This document shows positions 1 to 64,000 of a DNA stretch of 64,000 nt, one piece after another. The DNA lies in NCBI GenBank assembly GCA_024643325.1, contig JAHEND010000006.1, positions 1-64,000 on the forward strand. Reading direction: 5' to 3'. Position 1 is the first letter of the stretch, and each line of letters begins with the position of its first letter. The stretch is from Sediminicola sp. Its GTDB lineage: Bacteria > Bacteroidota > Bacteroidia > Flavobacteriales > Flavobacteriaceae. The position numbers and the translations under genes are program-made. The notes beneath the pieces are model-generated. The model ran no database searches. It was given only the letters and a program-made list of their open reading frames with translations, and was not told the origin of the DNA.

Positions 1-1060
1 GCAACGCTTCACTGAATCCATTTTGTTGGTTTCTATCTGTAAAAGATGAAGAGAACTCAATTTTTAATTTGTCATTCAAAGTTCTTGTAGAGAAGTTTAA
101 ACGCGCATTCATTTGAGTAAACCCGTTGTTTGCTAAGATACCCTCTACATCTCTGTAGTTAGCAGATACACGGTAGCTAGTAGAACCATTACCACCAGAC
201 ATAGATACGTTGTGGATGGTAGAAGCAGCAGTTCTTGTCACTTCATCCAACCAGTTGGTTGTTGCACCTAAGTCACGACCACCAGCCGCTCTGAACTCGT
301 CTGCAGACATTACATCTATCGTATTTAATCTTTCAGCAGAAGAATACTGAACATTATAAGAGATCTTAGTTTCTCCAGCAACACCAGACTTAGTGGTTAC
401 AAGAATAACCCCAGAAGAACCACGAGATCCGTAGATCGCAGCTGCAGAAGCATCCTTTAAAACACTAATAGAAGCAATATCACTTGGATCTACGTTGGCT
501 AAAGAAGCCCCAATAACTCCATCAATTACTACTAGTGGAGAAGAGTTCGCTCCAACGGTAGAAAGACCTCTCAAACGAATCTGAGCACCTGCGTTAGGGT
601 TTCCTCCTTTGTTGTAGATCTGAAGACCAGCAACTTTACCTTGTAATAATTGAGAAGGGTCGTTTACCTGTCCTTGGTTAAACTCTTCTTCTCCTACAGA
701 TACCACTGCTGAAGTAATTTCCTTTTCTTTTTGACCTCCATAACCAGTAACGATTACTTCATCCAATTCATTGTTGGCTACCAATACTACATTAATAGTA
801 GTTTGGTTACCTACAGCAACTTCTTGCGCAGTGTACCCTACATAAGAGAACACCAAGATGTCGCCGCTTCCAGCTTGAATGGTAAAGTTACCATCAAAAT
901 CTGCTGTTGTTCCATTGGCAGTACCTTTAACGACTACAGATGCACCTAATAAAGGACCATTGTCGTCAGAAACATTACCAGATACTGTCTGTGCTTTTGC
1001 CAAGCCAAAGCACATAATGGCTCCAACTAACAAAAAGCTTTTGAGTAGCATAATTTTCAT
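1..1060 (-). CDS. susC: SusC/RagA-family TonB-linked outer-membrane receptor, N-terminal part (partial)
   Basis: Reading leftward from the ATG at 1060-1058, the frame stays open to the window edge, giving about 353 residues of a protein family that usually has about 1000. Residues 1-23 are a signal peptide ending LAKA before Gln24. Residues 25-95 form a carboxypeptidase-regulatory-like beta domain (SGNV, GPLLGASVVVKG, DFDGNF, FSYVGY). DEVIVTGYG (about 100-108) is the TonB-box region typical of SusC. A plug domain follows, with LRGLSTVG, VIDGV, LKDASAAAIYGSRG and GVILVTTK. SusC proteins import oligosaccharides across the outer membrane together with a SusD lipoprotein. The divergent lacI, pgmB and GH65 genes suggest maltooligosaccharides as substrate. 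The substrate is inferred, and SusD must lie outside the window. Confidence 0.93.
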   Translation of the reverse strand, partial: MKIMLLKSFLLVGAIMCFGLAKAQTVSGNVSDDNGPLLGASVVVKGTANGTTADFDGNFTIQAGSGDILVFSYVGYTAQEVAVGNQTTINVVLVANNELDEVIVTGYGGQKEKEITSAVVSVGEEEFNQGQVNDPSQLLQGKVAGLQIYNKGGNPNAGAQIRLRGLSTVGANSSPLVVIDGVIGASLANVDPSDIASISVLKDASAAAIYGSRGSSGVILVTTKSGVAGETKISYNVQYSSAERLNTIDVMSADEFRAAGGRDLGATTNWLDEVTRTAASTIHNVSMSGGNGSTSYRVSANYRDVEGILANNGFTQMNARLNFSTRTLNDKLKIEFSSSFTDRNQQNGFSEAL

Positions 1061-1426
1061 AAATAGTTAATTTTAAGTTTAGTTAATTTTAGTTTAAGCG
1101 TTAAACATATGTAAATTTTCTGTTAAATAGGAAACAAAAACAAGTGAAAAAAGTTACGAAACCGTTTTCGTGTTAATAACTACTGCAAATTGTCAATGTG
1201 GCAATACACTTAGCGTTACATTATTAAGCTCGTAAAAAATTGATCTGCGATTGTTTTTTTAACATAAAATTCTCTCAAATATAGGAAATTAATAATAATA
1301 GCCCCTAATTTTCTTGTCATTACTCCTGTTTTTTTTAACCTTTTCTTAACCTATGCCCCAAAATTGCCTTTGAATTGTTTAACCTTATACATAAGAATAT
1401 TAACTTGCACTTAAATCTGAGACCTT
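1061..1426. promoter_or_regulatory. Divergent susC/lacI control region
   Basis: This 366-base gene-free, AT-rich gap between two divergent genes must hold both promoters. For susC (minus strand) there are two candidates: TTTTTG at 1140-1135 with TACATATG at 1113-1106 (21-base spacer), or a perfect TAnnTTTG box (TATATTTG) at 1283-1276 with no clear -33 partner. For lacI, TTG at 1375 and TAACTTG at 1401-1407 are a weak pair. A near-perfect LacI-type operator lies at 1156-1171. No reading frame or RNA gene was recognised here. Confidence 0.5.
1156..1171. promoter_or_regulatory. Putative LacI-family operator
   Basis: ACGAAACCGTTTTCGT matches its own reverse complement at 14 of 16 positions and has a central CG step, the hallmark of LacI/GalR-family operators. 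It sits in the divergent gap next to the lacI gene, 15 bases upstream of one candidate susC -33 box and downstream of the other candidate. The sequence therefore does not say whether binding represses or activates. That the neighbouring LacI protein binds it is inferred from family habit and position. Confidence 0.65.
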
Positions 1427-2443
1427 TTGAAACCAAAAATCACCCTAAAGGACATTGCGAGAGAATTAGAAGTGTCTATTTCTACCGTGTCTAAGGCACT
1501 AAAGAACAGTGAAGAAATTAGTAGGGATACTAAAGACAAGATTCAAGCTTTTGCCAAGTTGTATAATTACAAACCCAACAATATTGCAGTAAGCCTAAAA
1601 AATAGGCGCACCAAAAACATTGGGGTGATTATTCCAGATATTGTACACCATTTTTTCACAACGGTTATTCGAGGCATAGAAAAGTATGCCAATGCAAAAG
1701 GCTATAATGTGTTGGTTTGTGTCTCTAACGAAGGCTATGAGCGCGAAGTAATTAATATGGAGCTCCTCGCTAATGGTTCAATAGACGGATTTATCATGTC
1801 ACTTTCTACAGAGACCCAACAGAAAAACGATTACAATCATATTAAAGAGGTCACAGATCAAGGTATTCCTATGGTTATGTTTGACCGAGTAACAGATCGT
1901 ATTAACTGCGACAAAGTGGTTATAGATGACGCTCAGGGGGCTTTTTTAGCCGTGAAAAAGTTTGTGGAGAGTGGCAAGAAAAAGATTGCATTAATCACTA
2001 CAGATGACTATTTAAGTGTGGGAAAGGCCAGGACCGAAGGTTATAAAAAGGCCTTGTCCCATTACAATATTCCCCTAGAGGAGTCTTTGATCTTAAAGCT
2101 ACCCTCTATGGAGGTAGAAGCGTCTGCTTTTGATACTTTTTTTAAGACCCAAGAGGTCGATGCTGTTCTTTGTGTTAACGAAATATTCGCCATTCACGCC
2201 ATGAGACTAGCACATGGAATGAACAAACGAATTCCTGAAGACATCTCCTTTATTGGTTTTACAGACGGACTACTCTCTAAATTTGCCATGCCTTCTTTAA
2301 CTGCCATAGCCCAACATGGCGAATTAATGGGTGAAGAAGCCGCTAGAATGCTCATAGAAAAAGTAGAGACAGAAAATGAGGAGGAAACTTTTAGCACCAC
2401 CGTATTAGAACCTACTTTAATAGAAAGGGACTCTACCTTATAA
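1427..2443 (+). CDS. LacI/GalR-family transcriptional regulator of the maltose locus
   Basis: This is a 338-residue regulator. Residues 4-50 are the LacI helix-turn-helix and hinge helix (ITLKDIARELEVSISTVSKAL, then YKPNNIAVSLKNRRT). They are followed by a periplasmic-binding-protein-like sensor domain (NIGVIIPDIVHHFF, DGFIMSL, DRVTDRINCDKVVIDD, FIGFTDG). The start is a TTG: an in-frame TGA lies only 9 bases upstream, and the HTH begins at residue 4, so no ATG is possible. It is transcribed toward pgmB and maltose phosphorylase and away from susC, as in flavobacterial alpha-glucan loci. The effector (maltose or a related sugar) is inferred. The likely operator is at 1156-1171. Confidence 0.92.
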   Translation: MKPKITLKDIARELEVSISTVSKALKNSEEISRDTKDKIQAFAKLYNYKPNNIAVSLKNRRTKNIGVIIPDIVHHFFTTVIRGIEKYANAKGYNVLVCVSNEGYEREVINMELLANGSIDGFIMSLSTETQQKNDYNHIKEVTDQGIPMVMFDRVTDRINCDKVVIDDAQGAFLAVKKFVESGKKKIALITTDDYLSVGKARTEGYKKALSHYNIPLEESLILKLPSMEVEASAFDTFFKTQEVDAVLCVNEIFAIHAMRLAHGMNKRIPEDISFIGFTDGLLSKFAMPSLTAIAQHGELMGEEAARMLIEKVETENEEETFSTTVLEPTLIERDSTL

Positions 2444-2497
2444 TATTTTAAGAACCTTCATAGGTAATTTCAAAAAATTAAAAAAACAGCTTATTTT

Positions 2498-3160
2498 ATG
2501 CCCACAGGATTTATATTCGATTTAGATGGCGTCATAGTAGACACCGCCAAATACCATTTTAAGGCATGGCAGTCATTGGCCAAAAGCCTCCAATACAATT
2601 TCACAGAACAAGATAACGAGCAATTTAAAGGGGTTTCCAGAGTGCGCTCTCTTGAACTGCTATTAGAAATGGCCCAATATAAAGCTACAGAAAGGGAAAA
2701 GGAACAGTGGCTCATAGATAAAAATACCCATTATTTAGCCCTTATTTCCCACATGAATAACAGTGAGATTCTTCCGGGGATTACTGAAATATTAAAAGTG
2801 TTAAAAGCACAACAAATTCCTGTTGCACTAGGATCAGCGAGTAAAAACGCTAAGCCAATTTTGGAAAAGGTAGGGCTTTTGTCTTACTTTGACGTGCTGG
2901 TAGACGGCAATGAAGTAACTATGGCTAAGCCAAATCCGGAGGTGTTTCTAACAGCTGCCAAAGGCTTAGAAGTAGCACCTGAGGATTGCGTAGTTTTTGA
3001 AGACGCCCAGGCTGGGGTAGCAGCTGCAAAAGCAGCTAAAATGACCTGCGTGGGAATTGGAGACCCTGCAATACTATTTAATGCAGACCATTGTTTTGCT
3101 TCTACTGCTGAAATAACCCCATCATTTGTTCAATCATTAATCGCATATAAAACACCATGA
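2498..3160 (+). CDS. pgmB: Beta-phosphoglucomutase
   Basis: This 220-residue HAD-superfamily phosphomutase converts beta-glucose 1-phosphate to glucose 6-phosphate in the cytoplasm. The first HAD motif is FDLDGVIVDT, with Asp8 as nucleophile and Asp10 as general acid/base. GSASKNAKP (motif II Ser), AKPNPEVF (motif III Lys) and VFEDAQAGVAAAKAA (motif IV acidic metal ligands) follow. The cap domain contains FKGVSRVRSLELLL, which fits the beta-PGM substrate loop. Its stop overlaps the start of the maltose phosphorylase gene by 4 bases (ATGA), so the two are probably translationally coupled: the phosphorylase makes beta-G1P and this enzyme feeds it into glycolysis. Confidence 0.93.
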   Translation: MPTGFIFDLDGVIVDTAKYHFKAWQSLAKSLQYNFTEQDNEQFKGVSRVRSLELLLEMAQYKATEREKEQWLIDKNTHYLALISHMNNSEILPGITEILKVLKAQQIPVALGSASKNAKPILEKVGLLSYFDVLVDGNEVTMAKPNPEVFLTAAKGLEVAPEDCVVFEDAQAGVAAAKAAKMTCVGIGDPAILFNADHCFASTAEITPSFVQSLIAYKTP

Positions 3161-5469
3161 ATCAATCTTATATCCTACCAAATGCTTGGTCCCTAATTGA
3201 AGAGGGTTTTGATCCGAGCCGTGTAAAATCTTCAGAAAGTCTGTTTAGCATTGGTAATGGTGCTATGGGCCAGAGGGCCAATTTTGAAGAGTATTATTCA
3301 GGACCTACTTTTCAAGGTAGTTATATTGGTGGAGTGTACTACCCAGATAAGACTAGGGTAGGCTGGTGGAAAAATGGCTATCCGGAGTATTTTGCTAAGG
3401 TGCTCAATGCGCCTAGTTGGATTGGGATTTACATTAAAGTCAACGGTCAGGATTTAGACCTATACACCGCCAAGGAAGTTCATGCTTTTAAAAGAGAACT
3501 TCAGATGCAAACGGGGCTGTTGTTGCGATCTTTTGAACTGACTCTTGCAGATGGAAGTCGCTTGCTGGTAGAAAGCACTCGTTTTTTAAGTTTGGCTCAA
3601 GACAGTATTGGTGCTATTGAATATAAAATTACCCTTTTAGAAGGTGCTGCAGATATTGAGATCAAAAGTTTTTTGGATAGTAGCGTGAAAAATGAGGATT
3701 CCAATTGGGACGACGCTTTTTGGCAGACTACTTCGGTAAACGCAAAAGAAAACATTGCTTTTATAGAAGCCCAAACCAATAAAACAAACTTTAAAACAGC
3801 CACTTATCAAGTCACAGAAGTTTATTTAAATGCTGCTGAAAAGATATCCTCTAGCCAGACCATGGAAGGGGAATTGGCCGTGGGTCACCAGTATAAAACA
3901 GCTCTAAAGCATGGAGACACAATCACTACCTATAAATACGGGGGCTATATTTTAGATCGCAAAGTACCTGGCACCTTAGAATCCGCTGTTTATGAGGTTG
4001 CAGACAAAGCGACATCGGCCGGTTTTGAGGCCTTAAAAGCCGCCCAAGCAGATGCTTGGAAAGCCATTTGGGATAGGGCAGACATTGTCATAGACGGTGA
4101 TATTAAAGCCCAGCAAGGGATCCGTTTTAACATATTTCAGCTCAATCAGACCTATACCGGAAAAGATACTACTTTAAATATTGGTCCGAAAGGATTTACA
4201 GGAGAGAAATACGGGGGAAGTACCTATTGGGATACCGAAGCCTATTGTATTCCTTTTTACATGGCTACAAAAGACCAAAAAGTGGCTAGAAACCTACTTC
4301 AGTACAGGTATAATCAATTGGATAAAGCCATTGAAAATGCTGCTAAATTAGGATTTTCAAATGGTGCCGCACTCTATCCTATGGTCACAATGAATGGAGA
4401 GGAGTGCCACAATGAATGGGAAATAACATTTGAGGAAATTCATAGAAATGGCGCTATAGCTTTTGCTATTTTTAACTATTACAGGTACACAGGAGACTAT
4501 AGTTATATTCCAGAAATGGGATTGGAAGTGCTCATTGGAATTGCGAGATTTTGGCACCAGAGGGCTACCTTTTCAACCGCTAAAAATGCCTACGTAATTC
4601 TAGGGGTTACAGGGCCTAATGAATATGAGAATAATGTCAATAACAACTGGTACACCAACTACTTGGCGAGCTGGTGCATTGCATATGCGACTACTCAAAT
4701 TCAAAAGGTAAAAGATGGGTATCCTGAAGATTACTACAGGATTATGGGGGTCACAAAATTAAAGAGTGCTGAGATAGATCAGTGGCAGAAAGTCTCTAAA
4801 AACATGTATTATCCAAAGGACGAAGCTTTGGACATATTCTTGCAACAAGATGGGTTTTTAGACAAAGAGCTGCTTCCTGTAACTGAATTGAGCAAATTAG
4901 ACCGACCTATTAATCAAAAGTGGAGCTGGGATAGGATTTTAAGGTCTCCATATATAAAACAAGCAGACGTACTTCAAGGGTTTTACTTTTTTGAAGACCA
5001 ATTTAGTTTGGACGCTCTAGAACGACATTTTGATTTTTATGAACCTTTTACCGTACATGAATCTTCGCTTTCCCCCTGTGTGCACTCAATTCAGGCTGCT
5101 AAGTTAGGGCGCATGGAGCAGGCCTATAATTTCTATCTCAGAACGTCTAGATTGGATTTAGACGATTATAACAAGGAGGTAGAGGAAGGACTTCACATTA
5201 CTTCAATGGCTGGAACTTGGATGAGTATAGTAGAGGGGTTTGCTGGAATGAGGATTGTAGAAGACAAGCTTTCGTTTACTCCTAGAATTCCAAAACAATG
5301 GAAAAATTATTCTTTCAAACTCAATTTCAGAAATAGAATTATCCAGGTGACTGTAGGACCTGATAAAACTATTTTTGAACTTAATGGAGATACAGAAATG
5401 TCTATTAGGGTTTCTGGAACCAGACAGGTTCTTTATCCTGGAACGCCTTGTGAAGTTCTACGGTCATGA
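3157..5469 (+). CDS. Family GH65 maltose phosphorylase
   Basis: This 770-residue cytoplasmic phosphorylase splits maltose with phosphate into glucose and beta-glucose 1-phosphate. It has the GH65 architecture: an N-terminal beta-sandwich (SLFSIGNGAMGQRANFEE, GGVYYPDKTRVGWWKNGYP), an (alpha/alpha)6 barrel and a small C-terminal beta domain. The barrel carries the catalytic acid in VTGPNEYENNVNNNWYTN (Glu489) and the phosphate-site region HITSMAGTW. Length is normal for the family. Kojibiose or trehalose phosphorylase activity cannot be excluded by eye, but the pgmB coupling and NEYENNVNNNWYTN favour maltose. No sugar permease is visible in the window. Confidence 0.92.
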   Translation: MNQSYILPNAWSLIEEGFDPSRVKSSESLFSIGNGAMGQRANFEEYYSGPTFQGSYIGGVYYPDKTRVGWWKNGYPEYFAKVLNAPSWIGIYIKVNGQDLDLYTAKEVHAFKRELQMQTGLLLRSFELTLADGSRLLVESTRFLSLAQDSIGAIEYKITLLEGAADIEIKSFLDSSVKNEDSNWDDAFWQTTSVNAKENIAFIEAQTNKTNFKTATYQVTEVYLNAAEKISSSQTMEGELAVGHQYKTALKHGDTITTYKYGGYILDRKVPGTLESAVYEVADKATSAGFEALKAAQADAWKAIWDRADIVIDGDIKAQQGIRFNIFQLNQTYTGKDTTLNIGPKGFTGEKYGGSTYWDTEAYCIPFYMATKDQKVARNLLQYRYNQLDKAIENAAKLGFSNGAALYPMVTMNGEECHNEWEITFEEIHRNGAIAFAIFNYYRYTGDYSYIPEMGLEVLIGIARFWHQRATFSTAKNAYVILGVTGPNEYENNVNNNWYTNYLASWCIAYATTQIQKVKDGYPEDYYRIMGVTKLKSAEIDQWQKVSKNMYYPKDEALDIFLQQDGFLDKELLPVTELSKLDRPINQKWSWDRILRSPYIKQADVLQGFYFFEDQFSLDALERHFDFYEPFTVHESSLSPCVHSIQAAKLGRMEQAYNFYLRTSRLDLDDYNKEVEEGLHITSMAGTWMSIVEGFAGMRIVEDKLSFTPRIPKQWKNYSFKLNFRNRIIQVTVGPDKTIFELNGDTEMSIRVSGTRQVLYPGTPCEVLRS

Positions 5470-6245
5470 TAAAGCAATTTTCATATCATACACTGATCAA
5501 TAGGTTTTTATGGGTTTTTTTAGTGATTATATTATATTCATGTACTATGGGAAAAACTAAAAATCCGATGATTATAGGGCACAGGGGTGCAATGGGTTAT
5601 GAAACTGAAAATACTATAGCTTCAATTGAAAAAGCGGTAGCGTTAGGAGCACCTATGATAGAAATAGATGTTTTTCAGATAGCCAGCGGTGAATTGGTTG
5701 TATTTCACGACAATGAATTGGATCGCTTGTCTAATACTTCTGGGCCTATTACTTCCTTTACATGGGAAGCACTTCAAGAAGTCGTTCTAGAAGGAGGCCA
5801 TAGCATACCTCTTTTACAGACTGTTTTGGATCAATTGGCTGGAAGGGCTGCATTGAATATTGAACTTAAAGGCCCTAATACCGCCGCTCCATTGGCTAGT
5901 TTACTAAAAGGGTATCTTTCTAACGGCACTTGGAAAGAAGAAGATCTTTTGATTTCTAGTTTTGATTGGAACTTACTGCTGGAAACAAGAGACTTACTTC
6001 CTGAGATTTCCATTGGAGTTCTTACAGAAGTATATCCATTAGAGGCTATTCCAACGGCCAAAGAACTTAGTGCGGTGTCAATTAATCCGTATTTCAAGGA
6101 TTTAGACGCAGCTATTGTGACGCAAATACAAGCAGCTGGTTTTAAAGTATATACCTGGACGGTGAATACTCCAGAAGATTTAAAAAATGTAAAGAAACTG
6201 GGTGTAGACGCTGTTTTTACTAATTTTCCGGACCGTTCTTTTTAA
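5466..6245 (+). CDS. Glycerophosphodiester phosphodiesterase family lipoprotein
   Basis: This 259-residue protein belongs to the GDPD (UgpQ/GlpQ) family. A hydrophobic signal ends in a lipobox with Cys26 (IILYSC), so export and lipidation are expected. The TIM-barrel motifs are GHRGAMGYETENT, EIDVFQ and VVFHDNELDRLS (His/Glu metal and catalytic residues), then NIELKG, and VYTWTVNTPEDLKNVKKLGVDAVFTNFPD at the C-terminus. The predicted reaction releases sn-glycerol 3-phosphate from glycerophosphodiesters derived from phospholipids. It overlaps the GH65 gene by 4 bases and the next gene by 1 base, so it is probably co-transcribed, although its function is unrelated to maltose. Confidence 0.88.
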   Translation: MIKQFSYHTLINRFLWVFLVIILYSCTMGKTKNPMIIGHRGAMGYETENTIASIEKAVALGAPMIEIDVFQIASGELVVFHDNELDRLSNTSGPITSFTWEALQEVVLEGGHSIPLLQTVLDQLAGRAALNIELKGPNTAAPLASLLKGYLSNGTWKEEDLLISSFDWNLLLETRDLLPEISIGVLTEVYPLEAIPTAKELSAVSINPYFKDLDAAIVTQIQAAGFKVYTWTVNTPEDLKNVKKLGVDAVFTNFPDRSF

Positions 6246-7492
6246 TGCTAGACGTAGCCATCATAGGAGGCGGTGCAGCGGGATATTATGCGGCCATTCA
6301 AACCGCTATGCTCAACCCTAGCTTGAGAATTGCCCTATTTGAAAAAGGTGCTTTAGGCTTAGAGAAAGTGAAAATATCGGGTGGTGGTAGGTGTAATGTT
6401 ACCCACGACGCAATGGAACCAAATTACTTAGTGACCCATTACCCCAGAGGGGAAAAAGCCTTGTTGGGACCTTTCCATCATTACGGTCCAAAGGAAGTGA
6501 TTACTTTTTTTGAATCACAGGGGGTTCCTTTAAAAATTGAATCAGATGGAAGAATGTTCCCTGTGGCCAATACTTCTCAAGCGATCTTGGATTGTTTTAC
6601 TTCTTTGAGGGAGAAGCTTGGGATTACCTTATATTCAAAAACCGCAGTTAAATACATTGAACCACTTAATGCATCTGGCTGGAATATTATTACAGCAACA
6701 GAAACTTACTGTGCCAAAAAGGTTCTGATGGCAACGGGGAGTAGTCCCAAAATGATTCGAATGCTCCAAGAATTAGGACATGGGGTAGAAGCTACAGTAC
6801 CCTCTTTGTTTACATTTAATATCAAAGATCCAAGAATTGAAGGTTTGGCGGGTTTAAGTACTCCTGCAGTGGTACATTTAAAATTGCCCGGTATAAAGCA
6901 GAAAAAAGCCCTTCATGCTCAGGGTCCCTTGCTTATTACACATTGGGGACTTAGCGGACCTGCTATTTTAAAGCTCTCTGCTTGGGGTGCACGATTGTTA
7001 TATGGATTGGACTACAACTTTACTATAAGTGTTAATTTTTTACCTGAGTATAAACATGCACAAGAGGTCCTTGAAGCGCTGCATACTTTGAAGAAAAAAG
7101 ATTCTAAAAAAACACTGATGAAGTGGGTTCCTTTTGGACTTCCCAAGCGTTTGTGGCAAAGTTTGTTAATGCATATAGAAATTCCTTCGGATATAATTTG
7201 GGCCAATATGACAAAAAGCCAACTTCAATCCCTGGCAGAAATCCTAAGTGCTTCAGATTTCGAAGTTAAAGGTAAAAGCACTTTTAAAGAGGAGTTTGTT
7301 ACTGCTGGTGGAATAAAATTAAAAGAAGTGTCTTTTACAGACGTTCAAAGCAAAAAATTTCCTGGTTTATATTTTGCTGGGGAACTTTTAAATATAGATG
7401 CTATTACTGGGGGGTTTAATTTTCAGAATGCATGGACCACCGCTTATTTAGCAGCTAAAGGAATGGTGCAAAGCCTTAAGAAATCTAATTAA
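6245..7492 (+). CDS. NAD(P)/FAD-dependent oxidoreductase, BaiN/HI0933 family
   Basis: This 415-residue flavoprotein has an N-terminal Rossmann FAD-binding motif (VAIIGGGAAGYYAAI), the family signature KISGGGRCNVTH near residue 45, a second nucleotide motif (KVLMATGSSPKM), and the C-terminal flavin-closing motif GLYFAGELLNIDAITGGFNFQNAWTTAY. These features define the HI0933-like/BaiN family of soluble flavoproteins, whose substrates are mostly unknown. The start ATG overlaps the previous stop (TAATG). The 3' end overlaps the convergent TspO gene by 8 bases. No specific substrate can be named from the sequence. Confidence 0.88.
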   Translation: MLDVAIIGGGAAGYYAAIQTAMLNPSLRIALFEKGALGLEKVKISGGGRCNVTHDAMEPNYLVTHYPRGEKALLGPFHHYGPKEVITFFESQGVPLKIESDGRMFPVANTSQAILDCFTSLREKLGITLYSKTAVKYIEPLNASGWNIITATETYCAKKVLMATGSSPKMIRMLQELGHGVEATVPSLFTFNIKDPRIEGLAGLSTPAVVHLKLPGIKQKKALHAQGPLLITHWGLSGPAILKLSAWGARLLYGLDYNFTISVNFLPEYKHAQEVLEALHTLKKKDSKKTLMKWVPFGLPKRLWQSLLMHIEIPSDIIWANMTKSQLQSLAEILSASDFEVKGKSTFKEEFVTAGGIKLKEVSFTDVQSKKFPGLYFAGELLNIDAITGGFNFQNAWTTAYLAAKGMVQSLKKSN

Positions 7493-8003
7493 GCCACCAA
7501 ATAGCAGTGTTTAAAGCAGTGGCAAAAGCCACCCAAGCCATGTAAGGAATTAGTAGATAGGCTGCTTTTGGAAGGACTATTTTAAACCATTTAAAAGTAA
7601 ACAGCAGCAATACATTCAGACCTAAGATTACAACCAAAGCTAATAAAGGGTTTTTTAAGCCAAAAAATGTAATGGACCAAAGTGCGTTGAGTAAGAGTTG
7701 GAATAAAAAGTGGTAGAGGGCAGTTTTAACCCATACATGATAGTATCCTTTTGCCCAAACCAATCCCGCAGCCACACCCATCATAATATACAAGAGGCTC
7801 CATACGGGTGCAAATACCCAGTTGGGTGGGTTAAAAAAAGGCTTTTCAAGGCCCACATACCAATCATTCACCGAACTTTGAGTAGCAAAACTAGATAAAA
7901 AACCCACCAAAAGACAGATGGTTACGGAGATAAAGATGTAGTAAATGGTTTTTTTCAAGGGGCTATCATTTATATAATTTACTAAAATACCAAAAATAAG
8001 CAT
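7485..8003 (-). CDS. tspO: TspO/MBR family membrane protein
   Basis: This 172-residue, five-helix integral membrane protein has family hallmarks WYVGLEKPFFNPPNWVFAPVWSLLYIMMG (aromatic and proline-rich loop), LYHFLFQLLLNALWSITFFGLKNPLLAL, and YLLIPYMAWVAFATALNTAIWWLN at the C-terminus. TspO proteins bind tetrapyrroles and sterol-like ligands and affect stress or porphyrin handling. The role in this organism is unknown. The frame begins about 15 residues before the usual N-terminus (MLIFGILVNYINDSPLKKTIYY), and no later ATG offers a better start. The gene is convergent with the flavoprotein gene (8-base overlap). Confidence 0.88.
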   Translation of the reverse strand: MLIFGILVNYINDSPLKKTIYYIFISVTICLLVGFLSSFATQSSVNDWYVGLEKPFFNPPNWVFAPVWSLLYIMMGVAAGLVWAKGYYHVWVKTALYHFLFQLLLNALWSITFFGLKNPLLALVVILGLNVLLLFTFKWFKIVLPKAAYLLIPYMAWVAFATALNTAIWWLN

Positions 8004-8056
8004 GCTTTGTTTATTTATATTGCTTTAAAGCTTCCACATAATAGATTCTTATGCTG

Positions 8057-8064
8057 TATATTTG
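8057..8064 (+). promoter_or_regulatory. Candidate -7 promoter box for the mevalonate operon
   Basis: TATATTTG matches the Bacteroidota -7 consensus TAnnTTTG exactly and lies 15 bases before the mvaD start codon. No TTTG -33 box at the usual 19-21 base spacing is visible, so confidence is moderate. Confidence 0.45.
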
Positions 8065-8079
8065 TGGTAAAATTTTTCT

Positions 8080-9195
8080 ATGGAAGCCGTTGGCTTTATA
8101 CCCGCATCTCAACAAGAAGTAATCACAGACAAAACAGTTACTTGGTCTGCTCCAAGTAATATTGCTTTAGTTAAATACTGGGGGAAATACGATCCTCAAA
8201 TCCCAGCAAATCCTTCCCTTAGTTTCACCTTAAACAACTGTAAAACAAAGACTTCAGTTGCCTTGACTCACAAAAATTTAGGAAGTGATAAACACGCTCA
8301 GGAATTTTCTTTTGAATTTTCTTTTGAAGGTGCGCCCAAGCCAGATTTTCATCCAAAAATAGCGTCTTTTTTCACAAGGGTGGTAGACTATTTACCCTTT
8401 TTAAAAGCATATCATATCATTATTCACAGTGAAAATACCTTTCCACATTCTAGTGGAATAGCCTCTTCTGCAAGTGCTATGGCAGCACTTTCTCTCTGCT
8501 TGCTCGAGTTGTCAAATGAATTTTCCTCCAGTGGGCCAAATAATTTTTCAGAGGATTTTTATGCAAAAGCTTCTTTTTTAGCTCGGCTCGGTTCGGGTAG
8601 TGCTGCTAGAAGTATTAGAGGTCCTTTAATGCAGTGGGGGAAAACAGCTGTTTTTGAATCTAGTCAAGACTTAATAGCAGTGCCATTCAACCAAGAATTA
8701 GCCCCCATTTTTAAAAATTTCCAGGACACTATTTTACTAGTAGACAAAGGAGAGAAAGTGGTGAGTAGTACCGTTGGTCACGGTTTAATGAAAAATCATC
8801 CTTTTGCTGAAGCAAGGTTTCAACAAGCCCATGATCAATTGGCTGTTTTAACTGAGTCCTTAGTCTCGGGAAATATGGAAAAATTTATAGAAGTGGTGGA
8901 ATCAGAGGCATTAACGCTTCATGCAATGATGCTTACAAGTGATCCCTATTTTATTTTGATGAAGCCTGGAACCTTATCCATCATTGAAAAAATTTGGGCT
9001 TTTAGAAAATTGACCCTTATTCCGGTTTGTTTTACCTTAGATGCAGGTGCAAATGTTCATTTGTTATATCCAGAAATGCACAAAGATGAGTTGCTTCAAT
9101 TTATTGAAAACGAATTAGTTGCCTATTGTCAAAATGGACAGTATATTTGTGATCAGGTAGGAAGTGGAAGCATATCTCACACAGAAGCACCTTAA
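8080..9195 (+). CDS. mvaD: Diphosphomevalonate decarboxylase
   Basis: This 371-residue GHMP-superfamily enzyme makes isopentenyl diphosphate from mevalonate diphosphate with ATP. Motifs are WSAPSNIALVKYWGKYD near the N-terminus (diagnostic for MVD), NPSLSFTLN, the ATP-binding SSGIASSASAMAALSLCL, RLGSGSAARSI, and CFTLDAGANVHLLY holding the conserved catalytic Asp. It is followed 13 bases later by mevalonate kinase and then by a prenyltransferase, placing it in the mevalonate/isoprenoid pathway. HMG-CoA reductase lies 34 kb away in this window, so the pathway is split between loci. Confidence 0.94.
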   Translation: MEAVGFIPASQQEVITDKTVTWSAPSNIALVKYWGKYDPQIPANPSLSFTLNNCKTKTSVALTHKNLGSDKHAQEFSFEFSFEGAPKPDFHPKIASFFTRVVDYLPFLKAYHIIIHSENTFPHSSGIASSASAMAALSLCLLELSNEFSSSGPNNFSEDFYAKASFLARLGSGSAARSIRGPLMQWGKTAVFESSQDLIAVPFNQELAPIFKNFQDTILLVDKGEKVVSSTVGHGLMKNHPFAEARFQQAHDQLAVLTESLVSGNMEKFIEVVESEALTLHAMMLTSDPYFILMKPGTLSIIEKIWAFRKLTLIPVCFTLDAGANVHLLYPEMHKDELLQFIENELVAYCQNGQYICDQVGSGSISHTEAP

Positions 9196-9208
9196 AAAAT
9201 TATACCCT

Positions 9209-10147
9209 ATGAAAGGCCCACTTTTTTACGCAAAGATTTTACTTTTTGGAGAGTACGGGATTATTAAAGATTCTAAAGGCCTTTCCATCCCTTATAACGC
9301 TGCAAAAGGCGCTTTAATTATCCCTAAAAATGCAGCAGACAGTCATTCGAGATCTAACCAAAGTTTGGCTGGTTTTGCCAAGCATTTGGCTGCTTTAAAA
9401 GAAAATGATCCCGCGGTGTTTTCTTTTGATTTAGACCGCTTACAACAAGACATTTCCAATGGATTGTATTTTGACTCTACCATCCCTCAAGGATATGGAA
9501 TTGGAAGTAGCGGAGCTTTAGTCGCAGCTATTTATGACAATTATGCACAACGTAAGATCACTGTTTTAGAGAATTTAACCCGAGAAAAGTTACTTGAACT
9601 AAAAAAACTCTTTGGGACAATGGAATCTTTTTTTCATGGAAAATCCTCAGGTTTAGACCCATTGAATTCCTATTTGAGCTTGCCTATTTTAATACATGCT
9701 CAGGATCATATAGCTTCTACGGCCATTCCATCTCAGCACACTGCAGGTAAGGGTGCCGTTTTTCTTCTAGATTCAGGTCAAGTTGGAGAAACCGCCCCAA
9801 TGGTTCAATTGTTCATGGAACAGATGAAGCAAGAGGGTTTCAGAAACATGCTTAAAGATCAGTTTATTAAGCATACAGATGCTTGTGTAGAAGACTTTGT
9901 CAATGGCAATGTGAGTTCGCTATTTTCAAATATTCGCCAATTGTCTAAGGTAGTCTTAGATCATTTTAAACCGATGATTCCAACAGAGTTTCACGCGCTT
10001 TGGCAAGAGGGATTAAAGACAAATGATTACTATTTAAAGTTATGTGGCTCTGGAGGTGGAGGCTATATTTTAGGGTTTACGCCAGATCTCGAAAAAGCCC
10101 AAAAAGCCTTAAAAAATTACCAATTAGAAGTCGTTTATAATTTTTAA
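9209..10147 (+). CDS. Mevalonate kinase (GHMP family)
   Basis: From the ATG at 9209 this encodes 312 residues. A longer frame from 9164 exists but would overlap mvaD by 32 bases and add 15 non-conserved residues, so the internal start (MKGPLFYAKILLFGEYGI) is preferred. GHMP motifs are FYAKILLFGEYGIIKDS (N-terminal substrate motif), PQGYGIGSSGALVAAIYDNY (phosphate loop), FHGKSSGLDPLNSYLS (catalytic Asp region) and KLCGSGGGGYILGF (C-terminal glycine motif). Predicted reaction: mevalonate + ATP to 5-phosphomevalonate. It sits directly between mvaD and a UbiA prenyltransferase. The split from other GHMP kinases (phosphomevalonate kinase) rests on motif 3 and the short length. Confidence 0.82.
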   Translation: MKGPLFYAKILLFGEYGIIKDSKGLSIPYNAAKGALIIPKNAADSHSRSNQSLAGFAKHLAALKENDPAVFSFDLDRLQQDISNGLYFDSTIPQGYGIGSSGALVAAIYDNYAQRKITVLENLTREKLLELKKLFGTMESFFHGKSSGLDPLNSYLSLPILIHAQDHIASTAIPSQHTAGKGAVFLLDSGQVGETAPMVQLFMEQMKQEGFRNMLKDQFIKHTDACVEDFVNGNVSSLFSNIRQLSKVVLDHFKPMIPTEFHALWQEGLKTNDYYLKLCGSGGGGYILGFTPDLEKAQKALKNYQLEVVYNF

Positions 10148-10156
10148 TTTTAAATT

Positions 10157-11062
10157 ATGTCCCAAAGTCCTCTATCGCGGTTCGCTTTAAAAGGACTCGC
10201 ATTTTTTTCTGTACTTAGAGGGTACAATATAGCCCTAATAGTGTTGGCTCAATACCTGTGTTCCATTTTTATCTTAGCCCCCGATAAACCTTTAAAAGAA
10301 CTTCTTTTAGACCCTGATCTAGCATTATTGGTATTGTCTACGGCTATAGTCATTGGCAGTGGATATATCATCAATAGTTTTTACGATGCAGAAAAAGACT
10401 TGATCAACAGGCCTAGGAAAACACTTTTAGACCGCCTTATATCCCAACGTGCTAAAATTACCGCTTATTTCACAGGTAATTTTTTAGCTGTTTTTATGGC
10501 TAGTGCAGTGTCCTTTAGAGCGGTAGTTTTTTTTTCAGCTTATATTTTTGGTATTTGGCTGTACTCACATAAGTTAAAGAGAATCGCTTTTGTGGGAAAT
10601 CTTGTCTCTGCCCTTCTGGCTATTACCCCATTTTTTACGGTGTTTGTGTATTATAAAAACTTAGCTCCGGTGATTTTTGTTCAGGCAATCTTTTTATTCT
10701 TATTGGTACTCGCTAGAGATATGGTCAAAGATTTAGAAAACCTTACTGGAGACCTCACCCAAGATTATAATACCGTGGCGGTTAGGTATGGGACTACTTT
10801 TTCTAAGTATTGCGTGAGTATATTGCTTGTAGCCACCGTATTGCCTACCTATTTATTAATTTCTACATTTAATGTAGGTTATATGAACTGGTATTTTAAA
10901 GGGGTATTTATTTTGTTGATTTTCGCAATTGTTGGCTTGTGGTTGGCCAAAGAAAAAAAGCATTATTTAAGTATACACAACCTTCTAAAATTTATCATTG
11001 TTGGGGGTGTATTTGGAATTTTACTCATAGATCCAGAGCTGTTGCTGGGCAGGTTTATTTAA
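10157..11062 (+). CDS. UbiA-superfamily prenyltransferase (geranylgeranylglycerol-phosphate type)
   Basis: This is a 301-residue polytopic membrane protein. The two Asp-rich motifs of the UbiA superfamily are present: INSFYDAEKDLINRP (NxxxDxxxD) and ARDMVKDLENLTGDLTQDYNTVAVRYG. They bind the prenyl diphosphate through Mg. Similar flavobacterial proteins are commonly named geranylgeranylglycerol-phosphate geranylgeranyltransferase, but the true acceptor is uncertain. It lies 9 bases after mevalonate kinase, so it probably uses isoprenoid diphosphates produced by the same operon. A role in quinone synthesis (menA or ubiA) is possible but less supported by context. Confidence 0.82.
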   Translation: MSQSPLSRFALKGLAFFSVLRGYNIALIVLAQYLCSIFILAPDKPLKELLLDPDLALLVLSTAIVIGSGYIINSFYDAEKDLINRPRKTLLDRLISQRAKITAYFTGNFLAVFMASAVSFRAVVFFSAYIFGIWLYSHKLKRIAFVGNLVSALLAITPFFTVFVYYKNLAPVIFVQAIFLFLLVLARDMVKDLENLTGDLTQDYNTVAVRYGTTFSKYCVSILLVATVLPTYLLISTFNVGYMNWYFKGVFILLIFAIVGLWLAKEKKHYLSIHNLLKFIIVGGVFGILLIDPELLLGRFI

Positions 11063-11086
11063 TCGCTCCAATCTAAAACAATACAC

Positions 11087-11094
11087 TACCTTTG
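11087..11094 (+). promoter_or_regulatory. Candidate -7 promoter box for the pseudouridine synthase
   Basis: TACCTTTG fits TAnnTTTG exactly, 16 bases before the start codon of the pseudouridine synthase and inside the 48-base gap after the prenyltransferase gene. No -33 box is obvious. It suggests the gene has its own promoter. Confidence 0.45.
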
Positions 11095-11110
11095 CACAAA
11101 ATAAGAACTA

Positions 11111-12115
11111 ATGGGGCGTAATAATTTTGACGGCGATAAAAAAGCCTCTGGACGTGGGTTTGGAACGTTTAGAAAAACGAGTAGTGCTAGGGGAAACTCC
11201 CCTGTAAAGAAAGGGAACAATGGTCCTTTTAGCAAAAGCGGTTCAGAGGAACCTTCTGCTAATGCACGTTTAAAGCCTGCTGGGTCAAATAAAAAAGGCT
11301 ACAGAAAAACAGTCAATAAAGACACATTTGCTAGTGGTGCACAAGCAAAAGGACCAAAATTAGTAGCTAATACACCGGCTAACCCAACCCAAAAGGCAGA
11401 CAACAATTCGATCCGTTTAAATAGGTATATTTCAAATTCTGGGGTGTGCTCTAGAAGAGAAGCAGATATTTTTATAGCAGCCGGAAGTGTGAAAGTCAAT
11501 GGAAAAGCAGTCACTGAAATGGGATATAGGGTAGCCCTTTCAGATGTCGTTAGCTTTGACGGTATTACCTTAAATCCTGAGAAACGAGCCTACATTTTAT
11601 TGAACAAGCCCAAAGATTTTGACAGTGCTTCCACAGATGCATCGCACCCTAAATCTGCCTTAGGCTTGGTTGCAAATGCCACCAAATCTAAGATCAAACC
11701 CGTGGGTCGCTTAGACAAAACAGCCTCCGGATTGTTACTCTTTACCAACGATGGCGAATTACAAACCAAGCTCACCAAGCCAAAGAATGGTTTTAGAAAA
11801 ATATACCACGCTACTTTGGGTAGATCCTTAAAAGCAGACGATCTTGAGAAAATTAGAAAAGGGGTTGTTTTAGAGGACGGTCCTGTTCGTGTGCATGAAA
11901 TCTCTCCTATTGAAGGAGCTCCTGCCTCTGAAGTAGGTATAGAGATTCTAAGTGCTAAAAACAACATTATTAAACGATTGTTTGAGCATTTGGGATATGA
12001 GCTCATTAAATTAGACCGGGTTGTGTATGCAGGTCTTACTAAGAAAGACCTGCCAAGAGGTCAATGGCGCGCCCTTACGGAGCAAGAAATTATTAACTTA
12101 AAAATGATTCAGTAA
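11111..12115 (+). CDS. rRNA pseudouridine synthase (RsuA/RluB/RluF family) with basic N-terminal extension
   Basis: This 334-residue protein has about 100 N-terminal residues that are low complexity and rich in Gly, Ser, Asn, Lys and Arg (probably disordered RNA-binding). An S4 RNA-binding domain follows from about residue 101 (IRLNRYISNSGVCSRREAD, GSVKVNG). The catalytic domain has KPVGRLDKTASGLLLFTNDG, with Asp202 as the catalytic aspartate, and RGQWRALTEQE at the C-terminus. It is predicted to isomerise a uridine in 23S or 16S rRNA. Which position is modified cannot be told by eye. A bidirectional terminator follows 19 bases after the stop. Confidence 0.9.
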   Translation: MGRNNFDGDKKASGRGFGTFRKTSSARGNSPVKKGNNGPFSKSGSEEPSANARLKPAGSNKKGYRKTVNKDTFASGAQAKGPKLVANTPANPTQKADNNSIRLNRYISNSGVCSRREADIFIAAGSVKVNGKAVTEMGYRVALSDVVSFDGITLNPEKRAYILLNKPKDFDSASTDASHPKSALGLVANATKSKIKPVGRLDKTASGLLLFTNDGELQTKLTKPKNGFRKIYHATLGRSLKADDLEKIRKGVVLEDGPVRVHEISPIEGAPASEVGIEILSAKNNIIKRLFEHLGYELIKLDRVVYAGLTKKDLPRGQWRALTEQEIINLKMIQ

Positions 12116-12134
12116 GCTTCATTTTTAATCTATA

Positions 12135-12172
12135 AAAAAGATCGGCCTTGCAACAACGAGGCCGATCTTTTT
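12135..12172. terminator. Bidirectional rho-independent terminator
   Basis: A perfect 14-base-pair inverted repeat (AAAAAGATCGGCCT and AGGCCGATCTTTTT) surrounds a 10-base loop. It has A-tracts on one side and T-tracts on the other, so it can terminate both the plus-strand pseudouridine synthase transcript and the minus-strand arginine operon. It sits exactly between the two convergent stops. Confidence 0.93.
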
Positions 12173-12197
12173 GATTTAGATCCATACCTAGGTCTTA

Positions 12198-13484
12198 TTA
12201 AAAATCACAAGCGCGGGCCATTTTTGCTTTAATCTCCTCCAAACACAAATTACCCATACTTCCTTCGTGGGTGTGGTGGAGGTCCTTTTTGGGTTGATAG
12301 GCCCCTGCTGCAATTTTGGCAGCCATTGCCTTGTAGGCCTCTCTAAAGGGCATTCCCTGGAGCACCATTTCATTGAGGGTGTCTACAGAGTACATGGCGT
12401 CGTATTTTGGGTTTTGACCTAAATCAGTATTAGGAATCACTTCCTTTAAGGCAAAATGCATGAGGTCTAAACAGCTTTGTAATTCGGTAATAGCAGGGAG
12501 CAAAACTTCCTTTAAAAGCTGCAAATCCCTGTGGTACCCACTGGGTAAATTTGCCGTTAACTGGCTCAATTGTGTGGGTAGGGTTTGAATTTTATTACAT
12601 TTTGCCCTAATCAACTCAAAGACATCAGGGTTTTTTTTGTGAGGCATAATACTAGATCCGGTAGTCAGTTGGTCTGGAAAGCTTATGAAATTAAGATCTT
12701 GACTCATATAAAGACAAATATCCATAGCTAATTTTCCTAGGGTAGCGGCCACCGCACTCATTCCAAATGCTACCGCCTTTTCTGTTTTCCCCCTACCCAT
12801 TTGAGCAGCTACTACATTGTATTTAAGAGTACTAAAACCCAGTTTTTCTGTGGTCATTTTTCGGTTTATCGGAAAAGAACTTCCATAACCGGCAGCACTT
12901 CCAAGTGGGTTTTGATCACATACCTTATAGGCTGCTTCAAGAAAATAGATGTCGTCTGTAAGACTCTCCGCATAGGAAGAAAACCAAAGACCAAAGGAAG
13001 AAGGCATGGCTACTTGTAAGTGGGTATATCCCGGCAAAATAAGCCCCGCATGTTTTTCTGCTAACGAAATTAATAGGTGAAACAAGTCTTGACTCCCTGT
13101 TTTGATCTCTTGAATTTGATCCATTAAAAACAATTGCATGGCTACCAATACTTGATCGTTTCTGGACCTGGCTGCATGAATTTTTTTTCCCACGTCTCCC
13201 AATCGCTCCGTGAGTAGAAATTCTATTTTAGAGTGAACGTCTTCAAAATCTGCTTCAATCTCAAAAGTACCTGCTGTAATTTCTTTGCCAATTTGTTCTA
13301 AAGCAGTGATTAAATTTGTGGCTTCTTCTGCCTCGAGTAAACCCACAGCGGCCAACATTTCTGCATGCGCCATGGAGGCTTTTACATCATAAGGTGCTAA
13401 AAATAAGTCTAGCGCCCTATCATTTCCAACGGTAAAAAAATCAATTTTTTCGTGGGTGTTACCCCCTTTATCCCAAAGTTTCAT
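12198..13484 (-). CDS. argH: Argininosuccinate lyase
   Basis: This 428-residue fumarase/aspartase-superfamily enzyme cleaves argininosuccinate to arginine and fumarate, the last step of arginine synthesis. The superfamily signature GSSIMPHKKNPD (catalytic Ser loop) is intact. ARSRNDQVLVAMQLFL and GYTHLQVAMPSSFGLW are the other substrate-binding segments (catalytic His in the latter). The length is slightly shorter than the roughly 460 residues of enterobacterial ArgH because of a short C-terminus. It is the last gene of the arginine operon, 5 bases after argE and ending before a terminator. Confidence 0.95.
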   Translation of the reverse strand: MKLWDKGGNTHEKIDFFTVGNDRALDLFLAPYDVKASMAHAEMLAAVGLLEAEEATNLITALEQIGKEITAGTFEIEADFEDVHSKIEFLLTERLGDVGKKIHAARSRNDQVLVAMQLFLMDQIQEIKTGSQDLFHLLISLAEKHAGLILPGYTHLQVAMPSSFGLWFSSYAESLTDDIYFLEAAYKVCDQNPLGSAAGYGSSFPINRKMTTEKLGFSTLKYNVVAAQMGRGKTEKAVAFGMSAVAATLGKLAMDICLYMSQDLNFISFPDQLTTGSSIMPHKKNPDVFELIRAKCNKIQTLPTQLSQLTANLPSGYHRDLQLLKEVLLPAITELQSCLDLMHFALKEVIPNTDLGQNPKYDAMYSVDTLNEMVLQGMPFREAYKAMAAKIAAGAYQPKKDLHHTHEGSMGNLCLEEIKAKMARACDF

Positions 13485-13489
13485 AGGTG

Positions 13490-14560
13490 TTATTTTGTTA
13501 AATAAGTGTCTAAAAGTGAGCAGTATATTTCAATACCCTGGGCAATTTCATGCCTGTAAATAAATTCATCTGCTGAATGCGATCTGGTACTATCTCCAGG
13601 TCCTAATTTCATGGAAGGCCCTGAGATAGCCGCCTGGTCAGAAAGTGTGGGTGAGCCATAGGTTTTCCTACCCAAACTTTTTCCGGCGATCACTAAAGGG
13701 TGGTCTGGCCTAACGGCCGACGATCCAAGCCTCAAACTCCTCGCCCTTAATTCTAGAGGGGCTTCTTTTTGTAAGAGTGCATTTATTTCTGCATTTGAAT
13801 AACAATCATTGACCCTAACATCTATCACCAGTCTTACCTCTGCTGGGATTACATTGTGTTGGCTCCCCGCTTGAATCTGTGTTACGGTCATTTTAACTGG
13901 TCCTAAAAAATCAGATACTTTTTCAAAGGCGTAGGTTTCGAACCAATTCAGCACCCCAGCAGTTTTATAAATCGCTTGATCAGAATTGGGGTGTGCTGCA
14001 TGAGAGGGCGTTCCCTTTATAACACCGTCAAAAACAACAAGGCCTTTTTCTGCAATGGCCAAATGCATTTGGGTGGGTTCTCCCACAATGGCCATATCTA
14101 TTTCTGGCAGCAGGGGTAATACGGAGTTTAAGCCATTAGGTCCAGAGCTTTCCTCTTCTGCAGAAGCGACTATAATAAGGTTGTGTTTTAAATCTTTACG
14201 CTCGTAGAAATGTGCGAAAGTACTTAGTAAACAAACCAAACAGCCCCCTGCGTCGTTGCTGCCAAGACCGTAAATTTTTCCGTCCTTTTCAATGGCCTTA
14301 AAAGGGTCAAGAGTGTATGCGCTATTAGGTTTTACCGTGTCATGGTGAGAGTTTAATAGTAGACTTGGTTTTTTAGGATCAAAATACTTGTTAAAGGCAT
14401 ATCTATTGTGTCCACTCTTTTGGTAGGAGATTCCTTTTTGTTCAAACCATTTTTCAATGTGCTTGGCTGTATGGGCTTCTTCTGAAGAAAAAGAAGGGGT
14501 TTCAATCAGGGATTTTAATAATTGAACGGCTTCATTTTCATAGGTGCTTAGATACTCCAT
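13490..14560 (-). CDS. argE: M20-family N-acyl-L-ornithine deacylase (ArgE-like)
   Basis: This is a 356-residue zinc peptidase-family enzyme. Metal and catalytic motifs are NSHHDTVKP (His, Asp), GLGSNDAGGCLVCLL (bridging Asp), AEEESSGPNG (Glu-Glu base), VGEPT, and a C-terminal RSHSADEFI (His ligand). Within the operon it should release ornithine from the acylated intermediate. Because the neighbouring ArgF' looks succinyl-specific and acts before deacylation, the substrate is more likely N-acylcitrulline, probably N-succinylcitrulline (inference). It abuts argB directly (stop and start adjacent) and precedes argH by 5 bases. Confidence 0.85.
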   Translation of the reverse strand: MEYLSTYENEAVQLLKSLIETPSFSSEEAHTAKHIEKWFEQKGISYQKSGHNRYAFNKYFDPKKPSLLLNSHHDTVKPNSAYTLDPFKAIEKDGKIYGLGSNDAGGCLVCLLSTFAHFYERKDLKHNLIIVASAEEESSGPNGLNSVLPLLPEIDMAIVGEPTQMHLAIAEKGLVVFDGVIKGTPSHAAHPNSDQAIYKTAGVLNWFETYAFEKVSDFLGPVKMTVTQIQAGSQHNVIPAEVRLVIDVRVNDCYSNAEINALLQKEAPLELRARSLRLGSSAVRPDHPLVIAGKSLGRKTYGSPTLSDQAAISGPSMKLGPGDSTRSHSADEFIYRHEIAQGIEIYCSLLDTYLTK

Positions 14561-15346
14561 TTAATTCTTTTTTAATAAGGTAAAAGGGCCTTTGTTGGCC
14601 AACATATCTTCATTTCCAACCCCTACTTTATGGACTCCTTTTTCTAAGGCATGAAATCCATTAGTGAGTTTAGGAATCATTCCTGAGTGAATAATCTCTT
14701 GATCTTTGAGTATCTTCATTTCACTAGCGCTTAGCTTAGGAAGTACTTTTAGGGGTGTTTCACTCACCAATACGCCTGTTTTCTCAAAGCAGTACCACAA
14801 ATGTGTTCTATATTTATCCGTCATAGCTATAGCTATTTCAGAGGCGATGGTATCTGCATTGGTATTGAGTAATTGTCCGTTACCGTCATGGGTAATGGCG
14901 CAAAAAACAGGGCAAATCCCATGTGATAAAAGCATTTCAATCAAGGAGGTGTTCACCTTTAGTTGGTCTCCTACAAATCCGTAATCTATAGGCTTTGGGT
15001 TTCTTTTTACCGCGCTTATACTGTTGCCGTCTGCCCCACTAAGCCCCAAGGCATTACAATGGTCTGCCTGTAATTGAGAGACAATTGTTTTGTTGGCACT
15101 TCCAGCATAGGTCATGGTAATGACTTCTAAAGTTTCCTTTGGAGTACACCTTCTACCCTCGATCATTTTGGTGGGAACCTCTAATTTTTCTGCTAAGGCA
15201 GTGGCAGATTTACCCCCTCCATGAACGAGTATTTTAGGACCAGATATTTGACTAAAAGCCTTGCAAAAGTACTTTAGTGCTTCAGGATCTTCTATGACGC
15301 CTCCGCCAATTTTAACTACTGATAGGGTGTTTCTTTGATCTTCCAT
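14561..15346 (-). CDS. argB: N-acylglutamate kinase (acetylglutamate kinase family)
   Basis: This 261-residue amino-acid-kinase-fold protein phosphorylates the gamma-carboxylate of N-acylglutamate. It has VVKIGGGVI (N-terminal Lys/Gly phosphate site), KILVHGGGKSATALAEKLEVP and MIEGRRCTPKETLEV (acyl-glutamate binding), LGLSGADGNSI, and LNTNADTIASEIA (nucleotide site). There is no N-terminal kinked helix, so the arginine-sensitive hexameric form seems unlikely. Whether acetyl- or succinylglutamate is the substrate cannot be read directly; the ArgF' residue 90 argument favours succinyl. It lies 10 bases after argF'. Confidence 0.9.
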   Translation of the reverse strand: MEDQRNTLSVVKIGGGVIEDPEALKYFCKAFSQISGPKILVHGGGKSATALAEKLEVPTKMIEGRRCTPKETLEVITMTYAGSANKTIVSQLQADHCNALGLSGADGNSISAVKRNPKPIDYGFVGDQLKVNTSLIEMLLSHGICPVFCAITHDGNGQLLNTNADTIASEIAIAMTDKYRTHLWYCFEKTGVLVSETPLKVLPKLSASEMKILKDQEIIHSGMIPKLTNGFHALEKGVHKVGVGNEDMLANKGPFTLLKKN

Positions 15347-15356
15347 GGACGTGTAA

Positions 15357-16328
15357 TTAAGGAGTTGTTTTTAGTAATTCTCTAAGTACCCACTGGGCCG
15401 CATAGGTCCTATTGTTGGCCTGTGCTAACACCAAACTTTTGTCTGAGTCTAAAACGGAGTCTGCGATCACTACATTTCTTCTCACTGGCAAACAGTGCAT
15501 ACAATGTGCATTTCCGATTTTTTCAGAAGTGATGGTCCATGAGGAGTCTTCACACATCACTTCTCCGTAGTCCTTAAAACTACTCCAGTTTTTCACATAA
15601 ACTACCTCTGCTTCCGCTAAGGCTTTGTTCTGATCGTGTTCAATGGGTGTGTCTCCCGTAATCAAAGGATCTAGCTCGTAGCCTTTTGGATGGGTAATAC
15701 TGAAGTCTATATGAAGCCGCTTCATGGCAGCTATAAAACTATTGGCTACTGCATGAGGTAGTGCCCTTGGGTGTGGCGCCCAACTCAATACCACTTTGGG
15801 TGCAGTTCCCTCTTTTTTTAGGCTAGGCAATACTTGCTCTCCCAAATGTTCTGTGATGGTAATGGCGTCTGCAAACCCTTGTAAGGGATGATCAAGTGCG
15901 CTTTCTAAGTTAATGACAGGAACGCTCGCATGTTTCGCAAAGCCTAAAAGCACTTTCTCTTTTTGGTCTTCTTCACAATTTTGTAATTCAGCAAATGCCC
16001 TAACGCCAATCAGGTCACAATAGCTAGATAATACTCCAGCGGCTTCTCTAATATGTTCTGCCTTTCCACTATTCATGACCACTCCGTCTTCGTATTCCAA
16101 CTGCCAACCTTCTTGTGAAAAATTCATTACAATGACCTCTAAGCCCAAGTTTTTAGCTGCTTTTTGAGTGCTTATTCTTGTTCTTAGGCTGGCGTTAAAA
16201 AACAAAAGCCCTAAGATTTTATCTCTGCCCAGTTTTTTGTCAGATAAAGGATCTTTTTTTAGCGCAATGGCCTCTAAGATGGCTTTGTCAAAGTCTGGTA
16301 TGTCTTGAAGGGATAGATATTGCTTCAT
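15357..16328 (-). CDS. argF': N-acylornithine carbamoyltransferase, probably N-succinylornithine-specific
   Basis: This 323-residue transcarbamylase has carbamoyl-phosphate motif FFNASLRTR in place of the STRT form, GKAEHIREAAGVLSSYCDLIGVRAF, and HCLPVRRNV at the catalytic loop. The family is the Bacteroidota/Xanthomonas branch acting on N-acylornithine. The residue aligned with the specificity position (Glu92 of the Xanthomonas acetylornithine enzyme, Pro90 of the Bacteroides fragilis succinylornithine enzyme) is Ala90 here. Published swaps at this position to small residues gave succinylornithine activity. I therefore infer N-succinyl-L-ornithine as substrate and N-succinylcitrulline as product. 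Confidence 0.88.
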   Translation of the reverse strand: MKQYLSLQDIPDFDKAILEAIALKKDPLSDKKLGRDKILGLLFFNASLRTRISTQKAAKNLGLEVIVMNFSQEGWQLEYEDGVVMNSGKAEHIREAAGVLSSYCDLIGVRAFAELQNCEEDQKEKVLLGFAKHASVPVINLESALDHPLQGFADAITITEHLGEQVLPSLKKEGTAPKVVLSWAPHPRALPHAVANSFIAAMKRLHIDFSITHPKGYELDPLITGDTPIEHDQNKALAEAEVVYVKNWSSFKDYGEVMCEDSSWTITSEKIGNAHCMHCLPVRRNVVIADSVLDSDKSLVLAQANNRTYAAQWVLRELLKTTP

Positions 16329-16377
16329 AAGAGATTGTTTAAAGTAAGTTTGATTTTGTCTAATACTTTTTTAGTGG

Positions 16378-17532
16378 TTACTTAAAGTGAGATTGGAATT
16401 CGGGGGTGTTTAATACTTCTTTTAAGGCAGAAAAAAATTGCGCTATTTGTGCTTTTGTAATATTGAGTGCGGGCAGAATTCTCAAGACTTTCTTGTCTTT
16501 AGCCGCTCCAGTGAATATTTGGTGCGTATACAATAGTTCTTTTCTCAGTGCACCAATCTCAAAAGGGAAGGCCAATCCTAGCATGAGACCCCTTCCTTTT
16601 AAGCTAATTTCAGCAGGTAAATAGGCCATTTGTGTTTTCACATAGGCTTCCATTTCCTGGGTCTTTTTCACAAGCCCTTCTTCCTCAATGACTTCTAATA
16701 CCGCCATAGCAGCACTGCATGCCAAGTGATTTCCTCCAAAAGTAGTGCCAAGCTGCCCATGAATCCCCTTGTATTTAGGATGAATTAATACCCCACCAAT
16801 GGGGAAGCCATTACCCATTCCCTTGGCAATAGGCACTAAATCAGGGATTATTTTATGGTGTTGAAATCCAAAAAATGCGCCAGTCCTCCCAAAGCCAGAT
16901 TGTACTTCATCTGCAATGAGTAGGGCCCCATGCGCTTGACAAAGGGTTTCAATAGTTTTAAAAAAGCGAGTCGTGGGTTGGTCTAAGCCACCCACCCCTT
17001 GGATAGATTCAATAATTACGGCACAGACATCTCCTGAAGAGAGTGCTTCTTTTAGGGCGTCTTCATCATTTAGAGCAACAAAAATAACCTCATGTCCTTG
17101 GTTAATGGGGGCTTGAATAGCTGGATTGTCTGTGACAGCAACTGCCGCTGAGGTGCGTCCATGAAAGCTGTTTTTAAAGGCCACCACTTTAGATTTACCA
17201 CTAATAAAGGAAGCCATTTTAAGAGCATTTTCATTGGCTTCTGCACCTGAGTTGCATAAAAATAATTGATAGTCTTCCAGTCCAGACAATGCCCCTAGTT
17301 TTTGCGCATATGCTTCTTGGATTGGGTTTTGAACCGCATTGCTATAAAAGGCTATTTTATCTAACTGCGCTTTTATGGCTTGGGTATAATGGGGGTGGCT
17401 ATGCCCAATTGAAATTACGGCATGTCCGCCATATAGATCTAAATATGTTGTTCCATTTTTATCTGTTAAAACGGAGCCTTTGGCACTCACAGGAGTGACG
17501 TCATATAAAGGGTATACGTCAAAGAGTTTCAT
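16378..17532 (-). CDS. argD: N-acylornithine aminotransferase
   Basis: This 384-residue class III PLP aminotransferase converts N-acylglutamate semialdehyde to N-acylornithine using glutamate. Motifs are CNSGAEANENALKMA (phosphate binding), FHGRTSAAVAVT, IESIQGVGG, LLIADEVQSGFGRTGAFFGFQH (cofactor Asp) and PIAKGMGNGFPIGG (Schiff-base Lys), then GTTFGGNHLACSAAMAVLE. Length matches ArgD. Its start overlaps the proC-like stop by 4 bases, and a 49-base gap follows before argF'. Confidence 0.92.
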   Translation of the reverse strand: MKLFDVYPLYDVTPVSAKGSVLTDKNGTTYLDLYGGHAVISIGHSHPHYTQAIKAQLDKIAFYSNAVQNPIQEAYAQKLGALSGLEDYQLFLCNSGAEANENALKMASFISGKSKVVAFKNSFHGRTSAAVAVTDNPAIQAPINQGHEVIFVALNDEDALKEALSSGDVCAVIIESIQGVGGLDQPTTRFFKTIETLCQAHGALLIADEVQSGFGRTGAFFGFQHHKIIPDLVPIAKGMGNGFPIGGVLIHPKYKGIHGQLGTTFGGNHLACSAAMAVLEVIEEEGLVKKTQEMEAYVKTQMAYLPAEISLKGRGLMLGLAFPFEIGALRKELLYTHQIFTGAAKDKKVLRILPALNITKAQIAQFFSALKEVLNTPEFQSHFK

Positions 17533-18329
17533 AATTGATCTTGTGTTATTTTGCTAATGGCAGCAAATGATTTTTGTATTCCTTGAATAAACGCAGCACT
17601 TAAGCCACAGTTTTCCATTTCGTTCAATCCAGAAATGGTGCAGCCCTGAGGGGTGGTGACCAGATCTATTTCTGCTTCCGGATGGCTTTGATTTTCCTGT
17701 AAAAGAGTGGCAGCACCTAAGGCAGTTTGAACGACCATTTCCAAGGCGTCGTGTGCTTCAAAGCCCAGCTGAACACCTCCCTGAGAATTGGCCCTGATGA
17801 GCCGCATCCAAAAGGCAATACCACTGGCACCTATCACGGTGGCCGCCTGCATTTTTGTTTCTGGAATAGTCATGGTTTTTCCCATCCTGTCAAAAATAGC
17901 TTTGGCAATGGCAATTCTCTTTGCTCCTGCTTCGTTTGCACACAGACAGGTCATAGACGCGCCTACTGAAATGGCCGTATTGGGCATAGCCCTCACAATG
18001 AAGTGATGGTGGCCAATAAGCGCCTCCATCTTTTGGATAGAAAAGCCTGTAATGGTAGATATAAGCACATGCTTTTCTGTGAGAAATTCTTTTATTTCCG
18101 TTAAAATATCTTGGAATTGACTCGGTTGTACCGCGAAAATTAGAATGTCTGAATGTTTCACCAGTGTCACATTTTGAGTAGTGAGTGTGACCTGATTAAA
18201 TTTTTTAAACCCTTCTAGAGAAGCTGTATTTCTCTTAGATAGATACATGCTGGTGGCCCCGTCTGAATGCAAAATACCTTTAGCAATGGATTGGCCTAAA
18301 TTTCCAGCTCCTATAATTCCTATTTTCAT
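17529..18329 (-). CDS. proC: Pyrroline-5-carboxylate reductase family protein in the arginine operon
   Basis: This is a 266-residue NAD(P)-dependent reductase. The Rossmann motif is IGIIGAGNLGQSIAKGIL (residues 3-20), AVQPSQFQDIL is conserved, and MPNTAISVGA (115-124) is the P5CR signature. The C-terminal helical domain has LVTTPQGCTISGLNEME. The usual catalytic-domain motif SGPAY is replaced by SGIAF (169-173). Predicted reaction: 1-pyrroline-5-carboxylate to proline, drawing on the same glutamate-semialdehyde chemistry as arginine synthesis. No proA or proB is visible in the window. It overlaps argD by 4 bases and follows argC after 153 bases. Confidence 0.85.
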   Translation of the reverse strand: MKIGIIGAGNLGQSIAKGILHSDGATSMYLSKRNTASLEGFKKFNQVTLTTQNVTLVKHSDILIFAVQPSQFQDILTEIKEFLTEKHVLISTITGFSIQKMEALIGHHHFIVRAMPNTAISVGASMTCLCANEAGAKRIAIAKAIFDRMGKTMTIPETKMQAATVIGASGIAFWMRLIRANSQGGVQLGFEAHDALEMVVQTALGAATLLQENQSHPEAEIDLVTTPQGCTISGLNEMENCGLSAAFIQGIQKSFAAISKITQDQL

Positions 18330-18482
18330 AACTTTTTAATTTCGCTTTTTCTCCATTCACTCACAATTTGTGTATAGAAGAATAACAGCTATTTGTTTTA
18401 ATTTAAATCTCTTTAAAATGGATTTGTTTCACATCCATAGCGTAACCATGCCTTATTTGCTTATAGTCTCTCAGCTTCATTG

Positions 18483-19481
18483 TTAAAACCGATTGGCTTT
18501 TAATTGTAACCCCAAGGTTTCTTCCCAACCAAAGAGCAGGTTCATGTTTTGTACGGCCTGCCCGCTAGCGCCTTTTAATAAATTATCAATGGCCACTGTA
18601 ATCAATAGCTGGTCTTCGTGTTTGTGAAGGTGCAAGTGACACTGATTGGTATTGGTGACTTGTTTTAGATCTATAGGGAATTCAGAAAGATGGGTGTAAG
18701 GCGCCTCTTTATAATAGGATTTATAAAGGGCTTTAGCTGTTTCAATGTCTCCCTCATACTTTGTATAGAGCGTGGCAAAAATACCTCTAGAAAAAGCGCC
18801 TCTATTGGGGATGAAATAAAAGGGGGGTAATTCCGCCTTTGTTGCCAAATTACTGTCAGCTCCTTCAAATGACAATTGTTCTCTCACCTCTCCCAAATGT
18901 TGATGATTGAAGGCTTTGTACCAAGACAGGTTGTTATTCCTCCAGCTATTGTGGGTACTGTCTCCTGGAATTATCCCAGCACCTGTACTTCCTGTGGTGC
19001 CGTTTATGTGCACCGGATGCCTCAATTTTTGGGCCTTTGCCAGTGGCAAAAGGGCCAACTGCAAAGCAGTGGCAAAACATCCAGGGTTGGCTATATAGGA
19101 TGCGTTTTCAATAGCAGATTTGTTTTTTTCTGGCAGTCCATAAACAAATGTTTTGCCCAAAAATGCGGTATTGGCTTGGGCCCTAAAATCAGTGCTCAGA
19201 TCAATTATTTTGGTGGTCTCTGCAAAGGGATTTTTTTCTAAAAAATCTCTAGAATTTCCGTGACCCAGGCATAAAAACACCAGATCTACCTCCGGATTCA
19301 CAAGGTCTGTAAAACATAGCTCCGTAGTGCCCAACAAATCTTCATGGGCGCTGTAAAGGGGTGCACCCGCTTTGGTGCGGCTATATACAAAGTTTATGGC
19401 TGCTGCTGGATGGTGTATGAGCAATCTAATGAGTTCACCGCCTGTATATCCTGAACCGCCAATAATACCAATTTGAATCAT
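18483..19481 (-). CDS. argC: N-acyl-gamma-glutamyl-phosphate reductase
   Basis: This 332-residue dehydrogenase reduces N-acylglutamyl phosphate to the semialdehyde with NADPH. The N-terminal dinucleotide motif is IGIIGGSGYTGGELIRLL. The active-site Cys lies in IANPGCFATALQLALLPL, and HQHLGEVREQL supplies the conserved His. GTTGSTGAGIIPGDSTHNSWRNNN is the substrate loop. It is an in-operon gene with 96 bases upstream (after argG) and 153 bases downstream. Both gaps contain only short imperfect hairpins and no recognisable gene. Confidence 0.93.
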   Translation of the reverse strand: MIQIGIIGGSGYTGGELIRLLIHHPAAAINFVYSRTKAGAPLYSAHEDLLGTTELCFTDLVNPEVDLVFLCLGHGNSRDFLEKNPFAETTKIIDLSTDFRAQANTAFLGKTFVYGLPEKNKSAIENASYIANPGCFATALQLALLPLAKAQKLRHPVHINGTTGSTGAGIIPGDSTHNSWRNNNLSWYKAFNHQHLGEVREQLSFEGADSNLATKAELPPFYFIPNRGAFSRGIFATLYTKYEGDIETAKALYKSYYKEAPYTHLSEFPIDLKQVTNTNQCHLHLHKHEDQLLITVAIDNLLKGASGQAVQNMNLLFGWEETLGLQLKANRF

Positions 19482-19577
19482 ATCTTTTTTAATTTTCGAC
19501 TCTCTCAGAAAGTCAATTTCAATTCACATTTTATTCCTTTTGTAAGGACAAAGGGGATCTTACCCTTAAAGTGAGTG

Positions 19578-20765
19578 TTATTTAAAGTCGTTTACATGTT
19601 TGTATATACGTCCTGCATTAGACAAAACCTTAATAAAGCCTTTTGCGTCTTGTGCAGACCATGCATTATTTTCTTCTCCATAGGTGCCAAAACCAGCTCC
19701 CATTAAGTCGTTTTCAGAAGTAATTCCATCTAAGGTAAATCTATAGGGGTAAAGGCTTACAAATACAGTCCCATTGACGGCCTTTTGACTGTCTGTTAAA
19801 AACGCTTCTGTATTTCTGAGCACAGGATCTAAATACTGTCCCTCGTGGAGCAGCATTCCATAAAGACTAGATAGACTGTCTTTTTGGTGTAACTGCCATT
19901 TGCTCAAGCAGTGTTTTTCAAGGAGTTCATGGGCTTTAATAGTTATAAGTGCAGCAGCAGCTTCAAATCCTACCCGCCCTTTTATACCAATAATAGTATC
20001 TCCCACATGTATGTCTCTACCAATAGCATATGCAGATGCTATTTTTTCTAGTTTTTGAATTTGAGACACAGGCTCCCCTAACACACCATCTATACCTATG
20101 AGTTCTCCTTTCTCAAAAAGCAATGCTAAAGTTTTTGGTGCTGTTTCTACTAATGGAGAAGGGTACGCAGCTTCTGGCAAGGGATCTTTAGATCCCAAAG
20201 TTTCTACTCCCCCAACTGAAGTTCCCCAAAGTCCCTTGTTGATGGAGTACTTTGCTTTTTCCCAGGAATAGGAGATACCTTTGCTGTTTAGGTAGTTTAT
20301 TTCTTGTTCTCTACTGAGTTGTAAATCTCTAATAGGTGTAATAATGATTATTTCTGGTGCTAAGACAGAGAAAATAAGGTCAAAACGCACTTGGTCGTTT
20401 CCTGCTCCTGTACTTCCATGTGCTATGTGACTAGCGCCAACATTTTTTGCGTAAGCAATGAGTTCTAAGGCTTGGACAATCCTTTCTGCACTCACAGATA
20501 GCGGATACGTATTGTTTTTCAATACATTACCAAAGATGAGGTATTTCACCACTTTCTGATAGAAAATCTCCACAGCGTCTATGGCCTTAAAGGTGTGAGC
20601 TCCTAATGCATGGGCTTTTTCCTTCATATCTTGGAGGTCTGTAGCATTAAAACCTCCTGTATTTACAGTCACGGCGTGCACTTCAAAACCCATGTCTGCA
20701 CTTAAATATTGTGCACAGTAAGAGGTGTCTAAACCGCCACTGTATGCTAAAACTAATTTTTTCAT
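19578..20765 (-). CDS. argG: Argininosuccinate synthase
   Basis: This 395-residue enzyme joins citrulline and aspartate using ATP. The P-loop-like motif LVLAYSGGLDTSYCAQYL starts at residue 3, which sets the ATG at 20765. A frame extending to 20792 would add nine non-conserved residues and overlap the upstream gene. Other motifs are HGSTGAGNDQVRFD, ITPIRDLQLSREQE and NKGLWGTSVGG. It starts 4 bases after the GNAT gene, so the two are coupled. Placement of argG near the head of the operon, ahead of argC, is common in Bacteroidota. Confidence 0.94.
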   Translation of the reverse strand: MKKLVLAYSGGLDTSYCAQYLSADMGFEVHAVTVNTGGFNATDLQDMKEKAHALGAHTFKAIDAVEIFYQKVVKYLIFGNVLKNNTYPLSVSAERIVQALELIAYAKNVGASHIAHGSTGAGNDQVRFDLIFSVLAPEIIIITPIRDLQLSREQEINYLNSKGISYSWEKAKYSINKGLWGTSVGGVETLGSKDPLPEAAYPSPLVETAPKTLALLFEKGELIGIDGVLGEPVSQIQKLEKIASAYAIGRDIHVGDTIIGIKGRVGFEAAAALITIKAHELLEKHCLSKWQLHQKDSLSSLYGMLLHEGQYLDPVLRNTEAFLTDSQKAVNGTVFVSLYPYRFTLDGITSENDLMGAGFGTYGEENNAWSAQDAKGFIKVLSNAGRIYKHVNDFK

Positions 20766-20769
20766 TTCT

Positions 20770-21399
20770 TTAATTTTTGTCAGTAGGTGCACTACTGGTA
20801 TTATTTTTCTTTAAAAACAACTGCTCTTTAATACTTTTTAGACGTTCAAAGGCCTTGGTGTTAAGGGGCTTCTTTTTTATTTTATGCTCATAAAGCATAC
20901 CTGTGCACAAACACATTTTTTGGTCTGTCCTTGTGAGTACATCAAAATTCTTACAAGTTTGGCAGCCTTTCCAAAATTCAGGGTCGGTGGTGAGTTCAGA
21001 GAAAGTTACTGGCTTATAGCCCAATTCATAATTGATTTTCATCACCGCAAGACCTGTGGTAATTCCAAAAATTTTGGCTTGAGGGAATTTTTCTAAGGAT
21101 AGGGCTAATACCGCCTTTTTGATTTTTTTTGCCAAGCCTTGATTTCTATAGTCAGGGTGTACAATAAGACCTGAATTGGCCACAAATTTCTCATGCCCCC
21201 AGACCTCTATGTAGCAAAAACCGGCAAAGATTTCTCCGTCTAACGCAATAATGGCGTTGCCGTTCTGGAGTTTTCTCTGAATATATTCGGGACTGCGCTT
21301 GGCAATTCCAGTGCCTCGAACCAATGCAGAAGCTGCAATAGTCTCGCAAATAATTGGCGCGTACTTAAAATGAGACGCGTTGGCCATTATAATTTTCAT
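20770..21399 (-). CDS. GNAT-family acyltransferase heading the arginine operon (candidate N-acylglutamate synthase)
   Basis: This is a 209-residue protein. The GNAT core has VANSGLIVHPDYRNQGLAKKIKKAVL, with RNQGLA as the acyl-CoA pyrophosphate loop. The C-terminal part carries four cysteines spaced CxxC-x13-CxC (146, 149, 163, 165), a possible metal site. No other first-step enzyme (argA or argJ) is present in the operon, and the gene is first, right behind the Arg-codon leader and 4 bases before argG. I infer that it acylates glutamate, probably with succinyl-CoA given ArgF' Ala90. This is not proven by sequence. It could instead be a regulatory or unrelated acetyltransferase. Confidence 0.72.
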   Translation of the reverse strand: MKIIMANASHFKYAPIICETIAASALVRGTGIAKRSPEYIQRKLQNGNAIIALDGEIFAGFCYIEVWGHEKFVANSGLIVHPDYRNQGLAKKIKKAVLALSLEKFPQAKIFGITTGLAVMKINYELGYKPVTFSELTTDPEFWKGCQTCKNFDVLTRTDQKMCLCTGMLYEHKIKKKPLNTKAFERLKSIKEQLFLKKNNTSSAPTDKN

Positions 21400-21445
21400 G
21401 GGCAGTTAATAAAAATAAACAAAAGGATAAATGATTACGCTAGGG

Positions 21446-21467
21446 GGAATTGGACACACCTAATTCC
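21446..21467 (-). promoter_or_regulatory. Hairpin in the arginine operon leader
   Basis: The minus-strand RNA can form GGAAUU-A-GG-UGUGU-CC-AAUUCC, a stem of 6 plus 2 pairs with one bulge. It lies 16 bases after the stop of the putative Arg leader peptide and about 45 bases before the GNAT start codon. No immediate U-run follows, although a T-rich stretch begins about 15 bases later. It could be part of an attenuation or pause structure; its role is inferred from position only. Confidence 0.35.
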
Positions 21468-21483
21468 AAAAAGAAATACACCC

Positions 21484-21519
21484 TTACGGGCGGCGGCGCC
21501 TAGGGGCGGGGACTACCAT
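21484..21519 (-). CDS. Putative arginine-operon leader peptide (11 residues)
   Basis: An ATG at 21519-21517 opens an 11-codon frame reading MVVPAPRRRRP, then TAA. The four consecutive Arg codons (AGG, CGC, CGC, CGC) are immediately followed by Pro and stop, 84 bases upstream of the first gene of an arginine operon. This is what an attenuation leader peptide looks like: ribosome stalling when charged tRNA-Arg is scarce would change folding downstream. The tract is strikingly GC-rich for this genome. The same frame is open further upstream, so a longer version from GTG at 21609 (41 residues) is possible. No homology search was done. Confidence 0.6.
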   Translation of the reverse strand: MVVPAPRRRRP

Positions 21520-21614
21520 ATTCGAAGCTGCCTCATTGAAAGAAGCGGTATAACCAACACTCAAAGAGGTCGTTGGATTCGAATTAGGATATGTAGTATT
21601 GTTAATCACTGAAC

Positions 21615-21622
21615 CAAATATA
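21615..21622 (-). promoter_or_regulatory. Candidate -7 promoter box for the arginine operon
   Basis: On the minus strand TATATTTG is an exact TAnnTTTG match, placed about 95 bases before the Arg-rich leader peptide ATG and about 215 bases before the GNAT start. Transcription from here would include the leader peptide and hairpin. A -33 TTTG at the usual spacing is not seen. Confidence 0.5.
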
Positions 21623-21671
21623 GGTAAAAAAGAATAGCGTTTGCTTTTGAGTACCCTTTTTGGTTTAAAAA

Positions 21672-23228
21672 CTAAACATTTTTAACAGATTCGCTTTTCA
21701 AGCGTTTTAATTTAACAATTTCATAGAAAAGGAATCCAAATACTAATACGTATTCTATGGCAATAACCCATAAATTTTCTTTAAACTTTGGATCTGAGTA
21801 GGTTATATAACTTAAAAAGACCGTTCCACTCCAAAGATACGCATACTTTAATCTGGTGAAAATGGCGAGAGCGACTCCAAAGGAAAGGTACCAAGGATGT
21901 ACCGTGGTTGCGACCAATAAATGCCCTGTAAACATGAATAGCATAGAGTTTATGGAAATTTCCAGTACCCTTGGAAATCCCTTGAAATAAGGATGTACGA
22001 GATTTTTTAATCTTACACTAATCGCACGGTGGGGGGTATTTTGTAAATGGACCATCTGTCTCCATTGCCAGAAAAATACAAGCAAGGCTGTCCCAATAAT
22101 TAAAAAGGGCAGGATTTTTCCATATGTTAAAATGCTTCTGTAGGCCGAGTGTCCGTTTTCCATGGCAATGGATTTGACTAAATTGTAAATGGAGGCATTA
22201 AATTCAAAGTTATTAAACCACAAGCCTATGGTTTCCAAATAAGAACTCCAAAATCCATCTTCTAAAAGAGGCCCCCAGAAAATCCCTGCACATAACCCTA
22301 TCCAGCCGCCTAAAATAATCGTTTTTCTAATCCCCAAAGGCAATAAAAGAAACGGAAGGAACAAGATGGGAATTAGTTTGGTCATGATAGAGAGCGCTAT
22401 GAGACATCCGCTTAGAAAAAGCCATTTTTTTTGGTAATGAGTCTGCTTGGTCTTATACGGACCTGTAGCAGCTACTCCCTGAATTTGCTCCAACTGATAT
22501 TTAATGTGATTTTGTAGCTTTATCAGAGCCCATATGCCTCCTAGAAAAAAGGCAATCATCACCCCTTCTAGGTGAAGATTGCCGCTGAGTTCTACAATCA
22601 CTAAAGGATTTAAAAAGTAATAAAAAACCTTCCATTGTGGCTGTCCTAGAAAGGCTAATATGCGGCTACTCAACCCTACAATAAATAGGTCTGCCAATAG
22701 AACAATTACTTTGAAAACCAAAATGGATTTTGGGATGGAATCTCCGCCCACATAGGCGGCTAATCCATAGATATACTGACTAATAGGCGGGTAATTGGAA
22801 TAGTGCTTTTGACTCAATTCTCCCATTTTTTCAAAGAGATAGGCGGCATTGGGTACCAATTGGTCTACGGTTACAATAATGTCTTTTGGGAGGTGAATGT
22901 AGGGGTTTATTTGATGGATGAGTAAATGCCCATCCCATATATATCTATAAAAATCTTGAGATAGTTCAGGTGTTCCAGCAAACAGTAATATACGGTATAT
23001 AACCCCTGCCACTAAAAGCATGCGAAAAATAAGTGTGTTTCCTTTAGAGGTAAAATGTGCTGTTGTGATGTTTAATACTTGGTACGATAAGGCAAACAAT
23101 GCAGTGGCTAAACCAATGAGTTTTACCGATTCTGTCCGTTCTAAATCATAGCCAAAACTCCAGTAAAACAATCCTATGATTAATAGGAGTGATAGAGGGT
23201 ATAGATAAAGCTTTAAAAAAGAGTACAT
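21672..23228 (-). CDS. Polytopic membrane mannosyltransferase-like protein (GT-C fold, GT87/MptB-like)
   Basis: This 518-residue protein has about a dozen hydrophobic helices. An early loop carries FYRYIWDGHLLIHQINPYIHLP, the acidic loop typical of GT-C enzymes that use polyprenyl-phosphate sugars. SNYPPISQYIYGLAAY and HLEGVMIAFFLGG resemble the alpha-1,6-mannosyltransferase (MptA/MptB) and GT87 families. It probably transfers a sugar from a polyprenyl-phosphate donor on the outer face of the membrane. It follows two GT2 genes with 2- and 1-base gaps, one of which could make that donor. The acceptor is unknown. Confidence 0.72.
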   Translation of the reverse strand: MYSFLKLYLYPLSLLLIIGLFYWSFGYDLERTESVKLIGLATALFALSYQVLNITTAHFTSKGNTLIFRMLLVAGVIYRILLFAGTPELSQDFYRYIWDGHLLIHQINPYIHLPKDIIVTVDQLVPNAAYLFEKMGELSQKHYSNYPPISQYIYGLAAYVGGDSIPKSILVFKVIVLLADLFIVGLSSRILAFLGQPQWKVFYYFLNPLVIVELSGNLHLEGVMIAFFLGGIWALIKLQNHIKYQLEQIQGVAATGPYKTKQTHYQKKWLFLSGCLIALSIMTKLIPILFLPFLLLPLGIRKTIILGGWIGLCAGIFWGPLLEDGFWSSYLETIGLWFNNFEFNASIYNLVKSIAMENGHSAYRSILTYGKILPFLIIGTALLVFFWQWRQMVHLQNTPHRAISVRLKNLVHPYFKGFPRVLEISINSMLFMFTGHLLVATTVHPWYLSFGVALAIFTRLKYAYLWSGTVFLSYITYSDPKFKENLWVIAIEYVLVFGFLFYEIVKLKRLKSESVKNV

Positions 23229-23230
23229 GC

Positions 23231-24715
23231 CTATATTTTAGCGCTTAAGGACTTGAAAAATACAAATCCGAAGCCTAAAAACAGCATAAAATGAAAAGGA
23301 AATAATCCAAAATCGTTAAGAGGAACAGCTATATACATCCCGTAAAAGAAATAGCACATAAGCAATCCTTCCAAAATTACATTGGGAGAAATTTTCTTGG
23401 ATAAGTATTGGTTGCCCTTCCAAGAGTCTTTAATGGAATTAATATTGAATTTTGGTGTTCTTACAAATTCAGAGCGCTTCCCTGTATGACCCTCCAAAAC
23501 TGCCAATGAGTTGTGTAGTGAAAATCCTAATGCCACTGAAAAGAAGGTGAAGAATAAGCCAATGTATTGTAAAAAGTGCTCTATTCCTTTACCTTGAATG
23601 TTTTTATAGGTAAACCAATAGCAAATAAAAAGGATAATGGTACTGACAATGAAAAAACTAGTGACTTCAAATACCCAAGCCAATTCAGGAAAGATACTTT
23701 TTATATACATCATAGGGATGCTTAAAACTGCTACAGTGAAAACACATAAGAACATAGAAGAGTTCAAGAGGTGCATAACCCCATGGAATTTGGTTTTCCA
23801 ATTTAAATGAGGTGCACGCAATACCTTACCCACCGATTTTCTGAAATTTTCTGCCCCACCTTTATTCCATCTAAATTGTTGGGAACGAGCAGCGCTTATG
23901 ACTACAGGCAATTCAGCAGGAGTCTCTACTTCTTCTAAATATTTAAATCGCCAATTTTTTAATTGAGCCCTATAAGAAAGATCTAAATCCTCGGTTAAAG
24001 TGTCTCCTTCCCAGTTTCCAGCGTCCACAATACATTCTTTTCTCCAAATTCCAGCGGTACCATTGAAATTAATAAAATGCCCTTGGGCATTTCTTCCTAC
24101 CTGTTCTAGGGTGAAATGGGCGTCCAAGGCAAAGGCTTGAATTCTGGTCAATATAGAGTAATCTCTATTAATGTGCCCCCATCTGGTTTGCACTACCCCA
24201 ATATCTTCACTTCCAAAGTGAGGGACCGTTTGCAGTAACCAGTCTTTTTTAGGCAAGAAATCTGCGTCGAATATAGCAATAAGACTTCCTTTAGCCACTG
24301 AAAGACCTTCTTTAAGTGCGCCTGCTTTATACCCTTCTCTATTGGTTCTTCTCACATGCACAATGTCTAAGCCTTTATCTTGAAGCCCTTTAATGAGTGA
24401 GGCTGTTTTTTCTACAGATGCATCGGTAGAGTCATCTAGGACTTGAATTTCCAGACGATCCTTAGGGTATTCCATTAAGGCTATGTTTTCGAGCAAACGC
24501 TCTACCACATAGGCTTCATTATAAATAGGTAGTTGAACAGTCACATAAGGCACCAATTCTTTTTTGCTCAAATCTATCAAGAGGCCATGGGTGCCACTTT
24601 TTTTGTGTTTTAAGTAGTTAAATAGCAAATTGAGTTGTGCTAAACTGTAAAAGAATACCAACAGTAAAGCGAGTGTATATAGGGATATAATCAGATAGGC
24701 TAACGGGTATTCCAT
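23231..24715 (-). CDS. Membrane family-2 glycosyltransferase (cellulose-synthase-like)
   Basis: This is a 494-residue protein with an N-terminal transmembrane segment. A cytoplasmic GT2 domain follows (VTVQLPIYNEAYVVERLLENI, VLDDSTDAS, IFDADFLP, TLTEDLDLSYRAQLKNW, and QQFRWNKGGAEN as the QxxRW motif), then four to five C-terminal helices. This is the processive-type GT2 layout of cellulose/glucomannan synthases and glucosylceramide-type enzymes. The product is not predictable. It is flanked on the same strand by a GT-C enzyme and a small GT2 and is probably part of one glycolipid or glycan pathway. Confidence 0.82.
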   Translation of the reverse strand: MEYPLAYLIISLYTLALLLVFFYSLAQLNLLFNYLKHKKSGTHGLLIDLSKKELVPYVTVQLPIYNEAYVVERLLENIALMEYPKDRLEIQVLDDSTDASVEKTASLIKGLQDKGLDIVHVRRTNREGYKAGALKEGLSVAKGSLIAIFDADFLPKKDWLLQTVPHFGSEDIGVVQTRWGHINRDYSILTRIQAFALDAHFTLEQVGRNAQGHFINFNGTAGIWRKECIVDAGNWEGDTLTEDLDLSYRAQLKNWRFKYLEEVETPAELPVVISAARSQQFRWNKGGAENFRKSVGKVLRAPHLNWKTKFHGVMHLLNSSMFLCVFTVAVLSIPMMYIKSIFPELAWVFEVTSFFIVSTIILFICYWFTYKNIQGKGIEHFLQYIGLFFTFFSVALGFSLHNSLAVLEGHTGKRSEFVRTPKFNINSIKDSWKGNQYLSKKISPNVILEGLLMCYFFYGMYIAVPLNDFGLFPFHFMLFLGFGFVFFKSLSAKI

Positions 24716-24716
24716 A

Positions 24717-25412
24717 TTACTTGAAACTGTATTTAAAAATCCAACCCAGGATCTTTACGCCGGCAAATATAGTGCCTTTTACAGTTCCTGACACCTTAGA
24801 GACCCCAATTCTTTTTTTATATCTCACTCCTATTTCTCTGTATTTTAAACGGTTGCGAAGTGCTTTTAGTTGCATTTCTACGGTCCAACCGTAGGTGGTG
24901 TCGGACATATTCATGTCTAGTAATCGCTTGTATTTTATGGCTCTAAAAGGCCCTAAGTCTGTAAATGTAGCCCCAAAAAAGAGCTTCATGAGTGTGCAAG
25001 CTAAGGCGTTTCCAAATACTTGTTGCGGTGTCATACTCCCTGCTTCTCTAAGTGCTTTTTGGCGCGCACCGACTACAAAGTCAAGGTCTTCTTCTATAAT
25101 AGGCGTTACTAGATCCAATAGCTCTTCTGGGTAATCTGAATAATCGCCATCTAAAAAAACGACAATGTCTGGGGGTACTTCCAATCCAGCCACATAGTCC
25201 ATTCCTTTTAGGCAGGCGTGGCCATAACCCATTTGGTTTTCTGTGATTACGGTAGCACCTGCTTTTTTGGCTACCGCTACCGTCTCATCTGTAGAGCGAT
25301 TATTCACCACAATGACTTCACTTACTATAGTAGGAATTTCAGCAAGAACCAAACCTATGGATTTGGCCTCGTTATAGGCAGGAATAATCACAATAATTTT
25401 AGGATAAGTCAT
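24717..25412 (-). CDS. Family-2 glycosyltransferase, polyprenyl-phosphate mannose/glucose synthase-like
   Basis: This 231-residue soluble GT2 protein resembles dolichyl-phosphate mannose or glucose synthases. It has VIIPAYNEAKSIGLVLAEIP, VVNNRSTDET, VVFLDGDYSDYPEELLD (metal-binding DGD), and TDLGPFRAIKYKRL. It likely makes a polyprenyl-phosphate sugar that the GT-C protein two genes downstream could use. It starts 1 base before the cellulose-synthase-like gene. It is separated from the upstream polyferredoxin gene by 153 bases containing no recognisable feature. Confidence 0.83.
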   Translation of the reverse strand: MTYPKIIVIIPAYNEAKSIGLVLAEIPTIVSEVIVVNNRSTDETVAVAKKAGATVITENQMGYGHACLKGMDYVAGLEVPPDIVVFLDGDYSDYPEELLDLVTPIIEEDLDFVVGARQKALREAGSMTPQQVFGNALACTLMKLFFGATFTDLGPFRAIKYKRLLDMNMSDTTYGWTVEMQLKALRNRLKYREIGVRYKKRIGVSKVSGTVKGTIFAGVKILGWIFKYSFK

Positions 25413-25565
25413 GGCTTAAAGATATTTAGACTAACGATCATTAAAATAAAATTTTATTTGTGGTTTTTGGATCCAAAACTATAGTGAGCGAACCCTAACA
25501 TTTTTGCATCTGTAGTAGTAAAACATAAAGCGCTTTAAAATTAGGTTGTTTAAACATAAGAAGCT

Positions 25566-27182
25566 TTATTTTTTATGGAGCAAATCGATCAGTGAAACGT
25601 CATTCCCTAGAAGTATCTCTGTTGGATTAATTCTTCCATCTTCAGGTCCCTGCTCTAACTTTAAAACACCTCTAGGGCACACTGCAGAGCAGACCCCGCA
25701 ACCCACACAACTGGAGCGCACAATATTTTCTCCTTTTTGAGCGTAGGCCCGAACATCTATACCCATTTCACAATAGGTGCTGCAGTTTCCACAAGAAATG
25801 CATTGCCCTCCATTGGTGGTAATTCTAAACCTGGATTTGAATCGTTGCACAAAGCCTAAATAAGCCGCAAGCGGACAGCCAAAACGACACCATACCCTGT
25901 TACCGAAAATAGGGTAGAATCCAGTGCCAATAACACCGGCGAAAATAGCGCCTATTAAAAAACTGTAGGTGTTTTGAATGGACTGTGTTCGAATACCCAT
26001 TAGGCTGGAATGACCCGTAAAAAAACTGTAGAGTGTAGCGGCTGTCATGATCACTGCAAAGACCAATACCCCATGTACCAACCAACGCTCTACTTTCCAT
26101 GAAAAAAGAGACTTACTGGAATGTTGTCTATAAGGATCTCCCAAGGTTTCTGCTAAACCACCGCAGCCACAAACCCAAGAGCAGTACCATCTTTTTCCAA
26201 AAAAGTACACCATTACTGGAACCACCACAAGGGTTAGTACAATTCCCCAAACCAGAATGAATAATCCAAACCCGCCGGAATTTATAAGTTTGTTGAGGTT
26301 CCAACTAAAAAAGAAATCATAATCTAGGGGGAAGGCATTCTTAAAATCGGTCGCAGGAAGTTGTAAACGGGTCATGATTTCTGGAATGAGAAAGGCAAAA
26401 ACAATCTGAAAAAACAGTACAGAGGTCGTTCTCAAAAGCTGATAATTCACATGTCTATACTTAATATACATCCTAATAGCCATCACCACCATGACCACAC
26501 AATACATAAACCCATACACAAACCAATGGCTTGCAGCTCCCCCATTAAGAGCATAGGAAATGGGATCCAATAATAGCGTCCAGTGAATGGCGTAATGAGG
26601 CGCAAAATAAAGTAGTAAATAAAAACTGACTAAATAAGCAAACACCCCCCAAGCAATAAGCCCTCTGCTGGTGCTACTCTGCTTATAAATACCATTATTT
26701 TTGATCCCTTTAGGCCCTTCAGTAATCACTTGAGGGACTATAAATAAAAGGGCGCCTAAAACACCTAGTCCAAAACTAAGCCAGAAAAATAGCAGGCTGT
26801 TTTCTGCTACTAGGCCTTTGGCCGATGCCTTTCCCAAAACAAATGCCAAGTCCTTTGGGTTGCTGTATATTATATAACCATAGGCTTCCTTCCTTTCAGC
26901 TTTGGTAGACCCTTTCTTTTTTGAAGCCGCCCTGTGAACGGTGTTAGTGCTTTCAACAACCACTGACAAAGAAGTTTTAAGTTCGTTTATGTTTTTAAAT
27001 GATCTGTTTGTGAGGGCCTCTATAGCAATGGACTCAAAAACCTTAGATGTAATCCCCTTTTCTGCCATTAATGTAGTGAGCTGTGCTTTGTTCGGACTAA
27101 AATGACCGACAAAAACAGTGCTGCTGAAGGTAAAAAGCCCCATTAAAAACAATACAATACCTAATTGTTGAACACGTCTCAT
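25566..27182 (-). CDS. NapH/CcoG-like membrane polyferredoxin (4Fe-4S)
   Basis: This is a 538-residue membrane protein. It has an N-terminal anchor, an extracytoplasmic segment (about 25-140), several helices, then WYCSWVCGCGGLAETLGDPYR and VWCRFGCPLAAYLGF (the CxxxC/CP motifs of NapH, NosR and CcoG). Two ferredoxin-type clusters close the protein: CISCGNCSTYCEMGIDV and SCVGCGVCSAVCPRGVL. It should pass electrons at or across the inner membrane. It overlaps the upstream FAD reductase by 4 bases, giving an obvious reductase-ferredoxin pair. The electron acceptor is unknown. Confidence 0.82.
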   Translation of the reverse strand: MRRVQQLGIVLFLMGLFTFSSTVFVGHFSPNKAQLTTLMAEKGITSKVFESIAIEALTNRSFKNINELKTSLSVVVESTNTVHRAASKKKGSTKAERKEAYGYIIYSNPKDLAFVLGKASAKGLVAENSLLFFWLSFGLGVLGALLFIVPQVITEGPKGIKNNGIYKQSSTSRGLIAWGVFAYLVSFYLLLYFAPHYAIHWTLLLDPISYALNGGAASHWFVYGFMYCVVMVVMAIRMYIKYRHVNYQLLRTTSVLFFQIVFAFLIPEIMTRLQLPATDFKNAFPLDYDFFFSWNLNKLINSGGFGLFILVWGIVLTLVVVPVMVYFFGKRWYCSWVCGCGGLAETLGDPYRQHSSKSLFSWKVERWLVHGVLVFAVIMTAATLYSFFTGHSSLMGIRTQSIQNTYSFLIGAIFAGVIGTGFYPIFGNRVWCRFGCPLAAYLGFVQRFKSRFRITTNGGQCISCGNCSTYCEMGIDVRAYAQKGENIVRSSCVGCGVCSAVCPRGVLKLEQGPEDGRINPTEILLGNDVSLIDLLHKK

Positions 27183-28537
27183 AGACTTTTTTTAAAGGGG
27201 TTTAAAATTCGTGACCAATTTTTTTTCAGGGGCTGGAGTGTTTTGCCAAACGTTTTTTGGTAGGTGTCCAAAAGCTCAGGGAGTTGATTTTTAGTGAATT
27301 CTGGATCAAAAAGCGCATCGGCCCAATGGGCCAAAACATATTCAAGTGTCCTTTGCTCTGTGAGCCAGCCATCCAACACCACATGCCTGAGCCTCATGCC
27401 AAAACTGTTTACCCCCAATAAGACTTGGCTGTCTTTGTGGTATGCCAGACAGAGTGCTATATTTTCAGTAGTATGCTGCCAATGAAAATGTGCCTCGTAC
27501 TCCGGTTTTCTGTGGTCTGAATTGACCCAGCCGTAGGTTTGGTATTCCACCTCAAAAAATTTAGCAGAATTAAACCAATGGCCTGGTTTATAGGCGATTT
27601 TATTTCCACATATGGTTTGAGCAAGGGTTTCGCCCATCATTCTTCCGGTGTACCACGCGGTTTCAATGGGCTTTCTTTGCCCACTTACCTCCGTTTGTTG
27701 CGCGCAGTCCCCAATAGCATAAATTCCCGGAATATTTGTTTCTAAATACTTATTTACAAGGACCCCCTTGTCTGTATGGATAGAGCTGTTTTTTATGAAA
27801 TCTATATTGGGTTGTACTCCTGTGGCTATGCCCACAAGATCACAATCAATGTGTTCATTATGGTTTGTAAGTATTGATTTTACCCTGCCGTTGCTTTCTC
27901 CAAAAACTTCTTTTAGTTCGGTATTCAGCCTTAGTTCTATACCCTGAGATAGGATGTGTTTGTTGAGTAATTTGGCGTTTTTTATAGGCAATACCCCTTC
28001 CCAGAAATTTTGTTCCCGTACTAAAAAAGTCACAGGGATGTGTCTGCTGTGTAGCATTTCTGCCAATTCAATTCCAATGAGTCCGCCGCCAACCACAATA
28101 GCTCTTTTACAGACTTGCGCATTTGGGGCGTTGGCTTCTAAAAGATCCAAATCTCTTTTGTGATAGAGGCCTTGTACCCCTTTTAATTCTTGCCCGGGCC
28201 ACTGGAAGAATGTTGGTTTGGACCCTGTGGCAATAATCAGTTTGTCATAGGGAATAGGATCTAAGGATTTTAACTGTAATAATTTGTTTTCAGTATCTAT
28301 TTGGGTTACATGATCTTGAATGAGATCTATTCGATTCTTTTCCCAAAACCAATCTTCATAGGGTTTGGTGTGTTCAAAAGTCATATGGCCCATGTATACA
28401 TACATAAGCGCCGTTCTAGAAAAGAAATGAGGGCTCTCTGAAGAAACAACCCTAATTGCAGCATCGGAATTTTTTCTAATATGCCTGGCGGCTGTAATTC
28501 CTGCGATTCCATTTCCTATAATGACTACTTGTTCCAT
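27179..28537 (-). CDS. Pyridine nucleotide-disulfide reductase-like FAD protein (NirB N-terminal/rubredoxin reductase type)
   Basis: This is a 452-residue protein with two dinucleotide-binding motifs: VVIIGNGIAGITAARHIRKN (FAD, residue 4 on) and AIVVGGGLIGIELAEML (NAD(P)H). IYAIGDCAQQ closes the FAD site. The arrangement matches NirB-type or ferredoxin/rubredoxin reductases. About 150 C-terminal residues (KFFEVEYQTYGWVNSD onward) form an additional domain. Coupling to the downstream polyferredoxin by a 4-base overlap suggests NAD(P)H-driven electron delivery to that membrane protein. The physiological role is not evident. Confidence 0.83.
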   Translation of the reverse strand: MEQVVIIGNGIAGITAARHIRKNSDAAIRVVSSESPHFFSRTALMYVYMGHMTFEHTKPYEDWFWEKNRIDLIQDHVTQIDTENKLLQLKSLDPIPYDKLIIATGSKPTFFQWPGQELKGVQGLYHKRDLDLLEANAPNAQVCKRAIVVGGGLIGIELAEMLHSRHIPVTFLVREQNFWEGVLPIKNAKLLNKHILSQGIELRLNTELKEVFGESNGRVKSILTNHNEHIDCDLVGIATGVQPNIDFIKNSSIHTDKGVLVNKYLETNIPGIYAIGDCAQQTEVSGQRKPIETAWYTGRMMGETLAQTICGNKIAYKPGHWFNSAKFFEVEYQTYGWVNSDHRKPEYEAHFHWQHTTENIALCLAYHKDSQVLLGVNSFGMRLRHVVLDGWLTEQRTLEYVLAHWADALFDPEFTKNQLPELLDTYQKTFGKTLQPLKKNWSRILNPFKKSL

Positions 28538-28631
28538 ATATACGGTATCCCTGAATTAAATTTTAAGGATTCAATCTGTTGTTGTTCGCCAATTGTTCCT
28601 GTAAATATCCTACTTTTAAAATAAAAAAGCC

Positions 28632-29642
28632 ATGAATCGCTCCCAAATCCTACTTTTTGTATTCGCTATTTTTGGGGTTGGGTTTTTACATTCCCAGTCA
28701 AAAATAAATGGCCTCAGTTTTGTATCTTCTGGAGAAAAGGCAGAGGCTGTTCATGTGACCCAATTTCAAGAAGTACAGGCCAATTGGGCAGCCCTAATGC
28801 CTTTTGCCATGATGCGCTCTACAGCATCTCCTGAGCTCAATTACGATCCTGATCGGCAGTGGTACGGAGAGACTGAAGCAGGTATTCAACAGTATTACGA
28901 GACCCTAAGTGAAGGGGGCATTCAAATCATGTTAAAGCCCCAAATATGGATTCGAAAGGGTGCATTCACAGGTCATATTAAAATGAGCACTGCAGAAGAT
29001 TGGGTGCTTTTCGAAAACCAATACCGCTGCTTTATATTGCGTTTTGCGCGTTTGGCACAGGAGTTAAATATTTCGCTTTTTTGCATTGGCACAGAGCTCA
29101 AAGCGTTTGTTCGCGCTAGACCCGCCTTTTGGAAAGCGCTCATTGAAGAGATCAGAGCCGTGTATAAAGGAAAGCTTACCTATGCCGCCAACTGGGACGA
29201 GTATGAGGAGACTTTTTTTTGGGACGCTCTAGACTTTATTGGAATTGACGCTTATTTTCCCTTGTCAGAGGAGAGAGACCCTTCTTATGAAACTTTAGTT
29301 CAGGCTTGGCAGCCTCATTATAGCAAAATACAGGGATTGGCTTTGAGCTGCAATAAGAAGGTGTTGTTTACTGAGTATGGTTATAGGAGTGTAGATTACC
29401 TAGGAGCCAAACCTTGGCTAGTAGACAAAAATAAAGAAGCGGTCAATTTAGCAGCTCAGTCAAGGGCTTTTCAGGCGATTATAGACACCTTTTGGTCACA
29501 GCATTGGTTTCAAGGCGGGTTTATTTGGAAATGGTTCATGTATTTAGAAGGGGTTGGTGGCCCTGAAAACAATCGATTTACTCCACAAAATAAGCCAGCA
29601 GAAAAGACCCTAAGATCCCTATATGGTCATTATTCGAATTAA
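28632..29642 (+). CDS. Exported GH113-like glycoside hydrolase (TIM barrel)
   Basis: This is a 336-residue protein with a signal peptide (residues 1-20, ending FLHSQS). The TIM-barrel layout resembles family GH113 beta-mannanases and related bacteriophage GTA-TIM proteins. LKPQIWIRKGAFTG is the family substrate-side strand, LFCIGTELK carries the likely acid/base Glu155, and VLFTEYGYRS the likely nucleophile Glu248. WFQGGFIWKW completes the aromatic cleft. Substrate specificity (mannan or another beta-linked glycan) is not established. The gene stands alone, without SusCD partners, next to the glycosyltransferase cluster. Confidence 0.78.
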   Translation: MNRSQILLFVFAIFGVGFLHSQSKINGLSFVSSGEKAEAVHVTQFQEVQANWAALMPFAMMRSTASPELNYDPDRQWYGETEAGIQQYYETLSEGGIQIMLKPQIWIRKGAFTGHIKMSTAEDWVLFENQYRCFILRFARLAQELNISLFCIGTELKAFVRARPAFWKALIEEIRAVYKGKLTYAANWDEYEETFFWDALDFIGIDAYFPLSEERDPSYETLVQAWQPHYSKIQGLALSCNKKVLFTEYGYRSVDYLGAKPWLVDKNKEAVNLAAQSRAFQAIIDTFWSQHWFQGGFIWKWFMYLEGVGGPENNRFTPQNKPAEKTLRSLYGHYSN

Positions 29643-29651
29643 TTTTTAAAA

Positions 29652-30467
29652 TTACAAGCGCTCTATAAGCTTAGTGAATAGGGTGATCATTTTGGGTTCT
29701 GTAGTTCCAGCTATTGCAATAATCTCCGCAATGTCCACTGGTTTTAAATGATGAGGATCGCATTCATCGGTGAGTACTGAAATAGCTGCTACAGGAAGTT
29801 TTAAATGATTGGCAACAATCACCTCTGGGACTGTGGACATTCCTACAGCGTCTGCTCCCAGTGTTTTTAGCATCCTATACTCTGCCCTTGTTTCTAGTTG
29901 AGGGCCAACTACAGCGGCGTAGACCCCTTCTTGAAGTGGTATATTTTCTTCTGTGGCTATCTCTTTTATGATTTTACTCATACTGGGATCATAGGGTGCG
30001 CTCATGTCTGCAAATCGCTCTCCAAAATCACCGACATTTTTAAAGGCTAGTGGGGAGCCACCTTGCAGGTTTAAGTGGTCTTCAATGAGCATCATCTCAC
30101 CTTTTTTGTAGTTGAGGTTAATGGCGCCTGAGGCGTTCGAGATCAATAAATGTTTAATTCCCAATCCGTGCATGACCCTAACGGGGTAAGTGACGTCTTG
30201 TAAGTCATAGCCTTCATAAATGTGAAACCTACCTTGCATGACCACTACTTTTTTTCCCCCAAGGGTTCCGAACAGTAATTTTCCGGAGTGAAACTCTACC
30301 GTGGCAAGCGGGAAAAAAGGAATTTGATTGTAGTGGGCCTCTACGGGCTCTTCCAAATGATTGACCAATTGCCCTAAGCCTGTTCCTAGTACAATGCCTA
30401 CTTCTGGACGGTCAAATCCTTTTTCTTTTAAATAGGCTATAGATTCTTCTAAGTGCTTTGGTATCAT
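29652..30467 (-). CDS. punA: Purine nucleoside phosphorylase
   Basis: This 271-residue trimeric-type PNP phosphorolyses inosine and guanosine. Motifs are VGIVLGTGLGQL (phosphate site), VVVMQGRFHIYEGYDLQDVTYPVRVM (His/Tyr phosphate-ribose site), LLISNASGAINLNYKKGEMMLIEDHLNL and AVVGPQLETRAEYRMLKTLGADAVGMSTVPEVIVANH (base-binding Glu and Asn-equivalent). It overlaps the upstream TIGR04282-type gene by 4 bases. That pairing is reminiscent of the PNP genes in arsenosugar clusters, though the conserved catalytic sequence alone says only salvage PNP. Confidence 0.92.
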   Translation of the reverse strand: MIPKHLEESIAYLKEKGFDRPEVGIVLGTGLGQLVNHLEEPVEAHYNQIPFFPLATVEFHSGKLLFGTLGGKKVVVMQGRFHIYEGYDLQDVTYPVRVMHGLGIKHLLISNASGAINLNYKKGEMMLIEDHLNLQGGSPLAFKNVGDFGERFADMSAPYDPSMSKIIKEIATEENIPLQEGVYAAVVGPQLETRAEYRMLKTLGADAVGMSTVPEVIVANHLKLPVAAISVLTDECDPHHLKPVDIAEIIAIAGTTEPKMITLFTKLIERL

Positions 30468-31069
30468 AATAAAGGGATAAAAGGTAAAAATACAGGAATT
30501 TCCGCTAGGTCTTCTACCGTATCTATGTCATTTTTTATTTGAAGCAATTGGTAAGTGTCGTCTATTTTTTCAAGACTCCTAGTAAGTACCTCTGCGGTGC
30601 TCCAGGGAATATTTTTAAATAACTCAGGTTTCATTTGGGTGAGACCAATGAGGTAGTATCCGCCGTCTTGGGCGGGACCAAAAACCACCGTATTGCTGTC
30701 AAGGGCCTCAAAAGCCTTTTGAATATCACTGGCCTCTAAAGTGATTAAATCTGTTCCAATCAGCACTATTTTTTTATACCCTTTTTTAAATCCCGCTTCA
30801 AATGCAGCTTGCATTTTTTGGCCCAGATCTCCAGGGCGCTGAAGCTCTTTTTTGTAAATAGTGGAATCCCAATTGTCTTCATGGTCTATAAAATCCGTGT
30901 AAAACACTTCCTTATCTACTTTTAAATTACGAGTAATTTTGGTGGTATGTTGCAGTAATATGCGGTAGACAGCAAGGGCATTTTCTGGGCCAATACCTTT
31001 GGCTAACCTTGTTTTACAACGGCCAAGCACCGGATTTTTAGCAAATATAATTAAGAGGTTCTCTGGCAT
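30464..31069 (-). CDS. TIGR04282-type (DUF2064) glycosyltransferase
   Basis: This 201-residue protein has a nucleotidyltransferase/glycosyltransferase A fold with LIIFAKNPVLGRCKTRLAKGIG (N-terminal nucleotide-binding signature), GDLGQKMQAAFEAGFKKGYKKIVLIGTDLITL, and FGPAQDGGYYLIGLTQ. The family is named for its frequent presence in arsenosugar biosynthesis clusters but also occurs elsewhere. Neither ArsM nor the ArsS radical-SAM protein is in this window, so its product here is unknown. Its stop overlaps punA by 4 bases. The divergent neighbour is a GH32 gene. Confidence 0.83.
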   Translation of the reverse strand: MPENLLIIFAKNPVLGRCKTRLAKGIGPENALAVYRILLQHTTKITRNLKVDKEVFYTDFIDHEDNWDSTIYKKELQRPGDLGQKMQAAFEAGFKKGYKKIVLIGTDLITLEASDIQKAFEALDSNTVVFGPAQDGGYYLIGLTQMKPELFKNIPWSTAEVLTRSLEKIDDTYQLLQIKNDIDTVEDLAEIPVFLPFIPLL

Positions 31070-31166
31070 GTTTTTTAAAAGTATTGAAGGGCTAAGGTCG
31101 TAAATCTGTAATTTAATAGGAGGGTGTTTAAGAAAAAATCTATTTTAGCAAAAACAATTTATTACC

Positions 31167-32726
31167 ATGCGAAATTCAGCAATTTTCTTATTTCTTTTTT
31201 TAGTTTTGGGTAGCTGTAAAAATAGCAGTACCCCTACAGAATCTATGGCAACTTACGAGACCCCTTTATACCAAGAGCCGCACAGGCCTCAATACCACTT
31301 TACCCCAAGAGAAAAATGGATGAATGACCCCAATGGCTTGGTGTATTATAAGGGCGTATATCATTTGTTTTATCAGTACTACCCAGAAGACATTGTTTGG
31401 GGACCTATGCATTGGGGACACGCGACCTCTACAGACTTAGTGCATTGGGAACACAAGCCCATAGCGCTGTTTCCGGACCAACACGGGTATATATTTTCCG
31501 GATCTGCCGTGGTAGATTTTGAGAATACCTCAGGTCTTGGTACCAAGGAAAATCCAGCTATGATCGCTATTTTTACCTACCACCTCATGGAGGGAGAAAA
31601 GGCAGGAAAAACAGATTACCAAACCCAAGGAATTGCCTACAGTCTAGATGGAGGCGATAGCTGGGAAATGTATGCTGAAAACCCAGTAATAGGAAATCCA
31701 GGGATAAAAGATTTTAGAGATCCCAAAGTATTTTGGAATGAAAAAACCAATGCTTGGTCCATGCTTTTGGTAGCTGGAGACCATTTGCAAATATGGGGAT
31801 CAAACAACCTAATTGATTGGGAAAAACAAAGTGAATTTGGAAAAAACCAAGGGGCTCACGGTGGTGTTTGGGAGTGCCCAGACTTGTTTTCATTTACAGA
31901 TCAAGCCACAGGAACAGAAAAGTGGGTGTTGTTTATTAGCATTAACCCAGGCGCTCCCAATGGAGGTAGTGGCACACAGTATTTTGTAGGAGATTTTGAT
32001 GGTAAAACATTTGTCTCTGACCAAAAAGAAGACCAATGGGTAGACTGGGGCACTGATAATTATGCCGGTGTGACCTATAACCACACCCCAGATGGTTCTA
32101 GATTATTTATTGGCTGGATGAGCAATTGGCTCTATGCTCAAAATACCCCCACAGAAAGGTGGCGCAGCGCAATGACATTACCTAGGATCCTATCTCTAAA
32201 AGACGTTCAAGGGGTTCCTACGCTGTTTAGCACACCCGCCCCGGCATGGAATGCTTTAGGGAATGACAATGAGGGAAAAGATGTTTCCATAGCCGCTGGC
32301 CAAAGTGTAGTCACTTATTCAGAAGACCTCAATCAATCTAAAATAGATTTCATTTGGGATGGATCTGCCATGAGTCTCTCATTTGTCAATCAAAAGCAGG
32401 AGCACTTGAATATTCACTTAGATCCTGAAAACCAGCAGATGTCCATAGACAGGAGCGCCAGTGGATTGGTAGATTTTCAAGAAGATTTTAAAACCATTCA
32501 GACAGGACCTATTGGAGATTTGCCCCATACAGATATTCCAGTAACTATATTTTTAGACCAGTCTTCTGTAGAGATTTTCATGAATAACGGCCAAAAAGTC
32601 ATGACGGCGCAATTTTTTAATAACCTTACTTTTAATCAATTAAAAATCGAAAATAAAGGGCCAGAAAAATGCACTTATAAAGGATTGAAAATCACACCAA
32701 TTCAAAGTATTTGGGGTGCTGAGTAG
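31167..32726 (+). CDS. Glycoside hydrolase family 32 lipoprotein (fructan beta-fructosidase/levanase-like)
   Basis: This is a 519-residue protein with a lipoprotein signal (LFLVLGSCKNSS, Cys17). The five-bladed propeller motifs of GH32 are intact: EKWMNDPNGLVYYKGVYHLFYQYYP with nucleophile Asp54, HWGHATSTDLVHWE, FSGSAVVD, FRDPKVFW (transition-state Asp) and WECPDLF with acid/base Glu236. The C-terminal beta-sandwich ends with DQSSVEIFMNNGQKVMTAQFF. It should hydrolyse terminal fructose from fructans or sucrose outside the cytoplasm. No SusC/SusD or fructokinase lies beside it, so it may act on free oligosaccharides. Confidence 0.92.
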   Translation: MRNSAIFLFLFLVLGSCKNSSTPTESMATYETPLYQEPHRPQYHFTPREKWMNDPNGLVYYKGVYHLFYQYYPEDIVWGPMHWGHATSTDLVHWEHKPIALFPDQHGYIFSGSAVVDFENTSGLGTKENPAMIAIFTYHLMEGEKAGKTDYQTQGIAYSLDGGDSWEMYAENPVIGNPGIKDFRDPKVFWNEKTNAWSMLLVAGDHLQIWGSNNLIDWEKQSEFGKNQGAHGGVWECPDLFSFTDQATGTEKWVLFISINPGAPNGGSGTQYFVGDFDGKTFVSDQKEDQWVDWGTDNYAGVTYNHTPDGSRLFIGWMSNWLYAQNTPTERWRSAMTLPRILSLKDVQGVPTLFSTPAPAWNALGNDNEGKDVSIAAGQSVVTYSEDLNQSKIDFIWDGSAMSLSFVNQKQEHLNIHLDPENQQMSIDRSASGLVDFQEDFKTIQTGPIGDLPHTDIPVTIFLDQSSVEIFMNNGQKVMTAQFFNNLTFNQLKIENKGPEKCTYKGLKITPIQSIWGAE

Positions 32727-32728
32727 GT

Positions 32729-32824
32729 TTAGAAGTACCACAACCAAAGCACTAAACCTACTTTTTTAAGGATACCTAAGATCAGTAATCGTTTGGTGTT
32801 TTTAGTTAATTTGGGCTTTTTCAT
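32729..32824 (-). CDS. Possible 31-residue small basic membrane-associated protein
   Basis: An ATG at 32824 opens a 31-codon frame ending TAA at 32729. It starts with a highly basic segment (MKKPKLTKNTKRL) followed by a hydrophobic, Trp-rich stretch (ILGILKKVGLVLWLWYF). A perfect -7 box (TATATTTG) lies 34 bases upstream on the same strand, and codon use looks natural. It fits in the gap between a GH32 gene and a DsrE-like gene. I do not recognise a family by name, and the function is unknown. Confidence 0.45.
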   Translation of the reverse strand: MKKPKLTKNTKRLLILGILKKVGLVLWLWYF

Positions 32825-32857
32825 AAAACAAAATTGTTGTTTTTAACTAACTTCACT

Positions 32858-32865
32858 CAAATATA
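32858..32865 (-). promoter_or_regulatory. Candidate -7 promoter box for the 31-residue protein
   Basis: Minus-strand TATATTTG matches TAnnTTTG exactly. It would start transcription about 30 bases before the small protein's ATG at 32824. No -33 TTTG at 19-21 bases was found. Confidence 0.4.
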
Positions 32866-32880
32866 AAAAAATAAAGACCA

Positions 32881-33426
32881 ATGAATTACCCCATGAAAAA
32901 CCATTTACACACTATCTTCTTTGTTTTGTTCTCGGGATTATTATATGGGCAAACCTTGGTGAACCCTATTATTTCGGATTTTGGAACCATTGGTGACGCA
33001 CCCATGGCCATTGAAAAGCCAGACCCCGATATGGTGTATAATATTGTGGTAGACGTCGCTACAGGAGACGAAGATAAAAGTCAAGTTTTTTTCGCTTTAA
33101 ATAATCTAGCACGTCTCATGAACCTTCATGTAATGGGAGGAGTTCCCCCAGAACATCTCAATGTGGTTGTAGCCATTCACGGTTCCGCTATATGGTCTGT
33201 AATGAACGACCAGGCCTACACCAAACGATACGGAATTGCCAACCCGCACAGTCTATTATTTGAACAACTGTTGGCTCAGGGTGTAAAAATTGTCGTTTGT
33301 TCACAGTCAATGTTTAAAAGAAAAATTGCCCCAGAGGAGTTGGCGCCAGGGCTAGAGATGGCCACTTCTGCGCTCACAGTACTCACCACCTATCAACTCA
33401 AAGGCTATGCGCTCTTGCGCTTTTAA
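32881..33426 (+). CDS. Exported DsrE/DsrF-like family protein
   Basis: This is a 181-residue protein. A second ATG at 32893 gives a cleaner signal peptide (MKNHLHTIFFVLFSGLLYGQ), so either start is possible. The mature part resembles the DsrE/DsrF-like fold: VYNIVVDVATGDEDKSQVFFALNNLARLMNL, VVVAIHGSAIWSVMND and GVKIVVCSQSMFKRKIAPEELAPGLEMATSALTVLTTYQLKGYALLRF. A single cysteine in VVCSQS is at the usual DsrE position. Exported DsrE-like proteins are common in flavobacteria, but their biochemical role is unknown. Confidence 0.75.
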   Translation: MNYPMKNHLHTIFFVLFSGLLYGQTLVNPIISDFGTIGDAPMAIEKPDPDMVYNIVVDVATGDEDKSQVFFALNNLARLMNLHVMGGVPPEHLNVVVAIHGSAIWSVMNDQAYTKRYGIANPHSLLFEQLLAQGVKIVVCSQSMFKRKIAPEELAPGLEMATSALTVLTTYQLKGYALLRF

Positions 33427-33495
33427 GGGTTTTTTTTTGGCCTCTGGCCGATGCTTAACGAGGTGTTTTTACCCGAATAATTTGTAGCAGATAAA

Positions 33496-33900
33496 TTATT
33501 TAGACCAATAATCTAGCACCAAAACATCTTCCACATGCCCATCTAACAAGGCTACAAAAGCCAAATGGTCAGGGTGAGGAAGGTAAGCAGCCCTGTCCGC
33601 TTCACTTTCAAAAGTCACAAAAAAGCAATGGGTAAAGCCTTTGTCTAATCCTTCGGTACTATTGTTTAATCCCCATTCAAAATCCTTTATTTCTTTTATT
33701 TTAGTGGGTAAAGCGATAAAGGCGTCCTCTATTTTCTGAATATCAACCGCCTCAGAAGACGCGTTAAATTTAAACAGTACAATATGACGCAAGGTTTCAT
33801 TCATATTATTAGAAGAGGTGTTATTTTTAGCTTCCGTTGTCTTGTTCGCACAACCAAAAAGTAGGAGGAAACCAATCAACAGTAAAAAAGTATTTTTCAT
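33496..33900 (-). CDS. Dabb (stress-response alpha/beta barrel) domain lipoprotein
   Basis: This 134-residue protein has a lipoprotein signal (LLLIGFLLLFGC, lipobox Cys17) and a short Asn/Ser/Thr-rich linker. The rest is a Dabb ferredoxin-like domain: RHIVLFKFNASSEAVDIQKIEDAFIALP, FEWGLNNSTEGLDKGFTHCFFVTFES and YLPHPDHLAFVALLDGHVEDVLVLDYWSK. The terminal HPxH and DY motifs are typical of the family. A function in stress response or as a small dimeric enzyme is only a family-level guess. It is convergent with the DsrE-like gene. Confidence 0.8.
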   Translation of the reverse strand: MKNTFLLLIGFLLLFGCANKTTEAKNNTSSNNMNETLRHIVLFKFNASSEAVDIQKIEDAFIALPTKIKEIKDFEWGLNNSTEGLDKGFTHCFFVTFESEADRAAYLPHPDHLAFVALLDGHVEDVLVLDYWSK

Positions 33901-33973
33901 CTGTTAAAGTTATTGTTTTTTAACTCAGATTAAATTGAATTAGGGTGTTTTCTTGCATATGCACTTAAAAATA

Positions 33974-34032
33974 GCTCCGCCACAAGCTTCGCTCCTTTCT
34001 AGTAGATCCCTTGCGCCTTTACAGGCTTCGCT
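33974..34032. repeat. Two copies of a small dispersed GC-rich repeat
   Basis: Two related 20-base units in the same orientation lie at 33974-33993 and 34013-34032, each ending in GCTTCGCT and starting with GC(T/G)CC or GCGCC. They are 19 bases apart. A third similar unit is at about 48285-48306. They lie in non-coding sequence between tRNA-Phe and a lipoprotein gene. No function is known. Confidence 0.4.
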
Positions 34033-34061
34033 GTTCATTTAGCCCCTTTGTTAAAAATAAA

Positions 34062-34087
34062 AAAACCCACTCCTAAGAGTGGGTTTT
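34062..34087 (-). terminator. Rho-independent terminator after tRNA-Phe
   Basis: An 11-base-pair stem (AAAACCCACTC with GAGTGGGTTTT, loop CTAA) is followed on the minus strand by TTTTTATTTTT. It lies about 10 bases downstream of the tRNA 3' end. Confidence 0.88.
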
Positions 34088-34097
34088 GTGCTTTAAG

Positions 34098-34170
34098 TGG
34101 TGCCTCCAGGAATCGAACCAGGGACACATGGATTTTCAGTCCATTGCTCTACCAACTGAGCTAAGGCACC
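34098..34170 (-). tRNA. tRNA-Phe (GAA)
   Basis: The minus strand folds into a full cloverleaf: acceptor GGUGCCU/AGGCACC, D-arm with AGCUCAGUUGGUAGAGC, anticodon arm AUGGA-CUGAAAA-UCCAU with anticodon GAA, and T-arm with GGUUCGAUUCC. The discriminator base is A. The CCA tail is not encoded (CTT follows), so it must be added by a nucleotidyltransferase. It has its own promoter upstream and terminator downstream. Confidence 0.96.
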
Positions 34171-34187
34171 ATGCTATTAAGCGGATG

Positions 34188-34218
34188 CAAATATAATTTC
34201 TAATTTAGGATATACAAA
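34188..34218 (-). promoter_or_regulatory. tRNA-Phe promoter (TTTG-N19-TATATTTG)
   Basis: On the minus strand TTTG (34218-34215) is followed after 19 bases by TATATTTG (34195-34188), matching the Bacteroidota vegetative promoter closely at both boxes. It lies just upstream of the tRNA-Phe gene. It is the clearest promoter in the window. Confidence 0.75.
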
Positions 34219-34269
34219 CAAAAAGAGAAAAAAAGGCAATTGTTTTTTTAGATTTCACATCTTTGTAGC

Positions 34270-34998
34270 ATGAAACTAGTGTTAGACATAGGAAATACCC
34301 TAGGTAAGTTAGTGGTCTATGGACAAGAAAATGAGGTGTTTAGGGCTCAATTTGAGCTAGGGGAGATGCATCCAGTACTGATTGATTTGTTTTTTGATTT
34401 TCCAGAGATAAAGCAAACTATTTTATGCTCTGTTGTTAGTATTGAACCACAAATACAACTTTTTCTGAAAGAAAAAACAATTCTTTTGGAAGTGAATAGT
34501 GAAATGCGACTCCCATTTGAAAACAGGTATGAGACTCCTGAAACTCTTGGAGCAGATAGGATTGGTTTGGTTGCTGCAACAGTATTTATGTATCCCGGGA
34601 AGAACTGTTTAGTGGTAGACGCGGGCAGTTGTGTGACATACGATTTTATTTCATCAGATGGAATCTACCGGGGTGGCGCTATTTCACCAGGCTTACAAAT
34701 GCGTTTTAAAGCCATGCATGAACATACCAATAAATTACCCTTGGTTACTTTGAAAGAGGAATTTATTGCGCTTGGTGCCAATACTCAGAACAGTATTTTA
34801 GCTGGGGCTGTTAACGGATTAGTCTTTGAAATAGAAGGTTGGCAAAGCAGTTTAGGACGTACGCATGAAGATTTAACACTTATTTTAACAGGCGGAGACG
34901 CTCAATTCTTGTCTAAACGACTAAAAAATACCATATTTGCCCATTCTAATTTTCTGGTACAAGGCTTGCGCCAATTGCTTGATTATAACACGTTTTAG
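34270..34998 (+). CDS. coaX: Type III pantothenate kinase
   Basis: This 242-residue ASKHA-fold kinase phosphorylates pantothenate, the first step of coenzyme A synthesis. Motifs are LVLDIGNTLGKLVVY (phosphate-1, catalytic Asp), ETLGADRIGLVAAT, LVVDAGSCVTYDF (phosphate-2) and GGAISPGLQMRFKAMHEHTNKLP, typical of CoaX rather than CoaA. The start lies about 4 bases after a weak CATCTTTG box, suggesting a very short 5' leader. It opens an apparent operon of envelope genes; the next start follows immediately. Confidence 0.94.
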   Translation: MKLVLDIGNTLGKLVVYGQENEVFRAQFELGEMHPVLIDLFFDFPEIKQTILCSVVSIEPQIQLFLKEKTILLEVNSEMRLPFENRYETPETLGADRIGLVAATVFMYPGKNCLVVDAGSCVTYDFISSDGIYRGGAISPGLQMRFKAMHEHTNKLPLVTLKEEFIALGANTQNSILAGAVNGLVFEIEGWQSSLGRTHEDLTLILTGGDAQFLSKRLKNTIFAHSNFLVQGLRQLLDYNTF

Positions 34999-36264
34999 AT
35001 GTTTAAAAAGTTATTCTTTACCCTTGTTGTTTGCTTATTCATAAAAACCAATGCCCAGGATGGTACGGTTTCTCCTTATTCATACTTTGGATTAGGTACT
35101 TTTAATCCCGCCAATACAGTGGAAAATAATGCTATGGGAGGGTTGAGTATTTATGGAGATTCAATTCATTTAAATCTTCAGAACCCTGCCTCTTATGGTC
35201 TTTTGAAGCTAACCACTTACACTGTGGGTCTTTCTCATCGAAGAATGGACTTGACTTCAGATACCCAAGAAAAAAGCACTGCTTTAACTGCAATTGATTA
35301 TTTGTCTGTAGCTATGCCCATAGCTAAAAATATTGGGATTGGCTTTGGAATTACCCCTGTTAGTTCCATGGGGTATATTTTAAATTCTAGTGCTGAAAAT
35401 GCAGATGGGGAAACAATCACAAACGTTTTTTCTGGAGACGGAGGACTGAGTAAAATATATTTTTCATTGGGTGCAGCACCTATAAAAAACCTTACGGTAG
35501 GTGCTTCTGCCTTTGCTAATTTTGGGACGGTGAACAAAGAAAGAGTCCAATCTTTAAGTTCTGTATTGTTTGGAACCATAGATAGGAGAACATCAAGAAT
35601 GAACGGTTTTAATTTCCAATTAGCGGCCAATTACACCCCAAATATTACAGATAAACTGACTTTGTACACTTCTTTCGTATACACTACAGGATTGGACTTA
35701 AAAGCAAGTAATACTCAGGAAGTGGGATCACTCTCATTAGTGAATGGGTCAGAGTTAGAAGTCTCTGAATTAGACTTGGAGGCGTCTAATTTAAAAAACA
35801 ATATCATTGAAATCCCTTCTATGACAACTTTAGGCCTTGGAATTGGAGAAAACAAAAAATGGCTTGTTGGAGCCTCATATTCTCTTCAAGAGATGAGTAG
35901 TTTTAGCAGTGCTTTTCTAAACCAATCAAATGTGGTTTACTCTGACGCATCTACCCTTAGGGTGGGTGGTTATTATGTGCCAGATTTTGCTCCATTCGCA
36001 TCTTTTTTCAAAAAAGCCACTTATCGCTTTGGAATTAGATTAGTCAATACTGGAATGGAAGTAAATAATCAGGCTATCAAGGATTTTGGCACAAATATTG
36101 GTGTTGGTCTTCCCATGGGGGGCACTTTTTCTAATTTGAACATCGGGATTGAAATGGGTGCTTTAGGCACGGCAAAGGCTGGTTTAATTAAAGAAAACTA
36201 CCTAAGTATTCGTGTTGGACTCTCATTAAATGACAGATGGTTCTTGAAAAGAAAAATAAATTAA
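34999..36264 (+). CDS. Outer-membrane beta-barrel protein of unknown role
   Basis: This is a 421-residue protein with a signal peptide ending IKTNA before Gln20. The mature part is rich in alternating Gly/aromatic strands (YFGLGTFNPANTVENNAMGGLS, LNLQNPASYGLLKLTTYTVGLSH, IGIGFGITPVSSMGY, WLVGASYSLQEMSSF) and ends in WFLKRKIN, as in the porin-like barrel family seen beside coaX in flavobacteria. It resembles FadL-type OmpP1 proteins only in general layout. The start abuts the coaX stop. Ligand and function are unknown. Confidence 0.7.
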   Translation: MFKKLFFTLVVCLFIKTNAQDGTVSPYSYFGLGTFNPANTVENNAMGGLSIYGDSIHLNLQNPASYGLLKLTTYTVGLSHRRMDLTSDTQEKSTALTAIDYLSVAMPIAKNIGIGFGITPVSSMGYILNSSAENADGETITNVFSGDGGLSKIYFSLGAAPIKNLTVGASAFANFGTVNKERVQSLSSVLFGTIDRRTSRMNGFNFQLAANYTPNITDKLTLYTSFVYTTGLDLKASNTQEVGSLSLVNGSELEVSELDLEASNLKNNIIEIPSMTTLGLGIGENKKWLVGASYSLQEMSSFSSAFLNQSNVVYSDASTLRVGGYYVPDFAPFASFFKKATYRFGIRLVNTGMEVNNQAIKDFGTNIGVGLPMGGTFSNLNIGIEMGALGTAKAGLIKENYLSIRVGLSLNDRWFLKRKIN

Positions 36265-36313
36265 TTATTTTTAGCCCTTATTTTTATAATTAAATACAAT
36301 ATATACTAGCATC

Positions 36314-37678
36314 ATGAAAAAGAAACTGCACATATTGACCATAGCCCTAATTGGTTTCGTTGGCGTTTTTAAATTACAAGCGCAAGATTGTGCGACCAAT
36401 TTATCTATCTACTCGGAATTTGTAAAAGTAAAAAACTACGATTCAGCCTACGAGCCATGGAAGGTCGTTTATGAAGCTTGTCCTGAATTAAATCCGGCTA
36501 ACTTCGTGTATGGAGAAAGAATTTTAAAGTATAAAATTGAAAACAGTGCAGGAGAGGAAAAGAAATCTTTTATAGATCAGTTGCTTGCTTTGTATCCAAA
36601 ATACAGAGAGATTTTCCCAGAAAGAGAGGCTTTGGCAGATATGCTTATTGATCAAGCAATGTTGAAAAATGATGAGAAAATTGCCACAACAGAAGAGGTT
36701 TTTTCGATTTTAGACCAAGCATTTAACCAAGATCGTGTTCACTTCACTAATGCTAAAGCGCTTTATGTGTATTTTTCCTATCTAGTAGACTTGAATGCTG
36801 CTGGAATAAAAAATTTAGACGCAGTATTTGACACTTACGATCAAGTTGGTGCTAAAATCGATGAAGAGGTGGAGACTTTGAACCAAATGGTTAACAAATT
36901 GCAAGCCAAGGAAGATGCCGGAACTATGTCTTCTAGAGAAAAAAGACAGTTGTCTATTGCAGAGCGTAAATCTGAGACTTTTGTTAAAATCAGTGAGAGT
37001 ATAGATTCTAAGCTTGGAAATTTAGCCAATTGTGAAAACCTAATTCCACTTTACGAGAAGAATTTTGAAGAAAAGAAGACAGATATAAAATGGGTTAAAT
37101 CTGCCGTAGGTAGAATGTATAGTAAAGAGTGTACTGAGGACCCATTATTTGTTAAATTGGTAGAAGCTCAAAACGCATTAGACCCAACTTCAGATACTTA
37201 TTTCTATTTGGGACTGTTGAAAATGAATGCTAGAAATAGCCAAGGTGCTGTAGCAGACTTTAATAAAGCAGTTAGCTTAGAGTCTGACAATAAAAAGAAG
37301 GCTAATATTCTTTATAAGATTGCTACAATTTACAAGAAGGGCAACAAGAGTTTAGCTAGAAATTATGCTCAGAAATCTATTGACAACAATCCTTCAATGG
37401 GAAAAGCTTATCTGCTTATAGCTGGCCTGTACGCAGATTCTGCTAACGAATGCGGTAGTACTACTTTTGAGAAAAGAGCCATTTATTGGAAGGCTGCAGA
37501 GGTGGCTAAAAAAGCTGCTCGTGTAGACTTGTCTCTAAGAAGTAGAGCGAACCAAACAATTGAGCGTTATATGGCATTAGCTCCATCCAAAACAGATATT
37601 TTCTCTTCAGGATTGGCGGGAAAATCAGTTACTTTTAACTGTTGGGTTGGTGGTAGCGTAGCGGTGCCAAACCTGTAA
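36314..37678 (+). CDS. Exported tetratricopeptide-repeat protein
   Basis: This is a 454-residue protein with a signal peptide ending KLQAQ (residues 1-24). A predominantly helical array follows, with TPR-like periodicity (YDSAYEPWKVVYEACPELNPANFVYGERIL, SDTYFYLGLLKMNARNSQGAVADFNKAVSLE, GKAYLLIAGLYADS) and a coiled, charged middle region (KIDEEVETLNQMVNKLQAKED). It is probably periplasmic. It follows the barrel gene after 49 bases and overlaps lptC by 1 base. A scaffold role in envelope assembly is plausible but unproven. Confidence 0.75.
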   Translation: MKKKLHILTIALIGFVGVFKLQAQDCATNLSIYSEFVKVKNYDSAYEPWKVVYEACPELNPANFVYGERILKYKIENSAGEEKKSFIDQLLALYPKYREIFPEREALADMLIDQAMLKNDEKIATTEEVFSILDQAFNQDRVHFTNAKALYVYFSYLVDLNAAGIKNLDAVFDTYDQVGAKIDEEVETLNQMVNKLQAKEDAGTMSSREKRQLSIAERKSETFVKISESIDSKLGNLANCENLIPLYEKNFEEKKTDIKWVKSAVGRMYSKECTEDPLFVKLVEAQNALDPTSDTYFYLGLLKMNARNSQGAVADFNKAVSLESDNKKKANILYKIATIYKKGNKSLARNYAQKSIDNNPSMGKAYLLIAGLYADSANECGSTTFEKRAIYWKAAEVAKKAARVDLSLRSRANQTIERYMALAPSKTDIFSSGLAGKSVTFNCWVGGSVAVPNL

Positions 37679-38313
37679 TGAAACGTATAGAAAACTTAAA
37701 ATATTTAAAAAGTATTGCCATTACATTTGTAACGGCAATACTTTTTTTTAGTTGTGATTCAAATCAATCAGCAGTTGTTTTTGAAGACCCTAAAGTGTCT
37801 CCTCAGGGAATAGCAGAAAATTTTGTTTTGTACTATACAGAAACCCCGGAAATTTCAGAAATACCAATGGAGGTGGCCATGGGGGGAGCGTTAAAAAAAG
37901 ACGCCAGACTTACAGCCATTTTGAGAAGTGCTAAAAGCTTGGATTATCAACATTTAGCATTTCCATATAGAACCTTTCCAGAAGGACTTGTTTTGGAAGT
38001 GTTTGATTTAGACGGTAAGAAAAGTGTGGTTAAATCTGATTACGGGATTATTTATTCTACTACAAATGTAATAGATTTGAGAGGTAATGTTGTGATAACA
38101 ACACATGATGGGAAGCAATTAAAAACCCCTCAATTGTATTATGATCAATTAGGAGAATGGATTTTTACCGAAGAAAAATTCACCTATACTAATCCTGAAA
38201 ACCAAACCATTATGGATGGGAAAGGGATGGACTTTAATAGAGATTTTAGTTTTTTAAATGCCCATAAAACATTTGGGTATATGACCATTAAAGATACAGA
38301 AAGCGATGATTAG
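37678..38313 (+). CDS. lptC: LPS export ABC-transporter periplasmic lipoprotein LptC
   Basis: This 211-residue protein has a lipoprotein signal (AITFVTAILFFSC), typical of Bacteroidota LptC, which is lipid-anchored rather than membrane-spanning. The OstA-like repeats are visible: YTETPEISEIPMEVAMGGALKK, FPEGLVLEVFDLDGKKSVVKSDYGIIYSTTNVIDLRGNVVITTHDGKQLKTPQLYYDQLGEWIFTEEKFTY. It should pass lipopolysaccharide from LptBFG to LptA at the inner membrane. It overlaps the TPR gene (ATG within TAATG) and the next small gene by 8 bases. Confidence 0.88.
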   Translation: MKRIENLKYLKSIAITFVTAILFFSCDSNQSAVVFEDPKVSPQGIAENFVLYYTETPEISEIPMEVAMGGALKKDARLTAILRSAKSLDYQHLAFPYRTFPEGLVLEVFDLDGKKSVVKSDYGIIYSTTNVIDLRGNVVITTHDGKQLKTPQLYYDQLGEWIFTEEKFTYTNPENQTIMDGKGMDFNRDFSFLNAHKTFGYMTIKDTESDD

Positions 38314-38509
38314 AATTTTAAAATATACCGAATACCTATACTTGATAGTGGCTATTTTCTCTTTAGTTAAAGTGATAAAGCTATGGGGTAGTTCCCTTGA
38401 GGAAATGGGCATTTTCTTGCTTTTTGGAGTGGTTTCAATTGGAATGTTCTTCTTTAGAAGGAGTTATAGGTTGAAATTTGAAAAAAGGCAAAACGAAAAC
38501 AAAAAATAG
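38306..38509 (+). CDS. Small two-helix membrane protein between lptC and the CNNM gene
   Basis: This is a 67-residue protein. Two hydrophobic segments (about 9-26 and 36-50) flank a short loop. The C-terminus is strongly basic (FFRRSYRLKFEKRQNENKK), so the tail should face the cytoplasm. It overlaps lptC by 8 bases and shares one base with the following GTG start, indicating tight translational coupling within the envelope operon. No family or function is recognised. Confidence 0.75.
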   Translation: MIRILKYTEYLYLIVAIFSLVKVIKLWGSSLEEMGIFLLFGVVSIGMFFFRRSYRLKFEKRQNENKK

Positions 38510-39798
38510 TGGACCTAGACCTTATAATTATAGTACTATCACTCTTTTTTTCAGCCTTTTTTTCTGGTATGGAGATTGCATTTATTTCTGCGAATAAAAT
38601 TCATATTGAGATAGAAAAAAAACAAGAAGGTTTTCTGTCTAAAATCCTGACCAGACTCACCAAAAGGCCCTCCAAATTCATTGCTACTATGCTTATTGGT
38701 AATAATGTGGCCTTGGTTATTTATGGATTGTTTATGGGTGATTTACTCATGGGGTTTTTTGAAAAATGGGCTCCTGTAAGAAGCCCCGTATTAAGCTTGT
38801 TATTTACAGACTTTAGTTTGCTTACACAAACAGTTATATCTACTTTGATTATTTTACTTACAGCAGAATTCCTACCTAAAGTGCTGTTTCAAATCTATGC
38901 TAATACACTCATTAAAGCCCTAGCGCTACCAGCCTATGTGTTTTATTTGATTTTTTCACAAGTGTCTAATTTTGTGATTTTTATTTCAGATTTGATTCTT
39001 AAATTACTTTTTAAAACATCGGGAGATTCCGTTCCATTAGCCTTTAGCAAATTGGAAATTGGTGATTATATTACAGAGCAAATGGAGGCTGTAGCAACAG
39101 AAGATGAGGTAGACTCTGAAATTCAAATATTCCAAAATGCTTTAGAGTTTTCTGGAGTAAAGGCCAGAGATGTAATGGTGCCTAGAACAGATTTGTGTGC
39201 AGTAGAAATACATGAGAGTCCTAAAAATTTAGTGAAAATTTTTACAGAAACTGGATTCTCTAAATTGCTGATTTATAAAGACACTATAGATAATATTATT
39301 GGTTATGTGCATTCCTATGAGCTTTTTAAAAAGCCAGAAACTATCAAAAGTATGCTTTTACCTATTGAGTATGTGCCAGAGACTATGTTGATCAATGACA
39401 TATTGAATGTCCTTACTAAAAAGAGAAAAAGTATTGCTATTGTACTAGATGAATATGGAGGAACTTCGGGAATGGTTACGGTGGAAGATATTGTAGAAGA
39501 ATTATTTGGAGAAATAGAAGACGAGCACGACAGCACTGATTTGATTGAGGAACAATTATCCGACAATACCTATAAATTCTCAGCTAGATTAGAAGTAGAT
39601 TACTTGAATGAAACCTATAATTTAAATCTTGAAGAGCGTGATGAATACGGCACCCTAGGCGGTTTAATTGTACACGAGACAGGGGAGATTCCCGCATTAA
39701 ATCAGAGTATTACTATAGGCCTTTATTGTTTTACTATTTTAGAGGTTTCGGGCAATAAAATAGATTTGGTTTCATTAGAAGTGCTAGAAAAGGAATAA
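38509..39798 (+). CDS. CNNM/CorC-family (hemolysin-like) membrane transporter
   Basis: This 429-residue protein begins at a GTG that shares its first G with the previous TAG. The N-terminal CNNM (DUF21) transmembrane domain has GMEIAFISANKIHIEIEKKQ and LIGNNVALVIYGLFMG. A CBS-domain pair follows (VKARDVMVPRTDLCAVEIHE, IAIVLDEYGGTSGMVTVEDIVEELFGEIEDEHD), then a C-terminal CorC/HlyC domain (GTLGGLIVHETGEIPALNQSI). The family is linked to magnesium or divalent-cation efflux and was once called hemolysin C. It belongs to the coaX-lptC-ppiD gene run. Confidence 0.88.
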   Translation: MDLDLIIIVLSLFFSAFFSGMEIAFISANKIHIEIEKKQEGFLSKILTRLTKRPSKFIATMLIGNNVALVIYGLFMGDLLMGFFEKWAPVRSPVLSLLFTDFSLLTQTVISTLIILLTAEFLPKVLFQIYANTLIKALALPAYVFYLIFSQVSNFVIFISDLILKLLFKTSGDSVPLAFSKLEIGDYITEQMEAVATEDEVDSEIQIFQNALEFSGVKARDVMVPRTDLCAVEIHESPKNLVKIFTETGFSKLLIYKDTIDNIIGYVHSYELFKKPETIKSMLLPIEYVPETMLINDILNVLTKKRKSIAIVLDEYGGTSGMVTVEDIVEELFGEIEDEHDSTDLIEEQLSDNTYKFSARLEVDYLNETYNLNLEERDEYGTLGGLIVHETGEIPALNQSITIGLYCFTILEVSGNKIDLVSLEVLEKE

Positions 39799-39890
39799 AG
39801 CGCTTTTTAAAAGTTTAAAAATTAGAAGAAGCGAATAAAATTTAAAAAGAAAATGGTATTTTCGCCAACTGATTAAAAGATATTTAGAAA

Positions 39891-42011
39891 ATGGCAGTAT
39901 TAGAAAAAATAAGACAGAGAACCACGGTGTTGATCCTTATCATTGGATTGGCTTTATTTGCTTTTGTAATTTCCGGAGTATTTACCAACAGCGGAAGCGG
40001 ATCTCCTATGGGAGGCTCAGCTATTGGAAGTGTTAATGGGGAAGAAATTTCTATAGATGATTTTCGTCAAAAGCTAGAAGTTGCCGCTCAAAGGGCAGGC
40101 AGCCAGGCTACAACTGTTCAATTGGTGAACCAAGTTTGGAATACTGTTTTGAGGTCGAACTTGCTAAATCAAGAAATTGAAGATTTGGGTATTTCAGTAG
40201 AAGGGGATCAGATCATGAATTTTATTAAAAACACCCCATCTTATTCAAACCAACCTGAGTTTCAAGATGAGAATGGTATTTTTAGTGAATCTTTATTTAT
40301 TGCTGCAGTTGCAGATTGGAAAGCCAATAACCCTTACAGATATTCTCTTTGGTTGCAAGACGAATTAGCCATTATTCAGTCTGCTAAAGAGCAAATGTAT
40401 TTTAACTTAGTTAAAGCTGGCGTTGGAACTACTTTAGAAGAAGGTAAATTTGATTATAAATTAGCCAATGACAAAGTAGATATTTCATATGTAAGAATGC
40501 CTTTTTCAGCTGTTCCAGATACCACTATTACAGTAACTGCAGGAGAGATTGAATCTTACATTAGCAAAAATCCAGCCTTATTTAAGCAAGAACCAGCTAG
40601 AGATATTCGTTTGGTTTACTTCGAGGAGAAAGCCTCTAAAGAAGACGAGCAGGCTGTAAAAGATGCTGTAGTAGGTTTGTTGTCAGACACAGAGGAGTAC
40701 AATGAAAATACATCTAACACAGAGAAAGTAGCTGGTTTTATAAATACAACAGATTTAGGGGCGTTTTTAGAACGTAATTCAGACAGTACATACGATACTA
40801 TTTTTAGGACTAAGAATGAAATAGTAACCACTTTTAGAGACTCTATTATCACTTTAAGTGCTGGTGAAATTTTTGGGCCTTATAAAGATAATAATGCTTA
40901 CAATGTATCCAAATTAGTTGCCAAGAAAAAGAATGGTGCAGTAAAAGCATCACATATTTTAATTTCTTATGTGGGCGCTGAGCGTGTTAGTCCCTCTGTA
41001 ACAAGAACAAAAGAAGCAGCTAGAACAGAAGCTAATAGATTGCTTGTAGAGGCTAAAAAATCAAATACTGTTTTTGCTGAATTGGCTAGAGATAACTCAG
41101 ATGGTCCTACAGCTTCTAGAGGTGGAGATTTAGGCTTTTTTCAAGAAGGAGAAATGACGCCAAAATTTAATGATTTTGTTTTTTCAAATAGAGTAGACGC
41201 TATTGGATTGGTTGAGACTGAATTTGGTTTCCATATTGTGAGGGTAGACGACAAACAAGATATTTACCAGATCGCTACCTTGAGTAGAGATATTACTCCT
41301 TCTGAGCAAACCATTAACACGATTTTCACTCAAGCGACCAAGTTTGAAATGGATGTTACTGAAAATCCAAAAGAATATGTGGCTATTGCTAAAGAAGGAA
41401 ATTTTGACGTTAGAAGTGTCAACAAGTTATTAGCCATGGATGAAAACCTTCCAGGTCTTGGTGCACAAAGATCCGTAGTTCAGTGGGCATTTAACGAAGA
41501 CACAGATTTAGGTGCGATTAAAAGATTTAATGTAAATAATGGCTATGCCATTGTTCAGCTTACTGCTAGATATCGTTCAGGAACCATGACAGTAGCAGAT
41601 GCTTCTGCATCAGTGCTGCCAATCTTGAGAAAAGAGAAGAAAGCGAAATGGATCATTGATAATAAAGGAGCTAATACACTAGAAGCTTTTGCTGCGGCTT
41701 CTGGTCAGTCTGTAGAAACAGCTTCTGCATTAAGTGTAAAGAGCCCAATTATCCCTGGAGCTGGTAGGGAGGCTTTTATAGTAGGAAAAGCATTTAACTT
41801 ATCTGAAGGTGCTACTTCTTCACTTTTAGTAGGTGAAACAGGCGTTTTCTTAGTGCAACTTAACAAAAAGCAGGAAGCGACTGTATTGGATAGCTATGCT
41901 ACCTACGCAGAAGCGCTTAAAGCAGGAACGCAAAACAGTATATTTTTCAGTAGTTATAATGCCTTAAAAGAAACGGCAACTATTGAAGACAATAGAGCTG
42001 TATTTTATTAA
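39891..42011 (+). CDS. ppiD: PpiD-like periplasmic peptidyl-prolyl isomerase/chaperone
   Basis: This 706-residue protein has a single N-terminal membrane anchor (VLILIIGLALFAFVISGVF). It is followed by a SurA-N-like segment (IGSVNGEEISIDDFRQKLEVAAQRAG), one PPIC parvulin domain (KASHILISYVGA, AELARDNSDGPTASRGGDLGFFQEGEMTPKFNDFVF, EFGFHIVRVDD), and a long C-terminal SurA-like region. It should help fold outer-membrane and secreted proteins at the inner membrane. It ends the envelope gene run and is followed by a strong terminator. Confidence 0.87.
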   Translation: MAVLEKIRQRTTVLILIIGLALFAFVISGVFTNSGSGSPMGGSAIGSVNGEEISIDDFRQKLEVAAQRAGSQATTVQLVNQVWNTVLRSNLLNQEIEDLGISVEGDQIMNFIKNTPSYSNQPEFQDENGIFSESLFIAAVADWKANNPYRYSLWLQDELAIIQSAKEQMYFNLVKAGVGTTLEEGKFDYKLANDKVDISYVRMPFSAVPDTTITVTAGEIESYISKNPALFKQEPARDIRLVYFEEKASKEDEQAVKDAVVGLLSDTEEYNENTSNTEKVAGFINTTDLGAFLERNSDSTYDTIFRTKNEIVTTFRDSIITLSAGEIFGPYKDNNAYNVSKLVAKKKNGAVKASHILISYVGAERVSPSVTRTKEAARTEANRLLVEAKKSNTVFAELARDNSDGPTASRGGDLGFFQEGEMTPKFNDFVFSNRVDAIGLVETEFGFHIVRVDDKQDIYQIATLSRDITPSEQTINTIFTQATKFEMDVTENPKEYVAIAKEGNFDVRSVNKLLAMDENLPGLGAQRSVVQWAFNEDTDLGAIKRFNVNNGYAIVQLTARYRSGTMTVADASASVLPILRKEKKAKWIIDNKGANTLEAFAAASGQSVETASALSVKSPIIPGAGREAFIVGKAFNLSEGATSSLLVGETGVFLVQLNKKQEATVLDSYATYAEALKAGTQNSIFFSSYNALKETATIEDNRAVFY

Positions 42012-42032
42012 TATTACTCTTTATAGTATCTT

Positions 42033-42065
42033 AAAAAAGGCGGCCTTTCGGCCGCCTTTTTTTTT
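42033..42065. terminator. Bidirectional rho-independent terminator
   Basis: GGCGGCC and GGCCGCC pair around a TTTC loop, extended by six A-T pairs, with T-runs on the plus strand. It lies between the convergent ppiD and GHMP-kinase stops and can serve both. Confidence 0.93.
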
Positions 42066-42084
42066 AATGTGCACTTTAGCGAAA

Positions 42085-43062
42085 TTACAGGGCCATTTCA
42101 GTATAGTAAAAACTGGTAGTATATCCTTTATTAAAAAAGTATTCCTTTGTTTCAATAGGGTTCAATTGTTCAGAGACTGCCATGATAAAATCTCCTCCCC
42201 AAGCCCCTAAACTTTTAACAGCACCTGGATAGTCTTTAAAAAGGTATTCTTTAACAGGAGTTGTTTGGATTATGTTTCCTATAAAAGCTTCGTGAGCTTC
42301 CATACAAGTCATGAGAGTTTTTGCATCTTTAGCGTTAAGAAGTGACCTACTGAGTGTATTAATCTGCTCAATGGCCTCCATTATTGAAAACGCATTTGCT
42401 GCCTTTTGTTTTGAATAGGTATTTATTCCCGCCCTGCTGTCTTGTTTTTGATTCAAGTGTATAAATACCGCTTCTTTTAGAAGGACTGCCTCTAGGTTAA
42501 TTTCCTGAATTTGTAGTGAATGTATTTTAGTGTTTCTCCTATAACTAATAGGTTTTTTGGCGGCTGCACAAGCAATATCATATCCAGAGCCACCCATACT
42601 AAGCGCAAGTAGTTTAAAAGGGTCTACTGCCGCCCACTGCGCTACATTGTAAATAAGGGTAGAGGAACTGCCCAGTCCCCAGTCTCTAGGGAATTCTAAA
42701 TGGGTACTAACGGAGCATCCAGTACTATCTTTTAAAAATGAGGGATTTAATTTTTTAGCTATTTGTAACAACTTTATAAGAAAGTCCTTTTCGTTTTTTG
42801 GCTGGGCATTCATGGAATGGTTCAGCGCTGCTATAGGAAAGCTAAAATCTCCCCAGAGGGTCTTTTCATGGGTATAAGCTTTCCAATCTATGGTGTTATT
42901 TTCGTGGTCTTCTAAACATAAATCCTGTCCAAAGCGACAAGGAATTGCCATAGCCTCTGCACCATCTAGCACCAAATACTCACTAGTGAGTAGTAGTTTG
43001 CCATGGCAGTAAAAACGTTTTGCATTACTTGGCAGGACTTTGGTATTTGCTAATGTTTTCAT
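42085..43062 (-). CDS. GYDIA-family GHMP kinase, candidate phosphomevalonate kinase
   Basis: This is a 325-residue GHMP-fold protein. KRFYCHGKLLLTSEYLVLDGAEAMAIPC is the N-terminal motif (like ERG8-type phosphomevalonate kinases rather than mevalonate kinase), RDWGLGSSSTLIYNVAQWA the ATP loop, and LLALSMGGSGYDIACAAAKKPISY the signature behind the GYDIA family name, comparable to the GSGxD motif of PMKs. It overlaps HMG-CoA reductase by 4 bases. mvaD and mevalonate kinase are elsewhere in this window, so the missing kinase step (phosphomevalonate to diphosphomevalonate) is the best functional guess. This remains inference. Confidence 0.8.
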   Translation of the reverse strand: MKTLANTKVLPSNAKRFYCHGKLLLTSEYLVLDGAEAMAIPCRFGQDLCLEDHENNTIDWKAYTHEKTLWGDFSFPIAALNHSMNAQPKNEKDFLIKLLQIAKKLNPSFLKDSTGCSVSTHLEFPRDWGLGSSSTLIYNVAQWAAVDPFKLLALSMGGSGYDIACAAAKKPISYRRNTKIHSLQIQEINLEAVLLKEAVFIHLNQKQDSRAGINTYSKQKAANAFSIMEAIEQINTLSRSLLNAKDAKTLMTCMEAHEAFIGNIIQTTPVKEYLFKDYPGAVKSLGAWGGDFIMAVSEQLNPIETKEYFFNKGYTTSFYYTEMAL

Positions 43063-44387
43063 AAGTGACCATTTTTTCTCAAGGCCTCAAAACTACTAAC
43101 CACCAGACTATGTGTAGCTGTTTGCTCTTTAAAATACACTACTAATTGTTCTTTTTCTTGGGCAGTAGCCCCAAGTTGGTTAAGTATGTTAAGCAGGTGC
43201 ATTTTCATATGGCCTTTTTGAATCCCACTGGTCACTAAAGAATGTAAGGCTGCGAAATTTTGAGCAAGTCCAGCCACGGCTACAATCTCCATAAGCCTTT
43301 CTGCAGAGGGTTTTTGTAAGACAGCCAAAGACCACTTCACCAATGGGTGTAAATTAGTTAAACCGCCTACGGTTCCTAAGGCCAAAGGCAGTTCTATCCA
43401 AAAGCTGAAAACACTATTTTCTATACTTGCATGGGTGAGGCTAGAATATTGGCCGTCTTTTGCCGCATAAGCATGTACTCCAGCTTCAATAGCCCTAAAA
43501 TCATTCCCCGTTGCTAAAACCACTGCATCTACGCCATTCATAATGCCTTTGTTATGGGTAACAGCCCTATGTGGCTCTGCCTTTGCAATAGCAACCGCTT
43601 GTACCATTTTCTCAGCAAAAATAGCGCCGGAGGCCCCATCTATACCTTCTAAATCTGCTACAGGGCAAGATACAGTGGCCTTCACAGTACAATTGGGTAC
43701 ATAATTAGAGAGAATGCTCATGACCACTTCTACAGACTGTTCTTCTTTTGAAAATCCGTCGTATTGCTGTGATTCTCTTTTTAAGGTAGCGGCAAATTGC
43801 TCCAAACAAGAATTGATGAAGTTGGCACCCATAGCGTCTGCTGTTTGAAATACAGCATGTATTTGAAAATAATGAGCCAAATCTGATGTTTTGTCTCTCA
43901 ACGATAAGTTACTAATTCCCCCTCCTCGCTTTTCCATATTCGCTGTGAGTGAGGCACAGTCTGCCAATAAAATGGGCTTTATATGGGCAAAAAAAGTTTT
44001 TAATTTTTTGGGATCACCTTTAAAGAAAAAGTGTACTTGGCCTATTTTTTCAGTACCTAGAACTTCGGTTTTAAATCCGCCTCGGGTTCCCCAGAACTTA
44101 GCAGCTTTACTTGCTGCTGCTACCACGGAACTCTCTTCAATAGCCATTGGTATAGCATAAAGATGATCGTTAATTAAAAAGTTTGGCGCAATTCCAAGAG
44201 GTACATAAAAATTACTAAGGGTGTTTTCTATAAATTCGTCATGTAATTTTTGTAAGTCCTTGTCTTCATGCCAGTATTGGGTGAGTAAGGATTTTGTTTC
44301 AGGATCCCCTTGGGTGAAAGTTTGAGATACCCAGTCTATTTTTTCTTCTTTAGATAGTTTTGAAAATCCTTGAATGGGTGTAGACAT
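43059..44387 (-). CDS. mvaA: Class II hydroxymethylglutaryl-CoA reductase
   Basis: This 442-residue enzyme converts HMG-CoA to mevalonate. Class II motifs: IPMAIEESSVVAAASKAAKFW (catalytic Glu), HNKGIMNGVDAVVLATGNDFRAIEAG (catalytic Lys and Asp) and GIQKGHMKMHL (catalytic His near the C-terminus). CKATVSCPV-like and DGASGAIFAEKMVQAV segments form the dimer core. Cofactor preference (NADH or NADPH) cannot be read directly. In this pathway context it should act biosynthetically, although similar bacterial enzymes were first named degradative. A TATCTTAG sequence upstream is a near-match to a -7 box. Confidence 0.92.
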   Translation of the reverse strand: MSTPIQGFSKLSKEEKIDWVSQTFTQGDPETKSLLTQYWHEDKDLQKLHDEFIENTLSNFYVPLGIAPNFLINDHLYAIPMAIEESSVVAAASKAAKFWGTRGGFKTEVLGTEKIGQVHFFFKGDPKKLKTFFAHIKPILLADCASLTANMEKRGGGISNLSLRDKTSDLAHYFQIHAVFQTADAMGANFINSCLEQFAATLKRESQQYDGFSKEEQSVEVVMSILSNYVPNCTVKATVSCPVADLEGIDGASGAIFAEKMVQAVAIAKAEPHRAVTHNKGIMNGVDAVVLATGNDFRAIEAGVHAYAAKDGQYSSLTHASIENSVFSFWIELPLALGTVGGLTNLHPLVKWSLAVLQKPSAERLMEIVAVAGLAQNFAALHSLVTSGIQKGHMKMHLLNILNQLGATAQEKEQLVVYFKEQTATHSLVVSSFEALRKNGHL

Positions 44388-44533
44388 AGATTATTTTTTT
44401 GTCCCGCTAAGATAGTTAAATCCCATTTTATGACCTATTTGTAGATTCTTTAAAGATTCTCGTATTAAAATCTTATTTTTAGGAGCTTTATTACAAAAAT
44501 ACGGACCTTAGGACCTGGTTTGAATTGAATTAT

Positions 44534-46729
44534 ATGAAAAAATTATTTTTACTTTTAGGCATCGGCCTTTTGGCCATAAATGCCGTTTTAGCCCAAGATA
44601 AAGAAGTGAGTGTAGCGGCTATTTACGATGGAACATTTAGAACAGAAGGGATGGATGTCCTCCGGTCTAGAAACAATGGCACACAGTATACCTTATTGAA
44701 CTATGACCGCGTAAATAAGGTCCAAACCATTGATTTATACGAATATGAAACGCTGGAGAAAACGGCTACTTTATTGTCTACAGAAGACTTGGATGGTATT
44801 TCATATATGAGTTCCTACACCTTTAGCGCAGACGAATCAAAAGTACTCTTGGCTACGGATTTAAAACCCATTTACAGAAGGTCTACCCTAGGATCTTATT
44901 TTGTGTATGACTTCAATGACAAGTCTTTAATTAAAATAGCCGATGTTGCCGTTCAAGAACCCAGTTTATCACCTGACGGCTCCAAAGTAGCCTATGGATA
45001 CAAAAACAATATCTATCTGTTTGATTTAAAAACTAAGCAAACGGATCAACTTACTTTTGACGGTGAAAAGAATCGTATTATTAACGGAATTACAGACTGG
45101 GTTTACGAGGAGGAGTTTGGTTTTGTTCGTGCTTTTGAATGGAGCCCAGAAGGGACCCATATTACATTCTTGAGATTCGACGAAACGGAAGTGCCAAAGT
45201 ATTCTATGCCCATTTACGGAGAAGATTTATACCCAACATTGCAGACTTTTAAGTACCCTAAGGCTGGAGAGAATAATGCAAAAGTAAGCTTACATCTCAT
45301 TGAGTTGAAGGGAGTAAAAACAGTTAAAATCCCTGTAGAAGCTTATTATATTCCCCGAATTATGTGGAAAAATAATCCAGACGAGTTGGTGTTTCAAACT
45401 TTTAACAGACACCAAAATGAGCTTGTTTTATATGAGTATAATAAGCGCGGTGGAGCTCTTTCTGTCTTGCACACGGAAAGAGACGCTGCCTATGTAGACG
45501 TGAATGACAACCTTACTTTTTTAGCAGACGACAGTTTTATTTGGAGCTCTGAAAAAGATGGCTATAACCATCTTTACTTACACGACAAAAGTGGGAAAGA
45601 AAAGAGGCAACTTACCTCAGGAGATTGGGAGGTAACTTCTTATTACGGCTATGATGAAAAACGCAAAAAGATATTTTTTCAGTCTTCCGCTATGGGTTCT
45701 ATTAATAGAGATGTATACTCGGTAGGCATTAACGGTAAAAATGTATCGCGTTTGACCGCGCAGGACGGAGTGAACAGAGCCAGTTTTTCTGCAGATTTTA
45801 CTTATTTTATTAATGTACATTCTAATGCAGCAACACCTCCTTCTTACACATTAAATACCACAGTGCCTAAAAAAAGGGTCCGTGATACCAATGCTGGACA
45901 GTCTTTAATGTTAAAAACCATTGTAGATAACACAGCCCTTTTAGATAAACTAGAAGCTTATAATATAAGCCCAAAAGAGTTTTCTACCATTTCCGTAAAC
46001 GGAAACGATCTCAATATGTGGATGATTAAGCCGGCAGATTTTGATCCTTCTAAAAAGTATCCGCTTTTAATGTTTCAATACAGCGGTCCTGGATCACAAT
46101 CTGTAACCAATACATGGATGAACGGTAATGATTACTGGTACCAATTATTGCAGTCTAGGGGTTATGTGATTGCTTGTGTGGACGGTAGGGGTACCGGATT
46201 TAAGGGAAGAGATTTTAAAAAATCTACTTACTTGCAATTGGTGCGTTACGAGAGCGATGACCAGATTGCTGCAGCAGAACAATTGTCTGCTCTTCCATAT
46301 ATAGATGAAAACCGTACTGGAATTTGGGGCTGGAGCTTTGGAGGAGATATGGCCATGCATTCTATTTTAAAGGGTAATGAGGTGTTTGAAACGGCTATTT
46401 CTGTGGCCCCTGTAACCTCTTGGAGGTTTTATGACACTATTTATACGGAGCGTTTTATGAGAACTCCACAGGAAAACCCAGAAGGATATGATTTAAATTC
46501 TCCGCTCAACTACGCGGATCGATTAAAAGGCAAGTTGTTATTAGTACACGGTTCTGCAGATGACAATGTGCATTTTCAAAATACCATGAGAATGGTAGAG
46601 GCCTTGGTGCAGGCCAACAAACAATTTGATTGGGCGGTATATCCTGACAAAAACCACGGTATTTACGGTGGGAAAACCAGGGAGCAACTCTACACTAAAA
46701 TGACCCAATTTATCTTAAACAACCTTTAA
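44534..46729 (+). CDS. Exported S9-family prolyl dipeptidyl peptidase (DPP-IV-like)
   Basis: From the ATG at 44534 this is 731 residues; a TTG nine bases upstream could also start but adds nothing conserved. It has a signal peptide (MKKLFLLLGIGLLAINAVLAQ), an N-terminal eight-bladed propeller with DPP-IV motifs (ITDWVYEEEFGFVRAFEWSPEGTHITFLRFDE, the Glu pair binding the N-terminus), then an alpha/beta hydrolase domain: GWSFGG (Ser601), LLVHGSADDNVHF (Asp) and DKNHGIYGG (His). It should release Xaa-Pro dipeptides outside the cytoplasm. The downstream gene is a peptide transporter, so both serve peptide use. Confidence 0.92.
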   Translation: MKKLFLLLGIGLLAINAVLAQDKEVSVAAIYDGTFRTEGMDVLRSRNNGTQYTLLNYDRVNKVQTIDLYEYETLEKTATLLSTEDLDGISYMSSYTFSADESKVLLATDLKPIYRRSTLGSYFVYDFNDKSLIKIADVAVQEPSLSPDGSKVAYGYKNNIYLFDLKTKQTDQLTFDGEKNRIINGITDWVYEEEFGFVRAFEWSPEGTHITFLRFDETEVPKYSMPIYGEDLYPTLQTFKYPKAGENNAKVSLHLIELKGVKTVKIPVEAYYIPRIMWKNNPDELVFQTFNRHQNELVLYEYNKRGGALSVLHTERDAAYVDVNDNLTFLADDSFIWSSEKDGYNHLYLHDKSGKEKRQLTSGDWEVTSYYGYDEKRKKIFFQSSAMGSINRDVYSVGINGKNVSRLTAQDGVNRASFSADFTYFINVHSNAATPPSYTLNTTVPKKRVRDTNAGQSLMLKTIVDNTALLDKLEAYNISPKEFSTISVNGNDLNMWMIKPADFDPSKKYPLLMFQYSGPGSQSVTNTWMNGNDYWYQLLQSRGYVIACVDGRGTGFKGRDFKKSTYLQLVRYESDDQIAAAEQLSALPYIDENRTGIWGWSFGGDMAMHSILKGNEVFETAISVAPVTSWRFYDTIYTERFMRTPQENPEGYDLNSPLNYADRLKGKLLLVHGSADDNVHFQNTMRMVEALVQANKQFDWAVYPDKNHGIYGGKTREQLYTKMTQFILNNL

Positions 46730-46745
46730 CACATACATTACTTAT

Positions 46746-48272
46746 ATGACTACACCTAGCCAAACTCCAAAAGACATTCTGGGTCACCCTCAGGGGCTTT
46801 TCTACCTATTCTTCGCTGAACTCTGGGAGCGTTTTAGTTTCTATGGAATGCGCGCCTTATTGACCCTTTATATGGTCAATAAAATATTTGAAGCCTTAAG
46901 CACTAGAGATGTAGCCGCTGCAGCAGTATATGCCTCTTACGGCTCTTTGGTATATGCTTCTACCGTGATTGGCGGTAAGATTTCAGACACCACATTGGGC
47001 CTTAGAAGATCTATTTTTCTTGGGGGTGTTCTCATGTCTCTCGGGCACTTTGTCCTGGCAGTAGATAATACGTATGCCTTTTATTTGGCCTTGGGACTCA
47101 TTGTCGTGGGTAACGGTTTTTTTAAGCCCAATATTTCCACTTTTGTGGGCTCCCTTTACAAGGAAGGCGATATGAGAAAAGATTCCGGTTTCACCATTTT
47201 TTATATGGGAATTAATATTGGTGGCTGGGTCGCTCCGCTTCTATGTGGATGGTTGGCGGCCACTTATGGATGGCATTACGGCTTTGGCTTAGCAGGATTT
47301 GGGATGTTATTAGGTCTTGCTTTCTTTTGGAATGGGATTAAAAGACAGGTTTTTGGATCAGAGGGACTGCCACCTTCTCAAGAAGCCATTGACAAACCAT
47401 TACTCGGAGTTTCTCAAGGGAAAATGATTCCTGTATTGGCCTTTTTAGCGGCTCCAGTGATTGCCTTTTTATTGTCTTCTTATGGTCCTTTTATGAATGG
47501 AGAAACCATTTTGGGAGACCAAAACTTAGTGAATATTATTTTCAAGGGTATAGGGATCGTGATTCTTTTTTACTTAGCTAAAGTCTTGATAGATGCCACT
47601 ATTGAGGAGCGTAAAAAATTAATAGTAGCTATTTTAATCACCTTTTTTATGACTATTTTCTGGGGTTTCCACGAACTGTCAGGAAGTGTTATTACTTTGT
47701 TTGCTGCTAGAAATGTGAATTTAAGTCTCATGGACGCGGCCCAAACCAATTCCTTAAATTCCATGTTCATTATTATTCTAGCCATTCCAATTTCACTCAT
47801 GTGGGCGTATTTGGCTAAGACAAAAAGAAATCCAAGAACCCCTTATAAATTTGGTCTAGGTCTTCTATTTGCGGGATTGAGTTTTTATATTCTTTCTATT
47901 AGCGGCTTACAAGCAGATGAGAATGGAATGGTTCCTTTTAGCTATTTATTGATCATGTATTTTATGTTGTCTATTGGAGAATTGTTTATGTCTCCGGTAG
48001 GGCTTTCAAAAATTACGGACCTTTCTCCAAAAAGAATTGTGGCATTTATGATGGGAATTTGGTTCTTGTCTTCTGCCTATGCCTTCCAAGTAGTTGGTTT
48101 TATTAGTAAAGAACTGGCAGTGGAGAGTGACAATGCCAATGTGGGTGGCCTGGAAACATTGACGGTCTATACCGACGGATTTGAATTAATCGCTATGTAT
48201 TCAATTGGAGCAGGGGTATTGGTTTTAATCGCGTCTCCGTTTATTAAGAAACTGATGGGTAATGTGCACTAA
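46746..48272 (+). CDS. POT/PTR-family proton-dependent oligopeptide transporter
   Basis: This is a 508-residue polytopic membrane protein. The POT signature FFAELWERFSFYGMRALLTLYM (ExxER proton-coupling motif) is near the N-terminus, and GNGFFKPNISTFVGSLYKEGDMRKDSGFTIFYMGINIGGW is the second family signature. About 12-14 helices are evident. It likely imports di- and tripeptides. It starts 16 bases after the DPP-IV-like gene, which supports coupled peptide digestion and uptake. A copy of the small GC-rich repeat follows its stop. Confidence 0.92.
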   Translation: MTTPSQTPKDILGHPQGLFYLFFAELWERFSFYGMRALLTLYMVNKIFEALSTRDVAAAAVYASYGSLVYASTVIGGKISDTTLGLRRSIFLGGVLMSLGHFVLAVDNTYAFYLALGLIVVGNGFFKPNISTFVGSLYKEGDMRKDSGFTIFYMGINIGGWVAPLLCGWLAATYGWHYGFGLAGFGMLLGLAFFWNGIKRQVFGSEGLPPSQEAIDKPLLGVSQGKMIPVLAFLAAPVIAFLLSSYGPFMNGETILGDQNLVNIIFKGIGIVILFYLAKVLIDATIEERKKLIVAILITFFMTIFWGFHELSGSVITLFAARNVNLSLMDAAQTNSLNSMFIIILAIPISLMWAYLAKTKRNPRTPYKFGLGLLFAGLSFYILSISGLQADENGMVPFSYLLIMYFMLSIGELFMSPVGLSKITDLSPKRIVAFMMGIWFLSSAYAFQVVGFISKELAVESDNANVGGLETLTVYTDGFELIAMYSIGAGVLVLIASPFIKKLMGNVH

Positions 48273-48284
48273 AATACAACTAGG

Positions 48285-48306
48285 CTCCTGCAGTAGGGCT
48301 TCGCTT
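48285..48306. repeat. Third copy of the small GC-rich repeat
   Basis: GCTCC...GCTTCGCT, in the same orientation as the two units near tRNA-Phe, lies between the POT transporter stop and the comEC relic. Boundaries are uncertain by a base or two. Confidence 0.35.
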
Positions 48307-48308
48307 AT

Positions 48309-49058
48309 TTAAGGTCTTATATCTCTTTTAAAATCATAAAAACCTTGGGTGTCTATCTTCCAGATTAGGCGCCCATTTTTTTGCGCCCATTTCTTCCAAG
48401 TATTCATCTCTTTGGTAGGGTAAAATCCACTGGTAATGACTCTGGTATTTACAAGTTGATCGGGATTAAAATGCGACGGGTATACCCGAGTACTCGAATC
48501 TATAAGGACATGACTTATTGGGCCTTTGATGTGGTTTTTTATTTTTGGGAATACAATTTTAAATGGCCCCAATTGATAGTTATCTGCCCTTTCTTTATGA
48601 ATTATTTCATGAATGCCATAATTGTTTTTGAAGCTGTTTATGGTGTTTTTGTCCAAAGACTTCTCACCAAAGTAATGCATGGTTTTATGATCAATAGACA
48701 GCAGCGTGATTTGCCCATAGGATTTTATGATGTAGTGCTCATTGGTCTAATGGTCATATATTTTTTGGACCAGTACAATACTTTGAAAAATCAGTGTGGC
48801 CCATAAGAAATAGCGCCAGCTTTTTGGCTTACGGTATTTTTGGAGCTGCCATATTAAAAATGCTGCTAAAAAGCAGAAAACCCAAAATAGGTGGGTCCTT
48901 GTTTTGGTGAAATAGGCCAATAAAATAGTACAGACAGCAAGGCTTATTATTAGGGTTTTACCAGTGAATAAAGGAATTGAGCCTTTGTAAATAGTGAATA
49001 TTCCTAGGCTATATCCTAGGAGGAATAATAATAGACGAGCAGATTGTTTAAAAAACAT
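48309..49058 (-). pseudogene. comEC: Degenerate comEC/Rec2 remnant (C-terminal part only)
   Basis: Two minus-strand frames, 103 residues (49058-48747) and 123 residues (48680-48309), are in the same reading phase. One TAG separates them, and the bases between read on without another stop (TNEHYIIKSYGQITLLSIDHK). The first part is four hydrophobic helices like the end of the ComEC channel domain. The second (HEIIHKE, VLIDSSTRVYP, FNPDQLVNTRVITSGFYPTKEMNTWKKW, GRLIWKIDTQGFYDF) resembles the C-terminal domain of flavobacterial ComEC. About 400 N-terminal residues are missing, and only 117 bases separate it from lpxB. DNA uptake through ComEC is thus probably lost, unless another copy exists. Confidence 0.6.
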
Positions 49059-49175
49059 AGTTCCTAATGGTCACTAGGTTTTTTGGTAAAATAGCGGGGA
49101 ATTGCCTTTAATAAACAGGAGTTTATATTAGTGTTTAAAGCATTTGTAAAGTGGCTTTAATTTCTAAGATACAAT

Positions 49176-50294
49176 TTATTTATGGGACTTGAGTGAATGA
49201 ACTATGGCGGTGGCTGTTCTTTTTGCTGCGCCTCCTGCACCCAGTTTTTGCTTTAAGATTTGATAATTTTCTAATTGATTTTCCCGTTCTCTGCCTTCTA
49301 AAATTTTATGTAAGTGTGTTTCTAAGTTTTTCACACTTAAATTATTTTGGATCAGCTCTGGTACCGCCTCCCTATTTAAGATAAGATTGACCAATGAGAT
49401 ATAGGGAAGGGTGATGATTTTTTTTGCAATCCAATAAGTGAGCCATTGTGTTTTATAACACACAATTTGTGGTACTCCTATCAATGCAGTTTCTAAGGTA
49501 GCTGTTCCACTGGTCACTAGCGCAGCTTTTGCGTGTTGTAGTAGTGCATAAGTTTGGCCTTGAACTATTTTCACTTGAGCTTCCCCTATAATGTCTGTAT
49601 ACATTTTAAGCGGAATATTTGGTGCTGCAGCCAATACAAACTGATGGTCTTTAAATGTATTGCAGATCTTTACTAAAAGGGGTAAAACGGCTTTTATTTC
49701 CCCTTTTCTAGAACCTGGTAATAGAGCAATAATGGTTTTTTCTAAAGCTAAGTTTTGTGTTGTGGTCCAATTTTTTTCTGGCACTTTCAAGTCCGAAATA
49801 GGATCTAATAGCGGGTGCCCAACAAAAGTTGGACTGTAGTGGTATTTTTTATAAAAATCAGGCTCAAAAGGCAAAGTGACATATAAGTGGTCTATACTGG
49901 ATTTGATTTTTGCCACTCGCTTTGGTCTAGAAGCCCAAACTTGAGGGGCTATATAGTAGTGTGTGGCAAAGCCATTATTTTTGGCCCAAGGGGCAATTCT
50001 TAAATTAAAACCGGAGAAGTCTATAAAAATAATGGCATCTGGTTTAAATTCTAGAAGGTCTTTTTTACAGAAAGAAATATTTTTAAATATTTGAGGGAGT
50101 TTTTTAATAACATCTATAAAGCCCATTACAGCAATGTCTTTATAGTGCCTGGCTAATACTGCGCCTTGTGCTTCCATAAGATCTCCTCCCCAAGCCCTAA
50201 TCTGTGCATTGGCGTCTATTTCCTTTAAATGTTTAACCAAATAACTTCCATGAAGATCTCCTGAGGCCTCTCCTGCAATGATGTAATATTTCAT
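49176..50294 (-). CDS. lpxB: Lipid-A-disaccharide synthase
   Basis: This 372-residue GT-B enzyme of family GT19 condenses UDP-2,3-diacylglucosamine with lipid X in lipid A synthesis at the inner membrane. Motifs are YYIIAGEASGDLHGSYLVKHLKE (N-terminal signature), GGDLMEAQGAVL, FIDFSGFNLRIAPWAK, YYIAPQVWASRPKR, LPGSRKGEI and LVTSGTATLETALIGVPQIVCYK (UDP site). Length is normal. Its start overlaps the upstream small membrane gene by 4 bases, in the order surE, small protein, lpxB. Confidence 0.94.
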   Translation of the reverse strand: MKYYIIAGEASGDLHGSYLVKHLKEIDANAQIRAWGGDLMEAQGAVLARHYKDIAVMGFIDVIKKLPQIFKNISFCKKDLLEFKPDAIIFIDFSGFNLRIAPWAKNNGFATHYYIAPQVWASRPKRVAKIKSSIDHLYVTLPFEPDFYKKYHYSPTFVGHPLLDPISDLKVPEKNWTTTQNLALEKTIIALLPGSRKGEIKAVLPLLVKICNTFKDHQFVLAAAPNIPLKMYTDIIGEAQVKIVQGQTYALLQHAKAALVTSGTATLETALIGVPQIVCYKTQWLTYWIAKKIITLPYISLVNLILNREAVPELIQNNLSVKNLETHLHKILEGRERENQLENYQILKQKLGAGGAAKRTATAIVHSLKSHK

Positions 50295-50593
50295 AGGCCC
50301 AAAGCTTTTAAAATTAGAATACTCAATGCTGCAGTGATTGTCGCAATTAAAACACCTTTAGCTTCAGTGTCTTTTTTAAATTTAATAAAGGCAAAAAAAG
50401 TCAATAAATTTAGAATGGCACCCAATCCGATAATAGCTCCAAGGTACCCATTTGAGTAGGCCGCTTGAAGGGTAGTAATTATTTTAAGTGGTGAAAAAAG
50501 TAGGATGTATAGCATTATCCCTAAGCTATTTGCGAGGAACCCTATTCCTATTCCTTTAGCTATTTTATAGCGGTGTTTTCCACTACTTTGCAT
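50291..50593 (-). CDS. Small membrane protein between surE and lpxB
   Basis: The ATG at 50593 gives 100 residues starting MQSSGKHRYKIAKGIGIGFL. A longer frame from 50659 would run 77 bases into surE with non-membrane residues, so the inner start is preferred. Three hydrophobic segments are visible: GIGFLANSLGIMLYILLF, GYLGAIIGLGAILNLLTFFAFI and GVLIATITAALSILILKAL. It overlaps surE by 11 bases and lpxB by 4 bases. No family name or function can be assigned; conservation of the gene order is expected from flavobacteria but was not checked. Confidence 0.68.
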   Translation of the reverse strand: MQSSGKHRYKIAKGIGIGFLANSLGIMLYILLFSPLKIITTLQAAYSNGYLGAIIGLGAILNLLTFFAFIKFKKDTEAKGVLIATITAALSILILKALGL

Positions 50594-51368
50594 GGAGCTC
50601 CCAAGTATTAATGTTTTGAATAGCATGGTGGGCTGTAAGGTCAAATTGGGTAGGCACAAGGGAGATATATCCGTGATCTAAGGCCCATTGATCGGTGTCT
50701 TCTCCTTTGTCTTGAAGGTCAAAAACACCTGTTAACCAATAGTAATCCCTTCCCATTGGACTGGTTCTTTTGTCAAATTTTTCCTTCCAATTTCCTTTGG
50801 CCTGTCGAGACACTTTAATTCCTTTGATGGGGCTGTTTTCCGTTGTTTTAGGAATATTTACATTAAGAACAACTCCAGACGGAATTCCTTTGCTTAAAGA
50901 TTCCTTAATAATTTGTTGGATAAAAGGTTTGGCGCTAGCGAAATTGGCTTCCCAACTAAAGTCGCAAAGAGAGAATCCTATGGCAGGAATTCCTTCTATT
51001 CCAGCTTCAATGGCAGCACTCATAGTTCCTGAATAAATGACATTGATTGAAGCATTTGAACCATGGTTAATACCACTAATGCAAAGATCAGGTTTACGGT
51101 GTAAAATTTCTTGAAGTGCAATTTTAACACAATCAGCGGGTGTACCGCTACAGCTGTATTCTTTTTGATTTGTATTATTTTTATCTACGACAATTTGCTC
51201 CACATTTAAGGTGCTGTTTATAGTAATAGCATGGCCCATTCCCGATTGTGGACTGTCTGGAGCAACAACGATCACTTCACCAATTTCTTTAGCAAATTCA
51301 ATGAGGTGTCTTATTCCTGGAGCAGTAATTCCGTCGTCGTTGGTAATAAGTATGAGTGGCTTTTGCAT
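50583..51368 (-). CDS. surE: 5'/3'-nucleotidase SurE
   Basis: This 261-residue metal-dependent phosphatase acts on nucleoside monophosphates. The N-terminal ILITNDDGITAPGIRHLIEF carries the adjacent Asp metal ligands. VVAPDSPQSGMGHAITI, YSCSGTPADCVKIAL and CISGINHGSNASINVIYSGTMSAAIEAGI complete the active site, and VVLNVNIP is the core strand. Length is normal. A minus-strand TATTTTTG (51393-51386), a perfect -7 box, lies 18 bases upstream of the start. Confidence 0.94.
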   Translation of the reverse strand: MQKPLILITNDDGITAPGIRHLIEFAKEIGEVIVVAPDSPQSGMGHAITINSTLNVEQIVVDKNNTNQKEYSCSGTPADCVKIALQEILHRKPDLCISGINHGSNASINVIYSGTMSAAIEAGIEGIPAIGFSLCDFSWEANFASAKPFIQQIIKESLSKGIPSGVVLNVNIPKTTENSPIKGIKVSRQAKGNWKEKFDKRTSPMGRDYYWLTGVFDLQDKGEDTDQWALDHGYISLVPTQFDLTAHHAIQNINTWELHAK

Positions 51369-51385
51369 ATTAGGTTATTTGTGAA

Positions 51386-51393
51386 CAAAAATA
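51386..51393 (-). promoter_or_regulatory. Candidate -7 promoter box for surE-lpxB
   Basis: Minus-strand TATTTTTG fits TAnnTTTG exactly and is 18 bases upstream of the surE start. It could drive surE, the small membrane gene and lpxB. No -33 box was found at standard spacing. Confidence 0.4.
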
Positions 51394-51527
51394 CAATAAT
51401 TATGGGCATTACTATCGGGACTATTTTAACAAAAAATTATTTGTGAACGCTTAATAATTGCTAGCACTTTTACTTATCTTAGAACTTTTAAAGCCCTTCA
51501 AAGGCTGGTTGCTAAAAAATAAATAAG

Positions 51528-53657
51528 ATGAAAAAGAATTTTATATTAGTCTGTTCCGTTGTTTTATTTGCTTTTGTCTCTTGTAGTTTTACAAAAAGTA
51601 TTAGTGAGACTTCAGATAAAGACAAACTTTTACTAGAACTGATTAGTTATGTATTGGAAAGGCTACACTTTGAACCTACAGCCGTAAATGATGCATTTTC
51701 AGAACGAGTTTATGATAATTTTATAGGAGGATTAGACCCTATGAAGCGTTATTTTTTAGCTACTGACTTAGCTTTATTCGAGGAATATAAAACACAAATA
51801 GACGACCAGATTAAAGGAATAGACATTAGTTTTTTTAATCTTGTTCATGAGCGTCTTATTTACAGAATAGATGAGTCTAAAGACCTCTATAAGAAAGTAC
51901 TCAATACCCCTTATGATTTTTCAGAGACAGATTCGTTGGTAGTAGATTACGATCTTCTCCCTTACGCACAATCAAAAAAAGAATTAGAGGCCCGTTGGAG
52001 GGCACAACTAAAATATGTGTCTTTAGGAACTTATTACGCATCTAAAGAGAACGAGGCCTTAAAAGTAGCGGAAGATTCAAATTACACCTCTAAAGGGATG
52101 GAAGTCTTGGAATCTGAAGCAAGGGCTAAAACAAAAGAAAGTCTGGAAGAGTATTTTGATTTTGTGGCAGATTTAGAAAGAAAAGATTGGTTTGTGCAGT
52201 ATCTAAACAGCATTGTAGAGACCTATGATCCTCACACTTTCTATTTTGCTCCTGAAGAGAAAGACAGGTTTGATATGGACATGTCAGGTAAATTCGAAGG
52301 GATTGGCGCTAGACTTCAAAAGCGTAAAGACCAAACCAAGATTGTGGAAATAATCTCTGGGGGACCTGTTTGGAGAGACCAGAGAATTGAGGTAGGAGAT
52401 GAGATCATAAAAGTAGGGCAATCAGGAGAAGATCCTGTAGATATTGTGGGAATGCGATTAGACGACGCTATAAAACTTATCAAAGGTCCAAAGGGTTCGT
52501 TGGTAGATTTGACCGTTAAAAAAGTAGATGGCACCCTAGAAGTAATTTCAATTACCCGAGATGTCGTTAAACTAGAAGAAACTTTTGCTAAAACAGCTAC
52601 AGTAAACCAAGGAGAATATAAGTATGGACTAATTAATTTGCCTAAGTTTTATGTAGACTTCGAAGATTATAACGAGAGAAATGCAGCAACTGATATTGCC
52701 GCTGAGTTAGAAAAACTAAAAGCAGAAGGGGCTCAAGGACTCATTTTAGACCTAAGGGATAATGGAGGAGGATCCTTAAAAACTGTAGTAGACATTGCAG
52801 GCTTATTTATTAAAAACGGCCCAGTTGTTCAAGTTAAAACTGGACAAGATAAAATTGAATTGTACGAAGACACTGACAATCGATTGGTTTGGGATGGTCC
52901 CTTGGTAATACTAGTAAATGAATTGTCTGCTTCTGCATCTGAAATTTTAGCAGCTGCCATGCAGGATTATAAGAGAGCTGTTGTGATTGGGAGTAAGCAG
53001 ACTTTTGGAAAAGGTACCGTTCAGAATGTGGTGCCTTTAAATAATATTGTGAGGAGTAGTGAATTTGGAGATCTAGGTGCTTTAAAGTTAACCACCCAGA
53101 AATTTTATAGAATTAATGGAGGGTCTACCCAATTAAAAGGAGTAATGAGTGATGTTGTTGTGCCAGACAAATACAGTTATATGGATATTGGTGAAAGAGA
53201 TATGGACCACCCTATGGCTTGGGATAAAATTCCAGCAGCAGAATACGCACCCTGGGAGGGATATATTGATTTTGAAAGTACCATTACTAGTTCAAAAAAG
53301 AGAATGGCTGCCAATCCTCAGTTAAAGCTCATTGAAGAGAACGCTAAGTGGTTAAAATCTCAGCAAGACAATAACAAAGTGTCATTGCTTTATGAAGATT
53401 ATGTAGCTGAGGTAAAATTAGATAAAGAGAAAGCGGCTTATTTTAAGCAAATAGCTAAGTACGATTCTAAATTGACTTTTCAATCTTTAGACGTAGAGAA
53501 AACAATGCTAGCTCAAGATGCAGAACTCAGAGAGAAAAGAGACCGTTGGCACAGGGAATTAGCTAAAGATGTTTATGTAGAAGAGGCTGTAAATGTACTT
53601 CAAGATTTAAAAGTAAGGTTTACCAATCCATTAAAATTAGCCTCAGTAAAAGGCTAA
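51528..53657 (+). CDS. S41-family tail-specific (Prc/Tsp-like) protease lipoprotein
   Basis: This is a 709-residue protein with a lipoprotein signal (VVLFAFVSCSF, lipobox Cys19). The layout is Prc-like: a helical N-terminal domain, a PDZ domain (FEGIGARLQKRKDQTKIVEIISGGPVWRD, VGDEIIKVGQ), the S41 core (LDLRDNGGGSLKTVVDIAGLFI, LSASASEILAAAMQDY, QTFGKGTVQNVVPL) and a C-terminal DUF3340-like tail. By motif, Ser469 and Lys495 form the catalytic dyad. It should degrade or process periplasmic proteins at their C-termini. The neighbouring surE is divergent. Confidence 0.92.
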   Translation: MKKNFILVCSVVLFAFVSCSFTKSISETSDKDKLLLELISYVLERLHFEPTAVNDAFSERVYDNFIGGLDPMKRYFLATDLALFEEYKTQIDDQIKGIDISFFNLVHERLIYRIDESKDLYKKVLNTPYDFSETDSLVVDYDLLPYAQSKKELEARWRAQLKYVSLGTYYASKENEALKVAEDSNYTSKGMEVLESEARAKTKESLEEYFDFVADLERKDWFVQYLNSIVETYDPHTFYFAPEEKDRFDMDMSGKFEGIGARLQKRKDQTKIVEIISGGPVWRDQRIEVGDEIIKVGQSGEDPVDIVGMRLDDAIKLIKGPKGSLVDLTVKKVDGTLEVISITRDVVKLEETFAKTATVNQGEYKYGLINLPKFYVDFEDYNERNAATDIAAELEKLKAEGAQGLILDLRDNGGGSLKTVVDIAGLFIKNGPVVQVKTGQDKIELYEDTDNRLVWDGPLVILVNELSASASEILAAAMQDYKRAVVIGSKQTFGKGTVQNVVPLNNIVRSSEFGDLGALKLTTQKFYRINGGSTQLKGVMSDVVVPDKYSYMDIGERDMDHPMAWDKIPAAEYAPWEGYIDFESTITSSKKRMAANPQLKLIEENAKWLKSQQDNNKVSLLYEDYVAEVKLDKEKAAYFKQIAKYDSKLTFQSLDVEKTMLAQDAELREKRDRWHRELAKDVYVEEAVNVLQDLKVRFTNPLKLASVKG

Positions 53658-53726
53658 TGACTACTGGTTTAGTCTGATTTATGGTAATTTTCACCTGATC
53701 TTTGATTGAATATTAATCATTCGGCA

Positions 53727-55406
53727 TTAAGAACTACAAGATAATTGACTACAGCCTAACTTATTTCTGGCCCATTCAGGCCTTTTGGCATACCATTTCT
53801 CCAATTTATGTTGTTCTTCATAGGGTTTTTGAAGCAGTTGGAACAGTTCATTTATTATAGAGTAGTCTTTCTTTTCTGCAGCCTCAATAGCCATTTGAGC
53901 CATATAATTTCTCAAAACATATTTTGGATTTACCGCATTCATTTTTTCTATAACTACTTTATCAGGTGATTTTTGAGCCAATCTAATTTTTGCATAACTA
54001 CGGAGCCATAAAACCCACTTGTTTTTTACAGCTCCATTGAGTGCTGTAGGGTCATAAAAAGCTTTTATTAAAGAGCCAAATAGCCATTGGTTTTCTTTGT
54101 CTAGGTCTGTTTGGATGGTATTGACTTGCGAAGTGTTACTGGAGTCTGAGTGAGGGGCGGCCGTTTTGATTTTTTCTAAAAATTGGTCTGATTTAAATAG
54201 GGCTAATTCCCTGTAAAATAACGTCATATCTGTTTCTATTAGAGACAACAGAGGGTCAAGATCTTCTATGAGTGCATCTAAAGCAGCGCCATTGCTTTGA
54301 GAAAGCCCCAGCTTCTCTTTTCTTATGTGAGCGTAAGTTGTTTCATAAGTCTCTTTAAAATGGTCTAATGCGGCTTCTAAGGGTGCTGCATCTTCTACAA
54401 TAGGGTAGAGAGCGTTAGCCAACTGATACAGATTCCAAAGTCCTACCTGGTGTTGGTTTCCAAATCTATAGCGACTTTCCCTTGCATCTGTTGTATTAGG
54501 GGTCCAATCTAAATCATAAGGTTCCATCCAGCCATATGGACCATAATCAATAGTAAGTCCCAGCACAGACATATTGTCCGTATTGAGTACCCCATGGACA
54601 AAGCCTACGCGCTGCCAATCTGCTATTAATTTTGCAGTGTCTTCACAAACTTTTTTAAAAAAAGCTGCTGTCGCATCTTTTAATGGGCTTTGAATACTAG
54701 GGTAATAGTGTTTGATCGTTTGTTTTACTAAGGTTGTCAAAGTAGCTATTTCCCCTCTAGAGGAAGGTAATTCAAAAGAACCAAATCGGATAAAATTTGG
54801 GGCAACTCTCGCAACAATTGCCCCTTGCTCTAAACTGGAATTACCATTGTAAAGCATGTCTCTATTGACCAAATCACCACTAAGACACAAGGATAAAGCC
54901 CTTGTAGTAGGAATCCCTAAATGATACATAGCTTCTGAACATAAATATTCTCGAATACTAGACCTCAATACTGCCAATCCATCTGCAGACCTAGAATACG
55001 GAGTAGGACCAGCACCTTTTAATTGAATTTGAGCCCAGTCAGATGGTGTGTTCCAGTTTAATTCTTTTGTATGACCATTTATTAATATTCCACCTAAGTG
55101 AATAGCGCGACCGTCTCCTAATTGCCCAGCCCAATGACCAAATTGGTGCCCACCATAATTCATTGCAAAAGGGATGTGATGTTCACTAATTGTATTTCCA
55201 GTGAGTTGTTGGATGAGGTCTGGATCATCTTCATCAATTCCCAAAGAATTCAGCAAATTACTGTTGAGGTGGATTTTTAAAGCTAAACTTGTTTTTTTTG
55301 GTCTTACAAATGAGTATAAGGCCTCCGGTACAGCCCGGGGATACTCATCCAAAGAAGGATCCTTTGGTAATGATTGTATAAAATGGTCCGACTGGAAAGG
55401 TATCAT
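53727..55406 (-). CDS. selO: Protein adenylyltransferase SelO (YdiU)
   Basis: This 559-residue pseudokinase-fold enzyme transfers AMP to protein Ser, Thr or Tyr residues. Motifs are MNYGGHQFGHWAGQLGDGRAIHLGG (glycine-rich loop), QLKGAGPTPYSRSADGLAVLRSSIREYLCSEAMYHLGIPTTRAL, VHGVLNTDNMSVLGLTIDYGPYGWMEPYD (metal-binding Asn/Asp). The C-terminus ends SCSS, where vertebrate SelO has selenocysteine; here it is Cys. In E. coli the C-terminal Cys takes part in a regulatory disulfide (from memory). It overlaps msrA by 4 bases, suggesting a link to redox stress. Confidence 0.93.
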   Translation of the reverse strand: MIPFQSDHFIQSLPKDPSLDEYPRAVPEALYSFVRPKKTSLALKIHLNSNLLNSLGIDEDDPDLIQQLTGNTISEHHIPFAMNYGGHQFGHWAGQLGDGRAIHLGGILINGHTKELNWNTPSDWAQIQLKGAGPTPYSRSADGLAVLRSSIREYLCSEAMYHLGIPTTRALSLCLSGDLVNRDMLYNGNSSLEQGAIVARVAPNFIRFGSFELPSSRGEIATLTTLVKQTIKHYYPSIQSPLKDATAAFFKKVCEDTAKLIADWQRVGFVHGVLNTDNMSVLGLTIDYGPYGWMEPYDLDWTPNTTDARESRYRFGNQHQVGLWNLYQLANALYPIVEDAAPLEAALDHFKETYETTYAHIRKEKLGLSQSNGAALDALIEDLDPLLSLIETDMTLFYRELALFKSDQFLEKIKTAAPHSDSSNTSQVNTIQTDLDKENQWLFGSLIKAFYDPTALNGAVKNKWVLWLRSYAKIRLAQKSPDKVVIEKMNAVNPKYVLRNYMAQMAIEAAEKKDYSIINELFQLLQKPYEEQHKLEKWYAKRPEWARNKLGCSQLSCSS

Positions 55407-55948
55407 AAATTATTTTTAAGCCATGTTGAATGCTGTGTTTTTAGCTTTGTTATTTTTGGAGAAATGACTACCTGACAATACCCTTGAAAAGGATTGCTAC
55501 TATAGTAATTATGGTGTTCTTTTTCTGCCTCGTAAAACACTGCTTTAGGTTCTAATGAAGTGACTATTGGCTGATCAAAATATCCCTTTAAACTTTGGAA
55601 GGTTTTTTCTGCGCAAACGTGTTCATCTTCAGCCTCATAAAAAATCACAGATCTGTACTGAGTTCCTACATCTGCCCCTTGTCTGTTAAGGGTAGTAGGG
55701 TCATGTGTGGTTAAAAATATTTCTAAGAGTACTGACAGGGGAATAATAGTAGGATCGTAAACTACCTTAACGACTTCTGCATGGCCAGTGCGTCCTGAAC
55801 AAATTTCTCTGTAAGTAGGTGTTCCAGGTACTGTTCCTCCCATATAACCAGGCACCACACTCTCTACCCCTTTTAGGAGTTTCATAACAGCCTCTACACA
55901 CCAGAAGCATCCGCCTCCAAGGACAATTTCCTTATTTTCTAATCCCAT
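55403..55948 (-). CDS. msrA: Peptide-methionine (S)-S-oxide reductase MsrA
   Basis: This 181-residue enzyme repairs S-methionine sulfoxide. IVLGGGCFWCVEAVMKLLKGV holds the catalytic Cys (GCFWC), GYMGGTVPGTPTYREICSGRTGHAEVVKVVYDP and HDPTTLNRQGADVGTQYRSVIFY are the conserved substrate and core segments, and EKEHHNYYSSNPFQGYC near the C-terminus may contain a resolving Cys. No MsrB domain is fused. It overlaps rodA by 10 bases and selO by 4 bases, so it sits at the end of the rod-shape gene run. Confidence 0.94.
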   Translation of the reverse strand: MGLENKEIVLGGGCFWCVEAVMKLLKGVESVVPGYMGGTVPGTPTYREICSGRTGHAEVVKVVYDPTIIPLSVLLEIFLTTHDPTTLNRQGADVGTQYRSVIFYEAEDEHVCAEKTFQSLKGYFDQPIVTSLEPKAVFYEAEKEHHNYYSSNPFQGYCQVVISPKITKLKTQHSTWLKNNL

Positions 55949-57222
55949 TCTTTTAATCTATTTCCGTCTAGTTTTAAAAATATAAATAACAGTAATGTAA
56001 ATCCAAGCATACCAGAGCCTCCATAACTTAAATAGGGCAACGGAATTCCTATGGTTGGAAGTAATCCCAGTACCATTCCAATATTAATAATATAATGAAT
56101 ACTCAATATAGAGACCACTCCATACCCAAAAATGCGGTTAAACGAATTACTTTGTCTTTCGCTTAAAAATAATAGCCTCAACAAAAGTGTTGTGAATAGC
56201 AGTACCACTACTGTGGTTCCTAAAAAACCCCACTCTTCACCTAATGTACTAAAAATATAATCGGAGTGTTGTTCAGGCACAAAATCTCCCTTTGTCCTAG
56301 TGCCCTCTAAAAACCCTTTTCCAAAAAATCCACCAGCTCTAATAGCCTCTGTAGATTGGTAGGTGTTGTATCCAATTGATCTATTGATTTTTTCTAAAAT
56401 TTCGGGATCTGTCTCAAGGTCTAACCAAAGGCTAAAACGATCCCGGTGTCTTTGCTCGAAAACTTCGTTGAAAACATAATTTACACTAGTGGCAAAAAGT
56501 ACTCCTGCCAAAAGTCCAAAACTTAATTTGGTCCAAGACCATTTTATTCTTTTAGGTTTTAACATAAATCCTAAACCACCACCCAAAACCAGACCTCCAA
56601 TACTCCAAATAACCCCCCATTTTAATACGGCCATAAATAATAGAATAGCGGCAAAAACACCCCAAAATAATTTCAATGAAAATCCCTCTCGAAATAACAC
56701 AAAAGACAAAGCAAAAAACACTAATGCAGAACCAGGATCCGGTTGGGGAATAACGAGTAATGCAGGAATCAATAGAATACCAAATGCTATAGCAGCGTGT
56801 AGGTTATTTTTAATATCCGTTTGTATGTCGCTTAAATATTTAGCTAGAGCTATAGCCGTTGCTATTTTTGCCAGTTCAGAAGGTTGAAAATTAAAAAAAC
56901 CAAGATTGTACCAGGAAGTAGCTCCAGCAATTGTTTTTCCAAAGACAAATAGGCCTGAAAGTAATAAAAGCGCAGTAAAGTAGTAAATAGCAGCAAATCG
57001 CTCAAAGGCTTTTGTGTTTACAATAAAAATAAATCCTGCGGCACATAGACTTATAATAATAAAGAAAAATTGCTTGCCATAAATAGTGCTAAAGTCAAAA
57101 ATGCTACTGTGATTTTCCGTAACCGTGCTAGAGTAAATATTCACCCAGCCTACAAATACCAAAATAAGGTATAAGATAATTGAAACCCAATCTACCCTTA
57201 TTTTTCCTATGCTACCACGCAT
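55939..57222 (-). CDS. rodA: Rod-shape-determining SEDS protein RodA
   Basis: This 427-residue polytopic peptidoglycan glycosyltransferase of the SEDS family works with PBP2 in lateral wall synthesis. It has ten or so helices, FNFQPSELAKIATAIALAKYL, IPQPDPGSALVFFALSFVLFREG, EQHSDYIFSTLGEEWGFLGT (catalytic acidic loop) and PTIGIPLPYLSYGGSGMLG (SEDS signature). A long loop (INRSIGYNTYQSTEAIRAGGFFGKGFLEGTRTKGDF) precedes the SEDS motif. It overlaps mrdA by 11 bases and msrA by 10. Confidence 0.94.
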   Translation of the reverse strand: MRGSIGKIRVDWVSIILYLILVFVGWVNIYSSTVTENHSSIFDFSTIYGKQFFFIIISLCAAGFIFIVNTKAFERFAAIYYFTALLLLSGLFVFGKTIAGATSWYNLGFFNFQPSELAKIATAIALAKYLSDIQTDIKNNLHAAIAFGILLIPALLVIPQPDPGSALVFFALSFVLFREGFSLKLFWGVFAAILLFMAVLKWGVIWSIGGLVLGGGLGFMLKPKRIKWSWTKLSFGLLAGVLFATSVNYVFNEVFEQRHRDRFSLWLDLETDPEILEKINRSIGYNTYQSTEAIRAGGFFGKGFLEGTRTKGDFVPEQHSDYIFSTLGEEWGFLGTTVVVLLFTTLLLRLLFLSERQSNSFNRIFGYGVVSILSIHYIINIGMVLGLLPTIGIPLPYLSYGGSGMLGFTLLLFIFLKLDGNRLKEWD

Positions 57223-59080
57223 ATTCGTTTATTTTGAAGGGTTTGCCACTTAAAGGTTTTGCGTATTCTTTTTCTAAACTGCTTTCAAGTATTTTATTTT
57301 CGAGGGATTTATTGCTGATATTACCTTTAAGGTATTTTTCCATCATGAGTGTGGCTATATAGCCAGCATATCTAGAGCCGTAGTACCCGTGTTCTACATA
57401 AACAGAAATAGCAATTTCTGGTTTTTCTACTGGAGAAAAGCCCACAAAAATAGAGTGATCAGTCAGCTGCTTTCGTTCTCCGTTAATTCTGGTGTAGTTC
57501 TCGCCAGTACCTGTTTTTCCTGCCATAGTAAGTCCTTTTACTTTTAAGTGCTTCGCTGTTCCAGACTCATAAACCTTTTGCATAGCATCAATAATTGGCT
57601 CAAAATGTTCTTTGCTAATACTAGTGAATACTGGTTTGTTGTATACACTATCTTTGAAAGGTTTATTGTCAATTTTTCTAAGAATATGAGGTCTAAAATA
57701 AAAGCCCCTATTGGCAATTGCTGCAGTCATATTTGCTAATTGAATTGGAGTTGTTGCTACCTCTCCTTGTCCAATTGCGTTAGAAATAAAGTAAGTAGGC
57801 CCCCATTTATTGTCTCCATAATAAGCGTCATAAAAAGGAACGCCAGGGATTCTTCCTGGTGCACCTGTAGGCAAGTCGGTGCCTAAATAATCACCTAGGC
57901 CAAAACTTTTCATATGAGAGACCCAGGCTTCTAAGCCAGCATCTGAGTTGGGATATTTTTGGAAGATTTTTTTAAAAACCGCCACAAAGTATGCGTTGCA
58001 AGATTCAGATATGGCAGTATATAAGTTTCTTGAACCACCCCCGCAATGGCATCCTTTTTTGTCTTTTCCTACGAAGTATCCATTGTTGCAATAAACGGTT
58101 TCTAAGGGGTTTAAAACCCCTTCCTGTAATGCCACAAGCCCATTGATAAGTTTAAATGGTGAGCCTGGGGAAGGTTGTGCTAGAAGACTCCTATCCCAGG
58201 TGGGTTTGGCTATAGAGTCGTAATATAAGTTGGTGTAATTTCTAGATCTATTTCTTCCAACCAATAAGGAAGGGTCAAAGCTTGGGCCAGTAATTAGGGC
58301 TAGAATTTCACCAGAATTCGGTTGAATAGCAACAATAGCACCGCGTTTATTCTCAAGCAACTTCTCTCCGTATTCTTGAAGTTCTTTATCTAAGGTGATT
58401 TGTATGTTGGTTCCAGCTTTAGGAGTTTTGTCATGAGCCCCATTTTTATAAGGTCCTATAATTCTATTGAATCGATCTTTTTGTAGGTATTGGACCCCTT
58501 TTTCACCCCGAATAATAGACTCATATTGCTTTTCCACGCCTGTTTTTCCAATGAGTTCTCCAGCATTGTACTCTGGGTTGTTCTTTACCTCCCAAGGATT
58601 TACCTCGCTAATGTAGCCCAATACATTGGCTGCTGCAGCTGTCTTATAATCTCTTAAATTTTGTTTTTGAATATAAAACCCTTCATATTTTCTCATTTTT
58701 TCTTGGAAAGCAGCGTAAGTCTCTTTGGAGAGTTTGGATACCATTACAGAAGGCAGCCTAGGGGAATATCTTTTGGCTCTTTCAATTTGATTTATAAAAG
58801 TCTCTCGATTGATGTTCAATAATTGACAAAAAGCCAATGTGTCCTTTAGGTGCACTTCTCTGGGTACTACCATAAGATCATAGGCAGCCTGGTTGGCTAC
58901 CAATAATGCATCATTTCTGTCATAGATGTATCCGCGACTAGGATAGATTGTCTGTGCGTTTATTGCAGGATCAGATTTAAAAGCTTCAGGATTAGTACCA
59001 CTTATTTGCAAGCTACCAAGTTTTATAATAAAGCTAATAGCTGCTATAATAACAACTGAGAAAAGTAATAGTTTTCTCAT
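57212..59080 (-). CDS. mrdA: Penicillin-binding protein 2
   Basis: This is a 622-residue class B PBP: a short N-terminal membrane anchor, a pedestal domain (SRGYIYDRNDALLVANQAAYDLMVVPREV), then the transpeptidase domain with SxxK in QPSPGSPFKLING, SxN in SESCNAYFVAV, and KTG in TMAGKTGTGENY. The elongasome transpeptidase should cross-link side-wall peptidoglycan with RodA. It overlaps rodA by 11 bases and mreD by 4 bases in the order mreB, mreC, mreD, mrdA, rodA. Confidence 0.95.
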   Translation of the reverse strand: MRKLLLFSVVIIAAISFIIKLGSLQISGTNPEAFKSDPAINAQTIYPSRGYIYDRNDALLVANQAAYDLMVVPREVHLKDTLAFCQLLNINRETFINQIERAKRYSPRLPSVMVSKLSKETYAAFQEKMRKYEGFYIQKQNLRDYKTAAAANVLGYISEVNPWEVKNNPEYNAGELIGKTGVEKQYESIIRGEKGVQYLQKDRFNRIIGPYKNGAHDKTPKAGTNIQITLDKELQEYGEKLLENKRGAIVAIQPNSGEILALITGPSFDPSLLVGRNRSRNYTNLYYDSIAKPTWDRSLLAQPSPGSPFKLINGLVALQEGVLNPLETVYCNNGYFVGKDKKGCHCGGGSRNLYTAISESCNAYFVAVFKKIFQKYPNSDAGLEAWVSHMKSFGLGDYLGTDLPTGAPGRIPGVPFYDAYYGDNKWGPTYFISNAIGQGEVATTPIQLANMTAAIANRGFYFRPHILRKIDNKPFKDSVYNKPVFTSISKEHFEPIIDAMQKVYESGTAKHLKVKGLTMAGKTGTGENYTRINGERKQLTDHSIFVGFSPVEKPEIAISVYVEHGYYGSRYAGYIATLMMEKYLKGNISNKSLENKILESSLEKEYAKPLSGKPFKINEYAW

Positions 59081-59586
59081 TTTTTTCTTGTAGTTAATAA
59101 GTTGATTAAAAGTAGGCTGAAAATAAAGCTCACTATTCCAGTGGAAAAAGTTTTTTCAATTACTAGCAACCATTTAGACCAGCTAAATGCTTCCAAACTA
59201 AAATAAACCAAATGGTGTAAAAGAATTATTGCTGCAATAAATGTATAGCGTTGCGCCACAGGAGCTTGTTGAATTCTAAAACTTTTTTGTTCAAAATTTA
59301 ATCCAAACATAAACCGCATTATTTTAGGTCTTATATATGCCATAAAAAGCAAAACAATAGCATGGAGGGCCAAAGTGTCTAATAAAATGTCTAAGCTAAG
59401 ACCAAATAAAAAAGCCCATGTAATCCAAAGACTTCTATTTTTATGGGTAGGATATATATACAAGAGTATGGAGTAAATCATGGGGCTAATAAAGCCAAAC
59501 AAAGCCATTTTACTAAATATAAAAGCCTGAACAAGGATCAAAAGCACCGCTTTTATAGGTAGGTATATAGGGAGTTCTCTATTCAT
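59077..59586 (-). CDS. mreD: Rod-shape-determining protein MreD
   Basis: This is a 169-residue hydrophobic protein with about five helices, short charged loops and basic ends. Primary-sequence conservation in MreD is poor, so the call rests on length, topology and position between mreC (8-base overlap) and mrdA (4-base overlap). It is expected in the inner membrane as part of the elongasome. Confidence 0.87.
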   Translation of the reverse strand: MNRELPIYLPIKAVLLILVQAFIFSKMALFGFISPMIYSILLYIYPTHKNRSLWITWAFLFGLSLDILLDTLALHAIVLLFMAYIRPKIMRFMFGLNFEQKSFRIQQAPVAQRYTFIAAIILLHHLVYFSLEAFSWSKWLLVIEKTFSTGIVSFIFSLLLINLLTTRKK

Positions 59587-60394
59587 CTTTATTATTTTCT
59601 ACCGCTTTAATCTCTTGTTTTAGATGGTTTTTTATAACATAAACAGGCCCAATATTTTGCATGTCATTGAACAGTCGAATCTCAACAATATAATAATTTT
59701 TAGCGGCAGTAAGTTTAAAGTCTTCAATAGTACCTACAGGAATATTCTCAGGAAAAATACTAGACATTCCTCCGCTAATTATAGTGTCCCCTTTTTTTAT
59801 AGGTGCCAAATCGGGAATATCAATCAGTTGAACCTTGTTGGGTTTTTTTCCATCCCAAACTAAGGACCCAAAATAATCAGTTCCTTTTACCTTGACATTT
59901 ATTTTAGATTTGCTGTGTAGTATACTTTGAACTGTGGAAAATGAATTTCCGCTGAACTCTATAATCCCTAGAAGCCCTTTTTCATTCACAACACCCATGT
60001 CTGTAAACACACTGTCTTCTTTCCCTAGGGAAAGGGTAAGGTAATTGTCAATTCCGGTATAGCTATTTTTTATAATTCTTCCGTTAATGAACTCAAAATT
60101 TTTTTTAGTCAGGGTGGAGTCACGGTTTAAATCATGCTTTTCCAAAGCGATCAATCGCTCCATTAAAACCTTATTTTGAGTTGTGAGAAATTTATTTTCG
60201 GAAGCCAATGAAAAATAGTCTCCAATGCCACTAAAGAACAAGTGAACACCACCACTTAAGCGGCTACTTGTGTTTAAATAACTTGATTTTAAATAAATAT
60301 TTTCACTGGTAGTAAGCGCAATCCCAATGAGTAAGTAACACCAAAACAACAAACGCAGCTTATTGCTAAGAAAAAAATCTATAATGCGTTGCAT
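59579..60394 (-). CDS. mreC: Rod-shape-determining protein MreC
   Basis: This 271-residue bitopic protein has an N-terminal anchor (LRLLFWCYLLIGIALTTS), a coiled coil (LASENKFLTTQNKVLMERLIALEKHDLN) and the MreC beta domain (GRIIKNSYTGIDNYLTLSLGKEDSVFTDMGVVNEKGLLGIIEFSGNSFSTVQSILHSKSKINVKVKG, IKKGDTIISGGMSSIFPENIPVGTI). It scaffolds the elongation machinery in the periplasm. It starts 26 bases after the mreB stop and overlaps mreD by 8 bases. Confidence 0.93.
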   Translation of the reverse strand: MQRIIDFFLSNKLRLLFWCYLLIGIALTTSENIYLKSSYLNTSSRLSGGVHLFFSGIGDYFSLASENKFLTTQNKVLMERLIALEKHDLNRDSTLTKKNFEFINGRIIKNSYTGIDNYLTLSLGKEDSVFTDMGVVNEKGLLGIIEFSGNSFSTVQSILHSKSKINVKVKGTDYFGSLVWDGKKPNKVQLIDIPDLAPIKKGDTIISGGMSSIFPENIPVGTIEDFKLTAAKNYYIVEIRLFNDMQNIGPVYVIKNHLKQEIKAVENNKDE

Positions 60395-60420
60395 GGGTTG
60401 GAGTTTTCTTTAGCCAGGGG

Positions 60421-61449
60421 CTATTTCATTAAAATACTTTTGAATTTTTCTAAATTCTTTAAAGAAATCCCCGTTCCTCTAACAACAGCTCTAAGGGGGT
60501 CCTCTGCAATATAAACTGGTAAATCAGTTTTTAGAGACAAGCGTTTGTCCAGTCCTCTTAACATAGATCCACCTCCGGCCAGAAATATACCTGTATTGTA
60601 TATATCTGATGCCAATTCAGGCGGTGTATTTGAGAGGGTTTCCATTACAGCGTCTTCTATACGCAATATAGACTTGTCTAAAGCCTTTGCAATTTCTCTG
60701 TAAGACACTTGCACTTGTTTGGGTTTTCCCGTGAGCAAATCCCTTCCTTGTACAGACATTTCTTCTGGGGGGCTCTGTAAGTCTTCAGTAGCTGCACCAA
60801 TGGTGATTTTAACATTCTCAGCGGTACTTTCACCTACAAAAAGGTTATGTTGTGTACGCATATAATACACAATATCATTAGTGAAAACGTCTCCTGCTAT
60901 CTTAACAGACTTGTCGCACACAATCCCACCTAGGGCAATTACAGCAATTTCTGTAGTTCCTCCACCTATGTCTACAATCATGTTTCCCTTAGGTTCCATA
61001 ATATCTATGCCAATACCAATAGCCGCTGCCATTGGTTCATGAATTAAGTACACTTCTTTTCCGTTTACACGCTCTGCAGATTCTTTTACCGCACGCATTT
61101 CTACTTCTGTAATTCCTGAAGGGATACAGATAACCATTCGCAGTGCTGGTGGGAACCATTTTTTCTTAAGAGAAGGAATGTTCTTTATGAACATGCTAAT
61201 CATCTTTTCAGAAGCGTCAAAATCAGCGATTACTCCATCTTTTAGCGGTCTAATGGTTTTGATGTTTTCATGGGTTTTACCCTGCATGAGGTTGGCCTCT
61301 TTACCTACGGCAATAATTTTTCCAGTAGTCCTATCCCTTGCAACTATAGAAGGGCTGTCTACCACAACTTTATCATTGTGAATGATCAGTGTATTGGCCG
61401 TTCCTAAATCTATTGCAATGTCTTCAGTTAAAAAATCAAAAAAGCCCAT
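60421..61449 (-). CDS. mreB: Rod-shape-determining actin-like protein MreB
   Basis: This is a 342-residue actin-fold ATPase that forms membrane-bound filaments guiding wall synthesis. It has AIDLGTANTLI (phosphate-1), PSGITEVEMRAVKESAERV, VYLIHEPMAAAIGIGI, NMIVDIGGGTTEIAVIALGGIV (phosphate-2), and ELASDIYNTGIFLAGGGSMLRGLDKRL (adenosine motif). Length is standard. It opens the rod operon; purH lies 53 bases upstream on the same strand, with a near-match -7 sequence (TACCTTCG) in the gap. Confidence 0.96.
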   Translation of the reverse strand: MGFFDFLTEDIAIDLGTANTLIIHNDKVVVDSPSIVARDRTTGKIIAVGKEANLMQGKTHENIKTIRPLKDGVIADFDASEKMISMFIKNIPSLKKKWFPPALRMVICIPSGITEVEMRAVKESAERVNGKEVYLIHEPMAAAIGIGIDIMEPKGNMIVDIGGGTTEIAVIALGGIVCDKSVKIAGDVFTNDIVYYMRTQHNLFVGESTAENVKITIGAATEDLQSPPEEMSVQGRDLLTGKPKQVQVSYREIAKALDKSILRIEDAVMETLSNTPPELASDIYNTGIFLAGGGSMLRGLDKRLSLKTDLPVYIAEDPLRAVVRGTGISLKNLEKFKSILMK

Positions 61450-61502
61450 GGGAAAGATGTTAAATTGCTTGGTCTAAGTTAGTGATAACGAAGGTAATAA
61501 AT

Positions 61503-63035
61503 TTAATGTTTAAAATGGCGGGTTCCAGTGAGTACCATGGCAATTTTATTTTCATTGCAATAATCTATACTCAATTGGTCTTTGATAGAACCTCCAGGTT
61601 GAATCACACTTGTAATTCCAGCATTTCCTGCAATTTCTACACAGTCAGGGAAAGGGAAAAAAGCATCGCTAGCCATTGCAGCTCCATTTAAGTCAAATGA
61701 AAAACTGTTGGCTTTGTGAATGGCCTGATTTAAAGCGTCTACACGAGAAGTTTGTCCGGTTCCACTAGCACAAAGTTGCTTGTTTTTAGCTAAAACAATG
61801 GTGTTAGACTTGGTGTGCTTACACAATTTTGAAGCAAATATCAAGTCTTCTAAAGCGGCTGCATCTGGTTGTGTATCTGTTACATATTGCAAGTCTTTTA
61901 GTGCGTCGGTAATGCCGTCTTTTTCCTGCAATAAAAAGCCATTTAAACAAGTGCGTAATTGTGTTTGAGGCATTTCAACCTCGTTTTGAATCAGGAGAAT
62001 TCTATTCTTTTTTTCTTGAAGTAATTCTTGTGCTTCATCAGAAAATCCTGGTGCAATAACTACTTCACAGAACAAACTATGAATTTCTTTAGCAGTTTCT
62101 ATGTCTATAAGTCTGTTGGCGATTAATACCCCTCCAAAAGCAGACACTGGATCTCCGGCTAGTGCGTCTTTGTAGGCGGTTACTAAGCTTTCTCTAGTGG
62201 CTAGACCGCAGGCATTGTTGTGCTTTAAAATAGCAAAAGTAGGGTCGTCTTCTTTGAATTCACCCATTAATTGTACCGCTGCATCTACGTCTAAGAGATT
62301 ATTGTAAGAGAGTTCTTTGCCGTGAAGTTTGGTAAACATCGCCTCAAAATCTCCAAAAAACACCCCTTTTTGGTGTGGATTCTCTCCATATCGAAGTACC
62401 TGACCTTTTGTTTCAGATATTTTTAATTTATCTATCTGGGAGCCGCCATTGAAATAATTGAATATTGCGGTGTCATAGTGGGAAGAGGTGTTAAAAGATC
62501 GCGTTGCAAAATCTTTTCGCTGCTCTAAAGTTGTCGCTCCATCTTGCGTTTTTAAAATAGCTAAAAAATCTGTGTAATCTGCCCTATCAGAGACACAAAT
62601 AACATCTTTATAATTTTTTGCAGCCGCTCTAATGAGCGAAATACCACCAATGTCTATCTTTTCAATAATATCTTGTTCACTAGCACCACTGGCAACAGTT
62701 TTTTCAAAAGGGTATAAATCTACAATAACAATGTCTAATTGAGGAATTTCAAATTCTTTTAATTGTGCCATATCCCCTTCATAATCCTGTCTGTTTAGAA
62801 TGCCACCAAATACTTTTGGGTGAAGTGTTTTTACACGACCTCCTAAAATAGAGGGGTAGCTTGTTAGGTCTTCTACAGCAACTACTGGAATCCCCATTTC
62901 TTTTATGAAGGTTTCGGTACCTCCTGTAGAATACAAAGTTACCCCTTGAGCGTGTAAGGTTTCTACAATAGGACCAAGTCCGTCTTTATGAAATACTGAA
63001 ATTAGGGCTGCGGAGGCTTTTTTTGAACTACTCAT
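61503..63035 (-). CDS. purH: Bifunctional AICAR formyltransferase/IMP cyclohydrolase
   Basis: This 510-residue enzyme performs the last two steps of IMP synthesis. The N-terminal IMP cyclohydrolase domain has LYSTGGTETFIKEMGIPVVAVEDLTSYPSILGGRVKTLHPKVFGGIL and DLYPFEKTVA. The C-terminal formyltransferase domain has LRYGENPHQKG, KHNNACGLATRE (catalytic Lys-His), DPVSAFGGVLIAN and SDAFFPFPDCVEIAGNAGITSVIQPGGSIKD, ending GTRHFKH. Length is near the family average. It precedes mreB on the same strand by 53 bases. Confidence 0.96.
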   Translation of the reverse strand: MSSSKKASAALISVFHKDGLGPIVETLHAQGVTLYSTGGTETFIKEMGIPVVAVEDLTSYPSILGGRVKTLHPKVFGGILNRQDYEGDMAQLKEFEIPQLDIVIVDLYPFEKTVASGASEQDIIEKIDIGGISLIRAAAKNYKDVICVSDRADYTDFLAILKTQDGATTLEQRKDFATRSFNTSSHYDTAIFNYFNGGSQIDKLKISETKGQVLRYGENPHQKGVFFGDFEAMFTKLHGKELSYNNLLDVDAAVQLMGEFKEDDPTFAILKHNNACGLATRESLVTAYKDALAGDPVSAFGGVLIANRLIDIETAKEIHSLFCEVVIAPGFSDEAQELLQEKKNRILLIQNEVEMPQTQLRTCLNGFLLQEKDGITDALKDLQYVTDTQPDAAALEDLIFASKLCKHTKSNTIVLAKNKQLCASGTGQTSRVDALNQAIHKANSFSFDLNGAAMASDAFFPFPDCVEIAGNAGITSVIQPGGSIKDQLSIDYCNENKIAMVLTGTRHFKH

Positions 63036-63080
63036 GCGTTTGGAATTAAAAGGATATAGAAGAATTAATGAATAATATTT

Positions 63081-63530
63081 TTAAATAAATGAAGCAACAC
63101 CTTTACAGATATATTCAAGAAAGGTTACGTCTTCTTTTGTAAATGGGTCTATGGTTTCAGAGTCAATGTCTATTTGGCCAATGTTCTCTCCATTCACAAA
63201 TATAGGGATAACAATTTCAGACTTTACTGAAATACTGCAGGCAATATAATTATCTTGTGCTGTAACATCTGGCACTACAAAATTTTCATTACTTAGGGCT
63301 ACTTGACCACATATACCCTTGCCAAAAGGAATTACAGTATGCTCTGTTGGCGCTCCAACATAGGGTCCAAGTAAAAGCTCTTCTTTTTCGCCATTTCTAA
63401 AATAAAATCCTACCCAATTATAATGGGGAATATTTTTTTCTAATAAAGCGCATATGGTTTTTAGCTTGGTTTCACTATCGTGAGAACTAACAAAAATGGT
63501 GTCTAATTTAGGATAGAGTTCAGTAAACAT
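63081..63530 (-). CDS. GAF-domain protein, free methionine-R-sulfoxide reductase-like
   Basis: This 149-residue single GAF domain resembles fRMsr (MsrC/YebR). GKGICGQVALSNENFVVPDV and IACSISVKSEIVIPI carry Cys74 and Cys98, 24 residues apart, as are Cys94 and Cys118 of the E. coli enzyme. The position of the third E. coli cysteine (Cys84) is His64 here. It probably reduces free methionine-(R)-sulfoxide, but the missing cysteine means activity should be tested. It lies 45 bases upstream of purH in the same direction. Confidence 0.82.
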   Translation of the reverse strand: MFTELYPKLDTIFVSSHDSETKLKTICALLEKNIPHYNWVGFYFRNGEKEELLLGPYVGAPTEHTVIPFGKGICGQVALSNENFVVPDVTAQDNYIACSISVKSEIVIPIFVNGENIGQIDIDSETIDPFTKEDVTFLEYICKGVASFI

Positions 63531-63621
63531 ATTCTTATTTTCTTAAATGCGCGATCAAACACAGGCTTTTTAAGCGTTTGAATCAAAGGACAAAAATACG
63601 TTCTTTTTCTCGGTTTTTTTG

Positions 63622-63629
63622 TACTTTTG
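63622..63629 (+). promoter_or_regulatory. Candidate -7 promoter box for the HYC/CC/PP-type gene
   Basis: TACTTTTG matches TAnnTTTG exactly and ends 4 bases before the GTG start, so the transcript would be nearly leaderless. No -33 TTTG at the usual spacing was seen. Confidence 0.4.
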
Positions 63630-63633
63630 AAGA

Positions 63634-64000
63634 GTGAAAAATAGACTTTCTATATTCATTTCTGGTCTTTTGGCACTCTTTGTTTTAGGAGCGTCAACTT
63701 CATGGACTTTTGACACCCATTATTGTGGTTCTATAAAAATAGATTCAGCGCTGTTTGGCACCCCAGAAACTTGTGGCATGGAGATGGGAGAAGCTGGCGA
63801 ATTCTCAAAACCTTCTTGTTGCAATGAAATTGCTGAGGTGGTTGAGCCTACAACTTTATTTAAACAGGCTGTTGAAGCTATCTTTATTCCTGTGTTGGCA
63901 GACTATGTACTTCAAACTGAATTTAAGTTTGATGTAGTTTCTAGGATTAGCCCCATTGTAAAGCAACTTTTATTTGAGCCTCCTCCGCCCAATCAGGGCC
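63634..64000 (+). CDS. HYC/CC/PP-type exported small protein (partial, runs off the window)
   Basis: A GTG at 63634 opens a frame that continues to the window edge (about 122 residues seen). It has an N-terminal hydrophobic signal (LSIFISGLLALFVLGASTSW), then THYCGSIKIDSALFG, SCCNEIAEVV and a Pro-rich EPPPPNQG near the visible end, matching the flavobacterial HYC_CC_PP pattern. These proteins often sit near metal or TonB-receptor genes, and their function is unknown. No in-frame ATG lies near the beginning, so GTG is the likely start. The 3' end is not visible. Confidence 0.75.
   Translation, partial: MKNRLSIFISGLLALFVLGASTSWTFDTHYCGSIKIDSALFGTPETCGMEMGEAGEFSKPSCCNEIAEVVEPTTLFKQAVEAIFIPVLADYVLQTEFKFDVVSRISPIVKQLLFEPPPPNQG

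What the first reader, a model, noticed from the sequence alone, without database searches (positions are those of the whole stretch)
21400..21622. Arg-codon leader peptide upstream of the arginine operon, a probable attenuator
On the minus strand an 11-codon frame, MVVPAPRRRRP plus stop, ends with AGG CGC CGC CGC CCG TAA, 84 bases before the first arginine-operon gene. The tract is very GC-rich for this genome. A perfect TAnnTTTG box lies upstream and a hairpin (GGAAUU...AAUUCC) follows. Four tandem Arg codons at this position by chance are unlikely. Stalling of ribosomes when arginyl-tRNA is scarce would be a direct arginine sensor in Bacteroidota, where such leaders are little described. 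A longer GTG-started 41-residue form in the same frame is possible.
Basis: partly seen in the sequence, partly recalled or inferred. Interest (0 to 1): 0.85.

Follow-up and report, generated by a model that had tools for sequence, protein, structure and literature searches.

The report
Arginine-codon leader peptide attenuator
In this flavobacterium and its relatives a tiny gene whose code ends in a run of arginine codons sits, with two conserved RNA hairpins, in front of the arginine-making genes, and probably lets a stalled ribosome switch those genes on when arginine runs short, in bacteria in which the usual arginine repressor was not found.

Summary
On the minus strand a short frame ends AGG CGC CGC CGC CCG TAA, 84 nt before a GNAT-argG-argC-proC-argD-argF'-argB-argE-argH cluster. 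It is not chance: a covariance model of the element matches upstream of the GNAT gene in 80 of 80 named loci and somewhere in 247 of 397 genomes of the family, once in all but 4. In 129 distinct copies Arg is kept at codons -2, -3 and -4 in 116, 103 and 91. The likely leader is the longer, 41-codon GTG form, just after TAnnTTTG. The Arg codons form the 5' arm of hairpin S1, with the stop codon in its loop. Rfam showed no match. ArgR was found in 0 of 99 genomes. Best reading: a ribosome stalled on Arg codons keeps S1 open and the operon on. Sensing by Arg codons is well supported; the output step is inferred: no recurrent antiterminator was found, U-tracts are inconsistent, and the role of P2 is unknown. 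PMC9723704 already reports leader-peptide attenuation clues for amino-acid operons in a flavobacterium.

The parts
21615..21622 (-). TAnnTTTG promoter box TATATTTG
   Evidence: a TA box with at least 5 of 6 fixed bases lies 3-11 nt before an in-frame start in 102 of 129 distinct copies (27 without), against 1 and 9 of 129 in the other frames
21484..21609 (-). leader ORF, 41 codons from GTG plus TAA: VINNTTYPNSNPTTSLSVGYTASFNEAASNMVVPAPRRRRP
21554..21576 (-). possible hairpin inside the leader ORF (CCAAC/GUUGG)
   Evidence: -5.7 kcal/mol, 10 of 200 shuffles as good; CCAACAG/CUGUUGG counterpart in L005 (by eye)
21530..21546 (-). possible P0 hairpin inside the leader ORF (GCUUC/GAGGC); weak in this genus
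   Evidence: stems of at least 5 bp in this part of the leader in 98 of 129 copies against 45% of shuffles
21490..21501 (-). Arg codon run AGG CGC CGC CGC
   Evidence: conservation by codon position
21479..21492 (-). hairpin S1, CGCCC-GUAA-GGGUG: last Arg codon and CC of the Pro codon in the 5' arm, stop codon in the loop
   Evidence: stop codon in the S1 loop in 110 of 129 copies
21468..21478 (-). U-rich linker UAUUUCUUUUU after S1
   Evidence: flagged as terminator-like with S1; U-richness not general
21446..21467 (-). hairpin P2, GGAAUU-A-GG-UGUGU-CC-AAUUCC, with near-invariant loop
   Evidence: one pattern match in the own genome
20770..21399 (-). first gene of the operon, GNAT acetyltransferase
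   Evidence: Pfam PF00583/PF13508
12198..20792 (-). argG, argC, proC, argD, N-acetylornithine carbamoyltransferase, argB, ArgE/DapE-like gene, argH, in this order after the GNAT gene
   Evidence: argC, proC, argB and argH pass NCBIfam cut-offs; argG, argD, the carbamoyltransferase and argE/dapE match below theirs

Best explanation
It is an arginine-specific leader peptide of the ribosome-mediated kind. The promoter at 21622-21615 makes a transcript on which a ribosome starts near the 5' end (GTG 21609). When charged tRNA-Arg is scarce the ribosome waits on the Arg codons, the last of which is itself part of the 5' arm of S1, so S1 cannot fold and the arginine operon is expressed. Shown by comparison: the frame, the Arg codons, S1 and P2, and their link to this operon; ArgR was searched for and not found. 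Inferred: translation, stalling, and that S1 is the off state. Open: whether S1 acts as a terminator (plausible in the window, where UAUUUCUUUUU follows), through Rho, or through mRNA decay, and what P2 does.
For: Element upstream of the GNAT gene in 80 of 80 named loci, which were picked by GNAT similarity (best 80 of 585) and not by the element; in 247 of 397 family genomes, once in all but 4. Arg at codons -2/-3/-4/-5 in 116/103/91/53 of 129 distinct copies; codons -3 to -12 hold 3.05 Arg on average in frame against 0.57 and 0.46 in the other frames. Arg is kept while its codon changes (CGC, CGT, AGG, AGA), and stops are TAA 114, TAG 14, TGA 1, so a frame is kept and not just a sequence. 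S1 and P2: 97.9% of cells paired, 104 cells with changes on both sides against 18.6 in shuffles, covariation score 0.327 against at most 0.091 for slid partners. S1 becomes CGCAC/GUGCG by compensation in L017, L127, L132 and L142. Promoter boxes just before the frame's start in 102 of 129. ArgR in 0 of 99 genomes, while the control rings in 9 of 14 including a Bacteroides. Other genera carry a second Arg-rich frame upstream, followed by a U-run.
Against: Nothing shows what closing S1 does. With the Arg codons masked as by a stalled ribosome, P2 stays as it is and the freed GGGUG has no recurrent partner (81 sequences). U content after S1 is 4.95 of 10 on average and as low as 1 of 10 (111 copies), so S1 is not a standard terminator everywhere; P2 has no U-tract in the window or in most copies printed. 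The P2 loop is more conserved than this model explains. In 19 of 129 copies the stop codon is not in the S1 loop and in 27 of 129 no promoter box with a start was found. The frame was chosen among nearby stops by Arg count, which favours the in-frame figure. The leaders use CGC/CGT, low-usage codons in the window genes (27 of 128 Arg codons); by the theory in PMC1183508 low usage alone keeps a tRNA charged, so the codon choice is no support unless that tRNA is scarce. The sequences are related, so counts are not independent. There is no expression data.
Confidence: 0.78

Rival explanations
1. Classical trp-type attenuator: stalling at the Arg codons favours an antiterminator over a terminator hairpin formed by P2.
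For: Leader with product codons, then hairpins, before the operon. P2 is followed by a U-run in a few copies, e.g. L028 GGUUCUUUUUUU. In family f2 a hairpin at the corresponding place is followed by UUAUUU (L157, by eye).
Against: With the Arg codons masked, P2 pairing is unchanged (0.60 against 0.61) and the freed GGGUG has no partner above 0.07 on average; in free folds only S1 and P2 exceed 0.15 mean pairing. In the window P2 is followed by CCCUAGCGUAAUC. These folds are thermodynamic and would miss partners at variable distance.
Confidence: 0.12
2. Rho- or nuclease-based control as in Salmonella speF: the stalled ribosome shields or refolds the leader RNA against Rho or an RNase; P2 is a binding or processing site.
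For: No general U-tract; the stretch after P2 is not structured (mean z +0.32 in the 50 copies long enough); PMC6386406 shows this for two consecutive Arg codons in orf34 (abstract and two sections).
Against: No direct evidence; neither rut-like composition nor RNase sites were tested.
Confidence: 0.3
3. The element is an RNA sensor of its own (an arginine aptamer, or a site for a protein that binds the P2 loop); the Arg codons are a second input or a by-product of the GC-rich stem.
For: Near-invariant P2 loop AGGUG(A/U/C)GUCC (a loop regex is met by 136 of 142 sources). A P2 pattern with up to 3 mismatches occurs once in each of 24 of 60 genomes, 21 of the 24 at the element itself.
Against: The loop is lost while a hairpin stays in L030 and L127 and decays in L185 and L188. 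Arg codons are kept outside the stem too (codons -3 to -5). Rfam shows no match. Three of the 24 pattern matches lie elsewhere, and the read-backwards control matched in 5 of 60 genomes.
Confidence: 0.12
4. The leader peptide arrests the ribosome by its sequence (RRRP-stop) with arginine as ligand, like the fungal arginine attenuator peptide or TnaC (both recalled).
For: Pro at codon -1 in 109 of 129; slow termination after Pro is known (recalled). A VRPF-PRRRP-like end recurs among many of the named loci.
Against: Pro is forced by the CC of the S1 stem; where the stem changes the end becomes RRT, FVRA or LGV. The body of the peptide varies between genera.
Confidence: 0.06

Closest known systems
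Salmonella speF leader orf34 (PMC6386406; abstract and sections 9 and 11 read)
   Same: Short upstream frame with consecutive Arg codons whose slow reading under low arginine changes the fate of the downstream RNA; position of the stop codon matters.
   Different: Ornithine decarboxylase gene, turned down by high arginine through RNase G, with Rho; two Arg codons in the body of a conserved peptide; gammaproteobacteria. Here the arginine biosynthesis operon, mostly 3-5 Arg codons near the very end, an Arg codon inside a hairpin arm.
Amino-acid leader attenuators of the trp/his type (recalled; PMC1183508 passages)
   Same: Promoter, short frame, cluster of product codons just before the stop, hairpins before the operon.
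   Different: No recurrent antiterminator/terminator pair found; hairpin made with the control codons and the stop codon in its loop; conserved-loop hairpin P2.
Structured upstream-ORF motifs such as uORFC-8-2 before cysS (PMC8632094, passages)
   Same: Tandem codons of the matching amino acid in a short frame with conserved stems, found by comparison only.
   Different: Cysteine, alphaproteobacteria, aminoacyl-tRNA synthetase gene.
Leader-peptide attenuation clues in Flavobacterium psychrophilum (PMC9723704, passages)
   Same: A flavobacterium; upstream of amino-acid biosynthesis operons.
   Different: The passages seen name no arginine operon and no element; its table S7 and appendix D9 were not readable here, so overlap is possible.
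ArgR regulon (recalled)
   Same: Controls arginine biosynthesis by arginine.
   Different: DNA-binding repressor, not found in 99 genomes by PF01316.

Membership tests
ribosome-mediated amino-acid leader attenuators | short translated frame upstream of the operon | tested here: met
   Frame, stop identity and start position after the promoter box conserved; translation itself not measured
ribosome-mediated amino-acid leader attenuators | cluster of codons for the operon's product | tested here: met
   operon genes
ribosome-mediated amino-acid leader attenuators | mutually exclusive antiterminator and terminator | tested here: not met
   no recurrent alternative partner for GGGUG or P2 in 85 and 81 sequences of the main type; thermodynamic folds only, and other lineages with a second leader may differ
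ribosome-mediated amino-acid leader attenuators | intrinsic terminator before the first gene | tested here: inconclusive
   S1 plus U-rich linker flagged in the window, but U content after S1 varies from 1 to 8 of 10 in 111 copies
ribosome-mediated amino-acid leader attenuators | expression rises when the amino acid is scarce | not testable with these tools
   no expression data
Salmonella orf34/speFL (DUF2618, PF10940) | conserved HIRRT-HIM core peptide before speF | tested here: not met
   by eye, the leader peptides show no such core; the first gene is GNAT, followed by argG where read
known structured RNA families (Rfam 15), including riboswitches and T-boxes | match to the family's model | tested here: not met
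   window: only a tRNA; 10 loci, no match up to E 0.5
ArgR control | ArgR present in the genome | tested here: not met
   PF01316 in 0 of 99 genomes, the window's own among them

The most novel reading that the evidence does not exclude
A new type of attenuator in which the sensing codons are themselves one arm of the regulatory hairpin and the stop codon is its loop, so that a single hairpin replaces the antiterminator/terminator pair; the hairpin P2 next to it, with its near-invariant loop, is bound by an unknown factor. It would be the main arginine switch of the Flavobacteriaceae after loss of ArgR.
Probability: 0.35. Interest if true: 0.8.

Novelty: new variant of a known kind. Interest (0 to 1): 0.66.

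Why it matters
It would say how a large family of bacteria without a detectable ArgR controls arginine synthesis. It adds arginine to the amino acids sensed by codon-reading leaders of their own biosynthesis operon, in a phylum with unusual translation initiation. The element has a clear anatomy and occurs about once per genome, so reporter constructs can test it directly.

Tried and rejected
Rejected: chance run of Arg codons; repeat or mobile element (one match in the own genome); DNA operator as the reason for P2 (G-U pairs and a bulged A); pairing of the P2 loop with CGCC of the Arg run (the base before CGCC does not follow the variable loop base; by eye); complementarity of AGGUGAGUCCA to the 16S 3' end (one base would have to bulge and position 6 varies; the 16S letters are recalled, no call); a second frame beginning at P2 (ATGGAAATAGG...; not kept in L006 or L017 and no common end; by eye). 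P2 as part of other leaders: 24 of 60 genomes have a pattern match, one each; 21 lie at the R1 element; those in G023, G049 and on contig C99 of G058 do not or are not known to; the read-backwards control matched in 5 of 60 genomes. A fixed spacing to the GNAT start was considered as a sign of translational coupling; it is 83-98 nt in 76 of 80 loci (the others are L127, L132, L133, L136, with 69-82) but much longer in L177, L182, L183 and L186.

Led nowhere: RNA fold of the whole leader (z -1.03); the tandem-leader terminator idea is only moderately supported (24 loci, mean z -1.03, 6 of 24 with z at or above 0.6 and L017 at 0.1 among the misses). The weak hits L189-L192 were not examined further; no Arg-rich leader was seen in the printed stretches.

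Paper searches. In the listings (titles and starts of abstracts) I saw no leader peptide for an arginine biosynthesis operon in Bacteroidota; the library lacks most subscription papers, and Lopatovskaya 2010 (seen only as a reference) is not held.

Full report
What is there. On the minus strand of the window a GT87-like gene (21672-23228) is followed by a 272-nt gap and then by GNAT (21399-20770), argG, argC, proC, argD, an N-acetylornithine carbamoyltransferase, argB, an ArgE/DapE-like gene and argH. In the gap lie, in order, TATATTTG (21622-21615), a frame of 41 codons from GTG 21609 to TAA 21486-21484 that ends P-R-R-R-R-P, and two hairpins: S1 (CGCCC-GUAA-GGGUG, 21492-21479, -7.2 kcal/mol) and P2 (GGAAUU-A-GG-UGUGU-CC-AAUUCC, 21467-21446, -6.1 kcal/mol). 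S1 is built of the last Arg codon and the CC of the Pro codon on one side and the GGGUG after the stop on the other, with the stop codon in its loop.

Is it real. The GNAT protein was found in 57 of 99 genomes, the window's own among them. The family is taken to be Flavobacteriaceae because several G contigs have the length and place of named records, such as G012:C16 and Zobellia uliginosa L094. Of 30 loci fetched (own copy included), 29 showed a P2 loop by a simple regular expression, with 2 to 5 Arg in the last 8 codons of a frame before it. From 28 of these (L013 left out) came an alignment, a consensus structure with both-side changes in 6 of 12 pairs and a covariance model R1. R1 matched 247 of 397 genomes of the family at E up to 0.01, once in all but 4; the place was not checked in each. 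The second hits of those 4 are weak (E 0.002-0.008). In a second collection GNAT similarity gave 585 relatives, of which the best 80 were kept; R1 matched upstream of GNAT in 80 of 80, among them Zobellia, Maribacter, Arenibacter, Muricauda, Robiginitalea, Salinimicrobium and Gillisia. One further weak hit (L079, E 0.051) lies on the other strand. Some of these are genomes that R1 was built from (L094, L101, L133, L141). In the class, 9 of 395 genomes matched at E up to 1e-4, all of the window's own family. The model was built from that family, so this marks the reach of the model; more diverged Arg-rich leaders were seen by eye in other families of the order (L157, L158, L162).

The frame. 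142 sources gave 136 with a P2 loop and 129 distinct copies (the 6 without the loop were dropped). Arg stands at codons -2, -3, -4 and -5 in 116, 103, 91 and 53 of 129. Codons -3 to -12, outside the S1 arm, hold 3.05 Arg on average against 0.57 and 0.46 in the shifted frames; the frame was chosen by Arg content among nearby stops, which favours it somewhat. Stops are TAA 114, TAG 14 and TGA 1, and in 110 of 129 the stop lies in the S1 loop. A TAnnTTTG box with at least 5 of 6 fixed bases stands 3-11 nt before an in-frame start in 102 of 129, most often 7 nt (57), against 1 and 9 of 129 in the other frames; the 27 without it are largely loci outside the best-matching group, several with a second leader upstream.

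Codon choice. The Arg codons of the leaders are almost all CGC or CGT, while 12 window genes use AGA/AGG for 90 of 128 Arg codons and CGC/CGT for 27. The leaders thus seem to be read by one isoacceptor (inference). The theory in PMC1183508 (passages) does not make this a plus by itself: a tRNA with low codon usage stays charged unless it is scarce, and tRNA levels are unknown. In Salmonella orf34 rare and frequent Arg codons worked alike.

The RNA. On 88 distinct rows from 89 loci that I picked, 97.9% of cells pair; 104 cells have changes on both sides against 18.6 in shuffles; the covariation score is 0.327, against at most 0.091 when the partners are slid. The alignment was fitted to the model, which leans towards the structure. 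P2 carries most of the covariation; S1 is nearly invariant but switches to CGCAC/GUGCG in L017, L127, L132 and L142. Folding energies against shuffles give mean z -1.78 for P2, -1.50 for S1 and -0.93 for a third region, P0, inside the leader frame, and none for the flanks (+0.10 in 129, +0.32 in the 50 long enough). P0 has stems of at least 5 bp in 98 of 129 copies against 45% of shuffles, the 3' end 24-36 nt before the stop in 79 of the 98, with compensating arms such as CAAGGU/ACCUUG and CAAGGC/GCCUUG (L066, L068). It is weak in the window. Averaged over 85 free folds only S1 (up to 0.42) and P2 (about 0.6) exceed 0.15; P0 (variable place), a -98/-49 and a +59/+84 pairing reach 0.08-0.14. 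With the Arg codons masked as by a stalled ribosome, P2 is unchanged (0.60) and the freed GGGUG pairs with scattered partners, none above 0.07 on average (81 sequences).

How it works. A leader with conserved Arg codons before the arginine operon, in genomes where ArgR was not found (PF01316 in 0 of 99; control positive in 9 of 14, among them Bacteroides ihuae), is best read as a sensor of charged tRNA-Arg. Arg codons make the 5' arm of S1, so a waiting ribosome keeps S1 open and a ribosome that has left lets it close. I infer that S1 is the off state. In the window UAUUUCUUUUU follows S1, and the scan calls it terminator-like (2 such sites in the region, 0.6 expected, the other one on the plus strand). 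Elsewhere the U content after S1 is 4.95 of 10 on average and down to 1 (111 copies), so Rho or mRNA decay must be considered, both known from speF in Salmonella. P0 could serve as a pause hairpin (speculation). P2 stays unexplained: its loop AGGUG(A/U/C)GUCC is nearly invariant, 21 of 24 pattern matches in 60 genomes lie at this element, and the loop is lost with a hairpin kept in L030 and L127.

Tandem leaders. In 24 loci of other genera (chosen by eye from the 29 scanned; L030 and L180 are one genome) a second Arg-rich frame lies further upstream, e.g. KNLKNKIRCSTPGLPVRNRRRF in L027, followed 23-75 nt later by a run of at least four Us (with the stricter definition some have none). A pairing of its first 12 codons with the stretch before the U-run is on average better than in shuffles (mean z -1.03), but 6 of 24 have z above 0 (L017, L023, L029, L030, L145, L180) and few are convincing singly. 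Where it forms, the arm often includes an Arg codon. This suggests the same masking principle with a clearer terminator; it is moderate evidence only.

Known or new. Rfam has no match. PMC2965389 (passages) said in 2010 that, ermC apart, leader peptides had not been shown outside Proteobacteria and Actinobacteria before its own Firmicutes case. PMC8632094 (passages) describes a structured upstream frame with tandem Cys codons in other bacteria. Listings showed no arginine-operon leader in Bacteroidota. So the kind is known; the arginine version with its one-hairpin layout and P2 appears to be new.

Noticed in passing
L177, L182, L183, L186 (genomes G111, G226, G165, G360), directly upstream of the leader ATG: A nearly invariant stretch of about 50 nt (with GTTAACGAAAGGGGCTNNNGCCGACGATTTAGAG) just before the leader, once per genome in four genomes of three genera, no Rfam match; it may be read in frame with the leader as an Arg-rich extension or be a structured RNA.
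   Followed up: partly
L153, L154, L155 (another family of the order), upstream of GNAT: A different conserved leader, e.g. MKQVNIYTPSERPVLTIGIGRFSPLDRFRREPNRQ, with scattered Arg codons and a following GC-rich hairpin (by eye).
   Followed up: no
leader 5' ends: A recurring CACATA-like motif about codons 5-8 of the leader frame in many of the loci, of unknown role.
   Followed up: no
L183, L186, between P2 and GNAT: Here, as in L177 and L182, the distance from P2 to GNAT is about 150-230 nt instead of about 45-60, and in L183 and L186 it holds a long stem followed by U-rich sequence, possibly another terminator (by eye).
   Followed up: no
window 21446-21467 and homologues: The P2 loop AGGUG(A/U/C)GUCC is nearly invariant over many genera for no evident reason.
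   Followed up: partly
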